The notes under the pieces: model-generated | The model's database searches: none | What the model saw: the letters and a program-made list of their open reading frames with translations, nothing else | What the model was told of the DNA's origin: nothing | NCBI GenBank assembly: GCA_002786355.1 | Contig: PGCO01000003.1 | Span: 1 to 64,000, forward strand | Source: Sediminibacterium sp. FEMGT703S | Lineage (GTDB): Bacteria; Bacteroidota; Bacteroidia; Chitinophagales; Chitinophagaceae | Direction of reading: 5' to 3' | Length of the DNA: 64,000 nucleotides | Part shown: positions 1 to 64,000 of the stretch, in pieces | Layout: the number at the start of each line of letters is the position of its first letter | How positions within the stretch are numbered: position 1 is the stretch's first letter | Position numbers and translations under genes: made by a program

Positions 1-70
1 CCAAAAATGTCAAACCTTTAACATCATTTAATCCAAGAATTAGGGGGTTAATACACATTCACACGAATAA

Positions 71-1183
71 ATGACTAAATTAGCAGTCGGGTTGAATTGC
101 AGGCAAAAACAATCATCTGAATTACTAAGTTTAATCAAAGTGGACAACTATATTTTCAAAGGGCACATCAAGTTACATTACTTAGTAATTGCTTTTGTTT
201 TTTCACTATTCGCATGTACAAAAAATCAACAAACTTCAATAACCCAAAACAGTGCTGACGAATTTAAGATTATTGGAAATAAAATATATAATTACAAAAA
301 TGCAATTCAATTAATTGGTTCAAATGCTTTTCACGTATTTGGTGCAGGCGGAAGTGATTTAAACAGCTGGAAATTAGATATAGCTAGAGAATTCATAGGT
401 AATGTAAAAGAAGTGCCGCTATCGGGATTTCCTATTCAAGATAGTAATGGTTCTTACTTACACTCTTTGCAAGCCATTGTTGATAGTAATCGTTCAAATA
501 AGAGAATAACAATTTTATGCCCTTTTCGATGGAATGGAATTGAAACAACAGATTTTACCGGAAAAATGCCGACTCAAACTTATTGGTGGAACGACTTTAA
601 AATTAAATTACAACAATGGGGTACTCATTTTAAAAATCAACCTGATGTTTGGATTGAAGTATGGAATGAACCATATAGATATGACCGAGCAGATGGATAT
701 ACTGATGATATATGGTTTAATGATATGAATGAACTTGTAAAAATTGTAAGAAATACAGGAAATAAAAATATAATTATGGTTCCCTGTGCAGAACAGGGTC
801 AAGACGAGAGTGTGTTAAATAATAAAGGATCTTTGTTTTTGAAGGATAAAATAAATATACTTTTCGATATACATGCGTATGAAAAATGGCTATTAGTTTC
901 AAATTCAGATATTAGCAATCGTTTACAGCAACTGAAACAAAATAATATACCTATAATCTTTGGAGAAATAGCTCCTTTAAATGCAGGGATACTAATGAAT
1001 ACAAAACCATTTTTAGACATTGCTTATACTAATGGATTATCAATTTGTGCTTGGGTCTGGAAATACGACAACAATGATGTAAATGCATTACTAAATGCAC
1101 CAGGATTACCAAATGACGTCAATAACTTTTATTGGGGAACTACCTTTAAGAAACTGAGCTCACAAACTCGAATAGAGTTTTAA
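71..1183 (+). CDS. Putative GH5-like (cellulase family) lipoprotein
   Basis: VWIEVWNEPYRYD motif typical of GH5 acid/base region; signal-like segment ending LFAC (lipobox). Start uncertain: no internal Met before the signal, GTG at 140 possible. Confidence 0.7.
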   Translation: MTKLAVGLNCRQKQSSELLSLIKVDNYIFKGHIKLHYLVIAFVFSLFACTKNQQTSITQNSADEFKIIGNKIYNYKNAIQLIGSNAFHVFGAGGSDLNSWKLDIAREFIGNVKEVPLSGFPIQDSNGSYLHSLQAIVDSNRSNKRITILCPFRWNGIETTDFTGKMPTQTYWWNDFKIKLQQWGTHFKNQPDVWIEVWNEPYRYDRADGYTDDIWFNDMNELVKIVRNTGNKNIIMVPCAEQGQDESVLNNKGSLFLKDKINILFDIHAYEKWLLVSNSDISNRLQQLKQNNIPIIFGEIAPLNAGILMNTKPFLDIAYTNGLSICAWVWKYDNNDVNALLNAPGLPNDVNNFYWGTTFKKLSSQTRIEF

Positions 1184-1346
1184 GTATCCAAGCCAACTAT
1201 CGAAAAAATCCTTCCCTTCCCTACCCTGCGCATAGCTTATATGTATTGCCGTCATTCAGGTCATTAACAAAAAATTGATTTATATTGAATACCTGAATAT
1301 TAAATAAAAACGGTTTACCTTACATTCTAAATAAATTTAATACAAA

Positions 1347-2222
1347 ATGGCTTCAGGTTTTTTTGCAATTTTAGATGATATAGCTGCTTTAATGGATGAC
1401 GTTGCAATTACTGCTAAACTAGCTACTAAAAAAACAGCTGGAATACTAGGTGATGATTTGGCCGTTAATGCCGAAAAATCAACAGGCTTCGTATCGTCAA
1501 GAGAAATTCCTGTTTTGTGGGCAATTACAAAAGGTTCCTTTATTAACAAATTAATTATTGTACCAATCATTCTATTGCTGAATTTATTTCTGCCATCTGC
1601 AATTATAGTTATTCTTGTAATTGGGGGTTTTTACCTTGCTTATGAAGGGGTAGAAAAAATTGTAGAATACTTTTTTCATAAACATGAACCAGCAAAGCAA
1701 GAATTAGTTGGAGTTATTCAACAAGATGCTGAATTAGAAAAAACAAAAATAAAATCAGCAATAACCACTGATTTTATTCTGTCTATTGAAATAGTAATTA
1801 TTGCTTTAAGTACAGTATTAGACAAAACTTTAAGTTTACAAATTTTAACCCTAACAGTTGTTTCCATAATTGCTACCGTTGGAGTTTACGGTATAGTAGC
1901 ATTGGTTGTACGTATGGATGATTTTGGATTTAAGCTGATTGAAAAATCGAATAAAAAGGGCTTTATGAATACAATTGGCCTTTTGTTAGTAAAAGCCCTT
2001 CCTATTTTTATCAAAGCATTTTCCGTGATAGGAACTATTGCATTATTGCTTGTAGCGGGAGGAATTTTCACACACAATATTGAATATTTACACCATTTTT
2101 TTTCTGTATGGCCATCCATGTTAAAAGATTTGATTCTTGGAGTACTAGGTGGATTAGTTGTATTTGCATTGATAACTATCTCTAAAAGAGGGATTAAGTT
2201 ATTCCAAAAATTTACCAATTAA
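1347..2222 (+). CDS. DUF808 (YedI-like) multi-pass membrane protein
   Basis: MASGFFAILDDIAALMDDVA...KLATKKTAGILGDDLAVNAEK is characteristic of DUF808. Confidence 0.85.
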   Translation: MASGFFAILDDIAALMDDVAITAKLATKKTAGILGDDLAVNAEKSTGFVSSREIPVLWAITKGSFINKLIIVPIILLLNLFLPSAIIVILVIGGFYLAYEGVEKIVEYFFHKHEPAKQELVGVIQQDAELEKTKIKSAITTDFILSIEIVIIALSTVLDKTLSLQILTLTVVSIIATVGVYGIVALVVRMDDFGFKLIEKSNKKGFMNTIGLLLVKALPIFIKAFSVIGTIALLLVAGGIFTHNIEYLHHFFSVWPSMLKDLILGVLGGLVVFALITISKRGIKLFQKFTN

Positions 2223-2293
2223 ATATAATTTCTGTGAAATGGTTAATCCTAGTGTAAACTTGTTTACAACCATATATTAATGCTTTAATTTCT

Positions 2294-4882
2294 ATGAACT
2301 ATCATTTCTTATCCATTTCAGAAAATTTTCAACTTCTTAATACTAGTAAGCAAGGTTTGCATCATTCTGAAGCAGAAGAACGATTAAGCCAATTCGGGAA
2401 AAACGTACTTGCCGAAAAAAAGAAAGCTTCGGTATTTATTCTTTTCCTTCACCAGTTTAAGGATGTAATGATCCTAATATTACTCTTAGCTGCATTAATT
2501 TCTTATATAATTAGCGATATAAAAGATGCTATTGTTATTTTAATCATTGTCTTACTTAATGCCATTATTGGATTTGTTCAGGAATACCGTGCCGAAAAAG
2601 CTATGGCAGCATTAAAAAAAATGACTGCCTTTAATGCAACTGTTCGCAGAAGTGGAAATATGATGCAACTGCCTGCTTCAGAAATTGTACCAGGTGACAT
2701 TATAATTCTTGAAGCTGGCATGTCAGTACCGGCAGATATTCGTCTTACTGAAACATATGCGCTAAAAATAGAAGAAGCTTCCTTAACCGGTGAGTCTAAC
2801 GCAGTAGAAAAAACCACGGAAGCAATGACTACTGAAAACCCACCACTTGGCGATCGACTAAATATGGCGTACAAAACGACTATTGTTACCTATGGTCGGG
2901 CTGAAGGAATTGTAGTATCAACTGGAATGAATACCGAAATTGGTCGGATCGCTAAACTGCTTCAAGAAGAAGAATCAAAAACTCCATTGCAAAAGAGATT
3001 GACTGATTTTGGAAAAAAATTATCTATAATCGTTCTATTTATTTGTGCTTTAATTTATACAGTAGGGTTACTACGTGGGGAAGATCCTATCAAAATGTTG
3101 CTTACTGCTATCTCCGTTGCTGTAGCTGCTATTCCAGAAGCATTACCCGCAGTAATAACCATTTCTTTAGCCCTTGGTGCAAGTCGAATGGTTCGCAAAA
3201 ATGCACTCATCAGAAAACTACCTGCAGTTGAAACATTAGGCTCGGTTACTTATATCTGTTCGGATAAAACGGGTACAATCACACAAAATAAAATGACTGT
3301 GATGGATATTTGGCTTTCGCCAAAAGCAGACCCAATGTATGATTTTTCACCAGAGAAAATCATGCTTTTGGCAATGGAACTCAATCACGATGTTATTGTA
3401 GACGAAACCAAACAACTAAAAGGTGATCCAACCGAAATTGCTTTGGTAGAATATACAAGAAAAAGTAAAGACTATAATAAGGAATGGATTGCTGATTATA
3501 AGCGTATGCATGAATTACCTTTTGATTCGGTGCGTAAGCAAATGACCACTATTCACCCATTTGAAGGGAAATGGCTTATTATCACTAAAGGAGCTATAGA
3601 AAGTGTTTTAAGTAGTTGTAATAATACAATTTCAGAAGAGATCAATTCAGCTACTATAAATTATGCCCAACAAGGAAAAAGAGTGTTGGCTTATGCCGGA
3701 AAACTTGTTGAAGAATTACCTGCATCCATTTCTATTGAAACTATTGAAACTGACTTGAAATTTATTGGCTTAGTTGCCATGATTGACCCGCCAAGAATTG
3801 AAGTTATTCAAGCTATTGCGGATTGCCATACAGCAGGTATTACACCAGTAATGATTACTGGAGACCACCCTGTTACTGCAAAAGCAATTGCTACTGAAAC
3901 AGGCATTCTTAGGCATTCAATGGATAGAGTAATTACTGGTGCTGAACTTTCAGATTTTTCAGACGATGAATTTGAAAAGGAAATTGAATACATAAAAGTG
4001 TATGCACGTGTGTCGCCTGAACAAAAACTGAATATCGTAAAAGCACTTCAAAATAAAAATCATTTTGTTGCAATGACTGGAGATGGAGTGAATGATGCGC
4101 CGGCTTTGAAAAGAGCTAATATTGGTATTGCAATGGGAATTACAGGTACTGATGTTTCAAAAGAAGCTGCTCATATGATTTTGTTGGATGATAATTTTGC
4201 AACGATTATTCGTGCCGTGAAAGAAGGCCGAAGAATATTTGATAATATCCTGAAGTTTATTAAATATAGTATTACTGGCAACTCTGGTAAAATATGGACA
4301 ATATTTCTAGCTCCATTAATTGGCTTGCCAATTCCACTTCTTCCTATTCAGATTCTTTGGTTAAACCTTGTTACTGACGGTCTGCCTGGTCTTGCATTTG
4401 CAGCGGAACCTGCTGAAAATAATATTTTGCAACGAAAGCCTCGAAGACCAAATGATAGTATATTTTCAAACGGAGCTGGATTTCAGATTCTTTGGGTTGG
4501 TTTGTTGATGGGTGGGATTAGTATTGGTGCTCAAGCATGGGCAATTCATATTGGTAATGAGAAATGGATGACTATGGTATTTACTATTTTAAGTATTTCT
4601 CAAATGGGTCAGGCCATGGCTAGCCGTAGCAATTGGAACTCATTATTCAGTCAAGGTATTTTGGGAAACAAACAATTGGTAGGAGCTGTTCTGTTAACAT
4701 TTGTGTTGCAAATGGCAGTCATTTATATACCTTTTTTACAAGACATTTTCAGTACACAATCTTTGACAGTTATTGAACTATTGACTTGTGTTGGGCTATC
4801 AAGTATTGTTTTTTGGGCAGTAGAAACTGAAAAATGGATTAAACGAAGAAAATCAATTAGCTCAAATATTGAGAGACAATAA
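2294..4882 (+). CDS. Cation-translocating P-type ATPase (Ca2+-ATPase-like)
   Basis: CSDKTGTITQNKMTV phosphorylation motif, TGES, MTGDGVNDAPALK. Confidence 0.93.
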   Translation: MNYHFLSISENFQLLNTSKQGLHHSEAEERLSQFGKNVLAEKKKASVFILFLHQFKDVMILILLLAALISYIISDIKDAIVILIIVLLNAIIGFVQEYRAEKAMAALKKMTAFNATVRRSGNMMQLPASEIVPGDIIILEAGMSVPADIRLTETYALKIEEASLTGESNAVEKTTEAMTTENPPLGDRLNMAYKTTIVTYGRAEGIVVSTGMNTEIGRIAKLLQEEESKTPLQKRLTDFGKKLSIIVLFICALIYTVGLLRGEDPIKMLLTAISVAVAAIPEALPAVITISLALGASRMVRKNALIRKLPAVETLGSVTYICSDKTGTITQNKMTVMDIWLSPKADPMYDFSPEKIMLLAMELNHDVIVDETKQLKGDPTEIALVEYTRKSKDYNKEWIADYKRMHELPFDSVRKQMTTIHPFEGKWLIITKGAIESVLSSCNNTISEEINSATINYAQQGKRVLAYAGKLVEELPASISIETIETDLKFIGLVAMIDPPRIEVIQAIADCHTAGITPVMITGDHPVTAKAIATETGILRHSMDRVITGAELSDFSDDEFEKEIEYIKVYARVSPEQKLNIVKALQNKNHFVAMTGDGVNDAPALKRANIGIAMGITGTDVSKEAAHMILLDDNFATIIRAVKEGRRIFDNILKFIKYSITGNSGKIWTIFLAPLIGLPIPLLPIQILWLNLVTDGLPGLAFAAEPAENNILQRKPRRPNDSIFSNGAGFQILWVGLLMGGISIGAQAWAIHIGNEKWMTMVFTILSISQMGQAMASRSNWNSLFSQGILGNKQLVGAVLLTFVLQMAVIYIPFLQDIFSTQSLTVIELLTCVGLSSIVFWAVETEKWIKRRKSISSNIERQ

Positions 4883-4974
4883 TACCATAAAACGAAATCC
4901 CAATGGGGTAAATCATAAAAATTACTTGCAAGACAAAATAAAATAGGCTAGTCCATAACTTCATAAAACACACA

Positions 4975-5772
4975 ATGACAAATACAAAAGACAACGTTGT
5001 TTGGATAACTGGCGCATCTTCTGGTATTGGCAAAGCAATGGCCTTTGAATGGGCAAGATTAGGATATAAAGTGGTGCTTTCTGCTAGACGTAAAGAATTT
5101 CTAGATGTTATTGCGCTTGAGATTAAGAATACTGGTGGAGAAGCATTGGTAGTTCCTGTTGATATTTTGGAAGAACAATCAATCGAAAATGCAGTTCAAA
5201 ATATTCTAACTAATTTGGGTAGATTAGATATTGTAGTGGCTAATGCAGGATTTGGTGTTTTTGGAAGTATAGAAAAGTTAACAGCAAAAGAATGGAACAG
5301 GCAATTACAAGGTAATGTGATTGGTTTAGCATTAACTGTAAAATATGCACTTCCCTATTTGAAATTAACCCAAGGTCGCATTGGTTTAGTAGGCAGTGTA
5401 GGCGCTTTCCTTCCTAACCCTTATGTTGGAGCCTATGGGGCTTCAAAAGCTGCAGTGCATTCAATTGGACTGACCTTGCAAGTTGAATTAATGGGTACAG
5501 GGGTGAGTTGCACTACCATTCATCCTGGATTTGTGGTGTCGGAAATTGCTAGGGTTGATAATGAAGGCCAGTGGCATCCGGATCGTTGGGATCCACGTCC
5601 ATCCAAATTAATGTGGCCAACAGATAAAGCTGCAAAAGTCATGGTGAAAGCTATCATTAATCGAAAAAGAAACTATGTTTTTACCATCCATGGCAGAGTT
5701 TTTGTTTGGTTGCAACATTGGTTCCCTAACTTAGTAAGAGCAATCATTTCAAAAGGCCCCAAACCGGAATAA
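4975..5772 (+). CDS. SDR family oxidoreductase
   Basis: TGASSGIGKA cofactor motif, NAG, YGASK catalytic motif. Confidence 0.9.
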   Translation: MTNTKDNVVWITGASSGIGKAMAFEWARLGYKVVLSARRKEFLDVIALEIKNTGGEALVVPVDILEEQSIENAVQNILTNLGRLDIVVANAGFGVFGSIEKLTAKEWNRQLQGNVIGLALTVKYALPYLKLTQGRIGLVGSVGAFLPNPYVGAYGASKAAVHSIGLTLQVELMGTGVSCTTIHPGFVVSEIARVDNEGQWHPDRWDPRPSKLMWPTDKAAKVMVKAIINRKRNYVFTIHGRVFVWLQHWFPNLVRAIISKGPKPE

Positions 5773-5794
5773 TTTTTTTTAAAAAATCACCCAT

Positions 5795-6232
5795 ATGGCA
5801 TTAATCAACCCCCATATTAACTTCAATGGAAATGCCGAAGAAGCATTTAATTTTTATAAATCAGTTTTTGGAGGAGAGTTCGTCAAAGTAATGCGATTTA
5901 AAGACTTCGCAAGTGCTGATTTTCAGGTTGCAGAACATGAAGCCAATAAGATAATGCACATTGCTTTACCCATTGGTAAAAATGTTTTAATGGCCAATGA
6001 TGTTCCTGAAATTCTAGGAAAAACAAATGAAAATGAAAACAGAAGTAAAATATCAATAAGTGCGGAGAGTAAAGCAGAAGCCGATCATTTATTTAACGGC
6101 CTTTCTGAAGGTGGACAAATTGAAATGCCCATATCAGATAGCCCTTGGGGCTCCTACTTTGGTATGTTTAGAGATAAATACGGTATTGAATGGATGGTAG
6201 ATTTTGACTCAAACTATAAAGGAAAAATTTAA
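5795..6232 (+). CDS. VOC family protein (PhnB-like)
   Basis: INPHINFNGNAEEAFNFYKSVFGGEF N-terminus typical of PhnB-like VOC proteins. Confidence 0.85.
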   Translation: MALINPHINFNGNAEEAFNFYKSVFGGEFVKVMRFKDFASADFQVAEHEANKIMHIALPIGKNVLMANDVPEILGKTNENENRSKISISAESKAEADHLFNGLSEGGQIEMPISDSPWGSYFGMFRDKYGIEWMVDFDSNYKGKI

Positions 6233-6235
6233 CCA

Positions 6236-6643
6236 ATGAACCAATACCTAGCACATATTGCAATCGTTGTAAAGGACTACGACGAAGCCATTGCGTTCTA
6301 TACGCAGAAACTACATTTTGAATTAATTGAAGACACTGTTTTAAGTGAAACTAAGCGATGGGTAAAAGTAAAGCCAAAGGGGTCAACCGAATGTTGCTTA
6401 CTATTAGCCAAAGCAGCCAATGATGAGCAAAAGAGTAGAATTGGTAATCAAACAGGGGGAAGAGTTTTTTTATTTCTTTATACTGATGATTTCACAAGAG
6501 ATTACCAGAATCTAATTGATATGGAAATCAAAATAATTAGAGAACCAAGTCATGAAGATTATGGAAGAGTTGCTGTTTTTGAAGACTTATATGGAAATCT
6601 TTGGGACTTAATTCAACCAACACTACCCCACCGCTCTATCTAA
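6236..6643 (+). CDS. VOC/glyoxalase family protein (copy 1)
   Basis: IAIVVKDYDEAIAFYTQKLHFEL...DLYGNLWDLIQP; close paralogue of residues 1-128 of the ORF at 14629. Confidence 0.88.
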   Translation: MNQYLAHIAIVVKDYDEAIAFYTQKLHFELIEDTVLSETKRWVKVKPKGSTECCLLLAKAANDEQKSRIGNQTGGRVFLFLYTDDFTRDYQNLIDMEIKIIREPSHEDYGRVAVFEDLYGNLWDLIQPTLPHRSI

Positions 6644-7405
6644 ATGCGTGTACCCACCATCTACATGAATCAACTGACCAGTTGTATGTGAAGACTTTTC
6701 TGATAGAAGAAAAGCAACCATATTGGCAATTTCCTCTGCAGTTGTCATGCGTTGACCAAGTGGGATTTTATTGGTAATCATTTTTAATTGCTCTTCCGGA
6801 TGATCAAATGTTTTTATCCAAGATTCATACAGAGGGGTAAAACATTCCGCAACAATGACTGCGTTCACCCTGATTCCATATTGTAGTAATTCTACTGCCC
6901 ACTCTCTTGTTAGCGCATTCCTTCCCCCATTTGATGCTGCATAAGCAGAAGTATTCCCTTGACCAGTTTCCGCGGTTTTAGAGCCAATATTTACAATAGC
7001 CCCAGCTGATTTTTTCAATGCTGGCAATGCATATTGCGCCATTAAATAATAATGCACTAAGTTTTTATGCAAGGATTCCATAAACGATTCATAGTTCCCA
7101 TTCTCTAATCCCACTCCGTCATTCACCCCTGCATTATTTACTAATCCGTCAATTTTACCAGCAATCACTAGTACTTCATTTATAGCTCTCTCACAATCAA
7201 CTGGATTGGTTAGCTCTGCAGTTATAAAATATGCTTGTCCATTGGCTGAGTGTATTGCAGCAACAGCAGCTTGATTATCCGCTTCACTCCTACCAATAAT
7301 AATAGGGATTGCTCCCTCCGAAGCCAATACTTTAGCAATTCCAAATCCAATTCCTTTTGCACCGCCTGTTACAATAATTGATTTTCCTTTTAGCTGTAAA
7401 TCCAT
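6623..7405 (-). CDS. SDR family oxidoreductase, putative L-fucose dehydrogenase
   Basis: TGGAKGIGFGIAK motif, NNAG; position in fucose cluster; YAASN in place of YxxxK. Confidence 0.75.
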   Translation of the reverse strand: MDLQLKGKSIIVTGGAKGIGFGIAKVLASEGAIPIIIGRSEADNQAAVAAIHSANGQAYFITAELTNPVDCERAINEVLVIAGKIDGLVNNAGVNDGVGLENGNYESFMESLHKNLVHYYLMAQYALPALKKSAGAIVNIGSKTAETGQGNTSAYAASNGGRNALTREWAVELLQYGIRVNAVIVAECFTPLYESWIKTFDHPEEQLKMITNKIPLGQRMTTAEEIANMVAFLLSEKSSHTTGQLIHVDGGYTHLDRAVG

Positions 7406-7413
7406 ATAGCAAT

Positions 7414-8241
7414 TTATAGATTATAAAATTGAATTGCGTTCAACCCAAATATTTTCGCTTGATTTTCCATTGAATGTTTCGCAAAATTTTGTTCCACTAT
7501 ACTAGTCACTTCCGTGTAAGAACCTCCTAATAAACAAACGGGCCAATCACTTCCAAACATCAACCGATCTACTCCAAATGTTGCTGTTACCACATCCAAG
7601 CAATACGTAAAATCTTGAACACGCCAATTATTCCAATCAGCTTCCGTTACTAAACCAGACACTTTGCAATAAACATTTTGATGATTCGCAATTGCCCTTA
7701 TTCCTTTTTCCCATTCTATAAATTCAGTTTTTTTAAAATCAGGTTTGGCTAGATGATCAATTACAAATGGTTGAGAAGGAAATTGTTCAACCAAAGCTTT
7801 TGCAAAAGGTAAATGTTTGGGCAAAATCAATAGGTCATACGTGAAATGGTAATTAGCCAATTGTGAGATACCTCTACAAAAATCGGCGCGGAGTAAAAAA
7901 TCATCCGCAGGTTCGGCTTGTACAATATGGCGAAATCCTTTTAGCTTTTTAAACGCTGCATAATGTGACAATCTATCTGAAATATTTTCAGCACACAAAT
8001 CAATCCAACCTACGACGCCTTTAATAAAATCATTATCCGATGCCAATTGCAAAAGAAAATTAGTTTCTGTTTCACTTTGATCAGCTTGTACCGCAACAAC
8101 TCCATCAAAATTATTTTCTTGAATAACTCCCAATAAATCATCAGGCATAAAATCTCGCTGAATTATCTGCATCTCATTGGTAATCCAAGCATCTTTAATT
8201 GGATGGAACTTCCAAAAATGTTGATGGCTATCTATTCTCAT
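7414..8241 (-). CDS. Amidohydrolase, putative L-fuconolactonase
   Basis: MRIDSHQHFWKF...DHLAKPDF...MFGSDWPVCLL typical of the amidohydrolase-2/fuconolactonase group; 4-nt overlap with upstream mutarotase gene. Confidence 0.8.
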   Translation of the reverse strand: MRIDSHQHFWKFHPIKDAWITNEMQIIQRDFMPDDLLGVIQENNFDGVVAVQADQSETETNFLLQLASDNDFIKGVVGWIDLCAENISDRLSHYAAFKKLKGFRHIVQAEPADDFLLRADFCRGISQLANYHFTYDLLILPKHLPFAKALVEQFPSQPFVIDHLAKPDFKKTEFIEWEKGIRAIANHQNVYCKVSGLVTEADWNNWRVQDFTYCLDVVTATFGVDRLMFGSDWPVCLLGGSYTEVTSIVEQNFAKHSMENQAKIFGLNAIQFYNL

Positions 8242-8576
8242 GGCAGTTCAAATATTTTTTTCATCAACATCCATTTCTCCCCTTGCTTTGCCCATGGTAA
8301 TGCCTGCTGAAACTTCCACATCAACTGCTCCCATTCCTGCACTTTTTCATTACTAGCATCCATCATTGCTTTTTTCTCAAACGAAAATGTTTCGTCTGCT
8401 TCAATAATCATGAACAAACGATTGCCCACACAATAAATATTCAACAAATGAATCCCAGCATCTTTTATACTTTGAATCACTTCAGGCCAAACTGATTGGT
8501 GATGGGCTTTATAATCAGCGATCAAAGCTTCGTCATCAACTAAATCTAACGCCAAACAAAATTGCTGTATAGCCAT
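8238..8576 (-). CDS. L-rhamnose/L-fucose mutarotase family protein
   Basis: Small 112-aa protein with YKAHHQSVWPEVIQSIKDAGI and W-rich C-terminus typical of the RhaM/FucU-like (COG3254) family. Confidence 0.82.
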   Translation of the reverse strand: MAIQQFCLALDLVDDEALIADYKAHHQSVWPEVIQSIKDAGIHLLNIYCVGNRLFMIIEADETFSFEKKAMMDASNEKVQEWEQLMWKFQQALPWAKQGEKWMLMKKIFELP

Positions 8577-8582
8577 GATTCA

Positions 8583-9434
8583 TTATTTATATGCAACTGC
8601 TACTTGTTTACTAGTGCCCAAATTTTCAATTCCTAATTCTATTTCATCCCCTGCCTGAATATATATTGGTTCAGGTTTTATGCCCAAACCCACTCCTGGT
8701 GGTGTGCCAGTGCTAATGATATCTCCGGGCAATAAAGTCATGAACTGACTGATATAATGTACTAAAAAGGGAATTTTAAAAACCAAGTTCGATGTATTAC
8801 TGTTTTGAAAAGTTTTACCATTTACGGTCAACCACATATTTAAATTATTTACATCAGCTATTTCATCAGTGGTAGCTAACCAGGGCCCAAGGGGAGCAAA
8901 ACTGTCGCATCCTTTACCCTTTGCCCATTGTCCACCACGCTCTAACTGAAAAGCTCTTTCACTGTAATCATTATGTAAACAATATCCTGCCACATAATTC
9001 ATAGCATCTGCTTCTTCTACATAACTGGCTTTCTTGCTCATCACAAATGCAAGTTCCACCTCCCAATCAGTCTTTTCACTGTTGCGTGGGATAATCAATT
9101 GATCGTTGGGGCCACATAATGCAGTGGTAGATTTAAAAAAAATAATCGGTTCTTCCGGAATAGGCGCATTGGTTTCTTTACAATGATCTATATAGTTTAA
9201 ACCAATACAGATGATTTTTGAAGGTCTTGCTACTGGAGAACCAAGTCGGATGCTTTGCGCTACTTCTGGTAAAGTAGGATTTTTTGCAATAAAGGATTGT
9301 AGTTGATTTAAACCATCCTGTTCAAAAAAAGCTTCATTAAAATCTGAAAAAAATGCAGACAAATCATACCATTTGTTGTTCATTATAATGCCTGGCTTTT
9401 CTTTTCCTAATTCTCCAAATCGAATCAATTTCAT
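8583..9434 (-). CDS. Fumarylacetoacetate hydrolase family protein, putative 2,4-diketo-3-deoxy-L-fuconate hydrolase
   Basis: IGLNYIDHCKETNAPIPEEPIIFFK...DWEVELAFVM...GDIISTGTPPGVG. Confidence 0.85.
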   Translation of the reverse strand: MKLIRFGELGKEKPGIIMNNKWYDLSAFFSDFNEAFFEQDGLNQLQSFIAKNPTLPEVAQSIRLGSPVARPSKIICIGLNYIDHCKETNAPIPEEPIIFFKSTTALCGPNDQLIIPRNSEKTDWEVELAFVMSKKASYVEEADAMNYVAGYCLHNDYSERAFQLERGGQWAKGKGCDSFAPLGPWLATTDEIADVNNLNMWLTVNGKTFQNSNTSNLVFKIPFLVHYISQFMTLLPGDIISTGTPPGVGLGIKPEPIYIQAGDEIELGIENLGTSKQVAVAYK

Positions 9435-9452
9435 ATGCTGTAATTTATATTT

Positions 9453-10799
9453 TTATAATCCCCCCTGCCCTCTATATAATTTAATCGGTTTGTCTAAAGT
9501 TAATTTAATGACTGTTACATATTTGTCTAATGAGGTTTCAGGGAGGTTGATATAAACCAATCCGGGCACATGGCTCCAACTGATTTTTCCAACTATTTTG
9601 TGTGTTGGTTGAATACTAGAACCCAGTACCGTAATATCTTTTATTTGATTCTCTAATCCCTTTAACATAATTTGACCACTGTTTTTACCATGTACAAAAA
9701 GATATAAACTGGTTGAATCTTTTGACAAAGTAGAAGGCCCATAATAATGACCTTGAGGAATACCACCGATGGTATTAAAAATGGCTTCCCCATTTTTTTT
9801 ATTCCATGCACCCAATTCTTTTAATACATTGATTTGTTCTGCAGGAATTGTACCATCTTCCATTGGCCCCATATCTAATAATAAATTACCTCCATTGGCA
9901 ACTGCATCTACAAAAATGGTGATTACTTCATAGGGTGTTTTCCAATTATTGTCGTGATGAAATCCCCAATTGTCATTCGTAGTCATGCAAAGTTCCCACC
10001 AATTATCCTTTGGTCTTGATACTGGAAAATTTTGTTCGGGGGTGTCATAATCACCATACCCTTGTAAACGACCATTGATAATTGCATTGGGATTTTTTGT
10101 CAGAATTATATTGCGCACTTTTTCTGATTCCCATTCTTCTGCACTATGTTCCCAGTCTCCATCAAACCACCACAAATCTGGATTAAACTGATTGGCTATT
10201 TCTTTGATTTGACCTTGAAAAAAATTCCTGAATCGATTCCATCTATCGTAATCATTTTTTACTTGATACCTAGAACTATCTTTTAAAAAGCCCGGATAAT
10301 CTTGGTGTGACCAATCAATTAAAGAATAATAAGCACCCGTTTTGATATTTCGCTTACGTAATTCTTCGATGAAGGGTTGAATCATGTCTTTTTTAGCAGG
10401 TGTTGCTTTCATGCTACTCAGCTCATTCATTTTGGTATCATACATGGCAACCCCATCATGATGCTTGGTGGTAATTACTGCATATTTTGCACCACTTTCT
10501 TGAATTAGTTCAGCCCAAACTGAGGGATTATATTTTTTTAAAGTAAACCCATTCAATTGTTTCATGTAATTGGCATAACTTATTTTCTTGTTATGGAAAC
10601 TCCATGATTCATCAATTCCATCTACCGCATAAATTCCTGCATGAATAAAAATACCCAACTTGGCGTCTGCGAACCACTGCATTTTGTCCTTTATTGAAAC
10701 GGGATTTATTTTTTGCTGTGCATTCAAGCGAATACAAGTAATCAATAAGATAAATATTGCACCAAGTTTTCTAATTATCAATCGGTTTATATGATTCAT
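9453..10799 (-). CDS. Alpha-L-fucosidase, GH29
   Basis: WFADAKLGIFIHAGIYAV, TTKHHDGVAMYDTK, DLWWFDGDWEH (nucleophile Asp); N-terminal signal segment. Confidence 0.92.
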   Translation of the reverse strand: MNHINRLIIRKLGAIFILLITCIRLNAQQKINPVSIKDKMQWFADAKLGIFIHAGIYAVDGIDESWSFHNKKISYANYMKQLNGFTLKKYNPSVWAELIQESGAKYAVITTKHHDGVAMYDTKMNELSSMKATPAKKDMIQPFIEELRKRNIKTGAYYSLIDWSHQDYPGFLKDSSRYQVKNDYDRWNRFRNFFQGQIKEIANQFNPDLWWFDGDWEHSAEEWESEKVRNIILTKNPNAIINGRLQGYGDYDTPEQNFPVSRPKDNWWELCMTTNDNWGFHHDNNWKTPYEVITIFVDAVANGGNLLLDMGPMEDGTIPAEQINVLKELGAWNKKNGEAIFNTIGGIPQGHYYGPSTLSKDSTSLYLFVHGKNSGQIMLKGLENQIKDITVLGSSIQPTHKIVGKISWSHVPGLVYINLPETSLDKYVTVIKLTLDKPIKLYRGQGGL

Positions 10800-10804
10800 G
10801 CTAC

Positions 10805-11569
10805 TTAATTATTCAATTTAATAAAACCCCCATCAATAGGATAATCACTGCCTGTTATAAATGCAGCTTCTTCACTGGCTAAAAATAAGGCCAATGAAGC
10901 CACTTCTTCTGGTTTACCCATTCTGCCTATTGGTTGAGATTGTGATAGTTTTTCAAATATTTGCGCTTGTTGATCAGGATAGTTTTTTTCGATAAAGCCG
11001 TCTACAAAGGGCGTATGTACCCTGGCAGGTGAAATAGAATTGCAGCGAATATTTTCTTTTAAATAATCTTTTGCTACTGACAATGTCATTGCCATTACGG
11101 CGCCTTTAGCAGTGGAATAAGCAAACCGATCTGCGATACCAACCCAAGCTGCTATAGATGCCATATTGATAATAGAACCACCACTTTGCTTTCTCAATTG
11201 AGGTATAGCAGCACTAATACAATTATATACCCCCTTTACATTTACTTGCATGATTTTATCAAAATCTGCTTCAGATGTGGTGTCGGCTTTACCAATATGT
11301 GCAATTCCTGCATTATTTACCAAAATATCAATCGCACCAATTTGATTAAAGGTATTCATCACTGATGCGTTCATAGATACATCACAGGCATGCGCATAGG
11401 CAAGTCCTCCCCCTTTTAGAATCTCGTCTACTGTTGAGTTGGCCTGATCCATTGTGAGTTCAATGATATGTACTACGGCACCCTGTTTTGCATATAATTG
11501 TGCAATGGCTTTTCCGATACCGCTACCCCCTCCTGTTATCACGGCTATTTTATGATCTAGTCTAAACAT
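10805..11569 (-). CDS. SDR oxidoreductase, putative 2-keto-3-deoxy-L-fuconate dehydrogenase
   Basis: TGGGSGIGKAIA, NNAG, YSTAK catalytic motif; gene context. Confidence 0.82.
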   Translation of the reverse strand: MFRLDHKIAVITGGGSGIGKAIAQLYAKQGAVVHIIELTMDQANSTVDEILKGGGLAYAHACDVSMNASVMNTFNQIGAIDILVNNAGIAHIGKADTTSEADFDKIMQVNVKGVYNCISAAIPQLRKQSGGSIINMASIAAWVGIADRFAYSTAKGAVMAMTLSVAKDYLKENIRCNSISPARVHTPFVDGFIEKNYPDQQAQIFEKLSQSQPIGRMGKPEEVASLALFLASEEAAFITGSDYPIDGGFIKLNN

Positions 11570-11584
11570 TTGTCTAAATTAATT

Positions 11585-13240
11585 TTATAAACTTACTCCT
11601 CTTTTCCAAGGAATAAAATCATCTTGATTTAATTGCACCGCTTTGGGAATGATGATGCCACTTGCTGCATTGATACAATATTCAAAAATAACTTCCCCCA
11701 TTTCTTCTATTGTTTTTTCACCACTGATTACAGGCCCACAATCTATATCAATAATATCGCTCATCTTTTTAGCTAATACTGCATTTGTAGCCACTTTAAT
11801 AACAGGACATACTGGATTTCCTGTTGGAGTACCTAATCCTGTTGTAAACAGTATTAAAGTTGCTCCTGCTGCTGCTTTTCCGGTAGTAGCTTCAACATCA
11901 TTGCCGGGTGTACAGACTAAACTTAATCCTGGCTTTGTAGCTGGTTCTGTATAATCTAATACATCAACTACTGGTGCAGTGCCTCCCTTTTTTGCAGCTC
12001 CTGCACTTTTCATTGCATCGGTTATCAATCCATCTTTGATATTACCTGGTGAAGGATTCATATAAAATCCTGAACCCACTTGATGCGCCAATGCATCATA
12101 GGATTGCATTAATTGAATAAATTTTTGAGCAATAGTTTCATTCACACATCGATCAATTAGGTTTTGCTCTACCCCACATAGTTCAGGAAACTCTGCTAGT
12201 AAAACTTTTCCACCTAAGGCAACCAATAAATCTGCTGCATAACCCACAGCAGGATTAGCAGAAACACCGCTAAATCCGTCACTTCCGCCACATTTTACAC
12301 CAATGGTTAATTTACTTAAAGGCGCAGGTTGTCTTTGCTTATGATTAATTTGAATCAGCCCTTCAAAAGTTTGTTTAATTGAATGCGCAATTAATTGTTC
12401 TTCACTTTCAGATTCTTGTTGTTCAAAAACATATAATGGTTTATCAAATAGTGGATTTTGAATCTTAATATCATTCACTAAATGTTGAACTTGTAAATGC
12501 TGACATCCTAAGCTTAATACTGTAATGCCCCCAACATTGGGATGATTGGCATAAGATGCCAACAACGCACTCAATGTAGCAGCATCTTGTCTTGTACCCC
12601 CACATCCTCCTTGGTGGTTTAAGAATTTTATGCCATCTACATTTTTAAATACTCTGTTGATATTGGCAGTAGGTGTTAAACTAATATTGACTGAGTCAAG
12701 GCTTTGGCCATTTTTAAAAGCAGTTAATAAATCTTGTGTATAGCGTAAATATTTATCCGATACAGCATATCCTAATTGATGATGCAAAGCCTCTTTAATA
12801 ACATCTAAGTTTCTATTCTCACAAAATACGGTAGGAATAAATAACCAATAATTAGCAGTTCCTACTTGGCCATCGTTTTGATAATATCCATTAAATGTGG
12901 TGTGTGCATATTTTGAAACATCAGGTGCCTGCCAATGATAAGACACCCCCCTGTATCCATAGGGTTCAGCAGCGTGTTTTAAATTATCTGTAGTCATTAA
13001 ACTGCCTTTCAAAACATTGGCTTGTATTTTACCAATTAATACCCCATACATAATCACTTCAGCTCCTTCTGGCAGGTCGCTAGTATAAAACTTGTGTTTG
13101 GCTTTTATTGTATCTCTTAATGTATAAACTTGATTTTCAAATTCAACCACTGTATCTTTTTCCAAATCGGTTAATGCAACTAATACATTGTCGGTTGGAT
13201 GCATGCGGATGACTTGTCGGATAATATTATTCTCGTTCAT
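11585..13240 (-). CDS. UxaA-family (altronate dehydratase-like) dehydratase, putative L-fuconate dehydratase
   Basis: N-terminal SAF-like region, HQGGCGGTRQD, PSPGNIKDGLITDAMKSAGAAKKGG; start refined to ATG 13240 (MNENNIIRQ). Confidence 0.8.
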   Translation of the reverse strand: MNENNIIRQVIRMHPTDNVLVALTDLEKDTVVEFENQVYTLRDTIKAKHKFYTSDLPEGAEVIMYGVLIGKIQANVLKGSLMTTDNLKHAAEPYGYRGVSYHWQAPDVSKYAHTTFNGYYQNDGQVGTANYWLFIPTVFCENRNLDVIKEALHHQLGYAVSDKYLRYTQDLLTAFKNGQSLDSVNISLTPTANINRVFKNVDGIKFLNHQGGCGGTRQDAATLSALLASYANHPNVGGITVLSLGCQHLQVQHLVNDIKIQNPLFDKPLYVFEQQESESEEQLIAHSIKQTFEGLIQINHKQRQPAPLSKLTIGVKCGGSDGFSGVSANPAVGYAADLLVALGGKVLLAEFPELCGVEQNLIDRCVNETIAQKFIQLMQSYDALAHQVGSGFYMNPSPGNIKDGLITDAMKSAGAAKKGGTAPVVDVLDYTEPATKPGLSLVCTPGNDVEATTGKAAAGATLILFTTGLGTPTGNPVCPVIKVATNAVLAKKMSDIIDIDCGPVISGEKTIEEMGEVIFEYCINAASGIIIPKAVQLNQDDFIPWKRGVSL

Positions 13241-13242
13241 CA

Positions 13243-14535
13243 TTATTGCAATATTTCTTTTTTGATTGTTCGCATTTTTAGCGCAAATAATAAGACAACA
13301 ATAAAACAAATGAAGGGAATAAAATACCCATTTTGTATACTGCCTGTTTTATCGGAGATAATGCCCAAAATTGGCGGCAGCACTGCTCCCCCTACAATAG
13401 ACATAATGATTAAACTAGAAGCTGGTTTAGTAGCATTACCCAAACCGTTGATTCCTAAAGCAAAAATGGTTGGGAACATGATTGACATAAAGAATGCGAT
13501 TCCGATTAGAGCATAAATCGTAATCATTCCTTTACCATAAATGGCTATTAAAGAAAGTAAGATATTGATTACTGCATAAATGGCTAATAGTTTTACTGGT
13601 TTTATATACTTCATAAAAAAAGTACCTGCAAAACGGCCAATCATAAATGCAGCACCGTAGAATGCAGTATAGGTTGCTGCTTCTTTGTCTGATAAACCTG
13701 CCGAAGTTGCTGCGAAAACTAGGAAAAAGCTACCCACGCAAACTTGTGCTCCTACATAAAAAAACTGTGCAAAAACGGCCCATGCCAATTGTGGATGTTG
13801 AAGCGCGTATAAAAAGCTGTTATTTTCTGAACTTGACTCTTCTTTAATATCTGGCAATGGGGTAAAATAGAAAATGATTGCCATGATTAATATCACAATA
13901 CCAAGAACAACAAATGGTAATTTTACGCTGTTGGTTTCTGTTTGAATAAAAGCCGCTAAAGCATCTCCCGACAACGCACTGATTGCTGCATCTGTTTTAT
14001 CAGAATCGGTTAAAATTAACCATCGCCCTACCAGGGGTGCAATGAATGCAGCTAATCCATTGAAAGACTGTGCCAAATTTAAACGGAAAGCTGCTGTTTC
14101 TGCAGGTCCTAATACAATGGCATAAGGATTGGCAGCTGTTTCTAAAATAGCCAATCCACATGCTATAATGAATAATGCGCCTAAAAAGAATCCATACGTA
14201 TGGGTATTGGCTGCTGGCACAAACAAAAATGCCCCGCATGCAAAAAATAATAATCCAATTATAATTCCTGAACGATAACCATATTTTTTCATGATTAATC
14301 CCGCAGGTATAGCCATCAAAAAATAGGCAATAAAAACTGCTGAATCCACCAAAGAGGATTGCAAAATCGATAGCTGAAAGGTTTTACGTAAGTGCGCAAT
14401 TAATATAGGGTCAATATTGTGCACAAATCCCCAAAAGAAAAACAAGCTGGTAATTAAAATGAATGGAAATAGCCAACCTTTTCGGGCACTTAGGTCATCT
14501 ATATTTTTGTTCCGCATACTTGTTTGTAGTCCCAT
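13243..14535 (-). CDS. fucP: L-fucose:H+ symporter-like MFS transporter (FucP family)
   Basis: FFFWGFVHNIDPILIAHLRKTFQL and 12-TM MFS pattern; start refined to ATG 14535 (14517 also possible). Confidence 0.82.
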   Translation of the reverse strand: MGLQTSMRNKNIDDLSARKGWLFPFILITSLFFFWGFVHNIDPILIAHLRKTFQLSILQSSLVDSAVFIAYFLMAIPAGLIMKKYGYRSGIIIGLLFFACGAFLFVPAANTHTYGFFLGALFIIACGLAILETAANPYAIVLGPAETAAFRLNLAQSFNGLAAFIAPLVGRWLILTDSDKTDAAISALSGDALAAFIQTETNSVKLPFVVLGIVILIMAIIFYFTPLPDIKEESSSENNSFLYALQHPQLAWAVFAQFFYVGAQVCVGSFFLVFAATSAGLSDKEAATYTAFYGAAFMIGRFAGTFFMKYIKPVKLLAIYAVINILLSLIAIYGKGMITIYALIGIAFFMSIMFPTIFALGINGLGNATKPASSLIIMSIVGGAVLPPILGIISDKTGSIQNGYFIPFICFIVVLLFALKMRTIKKEILQ

Positions 14536-14540
14536 AGGAA

Positions 14541-14571
14541 TAAATATAAGGCATATATTTATATATTCAAA
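14541..14571 (-). promoter_or_regulatory. Candidate promoter of the fucose cluster
   Basis: Minus strand TTTG-N19-TATATTTA, 7/8 match to TAnnTTTG, just upstream of fucP. Confidence 0.5.
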
Positions 14572-14628
14572 TACACAATCAATCAAGTTATATTAGACCG
14601 CATTTTAGTTAATTTATAAGCAGTAATA

Positions 14629-15543
14629 ATGAACCAATTTTTAGCACAAATATCAATCGTAGTAGATGATTATGATAGAGCGATCGAATATTACACTAAA
14701 CAATTACATTTTGATTTAATTGAAGATACTAAACTCAGTGAAAGCAAAAGATGGGTAAAAGTAAAGCCAAAAGGGTTGGGAACATGTAGTTTGTTGTTAG
14801 CTAAAGCTGCTACTGATGAACAGCAATCAAGAATTGGTAATCAAACCGGTGGTCGTGTCTTTTTATTCTTACACACCGATGATTTTAAACGCGATTATCA
14901 AAATTTACTAAATCATCAAATTACCATCATAAGAGAACCTAGTAGGGAAATATATGGAACTGTAGCAGTATTTAAAGATTTGTACGGTAATTTATGGGAT
15001 TTAATTGAGCCAGTGAGTCAAATAAATCAAGCAATCTCATCAGCTCAAATTCCAAAATATAGCGAAGTAGATTTAGCGCCTGTTGAAACTAGTTACAAAA
15101 AAGTGCTCTACATTAGCTGGAGTTTCTTTTTTGGTTTAGTTATTAGTATTCTTTTACCAATATTTTATTGGATTGAGTCATTACAGAAATCATGGATTGT
15201 TTTGTCGGTTATTGGAACTATTCTACTATGCATAGTTGTTTTAATAGCATTTATTGAAATTGGATTTAAAAATTTGGCATGGGCATTAAGGGATAAGGAT
15301 ATAATTTTTAAAAAAGGATGGCTTTTTCAATCAACCTATATCATTCCATTTGTTAAAGTGCAGCATTGTGAATTACTTAGTGGGCCTATTGGGAGAAAAT
15401 TTGGTTTAGCTTCCATAAAACTCAATACAGCTGCAAGTAATGATATTGATATTAGCATTAATGGCTTAAAGCAGGATACTGCTGAACAGTTGAAGGCTTT
15501 TATAATTAATAAAATTGAAACTGATGAGCACCAACAAATTTGA
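14629..15543 (+). CDS. Fusion: N-terminal VOC domain plus C-terminal membrane bPH2 (YdbS-like) domain
   Basis: Residues 1-128 match the VOC ORF at 6236; residues ~150-304 have two TM segments followed by IIFKKGWLFQSTYIIPFVKVQHCELLSGPIGRKFGLASIKLNTA, typical of YdbS/DUF304. Confidence 0.8.
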   Translation: MNQFLAQISIVVDDYDRAIEYYTKQLHFDLIEDTKLSESKRWVKVKPKGLGTCSLLLAKAATDEQQSRIGNQTGGRVFLFLHTDDFKRDYQNLLNHQITIIREPSREIYGTVAVFKDLYGNLWDLIEPVSQINQAISSAQIPKYSEVDLAPVETSYKKVLYISWSFFFGLVISILLPIFYWIESLQKSWIVLSVIGTILLCIVVLIAFIEIGFKNLAWALRDKDIIFKKGWLFQSTYIIPFVKVQHCELLSGPIGRKFGLASIKLNTAASNDIDISINGLKQDTAEQLKAFIINKIETDEHQQI

Positions 15544-16999
15544 TTGGTCTGAGCCGCAAAAGCTCTCCCCTGTTGCATTGGTGTTTATTTTAGTCAAAAT
15601 AATCAAAGATAGCTGGCCCCTTGTTTTAATTGCACTAGGTAGAATAATCATCAATGAACAAAATGAAACAAAAAGAAATACCAGCTTTGGTGTGTATTTT
15701 GTTTTAGGAATAACTTTTTTGATATTATTAATACATCTTAAACAATTAATTAATTTTTTCAAATTTCGTATTTACATACAAGGAACTGAATTAATGGTTA
15801 AAAGTGGGTTACTATCGAAATCTATTACCATTGTGCCTATCAATAGAGTACAATCTGTTCACTTAATAGAAAATTACTTGCATAAATTAACCAATACCTG
15901 TAAACTTAAGATTGAAACGGCAGGATCCGAAGCAACCGAAATAGAAATTGAAGCAATTAGCAAAGAGCGAGCGATATCACTTCAAGCATTGTTACAAAAT
16001 GCCGCAATTGAAACGATACAGCAAAAAAATATTGAACAGGTGCAGATTATGGGAATAAGATTTGCAGACGTAATAAAATTAGCCATTTCTGAAAATCATA
16101 TCAGAACATTCTTAATTATACTTGGATTTGCCTATTCAAGAATTGAAGATTTAAAACAATTATTTGGCTATGATGCATCCAATATTATTGATGAGCAAGT
16201 TGAACAAGCCGATTTTTCTACTTTGGGTATTTTGACTTTATTAACTTTTGGCTTATTAGTCACATTAATTGTCTCATTTATTCGAGTATTGCTTCGATAT
16301 AATGAAATGACCATATTTTCTAACAAAAAAGGGTTTCAAATGGAATGGGGATTTTTACAAACCCAACAAAAAATGCTCATTCAAAATAAGGTTCAGTTAA
16401 TTAGTTGGGACAATAATTTTATTCGAAAAGCGCTAGGAATTAAAATCGTTCGGTTTTTTATGACAGGAGAAGACATACTTAAACCAAAACAACATATTCA
16501 GCTACCTATAATGCAATCAGCTTTATTGTATCAATTGATTTCACCTTATCAAGCAATATGGCCTTCGCAAGATGAAAAGCCTAACAGTGTAGACAAAACT
16601 TATGGCTGGAGAGAAACTGTTTTATTTGTACTACCGATAACATTAATAGGTGCTATAGCAATCTATTTTTGGAATCCTGTGTACATAATTATCCCCTTAC
16701 TAATTTTTATTTATTCAACAATTTCAAATTGGGTAAAATATAAAAAATTTCGGTTTTGGATGAATAAGACTACTATCCAAATACAAAAAGGTATTTGGGG
16801 AGAAGAAAACATCTTGCTAAACTTTAATAAAATCCAACAAGTATCTATCAAAACAAGTCCTTTCCAAAGAAGAAAAAACCTTGCTACAATTGAATTGTAT
16901 ACAGCTGGTGAAACTGTTACTATCCCTTTCATACCTAAAGCACAAGCTCAATATATTGCGGATTGGGCATTATTCTGCATCGAATTTAAACAGCAATAA
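15515..16999 (+). CDS. bPH2 domain membrane protein (YdbT-like)
   Basis: Repeated KSGLLSKSITIVPINRVQSVHLIENYLHKLTNTCKLKIETAG type motifs with TM segments; 29-nt overlap with preceding ORF. Confidence 0.82.
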   Translation: MKLMSTNKFDWSEPQKLSPVALVFILVKIIKDSWPLVLIALGRIIINEQNETKRNTSFGVYFVLGITFLILLIHLKQLINFFKFRIYIQGTELMVKSGLLSKSITIVPINRVQSVHLIENYLHKLTNTCKLKIETAGSEATEIEIEAISKERAISLQALLQNAAIETIQQKNIEQVQIMGIRFADVIKLAISENHIRTFLIILGFAYSRIEDLKQLFGYDASNIIDEQVEQADFSTLGILTLLTFGLLVTLIVSFIRVLLRYNEMTIFSNKKGFQMEWGFLQTQQKMLIQNKVQLISWDNNFIRKALGIKIVRFFMTGEDILKPKQHIQLPIMQSALLYQLISPYQAIWPSQDEKPNSVDKTYGWRETVLFVLPITLIGAIAIYFWNPVYIIIPLLIFIYSTISNWVKYKKFRFWMNKTTIQIQKGIWGEENILLNFNKIQQVSIKTSPFQRRKNLATIELYTAGETVTIPFIPKAQAQYIADWALFCIEFKQQ

Positions 17000-17124
17000 T
17001 TGGGAAGATTCCGTTAAAGGAAAAGTATTTTTATACCTTTTAAGAATAAAGCAAAAATTCCCGTTTTAGTGGCATAAAAATTGGTTTTTAATAAGAGAAT
17101 ATTTTTTTCACCAAACCTATTTTT

Positions 17125-18036
17125 ATGAAACGCAATTTTACATTTTTAATCGTTTTAGTTATCCTTGTTAGCTCATGTACAGTAATTCGACAAGGCGAAG
17201 TGGGTGTTAAAAGAAGATTAGGGAAAATTGATCCAGTATTTGTGGAGCAAGGTCCTAAAGGTTATAACCTTCTTACAACAACTATCTTAAAAGTGCCTAC
17301 TCGTTCAATGAATATTGAAGTAAAACCCGACCTGCCTTCTAAAGAGGGTTTAACCATACGTTCTGAAATTTCTATCTTATATAGAATTAAGCCAGAAGCT
17401 GCACCCAAAATTGTTCAAAATATTGGCCTTAATTACGAAAGCGAAGTAATTCTCCCAGTATTTAGATCAGCAGCTGCAGATATTACTTCAAAATTTTTAG
17501 CAAAAGATATGCATAGTGGCGAAAGAGCTCAAATTGAGAGTGCAATTCGCAAACAGATGACGGATATTCTTGAGCCAAGAGGTTTTGTGATCGATAATGT
17601 ATTGATGAAAAGCATTCGTTTACCTGAAGGGTTAGCAAGAACCATTGAAGAAAAATTGCAAGCTGAACAAGATGCACAGCGAATGGAGTTTGTTAAAGAA
17701 AGAGAAAAACGTGATGCAGAAAGAAAAATCATAGAAGCAGAAGGTAAAAAAGAAATTGCCCGCATTCAAGCCGAGGGAGAAAAAAATGCAGCAATCATAC
17801 AAGCTGAAGCAAGAAAACGTATGTTTGAAATTGAAGCTGAAGGTAAAGCAAATGCAATGACCACCGAGGCATTGGCAATCAGAAGAGCCAACGATACAAT
17901 CAATAAAACGTTAACACCAACCATTTTAAAATTAAGACAAATTGAAGCATTTAAATTTTTGTCTAATAGCAACAACAGTAAATTGATTATTACCGATGGT
18001 AAAACTCCATTCTTAAGTTTACCTGAAAAATTTTAA
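17125..18036 (+). CDS. SPFH/band 7 (prohibitin-like) lipoprotein
   Basis: Lipobox VSSC; GEVGVKRRLGKID...; long charged coiled coil with EAEGKKEIARIQAEGEKNAAIIQAEA. Confidence 0.9.
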   Translation: MKRNFTFLIVLVILVSSCTVIRQGEVGVKRRLGKIDPVFVEQGPKGYNLLTTTILKVPTRSMNIEVKPDLPSKEGLTIRSEISILYRIKPEAAPKIVQNIGLNYESEVILPVFRSAAADITSKFLAKDMHSGERAQIESAIRKQMTDILEPRGFVIDNVLMKSIRLPEGLARTIEEKLQAEQDAQRMEFVKEREKRDAERKIIEAEGKKEIARIQAEGEKNAAIIQAEARKRMFEIEAEGKANAMTTEALAIRRANDTINKTLTPTILKLRQIEAFKFLSNSNNSKLIITDGKTPFLSLPEKF

Positions 18037-18873
18037 TTAAGGATTACAACGGTCGCAATACATAGGGTCTTCTGTGGTTTTACCGTTAGGAAATAAGTCC
18101 TCTTTTGTAAAACCACAGTGACTACAAACGGATATGTGGGCAATAGTAGATTTTGTGGGCATACCACATAAACTACAACTCAATCCAGCTCTAAAGTCTG
18201 TAATGTCGAATCCAGGCATCTCACAATGAGGACATGTTGAATGAACTTTTGTGACAAGTTTTCTGGCAAGCACTTCAATGACAGACATTCTTGTAGGATT
18301 GTATATTGCCCGCATATCCGTTTCTACTTGTACCCTCAAGCTGTGTTGTTTTAACTGGTTAAACAACTGAATTAATTCATCTTGATCAATAATTCCTTTA
18401 TGTATGGTATTTTGATCATCATTTATTCCTTTTAGAATTAAACCATGTGATGGAAAACCAACCATTAATGCAAAGTCAAGTAATTCTTTTTCAGTTTGAA
18501 TGACTTTTGAATTAAAATTAGTCTTGGTACTTAATTCTCTGCAGACAATTTCTATATTATTTTTTGAATCAATCAACAAAAGGAATTCATCGTCGGCCTG
18601 TATAAAAAATATACTCGGATGTGGGCCAAAAGATCCTTCGCTAGCAATTCCTATATCGCAACCAGTCAACTCCATTGCTTTTAAGCATTTTTGCCTTGCG
18701 GTTTCGATTGGATCATGTTTACGTTCAATTTCACCTGAAAAAGTACCCCATTGATCTGAATTGAAATGTTCAGGAAGTATACATTTAACCCCTAATCCAG
18801 ATTCTAAAATGGGCGCGATTACTTGTTCTTTTTTGTGCATGGTTGCAATCACAAGCCTTCTGTCTTTAAACAT
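18037..18873 (-). CDS. DUF6671-like protein with C-terminal zinc-ribbon pair
   Basis: CPHCEMPGFDITDFRAGLSCSLCG...CSHCGFTKEDLF...CDRCNP; ATG at 18873. Confidence 0.7.
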   Translation of the reverse strand: MFKDRRLVIATMHKKEQVIAPILESGLGVKCILPEHFNSDQWGTFSGEIERKHDPIETARQKCLKAMELTGCDIGIASEGSFGPHPSIFFIQADDEFLLLIDSKNNIEIVCRELSTKTNFNSKVIQTEKELLDFALMVGFPSHGLILKGINDDQNTIHKGIIDQDELIQLFNQLKQHSLRVQVETDMRAIYNPTRMSVIEVLARKLVTKVHSTCPHCEMPGFDITDFRAGLSCSLCGMPTKSTIAHISVCSHCGFTKEDLFPNGKTTEDPMYCDRCNP

Positions 18874-18883
18874 ATTCACTCTG

Positions 18884-20224
18884 TTATGAATTGGATAAAG
18901 CTTTGCCTCGAATATTTTCTACAATAATCCCATTTTCATATACAAGTTGGCCATTCACAAATGTTTTTCTTATGGTCGAATTAAACTGAGTTCCTTCTAA
19001 AGGAGACCAACCACATTTATACAATATATTTTCTTTACTTACTACCCAGCTTTCTTCAAAATCTACAAGCACTAAATCTGCATAATAACCTTCTTTGATA
19101 AATCCTCTTTTTGCAATGTTGTAAATAAGTGCAGGATTATGGCACATTTTTTCAACTATTTTTTCCATTGAAATAACCCCTTCTTGATAAAATGACAACA
19201 TACAACTTAGTGTATGTTGCACCATTGGAGCACCAGATTTTGATTCAAAATAAGGGACATCTTTCTCTTCGAGTAAATGAGGTGCATGATCGGTGGTAAT
19301 CATATCTATCTTATCTTCTAACAATGCCTTCATAAGACCATTTTTGTCTTTCATCGATTTTATGGCAGGATTCCATTTGATGCGCATTCCTAACTTTTCG
19401 TAATCAATGTCAGAAAACCACAGATGATGAACAGATACTTCACAAGTAATATTCTTTTCTGTTAAAGGTAAATCGTTGCGGAATAAATGCGTTTCTGCTT
19501 CTGTTGATAAATGCAATATATGTAAACGCGCATTGTACTTGTTAGCAATATCGATTGCATCTTTTGAAGCAGCATAACAAGCTGCTTCGCTACGAATGAT
19601 CGGATGCATTTTCGCCGGGATATTGTCTCCAAACTCTTCCTTAAATTTTATTTCATTGGCTTCAATGATGGCTTCTTTTTCAGCATGGATTGCAATCAAA
19701 GATTTAGATCTTGAAAAAATCTGATCCATTAAATCATTATTGTCAGCTAGTATATTTCCTTTCCCTGAAAAATATAGTCCATCATCGGTTATCATTATGT
19801 ACTGCGTTGTATCACTTGCAAGTAGAACATCCATATTACTTGCACTAATTCCCATTGCAAAGCCATAATTAATAGCTGAATTTGCCGATGCAATTTCATA
19901 TTTCTGTTTAAGTAGTTCATTCGTCAACACATTTGGTACCGTATTGGGCATATCAATAAATGAAGTTACCCCTCCTGCTGCTGCTGCCCTAGATTCAGAA
20001 AAAATATCTCCTTTATTACTTAAACCAGGTTCTCTAAAATGAACCTGTGCATCAATTACACCTGGCAAAAGATATTTACCGGTTCCATTTATTACAAGGA
20101 AATCATCCTGAGGTTGAATCAATCCGATTTTCTGTATGTATTCATTATAAAATAAAACATCTGTTATTTGAATCTCACCTTCATTTACAACAGCAACATT
20201 TTTAATTAAATATTTAACACTCAT
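18884..20224 (-). CDS. pyrC: Dihydroorotase
   Basis: LLPGVIDAQVHFREPG, KGDIFSESRAAAAGGVTSFIDMPNT, TTDHAPHLLEEK; start refined to MSVKYLIKN. Confidence 0.88.
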   Translation of the reverse strand: MSVKYLIKNVAVVNEGEIQITDVLFYNEYIQKIGLIQPQDDFLVINGTGKYLLPGVIDAQVHFREPGLSNKGDIFSESRAAAAGGVTSFIDMPNTVPNVLTNELLKQKYEIASANSAINYGFAMGISASNMDVLLASDTTQYIMITDDGLYFSGKGNILADNNDLMDQIFSRSKSLIAIHAEKEAIIEANEIKFKEEFGDNIPAKMHPIIRSEAACYAASKDAIDIANKYNARLHILHLSTEAETHLFRNDLPLTEKNITCEVSVHHLWFSDIDYEKLGMRIKWNPAIKSMKDKNGLMKALLEDKIDMITTDHAPHLLEEKDVPYFESKSGAPMVQHTLSCMLSFYQEGVISMEKIVEKMCHNPALIYNIAKRGFIKEGYYADLVLVDFEESWVVSKENILYKCGWSPLEGTQFNSTIRKTFVNGQLVYENGIIVENIRGKALSNS

Positions 20225-20315
20225 AAGTAATGAATTGTCAACAAAAATGAGCATTATTGAACATATTTCCATGTCTCCATCCAATTTTAATACCTTCACA
20301 GCTGAAAATTGATAT

Positions 20316-21515
20316 ATGTCTAGTTTTATTATAACCTGCCCTAATTGTAGCCACCAATTTGAACCCGGCGATACGATGCGAGATGAAATTGAGAAAGAGC
20401 TGCGTGGTAAAATGAAAGAATGGCAAAAGAAAAAAGAAATTGAAACCGCTGAACTACTTGAAGCAGAGAAAAAGAAGATGCAAACTGAAATGCAAGAAGC
20501 AGTCAGAAAATCTTTGGCTGCTGATTATGAGAATCAGCTTAAATTGTTGCAACAAGAAGTTACAGATAACGCGGAAAAATTAAAGGAGTCTAGAAGAAAA
20601 GAATTGGAATTCTTGCAAAAAGAACAAGCTTTAAAAACAAAAGAAGCGGAAATGCAATTGACCATTCAACGTCAGTTAATGGAAGAACGCGCTAAATTAA
20701 AAGAGCAACTACAAAAGGAAGAATCCGAGAAAATTAATTTAAAAGAGCAAGAATACCAATTAAGAACCAAGGAGTTGGAGAAGCAAATAGAAGACCAGAA
20801 AAAACTGGTAGAAGAAATGCGCAGAAAGTCTGAGCAGGGAAGTATGCAATTACAAGGCGAAGTGCAGGAGCTGATGTTAGAAGAAATGCTGCAATCCACT
20901 TTTCCATTTGATAAAATTGAAGAAGTGGGCAAAGGGGTACGAGGCGCGGATTGTATACAAATCGTACGTAATCAATTTGGGAATGAGTCTGGAAAAATTA
21001 TTTATGAGAGCAAGCGAACCAAAGACTTTTCTAATGAGTGGATTGAAAAACTTAAAAAAGATATGCGCAGTCATGGGGCAGATGTAGCAGTGATTGTTAC
21101 GCAAACTTTCCCTAAAGACATGGATAGATTTGGAGAAAAAGATGGGGTGTATATCTGTACATTTAATGAGGTAAGAAGTGTGGCTTTATTGTTGAGGAAT
21201 GCTTTGTTAAAAATTGCTGATGCTCGAAAAAGCCAAGAAAATAAGGGTGATAAAATGGTGATGCTTTACGATTACTTAACTGGCACTGAGTTTAGCGAAC
21301 AATGGAAAGCCATTCGAGAAGGATTTATGAGCATGCGTCAAAGTATTCAAAAAGAAAGAGATACAATGGAAAGACTTTGGAAAGCCCGTGAAAAACAGCT
21401 CGAAAAAGTTTTATTAAATGCCGCACATATTCAAGGATCAGTAGAAGGAATTGCTGGCGCAGATGCGGTTAATTTGAATTTATTAGAAGATAATGACAAT
21501 TTGTTAATTGATTAA
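20316..21515 (+). CDS. DUF2130 domain protein: zinc-knuckle, coiled coil and nuclease-like C-terminal domain
   Basis: CPNCSHQFEPGD N-terminus, long coiled coil, GADCIQIVRNQFGNESGKIIYESKRTKDFSNEWIEKLKKDMR. Confidence 0.85.
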   Translation: MSSFIITCPNCSHQFEPGDTMRDEIEKELRGKMKEWQKKKEIETAELLEAEKKKMQTEMQEAVRKSLAADYENQLKLLQQEVTDNAEKLKESRRKELEFLQKEQALKTKEAEMQLTIQRQLMEERAKLKEQLQKEESEKINLKEQEYQLRTKELEKQIEDQKKLVEEMRRKSEQGSMQLQGEVQELMLEEMLQSTFPFDKIEEVGKGVRGADCIQIVRNQFGNESGKIIYESKRTKDFSNEWIEKLKKDMRSHGADVAVIVTQTFPKDMDRFGEKDGVYICTFNEVRSVALLLRNALLKIADARKSQENKGDKMVMLYDYLTGTEFSEQWKAIREGFMSMRQSIQKERDTMERLWKAREKQLEKVLLNAAHIQGSVEGIAGADAVNLNLLEDNDNLLID

Positions 21516-22605
21516 TTTCTTTGACCATATCAACCCAGAAGGTAAAGCCAATATTCCCTCAAGAAGGAAACCCATGTTTCCCATTAAGGAAGACTTACGC
21601 CAATATTTAAAACGTTATGGCAGAGAGGTCTTACTCCCCTTTAGCTATGAAGATTTACAAAGATTTACGTATACCATTCCTTTAAAAGATAAGAATGGGA
21701 AAGATACTGCTTGGGAACAAGTATCGTATGATATGCGAGAATGGGATTTCTTAAGGGAAAGCTTGGTAAAAGTATATGCGATTTTAAAAACAGAAGGCGA
21801 TTTAAGTTTTGCAAACCACTTAGATGTAGCAAGAATTGATTATTGTTATTTTGGGAATAGTCAGCCATTTCGTATTAGAATAGTGAATAAGTTTAACGAT
21901 AATTACGATCATTATTATATCAAAAGAGCAGATGCCAGTAGGATTTATGGATTGGAGTTAGAGCATATTCTATCGCCTAACCGCATTACATATTTTACAA
22001 GTAAAGACACGCTTATTGAAGAACATATTCCTGGTATTCCGGGTGACTTGTTTATCCGAGATTATGTTGATGCAAGTAATACCAATAAAATCAGGCTAGC
22101 TAAAGAGTTTGTGAAATTTAATGAACGTTGTTTTGTTCAGTTATTAGGAGATATGCGTTCTTATAATTTTGTCGTAAATATCATTCCGGATATTGAAGAC
22201 TTTCAGTATCGTATTAGGGCAATTGATTTTGATCAACAATCGTATGAGGGACGTAAAAATTTATACCTACCCCAATTTTTTAAAGACAATCAGGCTTTGG
22301 TAAATATGGTCTTAACGCATTTAGACAAACGATCAATCGAACAATACCAAGCTGAAGAAAAAACAATGATGACTTTTAGATTAGTGTCTTCTCGATATAG
22401 AGTGAAAGAACTATTAGACATTATGGACGATGATCCAATTTCTACAAATGAAAAAATAGCTGAATTAAGAGAAGCTTTATTTATTCATTTTAATTATCCT
22501 CCATATTTAAAAGCACGCACAATGGGTCAATTATTAAAAACCCATTTGAAATGTACGCTACTAAAATATTTAAAGAAAATGCCCAAAACAGGCAAGTACG
22601 ATTAA
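21508..22605 (+). CDS. Uncharacterised protein with protein-kinase-like motifs
   Basis: TTG start overlapping the DUF2130 stop by 8 nt (ATG at 21574 alternative); YYIKRAD, EEHIPGIPGDLFI, LGDMRSYNFVV, AIDFDQ. Confidence 0.6.
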   Translation: MINFFDHINPEGKANIPSRRKPMFPIKEDLRQYLKRYGREVLLPFSYEDLQRFTYTIPLKDKNGKDTAWEQVSYDMREWDFLRESLVKVYAILKTEGDLSFANHLDVARIDYCYFGNSQPFRIRIVNKFNDNYDHYYIKRADASRIYGLELEHILSPNRITYFTSKDTLIEEHIPGIPGDLFIRDYVDASNTNKIRLAKEFVKFNERCFVQLLGDMRSYNFVVNIIPDIEDFQYRIRAIDFDQQSYEGRKNLYLPQFFKDNQALVNMVLTHLDKRSIEQYQAEEKTMMTFRLVSSRYRVKELLDIMDDDPISTNEKIAELREALFIHFNYPPYLKARTMGQLLKTHLKCTLLKYLKKMPKTGKYD

Positions 22606-22606
22606 A

Positions 22607-23242
22607 CTAGTCTTTAAATACCCATACTAAGCTCAATTCGTTGTTTAGGGAATAATGTAATTCTAAAGCAGTACAAAAATCATCTTTTTTAAAATTTGCT
22701 TTTAATATACCCGATGGTGCCAAGATAGAAGCTTCTACTTGCATACACTCACTAAAGTCTATATCTCCCCTTCCCCACCATTTGAACATGGCTTCTTTTG
22801 CACTCCATAATAAGGTGAGGGTGCGATATTTTTCTTGTTCTTCTAATCCCTCAATCTTCCAATCAATCAATTCATTGATATGCAAAAATTTATGCCTGAT
22901 TTTATTCACTCGATGGGTAACTAATTCAACATCTACCCCAACCCGTTGAGTAGAACTAACGATAGCCGCTGCATAATTTCCACAATGCGAAATGGAAAAA
23001 TGGTAGGCTTCATCAGGTAAAAACGGTTTACGGGTATTGGCGATTTGAATTAACTCACTCGGAAAGTCTGCATATAAAAAAGGGAGTAAAAACCTCCCCG
23101 CTAAGTGCTGTAATCGCTTATGGGGATGGTTTACCTGCTGTTGTACAGATACTTTTTGGGCAAAAAAGGACTCTGTTTCCTCAATCTTCCAAACGGCTAA
23201 TTGAGTAAAATCATTGATTATTTTTTGAAAATAAATGGGCAC
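22607..23242 (-). CDS. 4'-phosphopantetheinyl transferase superfamily protein
   Basis: VGVDVELV...LLWSAKEAMFKWWGRGDIDF; GTG start. Confidence 0.88.
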   Translation of the reverse strand: MPIYFQKIINDFTQLAVWKIEETESFFAQKVSVQQQVNHPHKRLQHLAGRFLLPFLYADFPSELIQIANTRKPFLPDEAYHFSISHCGNYAAAIVSSTQRVGVDVELVTHRVNKIRHKFLHINELIDWKIEGLEEQEKYRTLTLLWSAKEAMFKWWGRGDIDFSECMQVEASILAPSGILKANFKKDDFCTALELHYSLNNELSLVWVFKD

Positions 23243-23309
23243 AAATGGAATTTAAACTATTTTGCATAATTAGTATTTTTTTGCAACTCATTGGTAAAAT
23301 ATAACGGGA

Positions 23310-23846
23310 ATGATTTTAAGCGATCTACGCATTTTAGAAGAAATCGAAAAAGGAACTATTAAAATTGAACCTTACGATAGAGCCGATTTAGGAAGCAACA
23401 GCTACGATGTACACCTTGGCAAATGGTTAGCTACTTATACGGATGAAGTATTAGATGCTAAAAAGCACAACACTATTACCTATTTTGAAATTCCTGAAGA
23501 AGGCTATGTATTGCACCCTAGTGGATTTTATTTAGGCGTAACCGAAGAATATACTGAGACGCATGCACATGTGCCATTTTTGGAAGGCAAATCATCTACT
23601 GGAAGATTGGGTATTGATATCCATGCTACGGCCGGAAAAGGTGACGTGGGTTTTTGCGGCAACTGGACTCTAGAAATCTCTTGTAAACAGCCAGTGAGAG
23701 TGTATAAGGGTATGCCAATTGGGCAATTAATATATTTTCCCGTTGATGGAGAAATTGGGGTAAAGTATAATCAGAAAGGCAATGCCAAATACAGTGGTCA
23801 ACCCAATAAGCCCATTGAAAGCATGATGTGGAAGAATAAATTTTAA
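23310..23846 (+). CDS. dcd: dCTP deaminase
   Basis: DRADLGSNSYDVHLG, EGKSSTGRLGIDIHATAGKGDVGFCGNWTLEI. Confidence 0.92.
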   Translation: MILSDLRILEEIEKGTIKIEPYDRADLGSNSYDVHLGKWLATYTDEVLDAKKHNTITYFEIPEEGYVLHPSGFYLGVTEEYTETHAHVPFLEGKSSTGRLGIDIHATAGKGDVGFCGNWTLEISCKQPVRVYKGMPIGQLIYFPVDGEIGVKYNQKGNAKYSGQPNKPIESMMWKNKF

Positions 23847-24316
23847 TTTAATCGCCAAATACTTCCATTAAGTAGACTTGCAAAACTTACCCATAATAAA
23901 TAGGGAATTAGTAAAACTGCAGCAGTCACTGAAAGCTTTCTGAATTGCACAATAGTGAGTAAAATAAATACCCACATGCAAATAATTTCTATAAATGCCC
24001 AACCAATTTGGTGCATGGAGAAGAAAATAATTGACCAACAAAAATTCAATATAAATTGAATAATGAATAGTCGGATGGCTTGAGTTCGGATTGCAGTTTC
24101 GGGTAGTTTCCAGATTAGATAGAAGCTAATTCCCATTAAAAAGTACAATGTAGTCCACATAGGGCCGAAAATCCAATTGGGCGGATTAAACAAAGGCTTA
24201 TTTAATCCAGCATACCAAGTTGTTATTTCTGCGATGGTGAAAATACCACCTAGAGAGCCAAGCCCGACAGTTGCAACTATGGAAATAATTAATTTAAACG
24301 TATGATTAATTTTCAT
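23843..24316 (-). CDS. TspO/MBR family protein
   Basis: TTWYAGLNKPLFNPPNWIFGPMWTTLYFLMGISFYLIW. Confidence 0.92.
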   Translation of the reverse strand: MKINHTFKLIISIVATVGLGSLGGIFTIAEITTWYAGLNKPLFNPPNWIFGPMWTTLYFLMGISFYLIWKLPETAIRTQAIRLFIIQFILNFCWSIIFFSMHQIGWAFIEIICMWVFILLTIVQFRKLSVTAAVLLIPYLLWVSFASLLNGSIWRLN

Positions 24317-25421
24317 TTTTATACTTTTTTTGATAACTAATTAGCCAAGCAATTACTTCATTGTAACTATCAATTCCGGCCATTTGCTGATTCATTTTTA
24401 AAAATTGATCGTATAAATTATTACTGATTGGGCTAATTATATTCCGACGAGCATAAAAAAAATCTCTAATGTCTTTGCGATCTTTTTTTACCAATGAATC
24501 CATTCTACTTCGATTGTTTTTGACAACTTCCTCAAATGAAGTAAAATTTTCTTTAGCGTACAAAAGGTACTGTTCATTCAGCGAATACCCCAATAAATCT
24601 AAATACATAGAATATTGCAAATATGGATCAGTGCTGAATTTTGCAGTAAGGTACCCAACAAAACTTGCTTCACTTTCACTAGCATACCCTAATTGATGGG
24701 CTACTTCATGGCAAAGGATTGCAGGATTTAGAATTGTTGGTAAATCTTTTCTCAAATGCGCTTCGCCCGTAAATGGATTGTAATAACCAGAGAAGCCAAT
24801 ATAATCAGCAATTGGTTCGAATAAACTAAATTTAATTGATTGAATATTGTTAGCTAAAAAGGGATAATCTAAAGCAGCTTGATTGTATGCTTTTTGAGCA
24901 TTTTCAATTAATTGAGTTTTAGAGAAACTTGGTAACGCTCCTGACCCTATTTTTTTTCGATAAAAATTGGCAGAATCAATTAACTGATTCGTTAAACTGG
25001 TAATTTCTTTTTGGGTATAACTAGTAGGATTTAAGCCTAACTGTAATGCAATCCCTCCTTTTTTGTAATTGAATCCCCAAAATATTTGGAATAATATGTA
25101 GGTCAATAAGGACAATTGTATCATTCTAAGCAGCCCTGAACCCAGTAAAGCCAATCGACTATGGGAATATAATAATTTGATAAACCACTTAATAAAATGG
25201 ACAGTGAAGTATAAAATAAGAACCGAATAAAATAAGTCCCCAATGCTAAATGGCAATAAATTGGATATACTTTTTAAGCAATTAGACCAAAGTGGATAAA
25301 ATTTTCCAGCATACCAGTTATCCACAAACGAATCCGATTCTCCGACTAAATAGGTTAAAACACCTCCTAGCAGCAGTAAAAAAGTATTTTTTATCTTTTT
25401 TTCATCTATAATTAGCTGCAT
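24306..25421 (-). CDS. DUF3810 domain membrane protein
   Basis: Three N-terminal TM segments; FSGYYNPFTGEAHLRKDLP, ILCHEVAHQLGYASESEASFVGYL (HExxH). Confidence 0.85.
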   Translation of the reverse strand: MQLIIDEKKIKNTFLLLLGGVLTYLVGESDSFVDNWYAGKFYPLWSNCLKSISNLLPFSIGDLFYSVLILYFTVHFIKWFIKLLYSHSRLALLGSGLLRMIQLSLLTYILFQIFWGFNYKKGGIALQLGLNPTSYTQKEITSLTNQLIDSANFYRKKIGSGALPSFSKTQLIENAQKAYNQAALDYPFLANNIQSIKFSLFEPIADYIGFSGYYNPFTGEAHLRKDLPTILNPAILCHEVAHQLGYASESEASFVGYLTAKFSTDPYLQYSMYLDLLGYSLNEQYLLYAKENFTSFEEVVKNNRSRMDSLVKKDRKDIRDFFYARRNIISPISNNLYDQFLKMNQQMAGIDSYNEVIAWLISYQKKYKNEN

Positions 25422-25486
25422 ATTTGCTCAATTCGAGACTAAAGTTAGGATGGAGCTTCCATTTATAGACCTTATTTTTAGTTTAC

Positions 25487-25518
25487 TTTGGCAAATTGGG
25501 CTGTTTTTTCTACCTTTG
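25487..25518 (+). promoter_or_regulatory. Bacteroidota-type promoter for DUF177-rpmF-plsX
   Basis: TTTG-N20-TACCTTTG. Confidence 0.65.
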
Positions 25519-25539
25519 CAAACCCTTAAAAACGTGGAT

Positions 25540-26085
25540 ATGAATCATCGGCGCGAATATGAGATCGCATTTGTGGGTTTGAAGCCGGGTGTTCATGTAT
25601 ACGAATACAAGGTGGATGATAAGTTCTTTATTCCATTTGGCGAGCAAGATTTCAGTAATTGTGAAGCTACTGTGAAGTTGCTACTAGACAAAAAATCAGG
25701 TTTCATGCAATTGAAATTTGATATTGACGGTAGCATACAGGCGGGATGTGACCGTTGCGGAAATACGCTTCCACTTCAGTTATGGGACGAGTTCAACATC
25801 ATTGTTAAAATGGTGGATGAACCCGACACACTAAATGAGCAGGAAGAAGATCCAGATGTATATTATATCAGTAGAAACGAGAGTCATCTACAGGTAGCTA
25901 ATTGGATTTATGAATTTGTCAACTTGAGCATACCTTTGCAAAAAACTTGTGCCCCTGAAGAAATAGGTGGGCCAAAGTGCAACAAAGAAGTGTTAGAGAA
26001 ATTGAGGAAGATGGAAGAAGAAGCAACAAAAGATAGTACCCCAACCGTATGGAAGGGATTAGAAAAGTTTAAAGATTTAGATTAA
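25540..26085 (+). CDS. DUF177 (YceD-like) protein
   Basis: CDRCGNTLPLQL and position upstream of rpmF; start refined from 25450 to MNHRREY because a promoter lies inside the longer ORF. Confidence 0.85.
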   Translation: MNHRREYEIAFVGLKPGVHVYEYKVDDKFFIPFGEQDFSNCEATVKLLLDKKSGFMQLKFDIDGSIQAGCDRCGNTLPLQLWDEFNIIVKMVDEPDTLNEQEEDPDVYYISRNESHLQVANWIYEFVNLSIPLQKTCAPEEIGGPKCNKEVLEKLRKMEEEATKDSTPTVWKGLEKFKDLD

Positions 26086-26112
26086 AAATTTTGTTACCAT
26101 AAATTTTGAGCA

Positions 26113-26307
26113 ATGCCAAATCCAAAACGCAGACATTCACAGCAGAGAAGTGCAAAAAGAAGAACGCACTATGTAGCACAAGAAGTTACATTGAGCAAAG
26201 ATTCAACTACCGGAGAAATTCATGTACGCCATCGTGCACATGTTAGCGAAGGAAAATTGTTCTATAAAGGAAAGTTAGTTGCTGAAAAAGCACCGTTGAA
26301 AGCGTAA
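26113..26307 (+). CDS. rpmF: 50S ribosomal protein L32
   Basis: MPNPKRRHSQQRSAKRRTHY. Confidence 0.95.
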   Translation: MPNPKRRHSQQRSAKRRTHYVAQEVTLSKDSTTGEIHVRHRAHVSEGKLFYKGKLVAEKAPLKA

Positions 26308-26342
26308 CCTTTACAGATCAGTTATACCCTTAGCTTACTGCA

Positions 26343-27290
26343 ATGAATATAGGAATAGACATGATGGGAGGAGATTTTGCACCGTTAGAAGCGGTGAAAG
26401 GAGTACTTCTGTACCTGTCTAAAAATAATATCGCAGTAAACTTATATTGCATAGGTGATGAAAATTCAGTACAACCTTTATTAAAGGAGTATGAAATTTC
26501 ATCGCCTAATTTGCATTTAATACATGCTCCTGAAATAATTGGGTACCATGAACACCCCACCAAAGCATTAAAAGAGAAACAAAAATCTTCTATTGCCATC
26601 GGGTTTCAATTATTAGCAACAGGCAAAATTGATGCATTCATAAGTGCAGGAAACACAGGCGCAATGTTAGTTGGCGCAATGTTTAGTATAAAGGCCATTG
26701 AAGGAGTGAGTAGACCTACGATAGCAACAGTAATCCCTAAACTGAATGGATCCACAGGTGTTTTATTAGATGTAGGATTAAATGCCGACTGTAAGCCTGA
26801 ACTACTCAATCAATTTGCCATACTAGGTAGTTTATATGCAGAGCATATACTTGGAATTGCAACACCATCTGTAGGATTGGTGAATGTAGGAGAAGAAGAA
26901 GGGAAAGGCAATATTTTAGCACAAGCCACCTACCCTCTTTTGAAAGATAATCATCAAATTAAATTCATAGGCAATATTGAAGGAAGGGATTTCTTTAATG
27001 AAAAAGCTGATGTAATGGTTTGTGATGGATTCACAGGGAATATTGTACTAAAAATGGCAGAGTCTTTTTATGACTTAGCAAAACAAAGAGGTCTTGGAAA
27101 TGACGAATATTTAAATCGCTTTCATTATGAGAACTATGGAGGCACTCCCGTTCTTGGAGTAGCTAAGCCTGTTATCATTGGGCATGGCATCAGTTCTGCA
27201 AAAGCTTTTTCAAATATGATTGCATTAGCAGAAAAAATGATTGCTAGCAATATTTGCACTAAGATGGCTGATTCGTTTCAAGCTTCTTAA
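26343..27290 (+). CDS. plsX: Phosphate acyltransferase PlsX
   Basis: IGIDMMGGDFAPLEAVKG, SAGNTGAMLVGA, VCDGFTGNIVLK. Confidence 0.95.
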   Translation: MNIGIDMMGGDFAPLEAVKGVLLYLSKNNIAVNLYCIGDENSVQPLLKEYEISSPNLHLIHAPEIIGYHEHPTKALKEKQKSSIAIGFQLLATGKIDAFISAGNTGAMLVGAMFSIKAIEGVSRPTIATVIPKLNGSTGVLLDVGLNADCKPELLNQFAILGSLYAEHILGIATPSVGLVNVGEEEGKGNILAQATYPLLKDNHQIKFIGNIEGRDFFNEKADVMVCDGFTGNIVLKMAESFYDLAKQRGLGNDEYLNRFHYENYGGTPVLGVAKPVIIGHGISSAKAFSNMIALAEKMIASNICTKMADSFQAS

Positions 27291-27308
27291 CACCCCAAAA
27301 TAGTTACC

Positions 27309-27878
27309 ATGTACCGCAAAATTTGTATGTTTCTCTTGAAATTGAGCGGTTGGAAATTAGATACTAATTTACCTAAGGATATCCATAAATGCATTGTTAT
27401 TGCAGCTCCTCATACTAGCAATTGGGATTTTTGGTACATGATACTGTCCTTTGGCGTATATGGATTAAAAATTCGCTTTACCGTAAAGAAAGAATGGATG
27501 CAATTTCCATTTAGTTTAATCATGAAGCCACTAGGAGGAATTGCCATTGATAGAACACCAAGGAAAGATGGCAATAGACCTAGTTTTGTAGAGGCAATGA
27601 CACAATTGTTTGACGATCGTCAAGAATTAATTATTGTAATCACACCAGAAGGCACGAGAAGCAAACGTACAGAATGGAAGACTGGATTTTTTCATGTAGC
27701 CATTAATGCCAATGTGCCCATTTTATTAGGCTATGTAGATTATGGTAAAAAAATAGCGGGCATAGGAAAAACCGTTATTCCTACAACTTATCCAGCTACC
27801 ATGAAGGAAATAATGGATTTTTATTCTACCATTACGCCGAAACATCCACACTTATTTTCTGTTGATACCAACTATTAG
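27309..27878 (+). CDS. 1-acyl-sn-glycerol-3-phosphate acyltransferase-like protein
   Basis: APHTSNWDFWYM, ITPEGTRSK acyltransferase motifs. Confidence 0.85.
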   Translation: MYRKICMFLLKLSGWKLDTNLPKDIHKCIVIAAPHTSNWDFWYMILSFGVYGLKIRFTVKKEWMQFPFSLIMKPLGGIAIDRTPRKDGNRPSFVEAMTQLFDDRQELIIVITPEGTRSKRTEWKTGFFHVAINANVPILLGYVDYGKKIAGIGKTVIPTTYPATMKEIMDFYSTITPKHPHLFSVDTNY

Positions 27879-27917
27879 GTCAAAACAATACCTTTGTACA
27901 AACAAGCGTTCGTTTTT

Positions 27918-29273
27918 ATGTGGAAGAAAAATGTCTTAGAAACAATTGGGAACACTCCTATTATACAGTTAAACAAAGTATCTAAAGGTATTCCAGGAAC
28001 CATCCTAGCAAAAGTGGATTATTTTAATCCAGGCAACTCCATTAAAGATAGAATGGCCTTGAAAATGGTTGAAGTAGCGGAACAAGAAGGCAAGCTTAAG
28101 CCAGGAGGCACCATCATTGAAGGAACCAGTGGTAATACAGGAATGGGATTGGCCCTAGCTGCATGCGTGAAAGGGTACAAATGCATTTTTGTAACAACCG
28201 ATAAACAATCTAAAGAGAAAGCAGATATTTTAAAAGCTGTTGGCGCAGAAGTGATTGTTTGTCCTACCAATGTATTGCCAGAAGATCCAAGAAGTTATTA
28301 TAGTGTAGCAAAACGTTTGGGGAAAGAAATTCCAAACTCTATGTACATGAATCAGTACGATAATTTAGCCAATCGTCAAGCACATTATGAAAGTACAGGA
28401 CCTGAAATTTGGGAACAGACAGAAGGGAAAATTACACACTTAGTTTGTACAGCAGGAACAGGTGGAACCATTACTGGAACTGCTATGTATTTAAAAGAAA
28501 AAAATCCAAATATTCAAATTTGGGCCATTGATGTTTACGGTTCATTGTTGACCAATTACTATAAGACGGGCGAGATTGATATGAAATTTGTTCACCCATA
28601 TATCAGTGAAGGATTTGGGGAAGATTTTCTACCTGAAAACTATGATATGAGTGTGATTGATCATTTTGAACAAGTTACCGATAAAGATGGTGCGGTAATG
28701 GCAAGAAGAATTGCTAAAGAGGAAGGCTTATTTTGTGGATACAGCGCTGGTTCTTGCTTACAAGGATTAATACAACTCAAGGATAAACTACCCAGTGACG
28801 CAGTAGTTGTATGCATTTTTCATGATCATGGCAGTAGGTATGTAGGTAAAATTTATAATGACCAATGGATGATGGAAAGAGGTTTCTTAGACGTTAAAAC
28901 CTTTAAAGACATCGTAAATGGGAGGCATGCGAAAAGATTGGTTTCTATTAGTCCCGACAATACAGTAGCAGAAACAGTTGAGCTAATGAAGAAATATGAT
29001 ATTGAACATATACCGGTAATGCAAGATGGTCAACCCATTGGCGCTGTTAGTGAAAACGGATTATTTCAAAAAGTATTCAGCAATCCTGAAATCAAAAATG
29101 CAATTGTTAATAGTGTGATTGAACCTGCATATCCTGTTGTAGATTTTGACACTCCTGTTGAACGATTAGGCAGTTTAATCAATAAAGAAATTGGAGCAGT
29201 TTTAGCGAAAGACGAAAAAGGCGACTATCATATTGTGACCAAATATGATGTAATTCAAAGTCTCGCAAAATAG
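27918..29273 (+). CDS. PLP-dependent cystathionine beta-synthase with C-terminal CBS domains
   Basis: NPGNSIKDRMALKM, EGTSGNTGMGLALAA, CTAGTGGTITG; C-terminal CBS pair; start refined to MWKKNVLETIG. Confidence 0.88.
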   Translation: MWKKNVLETIGNTPIIQLNKVSKGIPGTILAKVDYFNPGNSIKDRMALKMVEVAEQEGKLKPGGTIIEGTSGNTGMGLALAACVKGYKCIFVTTDKQSKEKADILKAVGAEVIVCPTNVLPEDPRSYYSVAKRLGKEIPNSMYMNQYDNLANRQAHYESTGPEIWEQTEGKITHLVCTAGTGGTITGTAMYLKEKNPNIQIWAIDVYGSLLTNYYKTGEIDMKFVHPYISEGFGEDFLPENYDMSVIDHFEQVTDKDGAVMARRIAKEEGLFCGYSAGSCLQGLIQLKDKLPSDAVVVCIFHDHGSRYVGKIYNDQWMMERGFLDVKTFKDIVNGRHAKRLVSISPDNTVAETVELMKKYDIEHIPVMQDGQPIGAVSENGLFQKVFSNPEIKNAIVNSVIEPAYPVVDFDTPVERLGSLINKEIGAVLAKDEKGDYHIVTKYDVIQSLAK

Positions 29274-29279
29274 TGTATC

Positions 29280-30179
29280 ATGATATCAATGCGACATGTG
29301 GTTTTCATGAATGTTGCAGAAGAACTGAGTTTTTCTAAAGCCAGTCAATTATTGTTTATTTCTCAGCCTGCAATCAGCAAACATATTCAATTGTTAGAAG
29401 AGCAATACAAAACTAAATTGTTTGAAAGAAAGGGTTTACAAATTGAATTAACAGCTGCTGGTAATCTATTGTATGAAAGACTTCAATTTGTAAAAGAAAT
29501 TGAACATAAAACTGAATTTGAACTATCAATTTTACATGATGCAATTCAAGCAAAGGGTAATTTAAAACTAGGTGCAAGCACCACTGTAGCCTTATACATA
29601 TTGCCTAAAGTCTTATCTAATTTTCATCAACAATATCAACAAATTGAAATTAGTGTATTGAATAGGAATTCAGCTTCGGTAAAAGATGCTCTGTTAGCAA
29701 AACAAATCAACTTGGGTATCATAGAAGAAAACAGCAAAGTCAATCAAATTCAATACACTCCATTTATCACCGATAAAGTGGTAGCTGTTTGCAGCAGTAA
29801 AAGTAAACTGCTAAAGAAAAGAAATTATTCCATTCATGAATTAATTCAATTGCCCATTGCTTTACGAGAAATAGGCAGTGGAACTTTAGCTGTATTAAAA
29901 AGATCATTAGCTAAACATAAAATTAATTTTGCTCAGTTGAATGTAAAAGTAAGATTGGGCGGAACAGAAGCCCTTAAGAATTTTCTTTTAGAATCCGACT
30001 CTTTAGGTTTTCTTCCTAGAATATCGATAGCAAAAGAATTAAAAGCTGGAGAATTAAAAGAAATTACTATTGAAGGTCTTGCTTTACAAAGACAATTCTT
30101 CTTTATAGAGCGAAAAGGAGAAAACAGTGATTTAAATAAGTGTTTTATTAAAATGGCTAAATCTATCTATAACTTGTAG
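29280..30179 (+). CDS. LysR family transcriptional regulator
   Basis: FMNVAEELSFSKASQLLFISQPAISKHIQLLE helix-turn-helix. Confidence 0.92.
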   Translation: MISMRHVVFMNVAEELSFSKASQLLFISQPAISKHIQLLEEQYKTKLFERKGLQIELTAAGNLLYERLQFVKEIEHKTEFELSILHDAIQAKGNLKLGASTTVALYILPKVLSNFHQQYQQIEISVLNRNSASVKDALLAKQINLGIIEENSKVNQIQYTPFITDKVVAVCSSKSKLLKKRNYSIHELIQLPIALREIGSGTLAVLKRSLAKHKINFAQLNVKVRLGGTEALKNFLLESDSLGFLPRISIAKELKAGELKEITIEGLALQRQFFFIERKGENSDLNKCFIKMAKSIYNL

Positions 30180-30203
30180 TTATTGAATATAACTATTTAA
30201 TCA

Positions 30204-30233
30204 TTTGATGTTATTTACTGCCAGGTAAATTTG
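30204..30233 (+). promoter_or_regulatory. Bacteroidota-type promoter for threonine synthase
   Basis: TTTG-N18-TAAATTTG ending 4 nt before the ATG at 30238. Confidence 0.6.
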
Positions 30234-30237
30234 CAGC

Positions 30238-31398
30238 ATGAATAACCATCGCTTCAACGGGTCATTGATTAACCATCTTGTATGTAGCAAATGCAATACT
30301 TTCTTTGATCATCAAGTAGTTCAGACTTTCGCTACATGCTGCAATGTTCCATTGTCTGCAGAATATGATTTGAGGAATCAATCCATTAAAGAAATTATTG
30401 CAAATGATTATTCAATGTGGAGGTATCATTTTGCATTACCCATTTTAGATTCAAGCAATATTGTATCCTTAAATGAAGGCTACACTCCTATTAGCCATCT
30501 GAATAAATTATCGAATCAATTGAGTTTAAATGCGCTTTATTTAAAAGACGAATCTGTAAATCCTACTGGTTCATTTAAGGCAAGGGGATTGAGTATGGGC
30601 GTTTCTAAAGCAAAAGAATTGGGAATTAAACGAATGGTTATTCCAACAGCGGGTAATGCAGGCGGTGCTATGAGTGCTTACTGTGCCAAAGCAGGTATTG
30701 AAGCAACAGTTGTTATGCCTAAACATACTGCTGATACATTAAAAGAAGAATGCAGATTATATGGAGCCAATCTAATTCAGATGGATGGACTAATAGACCT
30801 ATGCGGGAAAAAAGCAAGAGAAATAGCTGCTTCAACAGGAGCTTTTGATATGTCTACCATGAAAGAACCCTATCGATTAGAAGGAAAGAAAACATTAGGT
30901 TATGAAATTGCGGAGCAATTCAATTGGGAACTTCCTGATATCATTGTTTATCCTGCAGGAGGCGGCACAGGTTTAATTGGTATTTGGAAAGCTTTTAAAG
31001 AATTGGTTTCAATGGGAGCCGTTAAAGGGCTTCTACCTAAAATGGTTTTAGTACAGTCTGTTGAATGTAGCCCAATGGTTCATTTATTTAATGATGGACA
31101 GCTACCCATCAACTATTCTCCAAAACCTTCTGCTGCTTTAGGGTTAGCTGTTCCATACCCTTTTGCAACCGCTATGATGTTAGCAGTATTAAAAGAAAGC
31201 AACGGTATTGCATTAACTGTAACAGAAGAAGAAATGGAAATGGGCGTTGAAGCAATTGCTAAAATTGAGGGAGTATTATTAAGTCCTGAAGGTGCGGCCA
31301 CTTATAAAGCCACACAAAAATTATTTGAATTAGGTTGGGTAAAAAATACAGACAAAGTATTATTAGTAAATACAGGTTCTTGGTATAAGTACCGATAA
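30238..31398 (+). CDS. thrC: Threonine synthase
   Basis: SLNEGYTPISHL, LYLKDESVNPTGSFKARGL, TAGNAGGAMSAYCAKAG. Confidence 0.85.
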   Translation: MNNHRFNGSLINHLVCSKCNTFFDHQVVQTFATCCNVPLSAEYDLRNQSIKEIIANDYSMWRYHFALPILDSSNIVSLNEGYTPISHLNKLSNQLSLNALYLKDESVNPTGSFKARGLSMGVSKAKELGIKRMVIPTAGNAGGAMSAYCAKAGIEATVVMPKHTADTLKEECRLYGANLIQMDGLIDLCGKKAREIAASTGAFDMSTMKEPYRLEGKKTLGYEIAEQFNWELPDIIVYPAGGGTGLIGIWKAFKELVSMGAVKGLLPKMVLVQSVECSPMVHLFNDGQLPINYSPKPSAALGLAVPYPFATAMMLAVLKESNGIALTVTEEEMEMGVEAIAKIEGVLLSPEGAATYKATQKLFELGWVKNTDKVLLVNTGSWYKYR

Positions 31399-31417
31399 AA
31401 TAAAACTTAGGTTCAGG

Positions 31418-32242
31418 CTATATGAACCAAAGGGTTACTTTAAATACAATGAATCTGTATGCAAAAATGAAGAACAATATATGTAATAAAGTAAACAACA
31501 TACTTTTTAGAACCGTTCTTAATGTAGATTCATTGAACATCAATTTAAACGCAATAGCATTGTAAATAAAAAATGCGACAAAGCTAATTAAAGCAAAAAA
31601 CTCATCTGAAATAAGGTCTTTATTCAGCCTAAAAACAGCTCCTATCAATATCATTAAGATTGGGAAAAGAATAAAAATCAACAAGATAAAAATGGTGTTG
31701 ATTTCAGTTGCCAAGATAACATGATCAAAAAGCCATTTTCGCTGCTTAAAATAGAGTATGTATAAAAAAGCAGTAGACGATACAATAAATAAAAAGAGTA
31801 ACACTTTAGACAAACTCTTTGATTTTTGCCCATACTGAATAGCTAGTTCTGCCTCAGTAAGAGTAGAATTTGCTAATTTTTTTTCGATGGCTGCAATGGC
31901 ATTACTTCCGTAAACTGAATTCTCTTTAAAGTATCGGTACTCTTGGTTAAGTCCTGAATACATTGGATTCAACAAATAAACAATCACCACCATTAAAAAA
32001 AGTGAAATTGGTTTGTAGTACTTTTTGCGTATCCCAGCACAATAATCTACTGTTAGCTTACCCGGATGTAATAAGATGGTTTTGAGACTAGTAAAAAAAC
32101 TCCCTTCAAAATGGGTGAGAAAGTGGAATGCTTCTTCAAAAATATGCGCTAATGACTTGTCTTTTTCGGAATATTTTTTTTGGCCACAGAATGAGCAAAA
32201 TTTTCCTGTAATTTGTTTGCCACAGTTTTTACAACATTCCAT
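31418..32242 (-). CDS. DUF3667 domain membrane protein
   Basis: CKNCGKQITGKFCSFCGQKK...LLHPGKLTVDYCAGIRKKYYKPISLFL. Confidence 0.85.
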   Translation of the reverse strand: MECCKNCGKQITGKFCSFCGQKKYSEKDKSLAHIFEEAFHFLTHFEGSFFTSLKTILLHPGKLTVDYCAGIRKKYYKPISLFLMVVIVYLLNPMYSGLNQEYRYFKENSVYGSNAIAAIEKKLANSTLTEAELAIQYGQKSKSLSKVLLFLFIVSSTAFLYILYFKQRKWLFDHVILATEINTIFILLIFILFPILMILIGAVFRLNKDLISDEFFALISFVAFFIYNAIAFKLMFNESTLRTVLKSMLFTLLHILFFIFAYRFIVFKVTLWFI

Positions 32243-32331
32243 TCATTGAAATTTTAGAATTTAATAAAAGGCGTATACTTATATCCTCAAATTAACAGAT
32301 TAATTTTATATGCTAATTAAAAAATGAGTTC

Positions 32332-33105
32332 ATGTTCAGTAATCAATTAAGAATTGTTTCTTTGGTGCCAAGTATTACTGAGCTTCTATTTAGTTTAGGC
32401 TTAAATGAGCAAGTAGTTGGCATCACTAAATTTTGTGTTCATCCACCTGAATGGTTTAAAACAAAATCAAGGATTGGGGGGACCAAAAATATAGCTATTG
32501 AAAAAATAAAAGCTTTAGCCCCTACCCTCGTATTCGCCAATAAAGAGGAAAATGTAAAGGAACAAGTTGAAGCTTTAGGGGAATTTACCAAAATTCACTT
32601 AACCGATATTTCTAATTTGGAAGATGCCATAAAGATGATTCAAGAAATTGGGGAGCTCACTTATACCCAAACTAAAGCCGAGGACCTAATCAATAAGATC
32701 CAAGACTGTTTTAATGATTTAAGTACCCTATTGAATTCACAGCAGCTACAATCCACCCCTTGTGCATACCTTATTTGGCAAGACCCTTATATGACCATTG
32801 GTGGCGACACGTATATTAATCATATGTTGTCTTTAGCAGGGTTTAAAAATATTTTTGACAATCAACTTAGGTACCCAACAATTTCATTATCGCAAATAGA
32901 ACAATTGAATGGGGATATTATTTTTTTATCAAGCGAGCCATTTCCTTTTAAACAAAAACATATTGATGAATTGCAAAAAAAGTTTCCTGGTAAGCTGATT
33001 TTATTAGTGGATGGAGAGATGTTCAGTTGGTATGGTAGTCGCCTAGTGCATGCAGCAAAATATTTTTATGCGTTAAATAAAACCGTTATTTCCCATCTTT
33101 CTTAA
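32332..33105 (+). CDS. BtuF-like periplasmic-binding fold protein (helical-backbone metal receptor)
   Basis: RIVSLVPSITELLFSLGLNEQVVGITKFCVHP; no evident signal peptide. Confidence 0.82.
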   Translation: MFSNQLRIVSLVPSITELLFSLGLNEQVVGITKFCVHPPEWFKTKSRIGGTKNIAIEKIKALAPTLVFANKEENVKEQVEALGEFTKIHLTDISNLEDAIKMIQEIGELTYTQTKAEDLINKIQDCFNDLSTLLNSQQLQSTPCAYLIWQDPYMTIGGDTYINHMLSLAGFKNIFDNQLRYPTISLSQIEQLNGDIIFLSSEPFPFKQKHIDELQKKFPGKLILLVDGEMFSWYGSRLVHAAKYFYALNKTVISHLS

Positions 33106-33143
33106 GCCATGGCTTTTTGATACGTTTTTTGTATCTTAGCCAT

Positions 33144-34211
33144 ATGAAAAAATACAGCTCAGGCGTTTTATTTGGAGACGAATTAGAAGCATTGTACAAA
33201 GATGCCAAAGACAATCAGTTTGCGCTCCCTGCCGTTAATACTATTGGAACCAATACCATTAACGCAACTTTAGAAACCGCCGCTAAAGTGAATTCCCCGG
33301 TAATCATTCAATTTTCGAATGGAGGTGCACAGTTTGTAGCAGGTAAAGGGATGCCCAATGAAGCCCTCCAAGGGAATATTTCTGGTGGCGTTTCTGGTGC
33401 ATTGCATATTCACAATGTTGCCAAATACTATGGCGTTCCAGTTGTATTACATACGGATCATGCTGCAAAAAAATGGTTGCCATGGGTAAGCGGTTTGATT
33501 GATGCAGGTGAACAATATTTTAAAGAAAAGGGACGTCCTTTATATAGTTCACATATGCTTGATTTATCAGAAGAACCCCTTGAAGAAAATATAGCTACTT
33601 CTGTTGAATTTTATAAGCGTATGGCTCCTCTGGGCATGAGCATTGAAATTGAATTAGGCGTAACTGGTGGCGAAGAAGATGGTGTTGACAATAGTGATGT
33701 TGAAAATGATAAATTATATACCCAACCTCAACACGTTGCTTATTCTTATACAGAGTTGAGTAAAGTAGGTAATATGTTCACTGTTGCTGCAGCTTTTGGA
33801 AATGTACACGGTGTTTATAAGCCAGGGAATGTTGAATTAAGACCAGAAATTTTAAAAAATAGCCAAGATTTTATTCAAGCTGAATTGAAGACAGGTCCTA
33901 AACCTGTTTATTTTGTATTCCATGGTGGTAGTGGATCTCCTCAACACCAAATTAGAGAAGCAATTGGATACGGTGCCATTAAGATGAATATTGATACCGA
34001 CTTACAATGGGCTTTCTGGGAAGGGGTAAAAGACTTCTACCAAAAGAACGAAGCTTATTTACAAGGCCAATTAGGCAACCCTGAAGGAGCCGATAAACCT
34101 AATAAGAAGTTTTACGATCCAAGGGTATGGTTAAGAAAAGCTGAAGAAAGCTTCTCTAAAAGACTAGAAGTAGCTTTTGAAGACCTCAATTGTATTAATA
34201 GAAACGCATAA
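33144..34211 (+). CDS. fbaA: Class II fructose-bisphosphate aldolase
   Basis: FALPAVNTIGTNTINATLE, VVLHTDHAAKKWLPW, FHGGSGSPQHQIREAI, KMNIDTDLQWAFW; start refined to MKKYSSG. Confidence 0.92.
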   Translation: MKKYSSGVLFGDELEALYKDAKDNQFALPAVNTIGTNTINATLETAAKVNSPVIIQFSNGGAQFVAGKGMPNEALQGNISGGVSGALHIHNVAKYYGVPVVLHTDHAAKKWLPWVSGLIDAGEQYFKEKGRPLYSSHMLDLSEEPLEENIATSVEFYKRMAPLGMSIEIELGVTGGEEDGVDNSDVENDKLYTQPQHVAYSYTELSKVGNMFTVAAAFGNVHGVYKPGNVELRPEILKNSQDFIQAELKTGPKPVYFVFHGGSGSPQHQIREAIGYGAIKMNIDTDLQWAFWEGVKDFYQKNEAYLQGQLGNPEGADKPNKKFYDPRVWLRKAEESFSKRLEVAFEDLNCINRNA

Positions 34212-34233
34212 TTTTTATAGATAAGCACAAATG

Positions 34234-34267
34234 AACTCCAAACGGTGATTAAACACTGTTTGGAGTT
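34234..34267 (+). terminator. Candidate terminator downstream of fba
   Basis: 14-bp stem AACTCCAAACGGTG-attaaa-CACTGTTTGGAGTT (one G-U) followed by TATATTTT. Confidence 0.65.
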
Positions 34268-34328
34268 TATATTTTGAGCCAATTATTTGATAATTGATTA
34301 TCTTTCCGCCCCAATTTGATTGCACGAT

Positions 34329-35255
34329 ATGAAAAAAGAGCGTGAAGAAGACATAGAAAAGAATTTAACAGGCAGTGATGAATCTACACAACCAGTAGAG
34401 CCTGCAAAGTCAAGATGGTTTACTCGTAAAAGTAGAAATATCCAGACTTCTACAGCAGATAAAAAGGAAACGCCTGAAGGTCTCTGGAATAAATGTCCGG
34501 AGTGCAGTTATATCTGTACAACCAACGAATTAAAAGAGAATCTTTTTGTTTGCTTAAAATGTAACCACCATCACCGTATAGGTAGTGAAGAGTATTTTGA
34601 TATTATTTTCGACAATAAGGATTACACCATCCTATATGATGAAATTAAAAGCAAAGACTTCTTAGGTTTTACAGATCTTAAGCCATACCAGAAAAGACTA
34701 GATGATATACACGCAAAAACAAATTTAAAAGACTCCATGCGTGTTGCTGTTGGAAAAGCCAACGGAGAAGCATTGGTTATTGCTTGTATGGACTTTGAAT
34801 TTATTGGTGGCTCATTAGGAAGTGTGATGGGAGAGAAATTTAGCCGAGCAGTAGATTATTGTATTGAACATAAATTACCCTATCTAGTCATTAGCAAAAG
34901 TGGTGGTGCTCGTATGATGGAAAGTGCTTTCAGCTTAATGCAATTGGCTAAAACCAGTGGTAAGCTTTCGCAACTTAGTGATGCCAAATTACCTTATATC
35001 TCTATGCTTACCGATCCTACTTTTGGTGGAATTTCGGCAAGCTTTGGAATGTTAGGAGATTTAAATATTGCTGAACCGGGTGCTTTAATTGGATTTGCTG
35101 GACCAAGGGTAATTAAAGAAACAATTAAAAAAGATCTTCCAGAAGGCTTCCAAAGAAGTGAATTTTTATTAGAGCATGGTTTCTTAGATTTTATTGTTGA
35201 CAGGAAAAACCTGAAAGACAAATTAGCACAGCTCGTGCAATTATTCCGAAGCTAA
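34329..35255 (+). CDS. accD: Acetyl-CoA carboxylase carboxyltransferase subunit beta
   Basis: Zinc ribbon CPECSYICTTNELKENLFVCLKC; SGGARMMES, GFAGPRVIKETI; ATG at 34329. Confidence 0.93.
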   Translation: MKKEREEDIEKNLTGSDESTQPVEPAKSRWFTRKSRNIQTSTADKKETPEGLWNKCPECSYICTTNELKENLFVCLKCNHHHRIGSEEYFDIIFDNKDYTILYDEIKSKDFLGFTDLKPYQKRLDDIHAKTNLKDSMRVAVGKANGEALVIACMDFEFIGGSLGSVMGEKFSRAVDYCIEHKLPYLVISKSGGARMMESAFSLMQLAKTSGKLSQLSDAKLPYISMLTDPTFGGISASFGMLGDLNIAEPGALIGFAGPRVIKETIKKDLPEGFQRSEFLLEHGFLDFIVDRKNLKDKLAQLVQLFRS

Positions 35256-35686
35256 TGATGAACAATAGACAGGCTTATTTTAATTACCATATTGAAGACA
35301 AATTTGTGGCTGGCATTGTATTGTTAGGTACAGAAGTGAAATCAATTAGAGACGGTAAGCTAAGTTTTAATGATGCTTTCTGTTTGTTTGACAATAGTGA
35401 GTTATGGGTTAGGGGATTATATATTGCCGAGTATTCTCACGGAACCGCAAATAACCATATAGCCGTTCATGATCGCAAACTCTTATTGAATAAAAGAGAA
35501 CTAAAAAAACTACAGCTAAAGTTAAAAGACAAAGGATATACCATTATCCCTTTAAAAGTATTTTTTTCAGACAAAGGCTATGTAAAAGTTGAAATAGGAT
35601 TAGCTAGGGGTAAAAAATTGCACGACAAAAGAGAGACTATCAAGAATAGAGATTTAGATAAAGAAATGAAACGCTTTTTAGGATAA
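35255..35686 (+). CDS. smpB: SsrA-binding protein
   Basis: AYFNYHIEDKFVAGIVLLGTEVKSIRDGK, C-terminal KRETIKNRDLDKEMKR. Confidence 0.95.
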   Translation: MMNNRQAYFNYHIEDKFVAGIVLLGTEVKSIRDGKLSFNDAFCLFDNSELWVRGLYIAEYSHGTANNHIAVHDRKLLLNKRELKKLQLKLKDKGYTIIPLKVFFSDKGYVKVEIGLARGKKLHDKRETIKNRDLDKEMKRFLG

Positions 35687-36312
35687 TGACGGAATTTTTA
35701 TCTGCGGACTATTGGAACGAACGTTATATTAATAATGCTTCCCAATGGGATTTAGGAATAGTATCTCCTCCACTAAAAACATATATTGATCAAATAGAAA
35801 ATAAGGATATCGCTATTCTGATTCCAGGTGCAGGAAATAGCTATGAAGCTGTTTATTTAATGGAGCAGGGATTTACGAATATAACAGTGATTGATATTGC
35901 CCCCGTAGTCATTCAACAACTACAACAAAAATACCCTGATCAAAAAAGCATTCGTTTTATTGAGACCAACTTTTTTAATTGGGAAGGACAATATGATTTA
36001 ATCTTAGAACAAACTTTTTTTTGCGCAATTGATCCAGTCTTAAGGAACAATTATGTTAAGCATATGGCTGGTTTATTAAAGCCCAATGGGAAATTGGTTG
36101 GACTCTTATTTAATAGAATATTCGAGGCTGGTCCACCATTTGGCGGAGACCAAGAAAGCTACCAAGAGCTATTTGAATCATACTTTAATTTGGGAACCAT
36201 TGAAGTATGTCATAATTCTATTGCACCTAGAGCAAATACCGAATTGTTCTTTATTGCTACACCGCTGGCTCCTGTTGACTTAAACAATGAAAGCTTCCCA
36301 ATCCCCAAATAA
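35686..36312 (+). CDS. TPMT-family class I SAM-dependent methyltransferase
   Basis: YWNERYINNASQWDLGIVSPPL, ILIPGAGNSYEAVYL, LEQTFFCAIDP. Confidence 0.87.
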   Translation: MTEFLSADYWNERYINNASQWDLGIVSPPLKTYIDQIENKDIAILIPGAGNSYEAVYLMEQGFTNITVIDIAPVVIQQLQQKYPDQKSIRFIETNFFNWEGQYDLILEQTFFCAIDPVLRNNYVKHMAGLLKPNGKLVGLLFNRIFEAGPPFGGDQESYQELFESYFNLGTIEVCHNSIAPRANTELFFIATPLAPVDLNNESFPIPK

Positions 36313-37309
36313 TATCGGTTGAATCAATTCCTACCACTTCCCTATCGTTAAAACAAGATTGAATAATTCCTAAAGCCTTATCATCTTTATCACAATTAAA
36401 TGTAGGTACAATGACGTGCTGGTTACTGATATAAAAATTAGCATAAGAAGCGGGCAATCGCTGGTCTTCGTAAATAACTGCATCAGGCATTGGCAACTCA
36501 ACGATATTTAATTGTTTACCAGAAAGCAAACGCAATCTTTTCAATTCTTGTAAATTGGTTTGAAGTAAATCATAATTTTCATCCGATTTATTTTCTTCAA
36601 TCACAGTGATTACAGTGTCTTCATTTACGAATCGAACCGTATCATCAATATGTCCATCTGTATCATCTCCTACAATGCCCTCGGAAACCCAAAGAATCTG
36701 TTTAACTCCATAATAGTTTTGTAAATAAGACTCAATTTCTTCTAAAGACAAATGAGGATTTCGATTAGGATTTAATAAACAACAAGTAGAAGTTAGTAAA
36801 GTACCTGCCCCGTTAAATTCTACAGAGCCTCCTTCCATTACAATACCCGGATGATATACGGGGATGTTAAAGTGTTTACCAATCTTTGATGGTATAACGT
36901 CATCCAAATCAAATGGTGGATATTTATTGCCCCAAGCATTGTAGTTCCAGTCTACTACTACCTTTTTATGTTCCGCTTGCTGATTAATCAAAAAAGCAGG
37001 ACCGTGATCTCTACACCAAGCATCGTTAGTAGGGTGGTAAAAAAATTCTACTGCCGCCATGTTCACTCCAGCATTGATTAAATGTTGCTTAGCAAAGTTT
37101 TCCATAGCTTCATTAGCTACATTAATTCTAACTTTTTCGCTCATTGCTAAGTATTTCACAAACAAACTATAGTTTGGATAAATACTTTCAATTTTACCAG
37201 GCCAGCTGGCTTCTTTATGCGGCCAACTTAACCAGGTTGCTTCATGTTTAGCAAATTCTGCAGGAAACTCATATCCTAATATTGCGGGAACTTGGTTTAG
37301 AGAAATCAT
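36257..37309 (-). CDS. aguA: Agmatine deiminase
   Basis: CRDHGPAF, VMEGGSVEFNGAGTLLTS, GDDTDGHIDD, Cys-containing C-terminus WGLGSFHCLSQQEPA; start refined to MISLNQ. Confidence 0.9.
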   Translation of the reverse strand: MISLNQVPAILGYEFPAEFAKHEATWLSWPHKEASWPGKIESIYPNYSLFVKYLAMSEKVRINVANEAMENFAKQHLINAGVNMAAVEFFYHPTNDAWCRDHGPAFLINQQAEHKKVVVDWNYNAWGNKYPPFDLDDVIPSKIGKHFNIPVYHPGIVMEGGSVEFNGAGTLLTSTCCLLNPNRNPHLSLEEIESYLQNYYGVKQILWVSEGIVGDDTDGHIDDTVRFVNEDTVITVIEENKSDENYDLLQTNLQELKRLRLLSGKQLNIVELPMPDAVIYEDQRLPASYANFYISNQHVIVPTFNCDKDDKALGIIQSCFNDREVVGIDSTDIIWGLGSFHCLSQQEPAV

Positions 37310-37316
37310 AATAAAA

Positions 37317-38192
37317 TTAATCTTCGTCAATAAATCTTTTGGTAATGGGCTGATAAGAGTCTATCCTTCTATCTCTTAAAAACGGCCAATGGGTTCTGTA
37401 CTGATCCGTTTTTGCTAAATCTAATTCAACCACAGTGGTTTCTTCCGCATCATGTGATGCTTTATAGATAAGGCTTCCAAATGGATTAGACACGAATGAT
37501 CCTCCCCAAAATTTCATAGCACCATTTTGTTCTAAACCAACTCTGTTAACACTTACTACATGTACTCCATTGGCAACAGCATGGCTTCTCTGAATGGTTT
37601 GCCATGCATTATATTGTTCGTTATTGGTAGCTTCATCCTGAGATGTTGCCCAGCCGATGGCTGTAGGATAAAATAAAATTTCTGCCCCCATTAGTGCAGT
37701 TATTCTAGCAGCTTCAGGATACCATTGATCCCAACAGATTAAAACACCTAGTGTGGCAAATTTGGTTTTGAATACTTTGTAGCCAAGATCACCTGGAGTA
37801 AAATAAAATTTTTCATAATATGCAGGATCATCAGGAATATGCATTTTTCGATACTTTCCTAAATAACTTCCATCTGCATCAATTACTGCGGTTGTGTTAT
37901 GATATAAACCCTGTGTACGCTTTTCAAATAAAGAAGCAATAATCACTACGTTTAATTCAGCTGCTAATTTCCCTAAAGTGTCTGTTGTAGCACCAGGTAT
38001 TGCTTCTGCTAATTTAAAATTCTCATAGTCTTCTACATCACAAAAGTAGAGTGAAGTAAAAAGCTCTTGTAAACAAACAATTTGTGCGCCTTTTGCAGCA
38101 GCGTCTTTAATCCCTTGAATAGCTTTTGCTAAATTGTCTTGTTGAATTCCTGAGCAAGACATTTGCACCATCCCTATTTTTACTGTTGCCAT
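37317..38192 (-). CDS. aguB: N-carbamoylputrescine amidase (carbon-nitrogen hydrolase)
   Basis: QELFTSLYF, YRKMHIPDDP, LICWDQWYPEAARI; adjacent to agmatine deiminase. Confidence 0.9.
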   Translation of the reverse strand: MATVKIGMVQMSCSGIQQDNLAKAIQGIKDAAAKGAQIVCLQELFTSLYFCDVEDYENFKLAEAIPGATTDTLGKLAAELNVVIIASLFEKRTQGLYHNTTAVIDADGSYLGKYRKMHIPDDPAYYEKFYFTPGDLGYKVFKTKFATLGVLICWDQWYPEAARITALMGAEILFYPTAIGWATSQDEATNNEQYNAWQTIQRSHAVANGVHVVSVNRVGLEQNGAMKFWGGSFVSNPFGSLIYKASHDAEETTVVELDLAKTDQYRTHWPFLRDRRIDSYQPITKRFIDED

Positions 38193-38193
38193 A

Positions 38194-38925
38194 TTAAGTA
38201 GTTATCTGTATTAAATGGTCTAAATTATTTATGCCAATGGTTTTTTCTGTTAAATAACCTTCTGCATACATTACTCCTATTCTTTTTCCCATCATCATAT
38301 CTCTTCCCTTAACGGTTTCCAAAAACTGGGGAGAAGAAATATAAGTATTGGGCTCATTTAAATCTGTATTATAAAACTGAGTAGCATATGCACGTATTGA
38401 CTCCATTTTGGTTTCATAATAGGGAGTGATATCTACTACAAAATGAGGCATCAATAATCGGTCTTGTATGTAATGAAAAATATTGGTTGGTCTAAATGCT
38501 TCTTGTTGGTTACCTGTTTCATCAAAAGTTTCAATTTTTCTTAACCCAGCTAAAAAAGCTGCATCAGCCGTTAATTTTGCACTTCGTCCATGGTCTGGAT
38601 GCCTATCTTCTACTGCATTAGCTAAAATAATACTAGGCCTAAATTTCCTGATTACGCTAACAATTTTGAGTAGGTTTTCTCGGGAATGTTCAAAAAAACC
38701 ATCGGCCATACGTAAATTTTCTCGATGGTGCACCCCAAGTATTTTAGCGGCATTTGCAGATTCCATATCCCTTATCTCAGCAGAACCTCTTGTACCTAAC
38801 TCACCTCTTGTTAAATCGATGATGCCTACTTTTTTACCTTGATCAATTGAAGCCAAGATGGTTCCTGAACAACTCAATTCTACATCATCCGGATGAACCC
38901 CAAAAGCTAGTATATCTAGTTGCAT
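38194..38925 (-). CDS. bshB1: Bacillithiol biosynthesis deacetylase BshB1
   Basis: LAFGVHPDDVELSCSGT, DRHPDHGRSAKLTADAAFLAGL. Confidence 0.88.
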   Translation of the reverse strand: MQLDILAFGVHPDDVELSCSGTILASIDQGKKVGIIDLTRGELGTRGSAEIRDMESANAAKILGVHHRENLRMADGFFEHSRENLLKIVSVIRKFRPSIILANAVEDRHPDHGRSAKLTADAAFLAGLRKIETFDETGNQQEAFRPTNIFHYIQDRLLMPHFVVDITPYYETKMESIRAYATQFYNTDLNEPNTYISSPQFLETVKGRDMMMGKRIGVMYAEGYLTEKTIGINNLDHLIQITT

Positions 38926-38967
38926 ACAATTAAATTATGATAAAGGTAATCAATGATATTGCATAAA

Positions 38968-38997
38968 AAATCCTGCACCGTTAATGGAGCAGGATTT
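38968..38997 (-). terminator. Candidate rho-independent terminator downstream of rpmE
   Basis: AAATCCTGCaCC-gttaat-GGaGCAGGATTT hairpin followed on minus strand by a T-run. Confidence 0.7.
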
Positions 38998-39016
38998 AAT
39001 TATATGAAAGAAAAAA

Positions 39017-39268
39017 CTAGTCTTTCTTTGCGTAACGCTTTTTGAACTTGTCAATTCTACCTGCAGTATCAACCAATACATTCTTACCTGTGTAAAAAGG
39101 GTGAGAAGTATTTGAAATCTCCAGTTTAATTACTGGATATTCTTTACCATCTTCGTAAACGATGGTTTCTTTGGTAGCAGCTGTAGATTTACTCAAGAAA
39201 GATGTACCATTACTCATGTCTTTGAAAACAACAAAACGGTAACTTTCTGGGTGGATACCTTTTTTCAT
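39017..39268 (-). CDS. rpmE2: 50S ribosomal protein L31 type B
   Basis: [25 protein letters not shown]; start refined to 39268 because promoter lies inside the longer ORF. Confidence 0.93.
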
Positions 39269-39324
39269 ACTATTTGGTTTAGGTGGTACGGATTTGGCCG
39301 TACGATTATTTAAAATTTGGATTG

Positions 39325-39356
39325 CAAATGTACGATAATTATCCATTTTAACCAAA
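39325..39356 (-). promoter_or_regulatory. Bacteroidota-type promoter for rpmE2
   Basis: Minus strand TTTG-N20-TACATTTG (TTTG/TAnnTTTG). Confidence 0.65.
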
Positions 39357-39377
39357 AAAGCAACTAATTATTAGGCT

Positions 39378-39869
39378 TTAGCTCTTCATATTGACAAATT
39401 GCAAGGGAACGCCAAAATCACCATTCTTGCATTTTGCAATTACCTCTTGTAAATCATCAATCTTTTTACCCGTAACTCGAATGATGTCGTCCATAATCGC
39501 TGCCTGTACTTTGAATCCACCGTCTTTAATCATTTTGACAATTTTTTTGGCATCTTCTTGACGTAGTCCGTTTTTAACGGATACTTCTTTTTTGATGGTT
39601 TTTCCACTTGGATATGCATCTTTTGAAAAGTCAAAAGCATTTCCATCAATACCTTGCTTCAATGATCTACTGATCAATATATCAATTAGCTGCTTCATTT
39701 GCATTTCGGTATTCACTTCTAATGAAATGTTATAATCTTTTTTATTCAAGTCTACTTTAACATCGGTATCCCTAAAATCGTAACGAGTTGCTACTTCTTT
39801 TTTAACTGTATTGATGGCATTGTCTAATACCTGAATATCTACAGCGCTGGCAATATCAAAAGATGGCAT
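39378..39869 (-). CDS. YajQ family nucleotide-binding protein
   Basis: MPSFDIASAVDIQVLDNAINTVKKEVATRYDFRDTDV. Confidence 0.93.
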   Translation of the reverse strand: MPSFDIASAVDIQVLDNAINTVKKEVATRYDFRDTDVKVDLNKKDYNISLEVNTEMQMKQLIDILISRSLKQGIDGNAFDFSKDAYPSGKTIKKEVSVKNGLRQEDAKKIVKMIKDGGFKVQAAIMDDIIRVTGKKIDDLQEVIAKCKNGDFGVPLQFVNMKS

Positions 39870-39891
39870 AATTATTTTTTTGCGAAGGTAC

Positions 39892-39921
39892 AAAAAAAAG
39901 GCCCTGGTAGAAACCAAGGCC
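39892..39921 (-). terminator. Candidate terminator downstream of the outer-membrane protein gene
   Basis: GGCCcTGGT-agaa-ACCAaGGCC with minus-strand T8 tract. Confidence 0.7.
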
Positions 39922-39945
39922 GTATATACTACATGAGAGAAAAAC

Positions 39946-42402
39946 TTATTTGCCACCATCTACCCCTACTCTGCTTTGTTCATCTTCAGCACCCCCACGT
40001 TTTCTTGGACCAGCAGCTGCTTTTCCTTTACTAAATCTGTATGTAAAGCTGATATTGGCAATTCTATTATCGTTAAACTGTCTGAAGTTGGCATCCACTG
40101 TTCCGTATCTGCTTTCACCTTTAATGCGTTGTGACCAAAAAATGTCTCTTACATTTAAGCGAATGGTGCCTTTGTTTTTCATAATTTGTTTGCTTACACC
40201 GATGTTTACTACGCCAAACCCTTTAATTCTAAAAATACCTTCAAGCCCTTCAGATCTGTAGAATCCACTTAGTTCGGCACTGTAGCCTTTATTAAATTTG
40301 AATTGTTGACTAATATTGGCCATAAATGTATTTGCTGAAATACTTACTGGTTCGTTATTGATAGGTCCAGTTAATTGATTATTCGCCACATTCAAATAAA
40401 TATTCCCACTCCACCATTTGGTATATTGATTAAATGCATTGATGGATAATCCAACCTGTTGTTGTGTAGCAATATTCTCTTGTTTAATAAAAGTTTCATT
40501 CTTGGCATCATCTTGCATTAGTACTTGTTGAATGATATCAGTTGTTTTAGTATAATTTAATGTGGTGGTTAAAAACCCTTTATAAGTATGACTGAATTCA
40601 ATATTATGACTAAACTGAGGTCTTAAGTATGGATTGCCTTGTTCGTAAGTATACCTATCTAAAAACTCAACAAATGGATTAAGACTTTGATAATCAGGTC
40701 TTCTGATTCTTTTACCATAATTTAATACGAAGCTATTGCTTTCATTGGCGGCGTATTGAACATAAGCAGTTGGAAACAGTTGAATATAATTTCTTTTAAA
40801 TTGCTCATTGGTTGTTTTTTGATCACCATTAGCAATGGTCTGTTCAGCTCTTAATCCAAGTTGCATATTCCATTTTGCACCAATTGGTCTGCTATAATTC
40901 ACATATGCTGCATTGATATTTTCTCTGTAAACAAAATGATTACTTCTATTATAATCACGCATCATGACGCCATTAAATAAAGTATCATAAATGGCATTCG
41001 CATCGGTGGTTACGAAACTGGATTTTAAACCAGCTTCAAACTTAGCTTTATTCTTTAATGGATGTACGTAATCAACTTTTGCCGTATAGATATCAATCAT
41101 TTGAGGAAGCTTCCCAAATAAACTATCCGTTTTTGCTACTGTTTGACCAATATTATTTTGATAGGCATTGTTTAAAAAAAGATTGGTATTCCCATTATAA
41201 GTTAAATAATCTGCATCAAAACTAAGTTCACGTCCAGTAGAATCTAATATATGTCTCAGGTTAAAATTGATACTTGAATTTTTCCAAGTATCAATATTGT
41301 CATTGTAAGCAATTGTCTTATTAACTAAATTATGTTGCGAATTAAAAATATTAATATCCCCTATCGAATTACCATTGCCTTTGTTATTGAATCCGTTAAA
41401 AACCAAGCCCAATGTAGTTTTACTGGTAGCATAAAAGTCTAAGCCTATTTTTGCGTTATAGGAGTGATTATAGGTTAACCTATCTGTTATTTGTTCAAAA
41501 AAAGAAACTACTTGCTTAGAATTACCATCAATAAAACGTCTATCGATGGAAATATTTTGAAAACCTGTGCGCTCATTCCTCCCTATATTTCCAAATACAT
41601 TGAATTTATTTTTGCGATAGTTCAATTGCACTGTTTGGTTATTTCTACTATAAACTCCTTGACCATATCCTGCAGTAACTGAACCATTGAATCCAACTAC
41701 TTTAGATTTTTTTGTTTTAATATTAATAACACCTGCATTACCTGCAGCATCAAAACGAGCTGGAGGATTGGTCATAATTTCTATTTGATCCAACTGTGCC
41801 CCTTGCGTGTTCTTTAATAAATTAACCAAATCAGGGCCAGACAAATAAGTTGGTCTTCCATCCATATATACCATTACACCTTCTTTGCCCTTTAAACTGA
41901 TATTTCCGTCTTTGTCTACAGATATGCCAGGCGATTTCTCTAAAATTTCCATTGCATTTGCACCGCCATTGGTAGGAGAAGCATCTACATTAACGATGGT
42001 TCTATCTGCTTTTTGTTCAATCATTGGCTTCTTTGAATTAACAGTAACTTCTACTAATCCTTTGGTTAAAGGATTTAATTGCCAATTGGGTAACTTTTCT
42101 TGATTCAAACCGTTCCATTCAAAAGGGCCTAAATAGGCTTTTTGAAATCCAACCAAATTGGCCAATAACAAGTATTTTCCTTTGGTTGTAAGTTGAATTG
42201 AATAAATACCAGTTTTATCTGTAATGACTGATTTAACCGTGGATGAATCCTTTGCATTCAATAAACTGACCATTACTGATTCAAGGGGTTGTTGATTCGA
42301 AACAATCTTTCCAGTTACGATTGCTGAATTTTGTTGAGCTTTTGCACCTAGGCTTAAAGCTGTTAAGCTAAACAGCAGTGCTTTTTTAAGTAAGTTTTTC
42401 AT
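39946..42402 (-). CDS. Outer membrane beta-barrel/TonB-dependent receptor with carboxypeptidase-like regulatory domain
   Basis: Signal peptide, SAIVTGKIVSNQQPLESVMVSLLNAKDS, plug LEKSPGISVDKDGNISLKGKEGVMVYMDGRPTYL, C-terminal barrel. Confidence 0.88.
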   Translation of the reverse strand: MKNLLKKALLFSLTALSLGAKAQQNSAIVTGKIVSNQQPLESVMVSLLNAKDSSTVKSVITDKTGIYSIQLTTKGKYLLLANLVGFQKAYLGPFEWNGLNQEKLPNWQLNPLTKGLVEVTVNSKKPMIEQKADRTIVNVDASPTNGGANAMEILEKSPGISVDKDGNISLKGKEGVMVYMDGRPTYLSGPDLVNLLKNTQGAQLDQIEIMTNPPARFDAAGNAGVINIKTKKSKVVGFNGSVTAGYGQGVYSRNNQTVQLNYRKNKFNVFGNIGRNERTGFQNISIDRRFIDGNSKQVVSFFEQITDRLTYNHSYNAKIGLDFYATSKTTLGLVFNGFNNKGNGNSIGDINIFNSQHNLVNKTIAYNDNIDTWKNSSINFNLRHILDSTGRELSFDADYLTYNGNTNLFLNNAYQNNIGQTVAKTDSLFGKLPQMIDIYTAKVDYVHPLKNKAKFEAGLKSSFVTTDANAIYDTLFNGVMMRDYNRSNHFVYRENINAAYVNYSRPIGAKWNMQLGLRAEQTIANGDQKTTNEQFKRNYIQLFPTAYVQYAANESNSFVLNYGKRIRRPDYQSLNPFVEFLDRYTYEQGNPYLRPQFSHNIEFSHTYKGFLTTTLNYTKTTDIIQQVLMQDDAKNETFIKQENIATQQQVGLSINAFNQYTKWWSGNIYLNVANNQLTGPINNEPVSISANTFMANISQQFKFNKGYSAELSGFYRSEGLEGIFRIKGFGVVNIGVSKQIMKNKGTIRLNVRDIFWSQRIKGESRYGTVDANFRQFNDNRIANISFTYRFSKGKAAAGPRKRGGAEDEQSRVGVDGGK

Positions 42403-42552
42403 TTGCAACAGTTTATAATTTAGTTCTTGGTTTTGATTATTACAAAACAAAACTAACTACTGTGCTTTACATAGTACATTGTTTTAGCATGGACGGTTGT
42501 TTTCCATGCTAAATGGTTTTGATTCAATGACTAACGGAAAGGAAATAAAAGC

Positions 42553-43698
42553 CTAAATAGTAGGCTTGCGTCTTTTAAAGTAAATAAAGCTGGCAATACC
42601 CATAATGATTAATCCTGTTGAAATCAGCTCTGCTTGAGTAGGATTAAATAAAATATTGTACTCGGTATTAACCCTGATCTTTTCAATAAAAAATCGCTCT
42701 AATCCATTCATTATTAAATAGATACTAAATAATTGTCCGGGAACTTTAATCTTATTTCTTAAAAACCAAAGTAGACCAAAGAGCGCAAAACAGATCAATA
42801 ATTCATACAAAGGAGTAGGATATACTGGAATGGCTAATTGATTACAGTATGGCCCAACACATCCAGGGATGGGTGATCCTTCTCCTAAAACATTGTGGGG
42901 ATAGGTATATGACCACATAAAGTCGGGTAACCAAGAATATGGATTAGGGGTTGGATTGGCAATGCCCCAATCTCCATCCCCACTAATTTGACAACCAATT
43001 CTTCCGAATGCATAGGCAAACATCATCGTAGGTGCAAATGCATCTAGCATTGGGATTAAACTTATTTTATTCTTTTTGGCATACCAAATAATAGCAGCGC
43101 CAGCACAAATTAAACCTCCATAAAAAGTAAGACCACTAAAAGCAATTAAAGAACCAATGGGATCAGCTGCAAACTCATTCCAATTTTCTAGGTTATGAAA
43201 TATTTTAGCTCCTAAAAATCCAAATAATGCCGCATAAATTACAATGTCTCCTACTCTATCTTGTGGCCAAATACGAATGATTCTTTCTTCTGGCTTGTCC
43301 AATTGTACCTTTTTCTTTTCCCACCATTTTAGTAAGCCAAATACCAAAGCAGTTAGCATACCAGTCAATAAATTTCCTTCGCCTGATAAAATAAAGGATT
43401 GCGGGTCTTCTAAAGCATTTTTAATAGTTAGTGCTCCAATTATTTTGTAACCAAAAATAAAGCCCAATAATCCATTAGTCAATAATTCAGTAAGACTAGC
43501 TGGTTCTCCAATTTTAATTTTTTCTTCGGTATGTACAAACAATCCTAAGCCTTGTTTTCTTCTTAATTCTAAAGTCAGTATCCATGCAGATAAAATAAAA
43601 GAAAGCGCTACAAAAAATCCAAAGCTATTAACTAACTTAAGTCCGTTGATTTCAATTCCAAAAAGATCTTTGAACGCGTAGTATAAATTAGGATACAT
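42553..43698 (-). CDS. lgt: Prolipoprotein diacylglyceryl transferase
   Basis: LIAFSGLTFYGGLICAGAAIIWY, AFAYAFGRIGCQISGDGDWG, YPTPLYE. Confidence 0.9.
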   Translation of the reverse strand: MYPNLYYAFKDLFGIEINGLKLVNSFGFFVALSFILSAWILTLELRRKQGLGLFVHTEEKIKIGEPASLTELLTNGLLGFIFGYKIIGALTIKNALEDPQSFILSGEGNLLTGMLTALVFGLLKWWEKKKVQLDKPEERIIRIWPQDRVGDIVIYAALFGFLGAKIFHNLENWNEFAADPIGSLIAFSGLTFYGGLICAGAAIIWYAKKNKISLIPMLDAFAPTMMFAYAFGRIGCQISGDGDWGIANPTPNPYSWLPDFMWSYTYPHNVLGEGSPIPGCVGPYCNQLAIPVYPTPLYELLICFALFGLLWFLRNKIKVPGQLFSIYLIMNGLERFFIEKIRVNTEYNILFNPTQAELISTGLIIMGIASFIYFKRRKPTI

Positions 43699-43754
43699 AT
43701 AAAATGATATAATAATTGAGTGCAATGTTACTCAGAAATTGTCAAAAAAAGCAA

Positions 43755-43774
43755 GGCCTCACAAAAGTGAGGCC
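43755..43774 (-). terminator. Candidate terminator downstream of bacilliredoxin gene
   Basis: Perfect GGCCTCAC-aaaa-GTGAGGCC with minus-strand T-run beyond it. Confidence 0.7.
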
Positions 43775-43810
43775 CGTACTTACTAACCCATCTAAAAACA
43801 AGTTACAAAA

Positions 43811-44227
43811 TTAATTACAATGCTCATTAAAAGCAGCAATTAAATGTTGCGCAATCGCTTGTGCTGGTCTTCCTTCAATTTGATGTCTTTCAACCATAGT
43901 CACCAATTCGCCATCTTTGAACAACGCAATGGCTGGTGATGAAGGAGGATGTGGCAATAAGTGTTCGCGAATTTTATTTACAGCTTCAACGTCAAAACCT
44001 GCAAAGCTGGTCATCAATCGATCTGGTCTTTTTCCTGCATTTTGGACTGCCATCAAAACACCTGGTCTGCAGGCACCTGCCGCACAACCACAAACTGAAT
44101 TAATTACTACTAAAGTAGTTCCTTCTTGCTTGAGTGTATTGTCTACTTCAGCAGCAGTAAGAAACTCTCCAAACCCTTCATCTGTTAATTCTGCCTTCAT
44201 TGGCAGCACGATTTCTGCTGGATACAT
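43811..44227 (-). CDS. BrxA/BrxB family bacilliredoxin
   Basis: VVINSVCGCAAGACRPGVLMAVQNA (CGC active-site motif). Confidence 0.9.
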   Translation of the reverse strand: MYPAEIVLPMKAELTDEGFGEFLTAAEVDNTLKQEGTTLVVINSVCGCAAGACRPGVLMAVQNAGKRPDRLMTSFAGFDVEAVNKIREHLLPHPPSSPAIALFKDGELVTMVERHQIEGRPAQAIAQHLIAAFNEHCN

Positions 44228-44288
44228 AATGATAATTTAGATTACAAAGTTATAACAATGAATGCGATTATCCAATCTAGACTTATTA

Positions 44289-44337
44289 AAATGCCACAAT
44301 GACTCCTTTTTAAAAATATTTTGCCATTATGGCATTT
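44289..44337. repeat. Inverted repeat in the divergent bacilliredoxin/hsp20 intergenic region
   Basis: AAATGCCACAATG-N23-CATTATGGCATTT, 12/13 matching positions. Confidence 0.7.
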
Positions 44338-44433
44338 AAATACGCTTTTCTAGTGCCAAAAAATGTTTTTAAAGTGGCTGGAATATGATTTGATACTTAT
44401 TTAGAAACTATTAAAAATAAAAACTAAATAACC

Positions 44434-44853
44434 ATGTCAATCTTAAAAAACAACAACACTAGCGTATTTGATGAATTATTCAATGCTTTCCCAAGTAATT
44501 TTGGAAGTAGCATTCCAAGCGGCTATCCAACCGCGTCCGTAAATATTCATGAGACTACAGACGCATTTCATTTAGAATTGAATGCACCAGGAAGAAACAA
44601 AGAAGATTTTTCAATTAGTGCAGATAAGGGCTTGTTGACTATTTCTTATCAAAAGAAAGAAACCAGTGAAGAGAAAAACTATAAAACAATTAGAAAAGAA
44701 TTTACTTACAAAAGTTTTAAAAGAAGTTTCTCCATTGATGATGCAATAAATGCAGATGCCATTCAAGCTAGATATGAGAACGGTGTACTAAAATTATTAC
44801 TTCCGAAAAAAGAAGAAATTAAAAATGCACCAAAACAGATTAGTATAAGCTAA
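44434..44853 (+). CDS. Hsp20/alpha-crystallin family small heat shock protein
   Basis: ASVNIHETTDAFHLELNAPGRNKEDFSIS...YENGVLKLLLPKKEE. Confidence 0.93.
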   Translation: MSILKNNNTSVFDELFNAFPSNFGSSIPSGYPTASVNIHETTDAFHLELNAPGRNKEDFSISADKGLLTISYQKKETSEEKNYKTIRKEFTYKSFKRSFSIDDAINADAIQARYENGVLKLLLPKKEEIKNAPKQISIS

Positions 44854-44855
44854 TC

Positions 44856-44892
44856 AATAAAAGAGGTTACTTTTTAAGTAACCTCTTTTATT
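44856..44892. terminator. Bidirectional terminator between convergent hsp20 and DUF2892 genes
   Basis: Perfect 17-bp stem AATAAAAGAGGTTACTT-ttt-AAGTAACCTCTTTTATT. Confidence 0.85.
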
Positions 44893-44900
44893 TAATACTG

Positions 44901-45107
44901 CTATTGCTTGGTTGGGCAAGTGGAAATACCAAATAAAGTGTACAAAGGACAAAAGCTAACCAAACTGGTTAAAACAAATACCCCTGCCAATACCAATAAA
45001 ACAATACCCAATGTGCCTGAAATTACATTCCCATAATACAAACCTGCAACAACAGCAGCAATGATGATTCGTATTGTTTTATCCATTGAACCCATATTTT
45101 TTTTCAT
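44901..45107 (-). CDS. DUF2892 (YgaP-like) small membrane protein
   Basis: MDKTIRIIIAAVVAGLYY...FCPLYTLFGISTCP. Confidence 0.87.
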   Translation of the reverse strand: MKKNMGSMDKTIRIIIAAVVAGLYYGNVISGTLGIVLLVLAGVFVLTSLVSFCPLYTLFGISTCPTKQ

Positions 45108-45206
45108 AGCGCTTAATTTTAGTTAACTAAATATACTAAATGAAAAACAAAACTTCAAACTTGTAATATTTATGTTATTATAGCTACAAATAAACAAATT
45201 TAGGTT

Positions 45207-46061
45207 ATGCGTAATTGGGTATTATTGGTTTTGGCATCATTACTCAGCTTTTCAGGGGGGGCTCAAAAAATCACTCAGTCTTTATTATGGGAAATTAGTG
45301 GGAATGGTCTTAAATCCCCCTCTTATCTTTTTGGAACTTCACATATTATTTGCGCTTCAGATTTTAGCTTCACACCTGTTTTAGCCGAAAAAATAAAGTC
45401 TACTAAAAAATTATTTCTAGAAATAGATTTATCTAAGCCTAATATGCAACAAGAAATGTTGCAGATGATGCAATTAGAGGGCACTAGCCTTGATAAATTA
45501 TTAGGAAGCGATTTTGAAACCATCAATACCAATTTTCAAAAAATTACTGGGGCTTCGCTTAAACTCTTCAATCAATTTAAACCTTTTGTAGGAATAAGCA
45601 TGCTCACCCTAAAAACAGTTCCCTGTAATACTCCCATGCAGCCAGAAACTGTATTTATGAAAAGTGCACAAGAAGCAGGTAACCCCGTTGGGGGATTGGA
45701 AACGGTTTCAGATCAGGTTGCAGCAATTAATGCACAACCTCTATCTGATCAAATTACCGAATTCAAAAAAATGGTAAATAATTTTGATAGCGTAAAACTG
45801 CAAATGAATGAGTTGATTAAAGTGTATAAATTAAATGATGTAGAACGTATATATCAATTTATGCAAGAACAAAAAATGACTGAAGCATTTGAACAGACCA
45901 TGCTCATTAAAAGAAACAAAAACTGGATTCCATCGATAATTCATTCAATTCAAATTCAACCTACATTTTTTGCAGTTGGAGCAGCGCATTTAGGAGGGAA
46001 AGAGGGAGTAATTGATTTACTAAAAGAAAAGGGGTATCAACTTACACCAGTAAAGTATTAA
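45207..46061 (+). CDS. TraB/GumN family protein
   Basis: LLWEISGNGLKSPSYLFGTSHIIC...FFAVGAAHLGGKEGVIDLLKEKGY. Confidence 0.9.
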   Translation: MRNWVLLVLASLLSFSGGAQKITQSLLWEISGNGLKSPSYLFGTSHIICASDFSFTPVLAEKIKSTKKLFLEIDLSKPNMQQEMLQMMQLEGTSLDKLLGSDFETINTNFQKITGASLKLFNQFKPFVGISMLTLKTVPCNTPMQPETVFMKSAQEAGNPVGGLETVSDQVAAINAQPLSDQITEFKKMVNNFDSVKLQMNELIKVYKLNDVERIYQFMQEQKMTEAFEQTMLIKRNKNWIPSIIHSIQIQPTFFAVGAAHLGGKEGVIDLLKEKGYQLTPVKY

Positions 46062-46066
46062 GGAAT

Positions 46067-46570
46067 ATGCAGGCTGCTGACAAAACTTTTATTCAACTGT
46101 TGAACCAACATCAGAAAATCATACATAAAGTATGTAATCTTTATTTGAATTGGCAGGAAGACAAAGAAGACTTATTTCAAGAAATTACTTTACAAGCATG
46201 GAAAGCATATGGACAATTTAGGGGAGATGCTAAATTTTCTACTTGGCTATACCGTGTTGCGCTTAACACTGCAATTACTTTTTTTAGAAAGGATAAAAAG
46301 AAGGATTTTATAGAATCTGTTGCGGATCTACCTGAGAACATAGATTTTGCAGAGAGAGACTCCATTGAGGAAAAAACACAAGCAATGTATAAAGCAATAG
46401 CTTCCCTCTCCAAAATTGACAAAGCGATTGTAATGCTTTATTTAGAAGATTATAGTTATGCAGAAATAAGTGAAATAATAGGTATTACTGCAAATAATAT
46501 TGCCGTTAAGATGAACAGAATTAAAGTAAAATTGAGGGAAGCCACATTAAAAAATTTCGAAAGGATCTAA
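46067..46570 (+). CDS. ECF-type RNA polymerase sigma factor
   Basis: DKEDLFQEITLQAWKAYGQFRGDAKFSTWLYRVALNTAI and sigma4 YAEISEIIGITANNIAVKMNRIK. Confidence 0.92.
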   Translation: MQAADKTFIQLLNQHQKIIHKVCNLYLNWQEDKEDLFQEITLQAWKAYGQFRGDAKFSTWLYRVALNTAITFFRKDKKKDFIESVADLPENIDFAERDSIEEKTQAMYKAIASLSKIDKAIVMLYLEDYSYAEISEIIGITANNIAVKMNRIKVKLREATLKNFERI

Positions 46571-46580
46571 ATGAAACAAT

Positions 46581-47216
46581 ATGGAATTAGATGATTTAAA
46601 AGGATTAATTAACCAGAAACTAATTGAAGGTAGTTTAGATAAGACCGAGCATAATTTCGCTAACTTATTAAAAGGGAAAGCTAACTCTGTAGTTAGTAAA
46701 ATTAAAAAAAGCCTTTGGTTCGAAATTGCTTGCAGCTTCTTGGTAGTACTATTATTTTTAGGAATAGCTTTTTCATCTTCATACCATTCCCTTAAAATCT
46801 ATTTTGGCTTATTTGGTGCCGTATTTATACCATTTACTTATATTCTTTTCTATCTTCTAAAAAAAGTCAATGAATTTGAACATTCAGTTTTACCTATAAA
46901 AGGAAATCTTCAACAATTAATCAAAATGTTGGAAGATTTTACGCGCAGGTATTTCCAATTTAATATGGCTTTACTTCCAATCTGTTTTTTATTAGCCTTT
47001 TATTTAGGATTAAATGAGAAAGAGCCGGTAGCAATTTTAGATAACTTATCTATCAAACTAAAAGTAACTAAAAGTTTATACATAGGATTTATCATTGGAT
47101 ACTCAATCGCTTTAATAGTTAGCCTAGTGTATTTTACCAAATGGTATATCAGAAAGCTTTATGGAAAGTACATTGAACAGCTAAAATCGTTATTAGCAGA
47201 ACTTAAAGAAGAGTAA
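46581..47216 (+). CDS. Uncharacterised four-TM membrane protein, possible anti-sigma partner
   Basis: Cytoplasmic-looking N-terminus MELDDLKGLINQKL followed by hydrophobic segments; directly downstream of ECF sigma. Confidence 0.6.
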   Translation: MELDDLKGLINQKLIEGSLDKTEHNFANLLKGKANSVVSKIKKSLWFEIACSFLVVLLFLGIAFSSSYHSLKIYFGLFGAVFIPFTYILFYLLKKVNEFEHSVLPIKGNLQQLIKMLEDFTRRYFQFNMALLPICFLLAFYLGLNEKEPVAILDNLSIKLKVTKSLYIGFIIGYSIALIVSLVYFTKWYIRKLYGKYIEQLKSLLAELKEE

Positions 47217-47220
47217 TTAA

Positions 47221-47679
47221 TTATTCTTTACAACCTGTTTTTCTTCTTGTATCAATAAGGTATTGGATTCTCCATTTATCATTATTCCTCACTAATTGAA
47301 AAGAGTTGACGCCACAATGACTAAAGTCTGCTCTTCTATAAAAAAGGTATGGCGTCCAAACGCTAGCCAATGGCCCATCTACTTTTACAACATCAAATAC
47401 AATACGCTCATCGGCCAAACCTTTTGGCATATTTGACACTTGTCTAATAAACGCAGCTACTGAATCATTTCGAACAATCAACTTACCTTCTTTATTGGTG
47501 GTAATAGTTTGCATGATGGCATTCTCTGTGAAACAATCTTGGAGCATAACTCCATCTGACTCTATCATTGCGAAAAACATTTTACGAATAGTTGCCTTAA
47601 TAGAATCTTCAGCTGATTGAGCTTGTATATTATTTATACTGCAGAAGATTACCGCAAATAATAAAAATAATTTTTTCAT
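47221..47679 (-). CDS. NTF2-like/SnoaL-like secreted protein
   Basis: Signal peptide; SIKATIRKMFFAMIESDGVMLQDCFTENAIMQ. Confidence 0.75.
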   Translation of the reverse strand: MKKLFLLFAVIFCSINNIQAQSAEDSIKATIRKMFFAMIESDGVMLQDCFTENAIMQTITTNKEGKLIVRNDSVAAFIRQVSNMPKGLADERIVFDVVKVDGPLASVWTPYLFYRRADFSHCGVNSFQLVRNNDKWRIQYLIDTRRKTGCKE

Positions 47680-47799
47680 CTTTTAAAACTAATTAAAAAA
47701 ACGCAGTTAAACAATCCGAAATATCTAGTACCTTTTGTACCCAAAATTACCAATTTAGTCTTCGTTAAAGTATGCCATCAACCTAACTATTTGAGTTTT

Positions 47800-48828
47800 A
47801 TGAGAAGATCAAATACCAAAATAAAAGCAATTTGGACTACTTTAAAAGAAACAAAGTTTAAAGAATCGCCCATGCGATTTCCTGGTTTAGATGGCGCAAA
47901 AGGTTTATTAGTCTTGATGGTTGTTATGACACATTGCTTACCAAAGAGCACTTTTTTGTATTTCATGTATTTTTTCCATATGCCATTATTCATGGCCATC
48001 AGCGGATTTTTAGTGAAAATAAGTACGTTTAATGAAGGTTTTTCGGGCTATATAAAGAGAATGTGGTCTAGGTTAATTATTCCTTGGTGTTTAGCGAGTC
48101 TGATGTTTTTACCTTTTCAATTCAATGATAATGGGGTATACGAATTGGAAATATCAAATATTATTTACCCCTATTACCACTTATGGTATATCCCTTCATT
48201 ATTAATTGGAGCCTTTTTATGTTACAGTGTACTTAGATGGAATATGCCAATTGGATTACTCCTAATAATTACTGCTTTGGTGAGTATAATTTGGTATAAC
48301 GTTTATCGAGATACCAGTATTCCCATTAAGCAACTTCCATTGTATTGGCTTGGAGATAAACGACTCTTTGCTTATTTATTCTTTTTTATATTCGGATTTA
48401 GTATTAGAAACAAGCTCATCCCACTACCTTTTAAAATAGAGCATATTATACTCATTTTAGCAATGAGTTTTGGGGTAGTGGTATTTTTTGTGTACAAACA
48501 TGCTGGAAATTTGATATTGGTATGGCCTTACATGATTTTTAATGCCGCTTTAGTGGTATTTGTTTTAGCATTTATTGCACCTCAACAATGGCTGCAACAT
48601 AAGTTGCTACTTTGGATAAATAATAATTCATTGGGCTTTTACTTGTTTCATCCCTTATTTCAAATATCGATTTACGACTTTATTTTAAAAGATAAGGCAC
48701 AAGTAAAAGTCACACATTTAGAATCAATACTCATATTTCTAATTGTATTCACTTTAACCGCATTATTAATTAAGTTGCTACAGCAGTTTAAGATTACTAA
48801 TAAACTGCTATTAGGCAATATCAAATAA
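47800..48828 (+). CDS. Acyltransferase family membrane protein (acyltransferase_3-like)
   Basis: RFPGLDGAKGLLVLMVVMTHCL, FFHMPLFMAISGFL, multiple TM segments; ATG at 47800. Confidence 0.83.
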   Translation: MRRSNTKIKAIWTTLKETKFKESPMRFPGLDGAKGLLVLMVVMTHCLPKSTFLYFMYFFHMPLFMAISGFLVKISTFNEGFSGYIKRMWSRLIIPWCLASLMFLPFQFNDNGVYELEISNIIYPYYHLWYIPSLLIGAFLCYSVLRWNMPIGLLLIITALVSIIWYNVYRDTSIPIKQLPLYWLGDKRLFAYLFFFIFGFSIRNKLIPLPFKIEHIILILAMSFGVVVFFVYKHAGNLILVWPYMIFNAALVVFVLAFIAPQQWLQHKLLLWINNNSLGFYLFHPLFQISIYDFILKDKAQVKVTHLESILIFLIVFTLTALLIKLLQQFKITNKLLLGNIK

Positions 48829-48832
48829 AGGC

Positions 48833-50269
48833 TTAACGCAGGTAACCCAGAATCTTTAACATACTTTGAGCTGTTTGCTCCTTTGCATACACCCAATCAA
48901 TCATTTTACCCGTCTTATCTAATTCAACAATAACATGCTTTGGTGAAGGGATTAAACAGTGTTTAATTCCACCATAGCCGCTGATTTGATCTTGGTAAGC
49001 ACCTGTATGAAAGAACCCAACATAAAGGGGCTCTTTATTTGACTCTACTTCTTTTTTATCAACTGTAGTAAGTTTAGGCAAGAACACTTCATTAATATGT
49101 TCTTCAGAATCATAATAATCATGGCTATCGCAGGTAATACCACCCAAAACGACTCGCTGATATTCGTTATCCCATTTATTAACAGGGAGCATTAAAAACT
49201 TTTCTCCAATACCCCATGTATCAGGTAAAGTAGTAATAAAGGAAGAATCAATCATGTACCAACACTCTCTATCGTTCTGAATTTTTTCTCCAATCACACT
49301 ATAAATATGAGCCATACTTTCACCTACAGTAAAGCTGCCAAATTCAGTATAAATATTGGGCATTGGAACTTTAGATTTCTTACATGCCTTCTTGATATTT
49401 CCTACAATTTCATTAATCATGAACTGATAATCGTATTCAAAGCCTAATGAATGCTTGATTGGAAATCCTCCGCCAATATTGATTGAATCTAGTTCTGGAC
49501 AAATCTTTTTTAATTGGCAATAAAGATTGATGATTTTATTTAATTCACTCCAATAATAGATATCATCTTTGATTCCTTTATTTAAGAAAATGTGTAACAT
49601 TTTCAATTGAAACTTATGTTCATTGCCTTCAATTTCATCTACGTAAAATTCCAAAATATCTTTCGCTCGGATACCCAAACGAGAAGTGTAAAAAGGAAAA
49701 TTAGGCTCTTCTTCTGCAGCAACTCTAATCCCCACTGAAAAGGGAGTACTAGATCGAACACTTCTTTTATAGGCTTGTAATTCTTCTTTGTTATCAAGAA
49801 TGGGTATTACATTTTTAAACCCTGAATTAATCAATTTAGCAATTCTAGAAGTGTATTGTTTTTGCTTATACCCGTTGCAAATAATAAAAGTTTCTTTATT
49901 AATCTTTCTGCGTTGATATAATCGATTGACTATTTCGATATCATATGCATAAGAAGTTTCTAAATGAATATTGTGCTTCAACGCCTCTTCTACAATAAAT
50001 GAAAAGTGCGAACTCTTGGTACAATAACAATAAAAGTACTCCCCCTCGTACTTATGCTTCTTGAATGCATTGGCAAACATATTTTTTGCCTTATTAATTT
50101 GCATTCCAATCTTTGGCAAATAGGTCAATTTCAATGGAGTACCATGTTTATCTATCAACTTCTTGATATCAACACCATTGAATTCTAAGTATCCTTCGTC
50201 GCTTACATCAAATCCTTCTTGTGGAAAGTGAAAAGTCTGGTTCACCAGAGAAGTGTAGGTATTATTCAT
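48833..50269 (-). CDS. speA: Arginine decarboxylase-like PLP-dependent decarboxylase
   Basis: YCTKSSHFSFIVEEALKHNIHLETSYAYD, INIGGGFPI, GGITCDSHDYYD; alanine-racemase-fold decarboxylase. Confidence 0.8.
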   Translation of the reverse strand: MNNTYTSLVNQTFHFPQEGFDVSDEGYLEFNGVDIKKLIDKHGTPLKLTYLPKIGMQINKAKNMFANAFKKHKYEGEYFYCYCTKSSHFSFIVEEALKHNIHLETSYAYDIEIVNRLYQRRKINKETFIICNGYKQKQYTSRIAKLINSGFKNVIPILDNKEELQAYKRSVRSSTPFSVGIRVAAEEEPNFPFYTSRLGIRAKDILEFYVDEIEGNEHKFQLKMLHIFLNKGIKDDIYYWSELNKIINLYCQLKKICPELDSINIGGGFPIKHSLGFEYDYQFMINEIVGNIKKACKKSKVPMPNIYTEFGSFTVGESMAHIYSVIGEKIQNDRECWYMIDSSFITTLPDTWGIGEKFLMLPVNKWDNEYQRVVLGGITCDSHDYYDSEEHINEVFLPKLTTVDKKEVESNKEPLYVGFFHTGAYQDQISGYGGIKHCLIPSPKHVIVELDKTGKMIDWVYAKEQTAQSMLKILGYLR

Positions 50270-50334
50270 CAGGGAGGTTTCCTTTTTTAAAATTAGGATG
50301 TAAAAATAACCCTTGTTACGGATTATAGAAATAA

Positions 50335-50367
50335 AAAAAGCCAGATGTTTAATTCATCTGGCTTTTT
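50335..50367 (-). terminator. Terminator downstream of rplT
   Basis: AAAAAGCCAGATG-tttaatt-CATCTGGCTTTTT perfect 13-bp stem. Confidence 0.85.
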
Positions 50368-50384
50368 ATGTTTTTTGGATCAAT

Positions 50385-50729
50385 TTATTTTACTGAATTA
50401 ACCAATGCTTTGAAAGAGGCAGGCTCATTCATTGCTAAATCAGCTAAAACCTTACGGTTTAAATCGATTCCTTTTACACTTAGTTTGTTGATGAACTGAC
50501 TGTAAGTCATTCCCTCTTCTCTTACAGCAGCATTAATACGTGCAATCCAAAGCTGGCGGTATTCACGCTTCTTTAATTTGCGACCTACATAACTGTAAGT
50601 AAGACCTTTTTCAACAATATTTTTGGCAACGGTATAAACGTTTTTACGTTTACCATAGTATCCTTTTGCTTGGTCAAGAATTTTCTTTCTCCTTGCTCTT
50701 GATGCAACTGCATTTTTTGAACGTGGCAT
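50385..50729 (-). CDS. rplT: 50S ribosomal protein L20
   Basis: [32 protein letters not shown]. Confidence 0.97.
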
Positions 50730-50789
50730 AGTAAATGTTTTGAAGTTAGCGGAGCTAACGGTTAATAATCTGTTTTTTTAGCGGGCTAA

Positions 50790-50999
50790 TTAGCCTTTCA
50801 AACGTAATAAACGTAAAACGAAATCCTTATTGGTAGAACCAACAATACCTTTTTGTCTTAAAGCACGTTTACGCTTTTTAGATTTCTTGGTTAGGATGTG
50901 ACGCTTGAACGCTTTTTGGAAACTGATTTCTCCGGTACCGGTCACTTTAAAACGCTTCTTAGCGCTGGAGTTTGTTTTAACTTTTGGCATATAAATAAT
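50790..50999 (-). CDS. rpmI: 50S ribosomal protein L35
   Basis: [21 protein letters not shown]; exact start codon within a few codons of 51002. Confidence 0.93.
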
Positions 51000-51111
51000 C
51001 AATAAAGATTACACCCTGCTGGCGTTCCACCACGGGGTGGAAACTTGTTTTGGCCTTACGGGAAAATTTTGGATTGCAAAAGTAGCAATTATTGCTGAAT
51101 TGTACAAGTAT

Positions 51112-51678
51112 TTACTTCTTTTTACCTGTTTTTGGGGTAAAAATGGCAAACATACGCTTACCTTCTAATTTAGGCATACTTTCTAAAGTACCTACTTCAG
51201 CGAGTCTTTCTGCAAATTTTAATAGTAGTAATTGACCTCTGTCTTGAAACATGATGGCCCTACCTTTAAACTGTACATATGCTTTAACCTTGTTCCCGTC
51301 TTTCAAAAAGCCTTCCGCATGTTTTGCTTTGAAGTTGAAATCGTGGTCGTCGGTACTAGGAGTGAATCGTATTTCTTTAATCTCACTTTGCTTGGAGTTG
51401 GCCTTCATTTCCTTCTCCTTCTTCTTTTTCTCGTACAAGAATTTCTTGTAATCGATTATTTTACAAACAGGAGGATCGGCTGTGGGTGAAATTTCCACTA
51501 GATCTAATTCTTGTTCCTGCGCAATCTTCAGTGCTTCTTGGGTAGAATAGATTCCTACCGTTACATTGTCTCCTACCAGTCTAATCTGGAGGGCGCGGAT
51601 TCTCTCGTTGATACGATGTTCAGGCTCTGGTTGCCTGTTGAACCTGGGATTGAATCTTCCTCTTGGTGCTAATGCCAT
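51112..51678 (-). CDS. infC: Translation initiation factor IF-3
   Basis: INERIRALQIRLVGDN...LDLVEISPTADPPVCKIIDYKKFLYE. Confidence 0.97.
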   Translation of the reverse strand: MALAPRGRFNPRFNRQPEPEHRINERIRALQIRLVGDNVTVGIYSTQEALKIAQEQELDLVEISPTADPPVCKIIDYKKFLYEKKKKEKEMKANSKQSEIKEIRFTPSTDDHDFNFKAKHAEGFLKDGNKVKAYVQFKGRAIMFQDRGQLLLLKFAERLAEVGTLESMPKLEGKRMFAIFTPKTGKKK

Positions 51679-51726
51679 TAAAACTTGTTTGGTTTAAAAT
51701 TTTGATAAAGATATACCATATTCCGA

Positions 51727-53664
51727 CTATTCTGCGGATTTACGTTCAAGGATTTCTTCTTTAATACTTTCTACAAAAGAATTTAACGAAACAGTACCCA
51801 AATCTCCCTTCCCTTGTCTTCTAACGGATAGCTGGCCTTCATTCATTTCTTTTTCTCCAATTACAAGCATGTAAGGCACTTTCATCAATTCAGTATCACG
51901 GATTTTCTTTCCAATTTTTTCACTTCTATCGTCCACTTCTACCCTAACGCCAGCTTTCTTTAAAGTCGTAAATACTTGCTGAGCATAATCCATAAACTTA
52001 TCGCTTATTGGCAGAATCTTAACTTGAAGAGGTGCCAACCAAACTGGGAACTTCCCTGCATAGTGCTCTAATAAAAATCCGATAAATCGCTCATGTGTGC
52101 CTAATGGGGCGCGGTGAATGATTAATGGAATTTCTGATTCATTATGCGGATTGGTATACTCTAACTTGAATTTTCTACCAGAATTAAAATCTACTTGATT
52201 GGTTGCTAACGTGAATTCTCTTCCAATAGCACTCCATATTTGAACGTCAATTTTAGGTCCATAAAATGCAGCTTCATCTTGCACTTCAACAAATGGGGTA
52301 TTGGTTTCAATCAACACTTTACGTACCATGTCTTCTGTCTCTTTCCAAAGCTCCGGTTCATTGACGTATTTCTGACCTAATTTGGCTGGATCATGCAAAC
52401 TCAAACGCATAACGTACTTGTCTATGCCAAAAATGCCAAAGTATTTTAAGTACATTTCATTCACAGACTTGAATTCTTGCGCAAACTGTTCTTTATTACA
52501 GTAAATATGTGCATCATTCATATGCAAACACCTAACGCGCATCAAACCAAACAATTCCCCACTTTGCTCATATCTATAGCAAGTTCCATACTCAGCAATT
52601 CTATAAGGTAAGTCTTTATAACTTTTCGGCTCTGCTCCAAAAATTTTATGGTGATGTGGGCAGTTCATTGCTTTTAAATAGTACTTGGTTCCATCTAATT
52701 CCATTGGAGGGAACATGCTATCAGCATAATAGGGCAAATGTCCACTAGTTAAATACATGCTTTCTTTAGCAATATGTGGCGTTACCACACGCTTATACCC
52801 TGCAGCTTCTTCTGTTTCTTTAGCCAATCTTTCCAACTCCTCAATGATGACAGTTCCATTTGGCATCCATAAAGGAAGGCCCGGGCCAACATCATCATCC
52901 ATTGTGAAAATACTTAACTCTTTTCCTAATTTACGATGGTCTCTTTTCTTGGCTTCTTCAAGCATAAGGATGTACTCGTCCATTTCCTTTTGTGTTGGAA
53001 ATGTTACACCGTAAATCCTGGTGAGCATTTTGTTTTTTTCATTACCCTTCCAATATGCTCCTGCTATGCTGGTTAGTTTAATTGACTTAATTAGTCCTGT
53101 ATGAGGAATATGCGGGCCTCTACATAAATCGGTGAATTGCCCCTGAGTATAAAAGCTGATTTCACCATCCGTTAAGTTGGCTAGTAAATCTAATTTGTAT
53201 TCATCCCCCTTTTCAGTAAAATAAGCAATGGCTTCAGCCTTTGCTTTTTGTTCTCTAATGAATTGACTATTTTTCTTAGCTAATTCATTCATTTTTTTCT
53301 CAATCGCTAATAGGTCTTCTTCCGAAATCTTTTTATCGGCCAAATCCATATCATAATAGAACCCTTTGTCTAAAGCTGGTCCTACCCAAAATTTCACTCC
53401 TGGAAAAATTGATTCTACGGCTTCTGCCATTAAGTGTGCTGATGAATGCCAAAAAGTATTTTTACCTGCGTCATCGTCCCAAGTTAGAAACTTTACTGAA
53501 GCGTCTTCCGTAATGGGAAGGTTGGCGTCTACCACTTTATCGTTAACACTTGCCACTAATACTTTTCTGGCCAACCCTTCACTAATGGATTTTGCAATAT
53601 CCAGAGCAGAAATCCCTTGCTCGTATTGGCGTGTTGCTCCATCCGGAAAACGAATATTAATCAT
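51727..53664 (-). CDS. thrS: Threonyl-tRNA synthetase
   Basis: TGS domain, HSSAHLMAEAVE, MNCPHHHKIF, RYEQSGELFGLMRVR. Confidence 0.97.
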   Translation of the reverse strand: MINIRFPDGATRQYEQGISALDIAKSISEGLARKVLVASVNDKVVDANLPITEDASVKFLTWDDDAGKNTFWHSSAHLMAEAVESIFPGVKFWVGPALDKGFYYDMDLADKKISEEDLLAIEKKMNELAKKNSQFIREQKAKAEAIAYFTEKGDEYKLDLLANLTDGEISFYTQGQFTDLCRGPHIPHTGLIKSIKLTSIAGAYWKGNEKNKMLTRIYGVTFPTQKEMDEYILMLEEAKKRDHRKLGKELSIFTMDDDVGPGLPLWMPNGTVIIEELERLAKETEEAAGYKRVVTPHIAKESMYLTSGHLPYYADSMFPPMELDGTKYYLKAMNCPHHHKIFGAEPKSYKDLPYRIAEYGTCYRYEQSGELFGLMRVRCLHMNDAHIYCNKEQFAQEFKSVNEMYLKYFGIFGIDKYVMRLSLHDPAKLGQKYVNEPELWKETEDMVRKVLIETNTPFVEVQDEAAFYGPKIDVQIWSAIGREFTLATNQVDFNSGRKFKLEYTNPHNESEIPLIIHRAPLGTHERFIGFLLEHYAGKFPVWLAPLQVKILPISDKFMDYAQQVFTTLKKAGVRVEVDDRSEKIGKKIRDTELMKVPYMLVIGEKEMNEGQLSVRRQGKGDLGTVSLNSFVESIKEEILERKSAE

Positions 53665-53770
53665 AAATTATCCAATTCTTTAAATTCTTGTAGCAAAGGT
53701 AGCAAATAGGCAGTCGTATTGAACAAAACCTTAACTGTTTTTTATCACGCATAGCATGTAATATTGCATT

Positions 53771-54904
53771 ATGAAGCTTGTTTTAGCGCTAACTGCTTTT
53801 CTTTTCTTCACGGTGAACTCATCTGCTCAAAAAATAACGGGCATTTGGAGGGGCTATTTTAGTTCCTCTAATGGTTTATACAGAGAAGGAATTCAAGAAG
53901 AAATGTACAAATACGAAATCCAAATTGACCAACAACCCAATAATGGAATCAAAGGGGTTACTTATTCTTATAAGAGTACTGTTTTTTATGGCAAAGCAAC
54001 ATTTCAGGGGATTTACAATATAAATTCTAAAACAATCATTCTAAAAGAAACAAGTTTGATTGACCTTAAAATTGGAGATAAAAGTGAGCCCTGTTTAATG
54101 ACATGCTATTTGGATTATTCAAAAATGGGAAAGTTAGAAGTTTTACAAGGCACTTTCATTTCAATCAATGCTAAAGACAAAGGAGATTGCGGCAGTGGTA
54201 AAGTTTACCTAGAGAGGGTTCCTGATTCGGACTTTGAAAAAGAGTCTTTTTTAGCAAAAAAAGCAATCCCTAAATCAACTAGCCCAACAACTAAATTAAT
54301 TTCTCCCAAAACTAATTTGCCAAAACAAAATCCATCAACTAACAATAGTCTACCCATTCCCAATAAAAAAACAGTTGTACCTAATTCGGCTGAAAAAAAG
54401 CCGATGCCCGTTCAACCAAAGAAAATAGAGCTTTCACCCAAATCGGATCAACTTCTTAAAGCAGAGGAAGTAATAGAACAACCATATACAAAAAAAGAAC
54501 ATGTTGAAACCCAAGCTAGAGAGAAAAAAGCTATTGCGGTTCCAAAAGTTTTAGTTGATAGGGAGAATAAATTAGTTAAAACCATTGTAGTTGACGAAGA
54601 AAATATACAGGTTGATTTATTTGATAATGGTACAATTGATAATGATACCATTAGTGTATACCACAACAACAAACAAGTTATTAAACACGGCAGATTAGCG
54701 TTTAATCCAATTTCTATAAAAATTAAATGCACCCCAGAAGAACGTTTACATGAATTGGTTGTAGTTGCAGAAAACCTTGGCGAAATCCCTCCCAACACTG
54801 CTTTGATGGTCATTACAGTTGGCAAAAAAAGGTATGAAGTATTTTTGACTTCTACAGAAAACAGAAATGCAAAAGTTGTGATAGAATATATTCCAAAACA
54901 TTAA
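53771..54904 (+). CDS. Secreted two-domain protein of unknown function with low-complexity linker
   Basis: Signal peptide (FLFFTVNSSAQK); N-domain ~150 aa; S/T/P/K-rich linker; C-domain with VDLFDNGTIDNDTISVYHNNKQV. Confidence 0.65.
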   Translation: MKLVLALTAFLFFTVNSSAQKITGIWRGYFSSSNGLYREGIQEEMYKYEIQIDQQPNNGIKGVTYSYKSTVFYGKATFQGIYNINSKTIILKETSLIDLKIGDKSEPCLMTCYLDYSKMGKLEVLQGTFISINAKDKGDCGSGKVYLERVPDSDFEKESFLAKKAIPKSTSPTTKLISPKTNLPKQNPSTNNSLPIPNKKTVVPNSAEKKPMPVQPKKIELSPKSDQLLKAEEVIEQPYTKKEHVETQAREKKAIAVPKVLVDRENKLVKTIVVDEENIQVDLFDNGTIDNDTISVYHNNKQVIKHGRLAFNPISIKIKCTPEERLHELVVVAENLGEIPPNTALMVITVGKKRYEVFLTSTENRNAKVVIEYIPKH

Positions 54905-57258
54905 AGTTTTAAATTCCAAGTTACTGATGGTAACACAGGAAATAAAGAAACCTGTTTTGCTCCTACGTTTAATGTGCCATTGGCTGCTGAACCTTCTTGA
55001 TCAAAATACAAGAAATATGGATTTGCTCTACTGTAAGCATTGTATAAACTAAATACCCAATTGGTAGTATACTTTCTTTCTTTCTTTGGCTTTGGAGTAT
55101 AGGTTGCCGCAAAATCCATCCGATGGTAAGCGCTCATTCTGTATGAATTGATACTACTAAATTGTTGCGATAAAACACCTCCAATAAAGTAAAATCGTTC
55201 AGGAACAGATATTGCATTACCTGTACCATAAACAAATACACCAGATATTTTCCATTTATCATTAATGGTATAGTTTGCAACTACAGACAAATCATGTCTT
55301 CTATCGTATCTACTCGGGAATTTTTCACCTTGATTTAAATCAGGAAATCTTCTCCATGTCCAACCCAATGTATACCCAATCCAACCTGTTAATCTTCCTT
55401 TTACTTTGTTGATGAATAATTCAGCCCCATAGCTCCAACCACGACCAAATACAAATTCTTCTTCAGGATCTTTTAATGATGGAGTATACCCTTCACGGTA
55501 TTCAATTTGATTCTCCATGGTCTTATAGTATACTTCCAAAGATGTTTCAAACATGCCGTTGTTGAAATTTTTGAAATACCCAGCTGCATACTGCCAACTT
55601 AGTTGAGGCCTAACCCTTAAAGTACTTGGAACCCATAAATCAGTAGGCAACGAAGATCCTGCATTGGTAACTAAATGAATATATTGAAGGTTTCGTGTAA
55701 TGCCTGCTTTAATGGAACTAGTTTCATCTAGCGTGTACCTTAAAGTAGCTCGCGGCTCTAATCCCCCATATTGCTGTACTAACTGACCTGAACCATAAAC
55801 AGTACTATCTAATTTATTACCATTATTGTCTCTTACATAATTAGTGTATCGTCCTGTTTGTTGAAATAAGCTATACCTAAGTCCTACATTTAACTTGAGT
55901 TTGCTATTGATTTCCCAATCATCTTGTAAATAAATAGCCCATTCTCTTGCAAATTTTTTACTTGCATTATTGGGCGTAAAGACAACGCTGTCTTGATTTC
56001 CACTTACAATATTGGGCAAAAAAGTATGGTGGGTAAATTGAACGCCAAATTTTAATTTATGTTCTGGACTTGCATAATAGTCAAAGTCTGTTTTTGCTGT
56101 TAAATCTCTTATACCAGAAGACAAATTAATATTGAAATCATTTTGAGAACCGTTTAAATTAAAATGATAGTCGTTGTATACCAACGTAGTATTAGAGAAT
56201 AATTTTTTATTGAAAATATGATTCCACCTTACAGTTGATGTTGCATTTCCCCAATCAATTAAGGTTTTAAAAGATCTAGCTGCATTATTAAAATTGAATT
56301 TGTCTCTACCAAAATATCCACTAATATATAAATGGTCTTTATCTGAAAGTTGAAAATTCATCTTTGCATTCAAGTCATAAAAATAATACCCCGAACCATA
56401 GAAGTCACTGGTTTTACTAATTAGCGGTTTAGTAATGGCGTCTATATAAGTTCTTCTTGCTGAAACAATAAAGGATGACTTCTTTTGCTTGATTGGTCCT
56501 TGTATAGAGAATCGGGAGGCAATCAATCCAATACCAGCATCAATTTGAGTTTTATTGGTATTGCCCTCTTTCATGGCGATATCCACAACAGAAGATAAAC
56601 GCCCCCCATATTGTGCTGGCATTCCACCCTTAATTAAACTTACATTTTTTATTGCGTCTGCATTAAATACAGAAAAGAATCCAAACAAATGTCCGGTGTT
56701 GTATACAACTGCATCATCTAATAAAATCAAGTTTTGATCGGGTCCTCCTCCCCTAACATAAAAACCTGCATTGCCTTCGCCCGCATTTCTTACACCTGGC
56801 ATTAATTGCAAGGTTTTTAAAATGTCAACTTCCCCAAAAAATGCAGGTAATGCTTTTGCTGTGTTCACCGACAAATCCATCTTGCCCATTTGGGCTGTTT
56901 TTACATTGTTGTCTCTTCTTCTTGCGCTAACTGTAACGTCTTGCAATATGATTGCCGAATTGGGAAGCAACTGAATATCTTGCTGTAAATTATTCGAAAG
57001 TGTGAAGTTTATTTCTTTTGTTTGGTACCCAATAAAACTTGCATTTAATTGGTATTTCCCCTTGGGTAAAGTAATGGAGAAGAATCCGTAACTATTTGTT
57101 ACAACTGTTTTGCCAAGATTTCGAACAACAATATTTGCACCAATTAAGGTTTCGCCAGAAAGAGAATCTTTTATATACCCATTTACCGTAAACTTTTCCT
57201 GCCCAGAAACGCACAAAAATCCTTGCAATAAGAAAAATAAAAAGATTAGTCTTTTCAT
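54901..57258 (-). CDS. TonB-dependent receptor with carboxypeptidase-like regulatory domain
   Basis: Signal peptide, FTVNGYIKDSLSGETLIGANIVVRNLGK, plug FYVRGGGPDQNLILLDDAVVYN, C-terminal barrel. Confidence 0.93.
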   Translation of the reverse strand: MKRLIFLFFLLQGFLCVSGQEKFTVNGYIKDSLSGETLIGANIVVRNLGKTVVTNSYGFFSITLPKGKYQLNASFIGYQTKEINFTLSNNLQQDIQLLPNSAIILQDVTVSARRRDNNVKTAQMGKMDLSVNTAKALPAFFGEVDILKTLQLMPGVRNAGEGNAGFYVRGGGPDQNLILLDDAVVYNTGHLFGFFSVFNADAIKNVSLIKGGMPAQYGGRLSSVVDIAMKEGNTNKTQIDAGIGLIASRFSIQGPIKQKKSSFIVSARRTYIDAITKPLISKTSDFYGSGYYFYDLNAKMNFQLSDKDHLYISGYFGRDKFNFNNAARSFKTLIDWGNATSTVRWNHIFNKKLFSNTTLVYNDYHFNLNGSQNDFNINLSSGIRDLTAKTDFDYYASPEHKLKFGVQFTHHTFLPNIVSGNQDSVVFTPNNASKKFAREWAIYLQDDWEINSKLKLNVGLRYSLFQQTGRYTNYVRDNNGNKLDSTVYGSGQLVQQYGGLEPRATLRYTLDETSSIKAGITRNLQYIHLVTNAGSSLPTDLWVPSTLRVRPQLSWQYAAGYFKNFNNGMFETSLEVYYKTMENQIEYREGYTPSLKDPEEEFVFGRGWSYGAELFINKVKGRLTGWIGYTLGWTWRRFPDLNQGEKFPSRYDRRHDLSVVANYTINDKWKISGVFVYGTGNAISVPERFYFIGGVLSQQFSSINSYRMSAYHRMDFAATYTPKPKKERKYTTNWVFSLYNAYSRANPYFLYFDQEGSAANGTLNVGAKQVSLFPVLPSVTWNLKL

Positions 57259-57300
57259 GAAATAATTAACATAAAGATGGGAGAAAAGTTCGTGGAAAGA

Positions 57301-57876
57301 TTATTTAACAGCGTTATTCAAAGTATCTTTTACTTCCCCGCATTCAAGCATTGTTTTGGGTAGGTATGGATTTTTTATATCAGCAGAATTGCTTAACCAG
57401 GTAGCACCATTGTCGTTCATTGCCATAGGGCAAAACTGACTGTAAATGATTTCATTATCGTATTGAACAGTTTGAATTAATACCAATAATTGTTCTCCTA
57501 TCATTTGAAAGGCTTTGCGCTTTTCTTCAATATCGGTTTCCCCTTTTAATCCTATTAATTCTGCTTTAATGGATTCGATAAGTATCTGGGCAGCTTTTTG
57601 TGTACTATCCGATTTTAATTCTTTTATCAAAATCTGATTGATCTGCTTAGCTAGACTGTCCGCAGTGGCATTTATAGCAACCATTTCTTCTTTTATAAAT
57701 GCATCTTTTAAATCATAATAGCTGTGAAGGAATTGTTTGAACTGGCTATTAAATTGATCAGAATTGATACTTACGCCATTCACGTTTTGCAAATTAGCCT
57801 GTATTTCCTCTTTAGGGGGATTAGTGCCACAAGCTACCAATAGACCAATTAAAGAAACTAAGAAGATGTTTTTCAT
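57301..57876 (-). CDS. DUF3347-like lipoprotein
   Basis: Lipobox LLVAC; LHSYYDLKDAFIKEEMVAINATADSLAKQI; CPMAMNDNGATWLSNSADIKNPYLPKTMLECGEV. Confidence 0.85.
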   Translation of the reverse strand: MKNIFLVSLIGLLVACGTNPPKEEIQANLQNVNGVSINSDQFNSQFKQFLHSYYDLKDAFIKEEMVAINATADSLAKQINQILIKELKSDSTQKAAQILIESIKAELIGLKGETDIEEKRKAFQMIGEQLLVLIQTVQYDNEIIYSQFCPMAMNDNGATWLSNSADIKNPYLPKTMLECGEVKDTLNNAVK

Positions 57877-57959
57877 TGAAACTAAATTTAAAACAAAATT
57901 AAAGCAATTTCATTTGGGAGCCCATTCCAATTACCTTTGCAGCCAAAATAGATAATTTA

Positions 57960-59924
57960 ATGCTGATTGGTTTTCAAAACGTAACATTCGAATTTGGTGC
58001 AAGAGTAATAGTTGCTGATGCTACCTGGCATATTCAACCAGGTGATAGAATTGGATTAGTGGGTTACAATGGTACGGGTAAGTCTACCCTACTAAAGGTA
58101 TTGGTAGGAGAATATACCCCATCAAAAGGTACCGTAGAAAAGAGCAGGGAAACCACTATTGGCTATTTACACCAAGACCTATTAAGTTTTGATACCAATG
58201 AAAATATTACGGAAGTAGCATTAGGCGCATTCGAAAGGGTTCGTGCGCTTGAAAAGGAAATAGAACATTTAGGAATCGAACTAGAAAAGAATCCTGAAGA
58301 CGAAGACTTATTAATCAAGTACACGGATAGTTTGCATGAATTAGACGTGCTTGATGGCTACAATATTCATCATAAAGCCGAGGAAGTTTTACATGGCCTT
58401 GGTTTTTCAAATGAAGACTTACTAAAACCGTATAAGCAATTTAGTGGAGGATGGAGAATGCGGGTATTGTTGGCAAAAATGATTTTACAACAGCCTGATG
58501 TATTATTGATGGATGAACCTACCAACCACTTAGATCTTCCATCAATTGAATGGTTAGAAAAATACTTGATTCATTATAAAGGCAGTGTGGTGATTGTAAG
58601 TCACGATAAATTCTTCTTAAATAGAATGGTCAATAAAATTGTGGAGTTATACCAGCAACAACTCCATATATATTCTGGGAATTATGAATTTTTCGAAACT
58701 GAGAAGGAAGTAAGAATTGAAATGCAACAAAAAGCATTCGAAAATCAACAAGATTACATTCGTCAACAGGAAAGATTTATTGAACGTTTTAAAGCGAAAG
58801 CAAGTAAAGCGGCTCAAGCACAGAGTGTTCAAAAAAGATTAGATAAGTTAGACAAGATTGAAGATGTTCAATTGGAAAGACCCAATATGCGAATCAATTT
58901 TCAATTAGAAAAAGTGCCAGGTAAAATACTCGTAACACTAAAAGAGGTAACCAAAAGTTTTGGCAATCTAACCATTGTAGAAAACGCATCTGCTGAAATT
59001 GAGAGAGGTGATAAAATTGCTTTAATTGGGGCAAACGGAAAGGGGAAGTCTACCCTATTAAGAATGATTGCTGGCACTGAGGAATTTAGCGGAGAAAGAG
59101 TATGGGGGCATAATGTAGAAGAAAGCTTCTATGCGCAGCATCAGTTGGAAGCACTTACAATGACTAATAATATTTTAGAAGAACTTCAAAGTTGTGGTAG
59201 CAAAAAGAATGATGTAGAGTTGAGGAGTTTATTGGGTTCTTTCTTATTTAGTGGCGAAGACGTTGATAAAAAAATTAGGGTATTAAGTGGTGGAGAAAAA
59301 GCAAGGGTTGCTTTGGCAAAAACCATTGTTAGCAGAGGTAATTTTCTAATCTTAGATGAACCTACTAACCACTTAGACATGCATTCAGTTGAGCTATTGG
59401 CTGAGGCATTAAACAAATATGAAGGATCTTATATTTTAGTAAGCCACGACCGTTATTTTATTTCGAAAACGGCTAATAAAATTTGGGAGATTGTTGACCA
59501 TCAAATAAAAGAATTTAAAGGTAGTTACCAAGAGTGGGTTGAATGGAACGAACGAATGGAAAAACAGAGAAAAGCCAACGGATCAGAAACAAAAGAATTG
59601 GAAAAACCTGTCAATAAAAAAGAACCAGTGAAGGTAGCTGAGCCGATTATTAAAAATACGCAACCAATTAATAAAGAATTACAAAAAGAGCTTCAGAAGC
59701 AGCAAAGAAGATTAAGTCAAATTGAAGCATCATTGAGTAAAGCCCAAGAAGAACAAAAACAGATTGAACTAGAAATGGGTAAGCCAGATACTTACACGAA
59801 TAAACAGCAATTTTCACAATTGGAGAACGCATATAAATCAATAAAGGATCAGATTAACACACTCAATAAAGACTATGAGTTAGTTTTTGAGCAAATTATT
59901 GACCTTGAAGCAAAAGCAAACTAA
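57960..59924 (+). CDS. ABC-F family ATP-binding protein
   Basis: Two ATPase domains: GYNGTGKSTLL/FSGGWRMRVLLAK/LLMDEPTNHLD and GANGKGKSTLL/LSGGEKARVALAK/LILDEPTNHLD. Confidence 0.95.
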   Translation: MLIGFQNVTFEFGARVIVADATWHIQPGDRIGLVGYNGTGKSTLLKVLVGEYTPSKGTVEKSRETTIGYLHQDLLSFDTNENITEVALGAFERVRALEKEIEHLGIELEKNPEDEDLLIKYTDSLHELDVLDGYNIHHKAEEVLHGLGFSNEDLLKPYKQFSGGWRMRVLLAKMILQQPDVLLMDEPTNHLDLPSIEWLEKYLIHYKGSVVIVSHDKFFLNRMVNKIVELYQQQLHIYSGNYEFFETEKEVRIEMQQKAFENQQDYIRQQERFIERFKAKASKAAQAQSVQKRLDKLDKIEDVQLERPNMRINFQLEKVPGKILVTLKEVTKSFGNLTIVENASAEIERGDKIALIGANGKGKSTLLRMIAGTEEFSGERVWGHNVEESFYAQHQLEALTMTNNILEELQSCGSKKNDVELRSLLGSFLFSGEDVDKKIRVLSGGEKARVALAKTIVSRGNFLILDEPTNHLDMHSVELLAEALNKYEGSYILVSHDRYFISKTANKIWEIVDHQIKEFKGSYQEWVEWNERMEKQRKANGSETKELEKPVNKKEPVKVAEPIIKNTQPINKELQKELQKQQRRLSQIEASLSKAQEEQKQIELEMGKPDTYTNKQQFSQLENAYKSIKDQINTLNKDYELVFEQIIDLEAKAN

Positions 59925-59926
59925 AA

Positions 59927-60589
59927 TTATTTTTCAGTAGGATTGCTCTTGCCGGCAAGTAATTTTTCTAAAGCAGTTTCTAATCTCCTTTTACGGGTTT
60001 CTTCTTTTTTTGCACCTTCAATCCAGGTTACATATTCTTTTTGATTGGTAAAAGAAAGGGAAGTGAAAAACTCTTTTGCTTCTTCGTGCGTAGTAAATAA
60101 GCGATCTAATTCAACTGGTGCTTTTACCAATCTTTTCTCAAAATCAACTCCGTTCACAGCCAACTTTGCTTCAGAGAAATTTCTTTCTTTATTAGGGATT
60201 TGATCTGTCTTCTTAAATCGCATGGCACTCCAAACATGGTCTAATGCCACTTGGCGTACACATTCAAAATTCTGCGCTGTCAAACACTCCCAGCTACAGT
60301 CGCGATTTAAGTCGCTTGCAATTTTACTAGTCTTTTTGGGATATGCAATCCACAATTTGCTTTCATTATGCAAAGCAGGAATCACTTCTTTTAATAAGTT
60401 TTTCAATTGTAGCTCACTCAATGCAAAAACCAACGCGAAATCTACTTTTTTACTCTTTAATAAAGGAGTAATATTTTTAGCATAGGTAAGTTTAGCAAAC
60501 TGTTTTTCTACTGAAGAAGGTAAACCTTGAATAAGTAGATTTTTCTCGTCCTTTAATTGAAGTTTTTCGAGGAGCGTTTGATTCGACAT
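59927..60589 (-). CDS. YdeI/OmpD-associated family protein
   Basis: C-terminal EAKEFFTSLSFTNQKEYVTWIEGAKKEETRKRRLETALEKL motif. Confidence 0.75.
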   Translation of the reverse strand: MSNQTLLEKLQLKDEKNLLIQGLPSSVEKQFAKLTYAKNITPLLKSKKVDFALVFALSELQLKNLLKEVIPALHNESKLWIAYPKKTSKIASDLNRDCSWECLTAQNFECVRQVALDHVWSAMRFKKTDQIPNKERNFSEAKLAVNGVDFEKRLVKAPVELDRLFTTHEEAKEFFTSLSFTNQKEYVTWIEGAKKEETRKRRLETALEKLLAGKSNPTEK

Positions 60590-60639
60590 GCCTTAAAGGA
60601 GTTTATAAATGCAATTAAAAGTGCAAAGTTAAAAAAATG

Positions 60640-61449
60640 TTATGACTTTTTGTAGTAATTCTGAATTGTGCTGGCCATGATTTTTTGTAAAGCGGCAATT
60701 CGTTCTGAATCACTTGGGTGTGTGCTCAAAATGGAAGGGGTATTGGCATTTCCACCTGCTGCTGCAGACATTCTTGTCCAGAAAGAGATGGCTTCTCTAG
60801 GATCAAAACCCGCTAAGGCGGAGAACATCAATCCAAAACGGTCTGCTTCTAATTCGTTACTTCTACTAAAAGCAGGCATAGCCGTTCCAGAAACGATTCC
60901 ATAAGAAGCATTAAAAATGTCTTGCGTTAATTGAGGCTTACTTGACATTGCAATTGAAATACCAGCGCCTAGACCTTGCTGCAAGAGTGCTTGACTCATG
61001 CGTTCACTTCCATGTCTAGCAAGTGCATGTGCAATTTCGTGCCCCATGACAACCGCCAAACCTGCCTCATTTTTAGTAACGGGCAATATTCCCGTATAAA
61101 CAACAATTCTACCGCCAGGCATACACCAAGCATTCATTTGTTTATCGTTCACTAAATTAATTTCCCAAGAATAGCCACTTAATTCACTGCTTAAACCCTT
61201 TTGTTGATAATAGTTTTTTATAGCCGTCACAATTCTTTCTCCAACTCTTTTGACCATTTGGGCATCTGCATTGCCTGTTACTACTTTATTGGAATTCAAA
61301 AATGATTGATACTGACCTGCTGCTAGGGATTGTGCCTCCGATTCTGGCACTAAGGCTAATTGCTTTCTTCCTGTTATTGCATTTCTTTGACAAGACACAG
61401 CTATTAAACATATAGCCGTAAGCATTATTGATTGAATGATATATTTCAT
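60640..61449 (-). CDS. M48 family metalloprotease, lipoprotein
   Basis: Lipobox AVSC, VVMGHEIAHALARHG (HExxH), NELEADRFGL; start refined to MKYIIQS. Confidence 0.93.
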   Translation of the reverse strand: MKYIIQSIMLTAICLIAVSCQRNAITGRKQLALVPESEAQSLAAGQYQSFLNSNKVVTGNADAQMVKRVGERIVTAIKNYYQQKGLSSELSGYSWEINLVNDKQMNAWCMPGGRIVVYTGILPVTKNEAGLAVVMGHEIAHALARHGSERMSQALLQQGLGAGISIAMSSKPQLTQDIFNASYGIVSGTAMPAFSRSNELEADRFGLMFSALAGFDPREAISFWTRMSAAAGGNANTPSILSTHPSDSERIAALQKIMASTIQNYYKKS

Positions 61450-61470
61450 GTGAAAATTTAAGTACAACAA

Positions 61471-62115
61471 TTACTTTCTTCCTCGATTCTTATCCCTGAA
61501 TTTAAACAACGGGATTTTACTCTCTGTACCTTTTAAAATTCGTCCTATATTTTTTTGGTGGGTCAATATCACCATTAAAGCAACTAGTACTGCAAAAATC
61601 CGATACAGTGTTTCTTTTTCATTAAAAATGAATAAGATAAAAACCATAAATGAAACGCCAGCTAATATAGAGCTTAACGAAACAAATCGAGTTAGGTATA
61701 AAACAATTAAGAAAACCCCAACACAACATAAAGCAACCAATGGCTGAATGGCAACTGCCATCCCTAAAAGAGTAGCAACTCCTTTTCCTCCCCTGAAACC
61801 AGCCCAAATAGGAAAGATATGGCCCAATACAGCAGCCAGCCCTAATCCAATCATAAAATTGGTTCTATCCCATTCGTCCGTTAAATAATAAGGCAATAAA
61901 ATATATAATGAAGTGGCAATGATTCCTTTTAAAACATCCACTAACATTACAAAAGTTCCCCACTTAGAGCCGAGTACTCTAAATGTATTGGTAGCACCTG
62001 CATTACCGCTACCATAATCTCTAATATCTATCTTAAAATAATACTTGCTGATCCAAACCGCTGTTGGCACAGAACCTATTAAATAAGCCAACAAAATCAA
62101 TAAAACTTCGTTCAT
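61471..62115 (-). CDS. plsY: Glycerol-3-phosphate acyltransferase PlsY
   Basis: YLIGSVPTAVWISKYY, GSGNAGATNTFRVLG, GFRGGKGVATLLG. Confidence 0.95.
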   Translation of the reverse strand: MNEVLLILLAYLIGSVPTAVWISKYYFKIDIRDYGSGNAGATNTFRVLGSKWGTFVMLVDVLKGIIATSLYILLPYYLTDEWDRTNFMIGLGLAAVLGHIFPIWAGFRGGKGVATLLGMAVAIQPLVALCCVGVFLIVLYLTRFVSLSSILAGVSFMVFILFIFNEKETLYRIFAVLVALMVILTHQKNIGRILKGTESKIPLFKFRDKNRGRK

Positions 62116-62184
62116 GTAGGTAATAATTGGGGGGTAAAGATAATCAATTTACTAAGTTAATAATTTCTTAACCTAAAAACGAAC

Positions 62185-63012
62185 TTAATTTATCGAAAAT
62201 TGTATGGCTACCCAACCATCTTTCTCTAAAGTTTGTTTATGTTCAAACCCACAACTCCTACACAATTCAATCATATCTGATTCATCACTGACTAAAAGCC
62301 CACTTAAAATTAATATCCCATTGGGTGCAATTATTTGTGGAAACAATAACATATTGGATTCTAAAATATGTCTGTTAATATTTGCAATCACCACATCATA
62401 TTTTTCATTGGTGTTGATGGTATCTGATAAATGAATTTGAATATGGTTACAACCATTCACTGCAATATTTTCAGTAGCATTTTCAATACACCATGAATCG
62501 TTATCAACTCCTACAACAAAATTAGCTCCTAATTTTTCTGCTAAAATTGCTAGAATGCCTGTTCCTGTTCCAAAGTCAAACACTTTTTTATGCTCAAAAT
62601 CAATCGCCTCCATTAATTTCATAACTGCATAAGTTGTCCCATGATGTCCTGTACCAAAACTCATTTTAGGAGTGATGATTAATTCATGTAATACATTTGG
62701 AATAGGTTCATGAAAAGATGCTCTTACTCCTACAAATTCATCTACTTGCATTGGACTAAAATTAGACTCCCATAGAATATTCCAATTCTGTTTATCAATA
62801 CTTGTTACAGATGCTTCTAATTGAAAATTGGTTAACAATTCGGTAAGTGGAAGACTATTAAATAAACTAATTGGTATATATGCTTTTAAGGAATCAGCTT
62901 CTTCTAAAAAACCATCGTATCCTAATTCGGCCAATTGCGCAATTAAAATTTCTGCTATTTCAGCAGACTGATTAACTAAAGAAATATTTACCTCTTTATA
63001 CTGATCTGTCAT
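62185..63012 (-). CDS. prmA: Ribosomal protein L11 methyltransferase
   Basis: TPKMSFGTGHHGTTYAVMKLME, VFDFGTGTGILAILAEKLGA, NINRHIL. Confidence 0.92.
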   Translation of the reverse strand: MTDQYKEVNISLVNQSAEIAEILIAQLAELGYDGFLEEADSLKAYIPISLFNSLPLTELLTNFQLEASVTSIDKQNWNILWESNFSPMQVDEFVGVRASFHEPIPNVLHELIITPKMSFGTGHHGTTYAVMKLMEAIDFEHKKVFDFGTGTGILAILAEKLGANFVVGVDNDSWCIENATENIAVNGCNHIQIHLSDTINTNEKYDVVIANINRHILESNMLLFPQIIAPNGILILSGLLVSDESDMIELCRSCGFEHKQTLEKDGWVAIQFSIN

Positions 63013-63079
63013 AGAATCATTTTTAAAACATCAATGGCCCAATTACGGGCCATTGAATACTCAAATTATATTTTAGAAA

Positions 63080-64000
63080 CTATCCTTCGTTTTGTGGATT
63101 ATTGTCTCTTGGTTTTTGTTCAGGTCTTGGCATTAAGGCCTTGCGACTTAACTTAAACTTACCAGTCTTAGGATCTAAACCCACCAACTTAACTTTAACC
63201 ATATCACCTTCCTTGAATAATCCGTCCATTGATTCTAAGCGGCTCCAACTAATTTCGCTGATATGCAATAATCCTTGTTTTCCAGGCATGAATTCTACAA
63301 AAGCTCCAAATTCTTTAATGCCTTTAACAGGGCCTTCGTATACATCTCCAACTTCGGGGATAGCAGTGATGCCTTTAATCCATCTTACTGCCTTATCTAA
63401 GCTGTCTTTTGATGCAGAGAATATGCTTACTTCACCCATATTCCCTACTTCTTCAATATTTACGGTTGCTCCTGTTTCACGTTGAATTTCTTGAATAACT
63501 TTTCCACCTGGTCCGATTACTGCACCAATGAATTCCTTGTCGATGATTAACTTAACCATTCTTGGAGCATGAGGTTTCACTTCTGCCCTATGTGCAGGAA
63601 TACACTCGTACATCGCATCCAAAATATGCAATCTTCCGTTTCTTGCCTGAGCTAACGCCGCTCTCATTACTTCCATGCTTAGGCCGTCTACTTTAATATC
63701 CATTTGAACACCACAAATACCATCTTTGGTTCCAGTAACTTTAAAATCCATATCACCTAAATGATCTTCATCACCAAGTATATCTGTTAAAATTGCATAC
63801 TTTCCATCTTCACGGGTAATTAATCCCATTGCAACACCGCTTACGTGTTTAGGAACAGGAACACCAGCATCCATTAAAGCAAGTGACCCTGCACATACAG
63901 TTGCCATAGATGATGAACCATTGCTTTCTAAGATATCACTCACAATTCTAACTGTGTAAGCGAACTCTGTGGTAGAAGGCATCATTTGCTTTAGAGAACG
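63080..64000 (-). CDS. pnp: Polynucleotide phosphorylase, 5' part cut off by the window edge
   Basis: [48 protein letters not shown] ([12 protein letters not shown]) and S1 domains; frame stays open to 64000. Confidence 0.95.

Follow-up and report, generated by a model that had tools for sequence, protein, structure and literature searches.

Whether a coiled-coil protein of the DUF2130 family and a kinase-like protein, encoded by two genes that overlap by eight nucleotides, form a hitherto undescribed module for DNA maintenance, stress or defence is the question raised by this locus, for which a preliminary description had proposed exactly such a role. The window, that is, the whole stretch of 64,000 nucleotides that was analysed, comes from the chromosome of a Chitinophagaceae-type bacterium whose closest matches, among the best 80 of at least 588 relatives, are Sphingobacteriia 24-36-13 and members of Sediminibacterium. 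The two genes and their overlap have the coordinates first given for them (Table 1). Here, we argue that the locus is likely to hold genes for an RmuC-like coiled-coil nuclease and for an atypical kinase independent of it, which in one lineage have come to form an operon with overlapping reading frames.

Table 1. Positions of the two genes and their sequence features in the window.
Feature	Position	Strand	Basis
DUF2130 gene, 399 aa, ATG start	20316..21515	+	PF09903, 241 bits; AlphaFold2 model; Foldseek
CPNC, residues 8-11, one pair of possible zinc ligands per chain	20337..20348	+	C8/C11 invariant in 26 homologues; recurs in 22 loci
Coiled-coil helix, residues 20-173	20373..20834	+	DSSP on model
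Predicted nuclease core, residues 178-281	20847..21158	+	invariant columns; model topology
Motif I of predicted nuclease core, E182/E185	within 20847..21158	+	invariant columns
Motif II of predicted nuclease core, D212	20949-20951	+	invariant columns
Motif III of predicted nuclease core, E231 and K233	21006-21008 (E231), 21012-21014 (K233)	+	invariant columns
Overlap TTGATTAA, DUF2130 stop and kinase-like start, 8 nt	21508..21515	+	sequence; kept in 10 relatives
Kinase-like gene, 365 aa, TTG start	21508..22605	+	Bacteroidota family without Pfam or NCBIfam model
N-lobe residues K139 to E152	21922..21963 (K139, 21922-21924; E152, 21961-21963)	+	invariant
Catalytic loop G214-D215-M-R-S-Y-N220	22147..22167	+	D215/N220 invariant
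IDFDQQ, residues 239-244, including D240; DFG-like motif for metal binding	22222..22239	+	invariant

The DUF2130 protein gave a strong match over the full domain of PF09903 (E=1.6e-71), above the curated cut-off of 26.7 bits, and belongs to a subfamily characterized by CxxC and GAD...ESKRTK. A second subfamily, seen by direct translation at three loci (L111, L113 and L116), carries the same motif series as GETLE, KGD and FEMK with other spacing, and this KGD...FEMK subfamily outscores that of the window on the Pfam model. The CPNC start, the long helix and the GADCIQIVRNQFGNESGKIIYESKRTK stretch on which the preliminary description had based its suggestion of a nuclease are all present. In the alignment of 26 homologues the invariant columns include C8, C11, E182, E185, E189, D212, E231 and K233, among which are the motif I glutamate, motif II aspartate and motif III (D/E)xK expected of PD-(D/E)XK enzymes. 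The AlphaFold2 model built on this alignment (mean pLDDT 81) places helix 178-195, strands 200-203, 213-218 and 224-233, helix 241-252 and strand 257-262 in the αβββαβ order of a restriction-nuclease core, and its low pTM of 0.38 is to be expected from the long coiled coil. Foldseek matches in the PDB were mostly restriction-fold nucleases (BstEII, the SPARDA nuclease, MspJI, DdmD, Bax1, EcoT38I and BamHI), with E-values of 0.0027 or weaker and low TM-scores that are partly due to the coiled coil; the seemingly unrelated Rep15:Rab3B complexes, Vps29 and RNA polymerase subunits were also among the matches. A sequence search of the PDB with the protein returned nothing meaningful. The nuclease fold is thus seen in the predicted model and the nuclease residues in the aligned sequences, in agreement with the core first suggested, and with high confidence we predict that DUF2130 constitutes a real PD-(D/E)XK nuclease family. 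We found no mention of DUF2130 or COG4487 in two surveys of PD-(D/E)XK proteins, and in the portions of the literature available to us DUF2130 received single passing mentions only, in seemingly unrelated work.

The N-terminal cysteines had been likened to a zinc knuckle. An N-terminal CxxC was found at 22 of 22 DUF2130 loci that share the core motif; each chain contributes only a single CxxC pair. A zinc site would consequently need two chains, which might come together in the manner of a Rad50-type hook. In such a soluble, RmuC-like protein the coiled coil with its CxxC head would serve to dimerise or tether the PD-(D/E)XK domain, which in turn would cut DNA by means of a divalent metal presumably held by E182/E185, D212 and E231 and aided by K233. 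Helicobacter heilmannii prophages also encode a DUF2130 protein that shares this CxxC and the GADC...ESKR core (L141:3542-4810, 7 records), and use of the family by phages is accordingly possible.

The kinase-like protein had no match of useful significance in Pfam, NCBIfam, PADLOC or the sequences of the PDB, and its assignment relies on conserved residues and predicted fold. Across an alignment of 51 sequences (the window protein and 50 relatives) and a further 29 loci from the phylum, K139, E150, E152, D215, N220, D240, F241, D242, Q243 and Q244 are invariant, and the catalytic loop reads GDMRSYN, GDMHSSN or GDMHAGN, with GDM(R/H)xxN as the general form. The AlphaFold2 model from the 51-sequence alignment (mean pLDDT 84, pTM 0.82) has an N-lobe of β strands 105-113, 121-127 and 132-140, helix αC at 143-155 and β4/β5, followed by αD, αE (194-207), the loop 212-220, strands 220-227 and 232-239 and a helical C-lobe. 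The β3 lysine, αC glutamate, catalytic aspartate, asparagine and DFG-type aspartate of a two-lobe kinase are consequently all found at their places in model and alignment, and the kinase-like signatures first noticed in this reading frame hold. All 50 matches listed from a fold search of the PDB were kinases or pseudokinases (best E=6e-4), with low TM-scores of 0.19-0.32.

The second protein could instead be a pseudokinase or an ATP-binding scaffold, likewise independent of DUF2130. Such a role would agree with the low model confidence at residues 214-216 of the catalytic loop and at 243-251, and with the absence of any sequence-profile link to established kinases: none of the 51 family members matched a Pfam kinase model, and hhalign against small APH, HipA and Pkinase profiles gave probabilities below 1%. 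We regard it as unlikely, however, as none of the five canonical catalytic positions varies among the sequences from the phylum. The prediction of an active atypical kinase is made with good confidence; this enzyme would probably bind Mg-ATP through K139-E152, N220 and D240 and may use D215 for transfer of phosphate to its substrate.

The overlap of the two genes is the most conspicuous trait of the locus. An in-frame TAA lies directly 5' of the TTG with which the kinase-like reading frame begins, and the overlap of exactly eight nucleotides is kept in 10 relatives in which the genes lie side by side, with TAA, TGA or TAG as the stop and TTG or ATG as the start. Two other paired relatives differ, one having an overlap of four nucleotides (ATGA) and the other a kinase-like start just past the stop. 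Retention of the overlap despite differing stops makes both the TTG start and translational coupling credible in this clade, and coupling from the DUF2130 gene to the kinase-like gene is plausible in the Chitinophagaceae lineage, where it would probably proceed by termination and reinitiation across the eight nucleotides. One of the relatives, Sediminibacterium roseum, carries a DUF2130 copy (L007:4764-6005) only 51% identical to that of the window, while most paired loci show 69-80%; the exact overlap is kept there next to a kinase gene of 75% identity despite the divergent DUF2130, for which a replacement in place is possible. That this locus and nine other relatives preserve the exact overlap hints at some selection for coupling.

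Outside this clade the association is loose. Among 297 genomes of the phylum, 81 harboured the kinase-like gene, 47 harboured DUF2130 and 20 harboured both, and in only three of these 20 were the genes adjacent: the genome of the window, one of the same genus (G150) and one of the same family (G126). In the other 17 the genes were about 26 kb apart in one case and otherwise on different contigs or hundreds of kilobases apart. Co-occurrence over the 297 genomes was slightly above chance (p=0.013, uncorrected for kinship) and within the class no better than chance (p=0.38). Of the 80 nearest kinase loci, 16 had DUF2130 in the flank, each of them Chitinophagaceae-type; this count favours close relatives since the 80 are the best of at least 588, and some of the non-paired loci lie on contigs too short to tell. 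A pair kept together across lineages was thus seen neither in the genomes nor among these nearest loci, and adjacency was confined to Chitinophagaceae-type genomes.

These distributions bear directly on the proposal that the two genes form a genuine module in the Sediminibacterium-type clade, in which the kinase would phosphorylate or otherwise control the nuclease and coupling would fix their stoichiometry for DNA maintenance. The overlap shared by 10 relatives with different stop codons speaks for such a module, as does the mild co-occurrence across the phylum, but the rarity of adjacency, the lack of association within the class and the occurrence of each gene mostly without the other render it improbable. 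The survey of gene neighbourhoods, suggested at the outset as a check of the proposal, confined the pair to close relatives and in doing so turned against it; the suggested coupling survives for this lineage and does not extend to a bond between the two genes elsewhere. Since each gene is common by itself in other genomes and the two are neighbours in no more than a few close relatives, the arrangement probably represents an unremarkable operon of local extent and not a novel two-gene system.

Of the 74 genomes sampled from the class, 58 had the kinase-like gene (one of them as a fragment), and the identity of this gene drops with kinship in the sample of 297 genomes, as expected of vertical inheritance. 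One genome (G250:C1:3158133-3158413) contains short kinase-like pieces only, which look like a decaying copy. Collections of plasmids, phages and viral contigs returned no match to the kinase-like gene, and the idea that it belongs to a mobile element was dropped for this reason.

A role in defence would make the nuclease an anti-phage effector and the kinase its sensor or switch. The relation of the fold to nucleases from defence systems, such as SPARDA and DdmD, and the presence of DUF2130 in Helicobacter prophages are compatible with this. Yet the pair showed neither the match to a known system nor the defence-island or mobile context expected of anti-phage genes: PADLOC gave no match for the kinase-like protein and, for DUF2130, only a weak LmuB match spanning mostly the coiled coil. 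Among the matches listed for 57 proteins encoded beside DUF2130 in other genomes, the PADLOC model mad2 occurred three times and two further PADLOC models once each; a general methyltransferase model was matched by 3 of the 57, possibly the same three as mad2, and the other Pfam names were diverse and mostly metabolic or regulatory. In the window the neighbours scanned were dihydroorotase, phosphopantetheinyl transferase and dCTP deaminase, and the others resemble housekeeping genes as judged from their translations. With a vertically inherited kinase gene that is absent from mobile collections, an anti-phage pair is highly improbable, and the defence-module reading was dropped. The two proteins do not make up an obligate two-component system, and nothing points to a role in defence.

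The surroundings of the genes vary even within the family. In four genomes of the same family (G033, G115, G254 and G293) DUF2130 is followed by the phosphopantetheinyl transferase (ACPS) gene with no kinase gene between, and in three of these four dCTP deaminase comes next after ACPS. The kinase-like gene, on the other hand, lies in the order CysK/CBS, BtuF-like, kinase, FBA in many Chitinophagaceae and in the order histidine kinase, LytTR, kinase in Pontibacter, the names in both cases having been assigned by eye from the sequence. Neighbours were called by a simple longest-ORF rule, by which small genes may have been overlooked or wrongly delimited, and one locus (L081), whose kinase reading frame was not called by it, does not figure in the neighbour table for the 80 loci. 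In four genomes of other classes (L189, L192, L195 and L197) bshA (BshA match 1e-174) is followed immediately by the kinase-like gene, and in two of the four a glyoxalase-II-like gene lies on the other side of the latter. This gene order, together with the nearby cysteine-synthase/CBS-type gene in many Chitinophagaceae, raises the doubtful prospect that the family consists of vertically inherited atypical kinases of Bacteroidota that act in low-molecular-weight thiol metabolism, be it of bacillithiol or of cysteine. BshC occurs in 291 of the 297 genomes and is thus nearly universal in the sample, so that profiling the kinase gene against bacillithiol synthesis by presence and absence is not informative.

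Given the varied neighbours and the separate occurrence of the two genes, the simplest history is one in which separate genes were united in a single clade and are held there by an overlapping operon; two separately widespread chromosomal genes would first have become neighbours and then have come to overlap in one Chitinophagaceae lineage. A tempting but unsupported hypothesis of nuclease-kinase defence is thereby removed. What remains is that DUF2130, by label a domain of unknown function, appears from alignment and model to carry a complete PD-(D/E)XK active site. The mildly new part is the kinase-like family, which is widespread in Bacteroidota, has all the catalytic residues of a kinase fold without being covered by a family model, and merits a name and an assay.

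Compared with known systems, the locus resembles the HipA kinases (PF07804) in encoding a kinase fold from a two-gene operon. A profile of 12 HipA proteins gave no match to the kinase-like protein, and DUF2130 is presumably not a HipB-like DNA-binding antitoxin; a toxin-antitoxin reading of HipA type was dropped for want of profile similarity to HipA. Elsewhere in the same genome there are five separate HipA_C matches, two of them close together on opposite strands (G000:C15:264687-266186). Aminoglycoside phosphotransferases share the pattern HGDLHxGN...ID, and the GDMHxGN loop of some kinase-like lineages and the IDFD motif recall these APH-like kinases (PF01636), from which the family differs in having no Pfam or profile match to them. 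For DUF2130 the closest parallel is RmuC (PF02646/COG1322), a coiled-coil protein predicted to be a PD-(D/E)XK nuclease and described as limiting inversions at short inverted repeats (PMC1189080). A separate RmuC is encoded in the genome of the window. PF02646 was not among the Pfam matches of DUF2130 up to E=1, the match found by hhalign is limited to one helix of 21 residues, and the N-terminus is a CxxC in DUF2130 but a transmembrane helix in RmuC. In both, however, a long coiled coil precedes the PD-(D/E)XK domain, and the motif I helix is alike, with QGEVQELMLEE in one and QGNWGEMLLES in the other.
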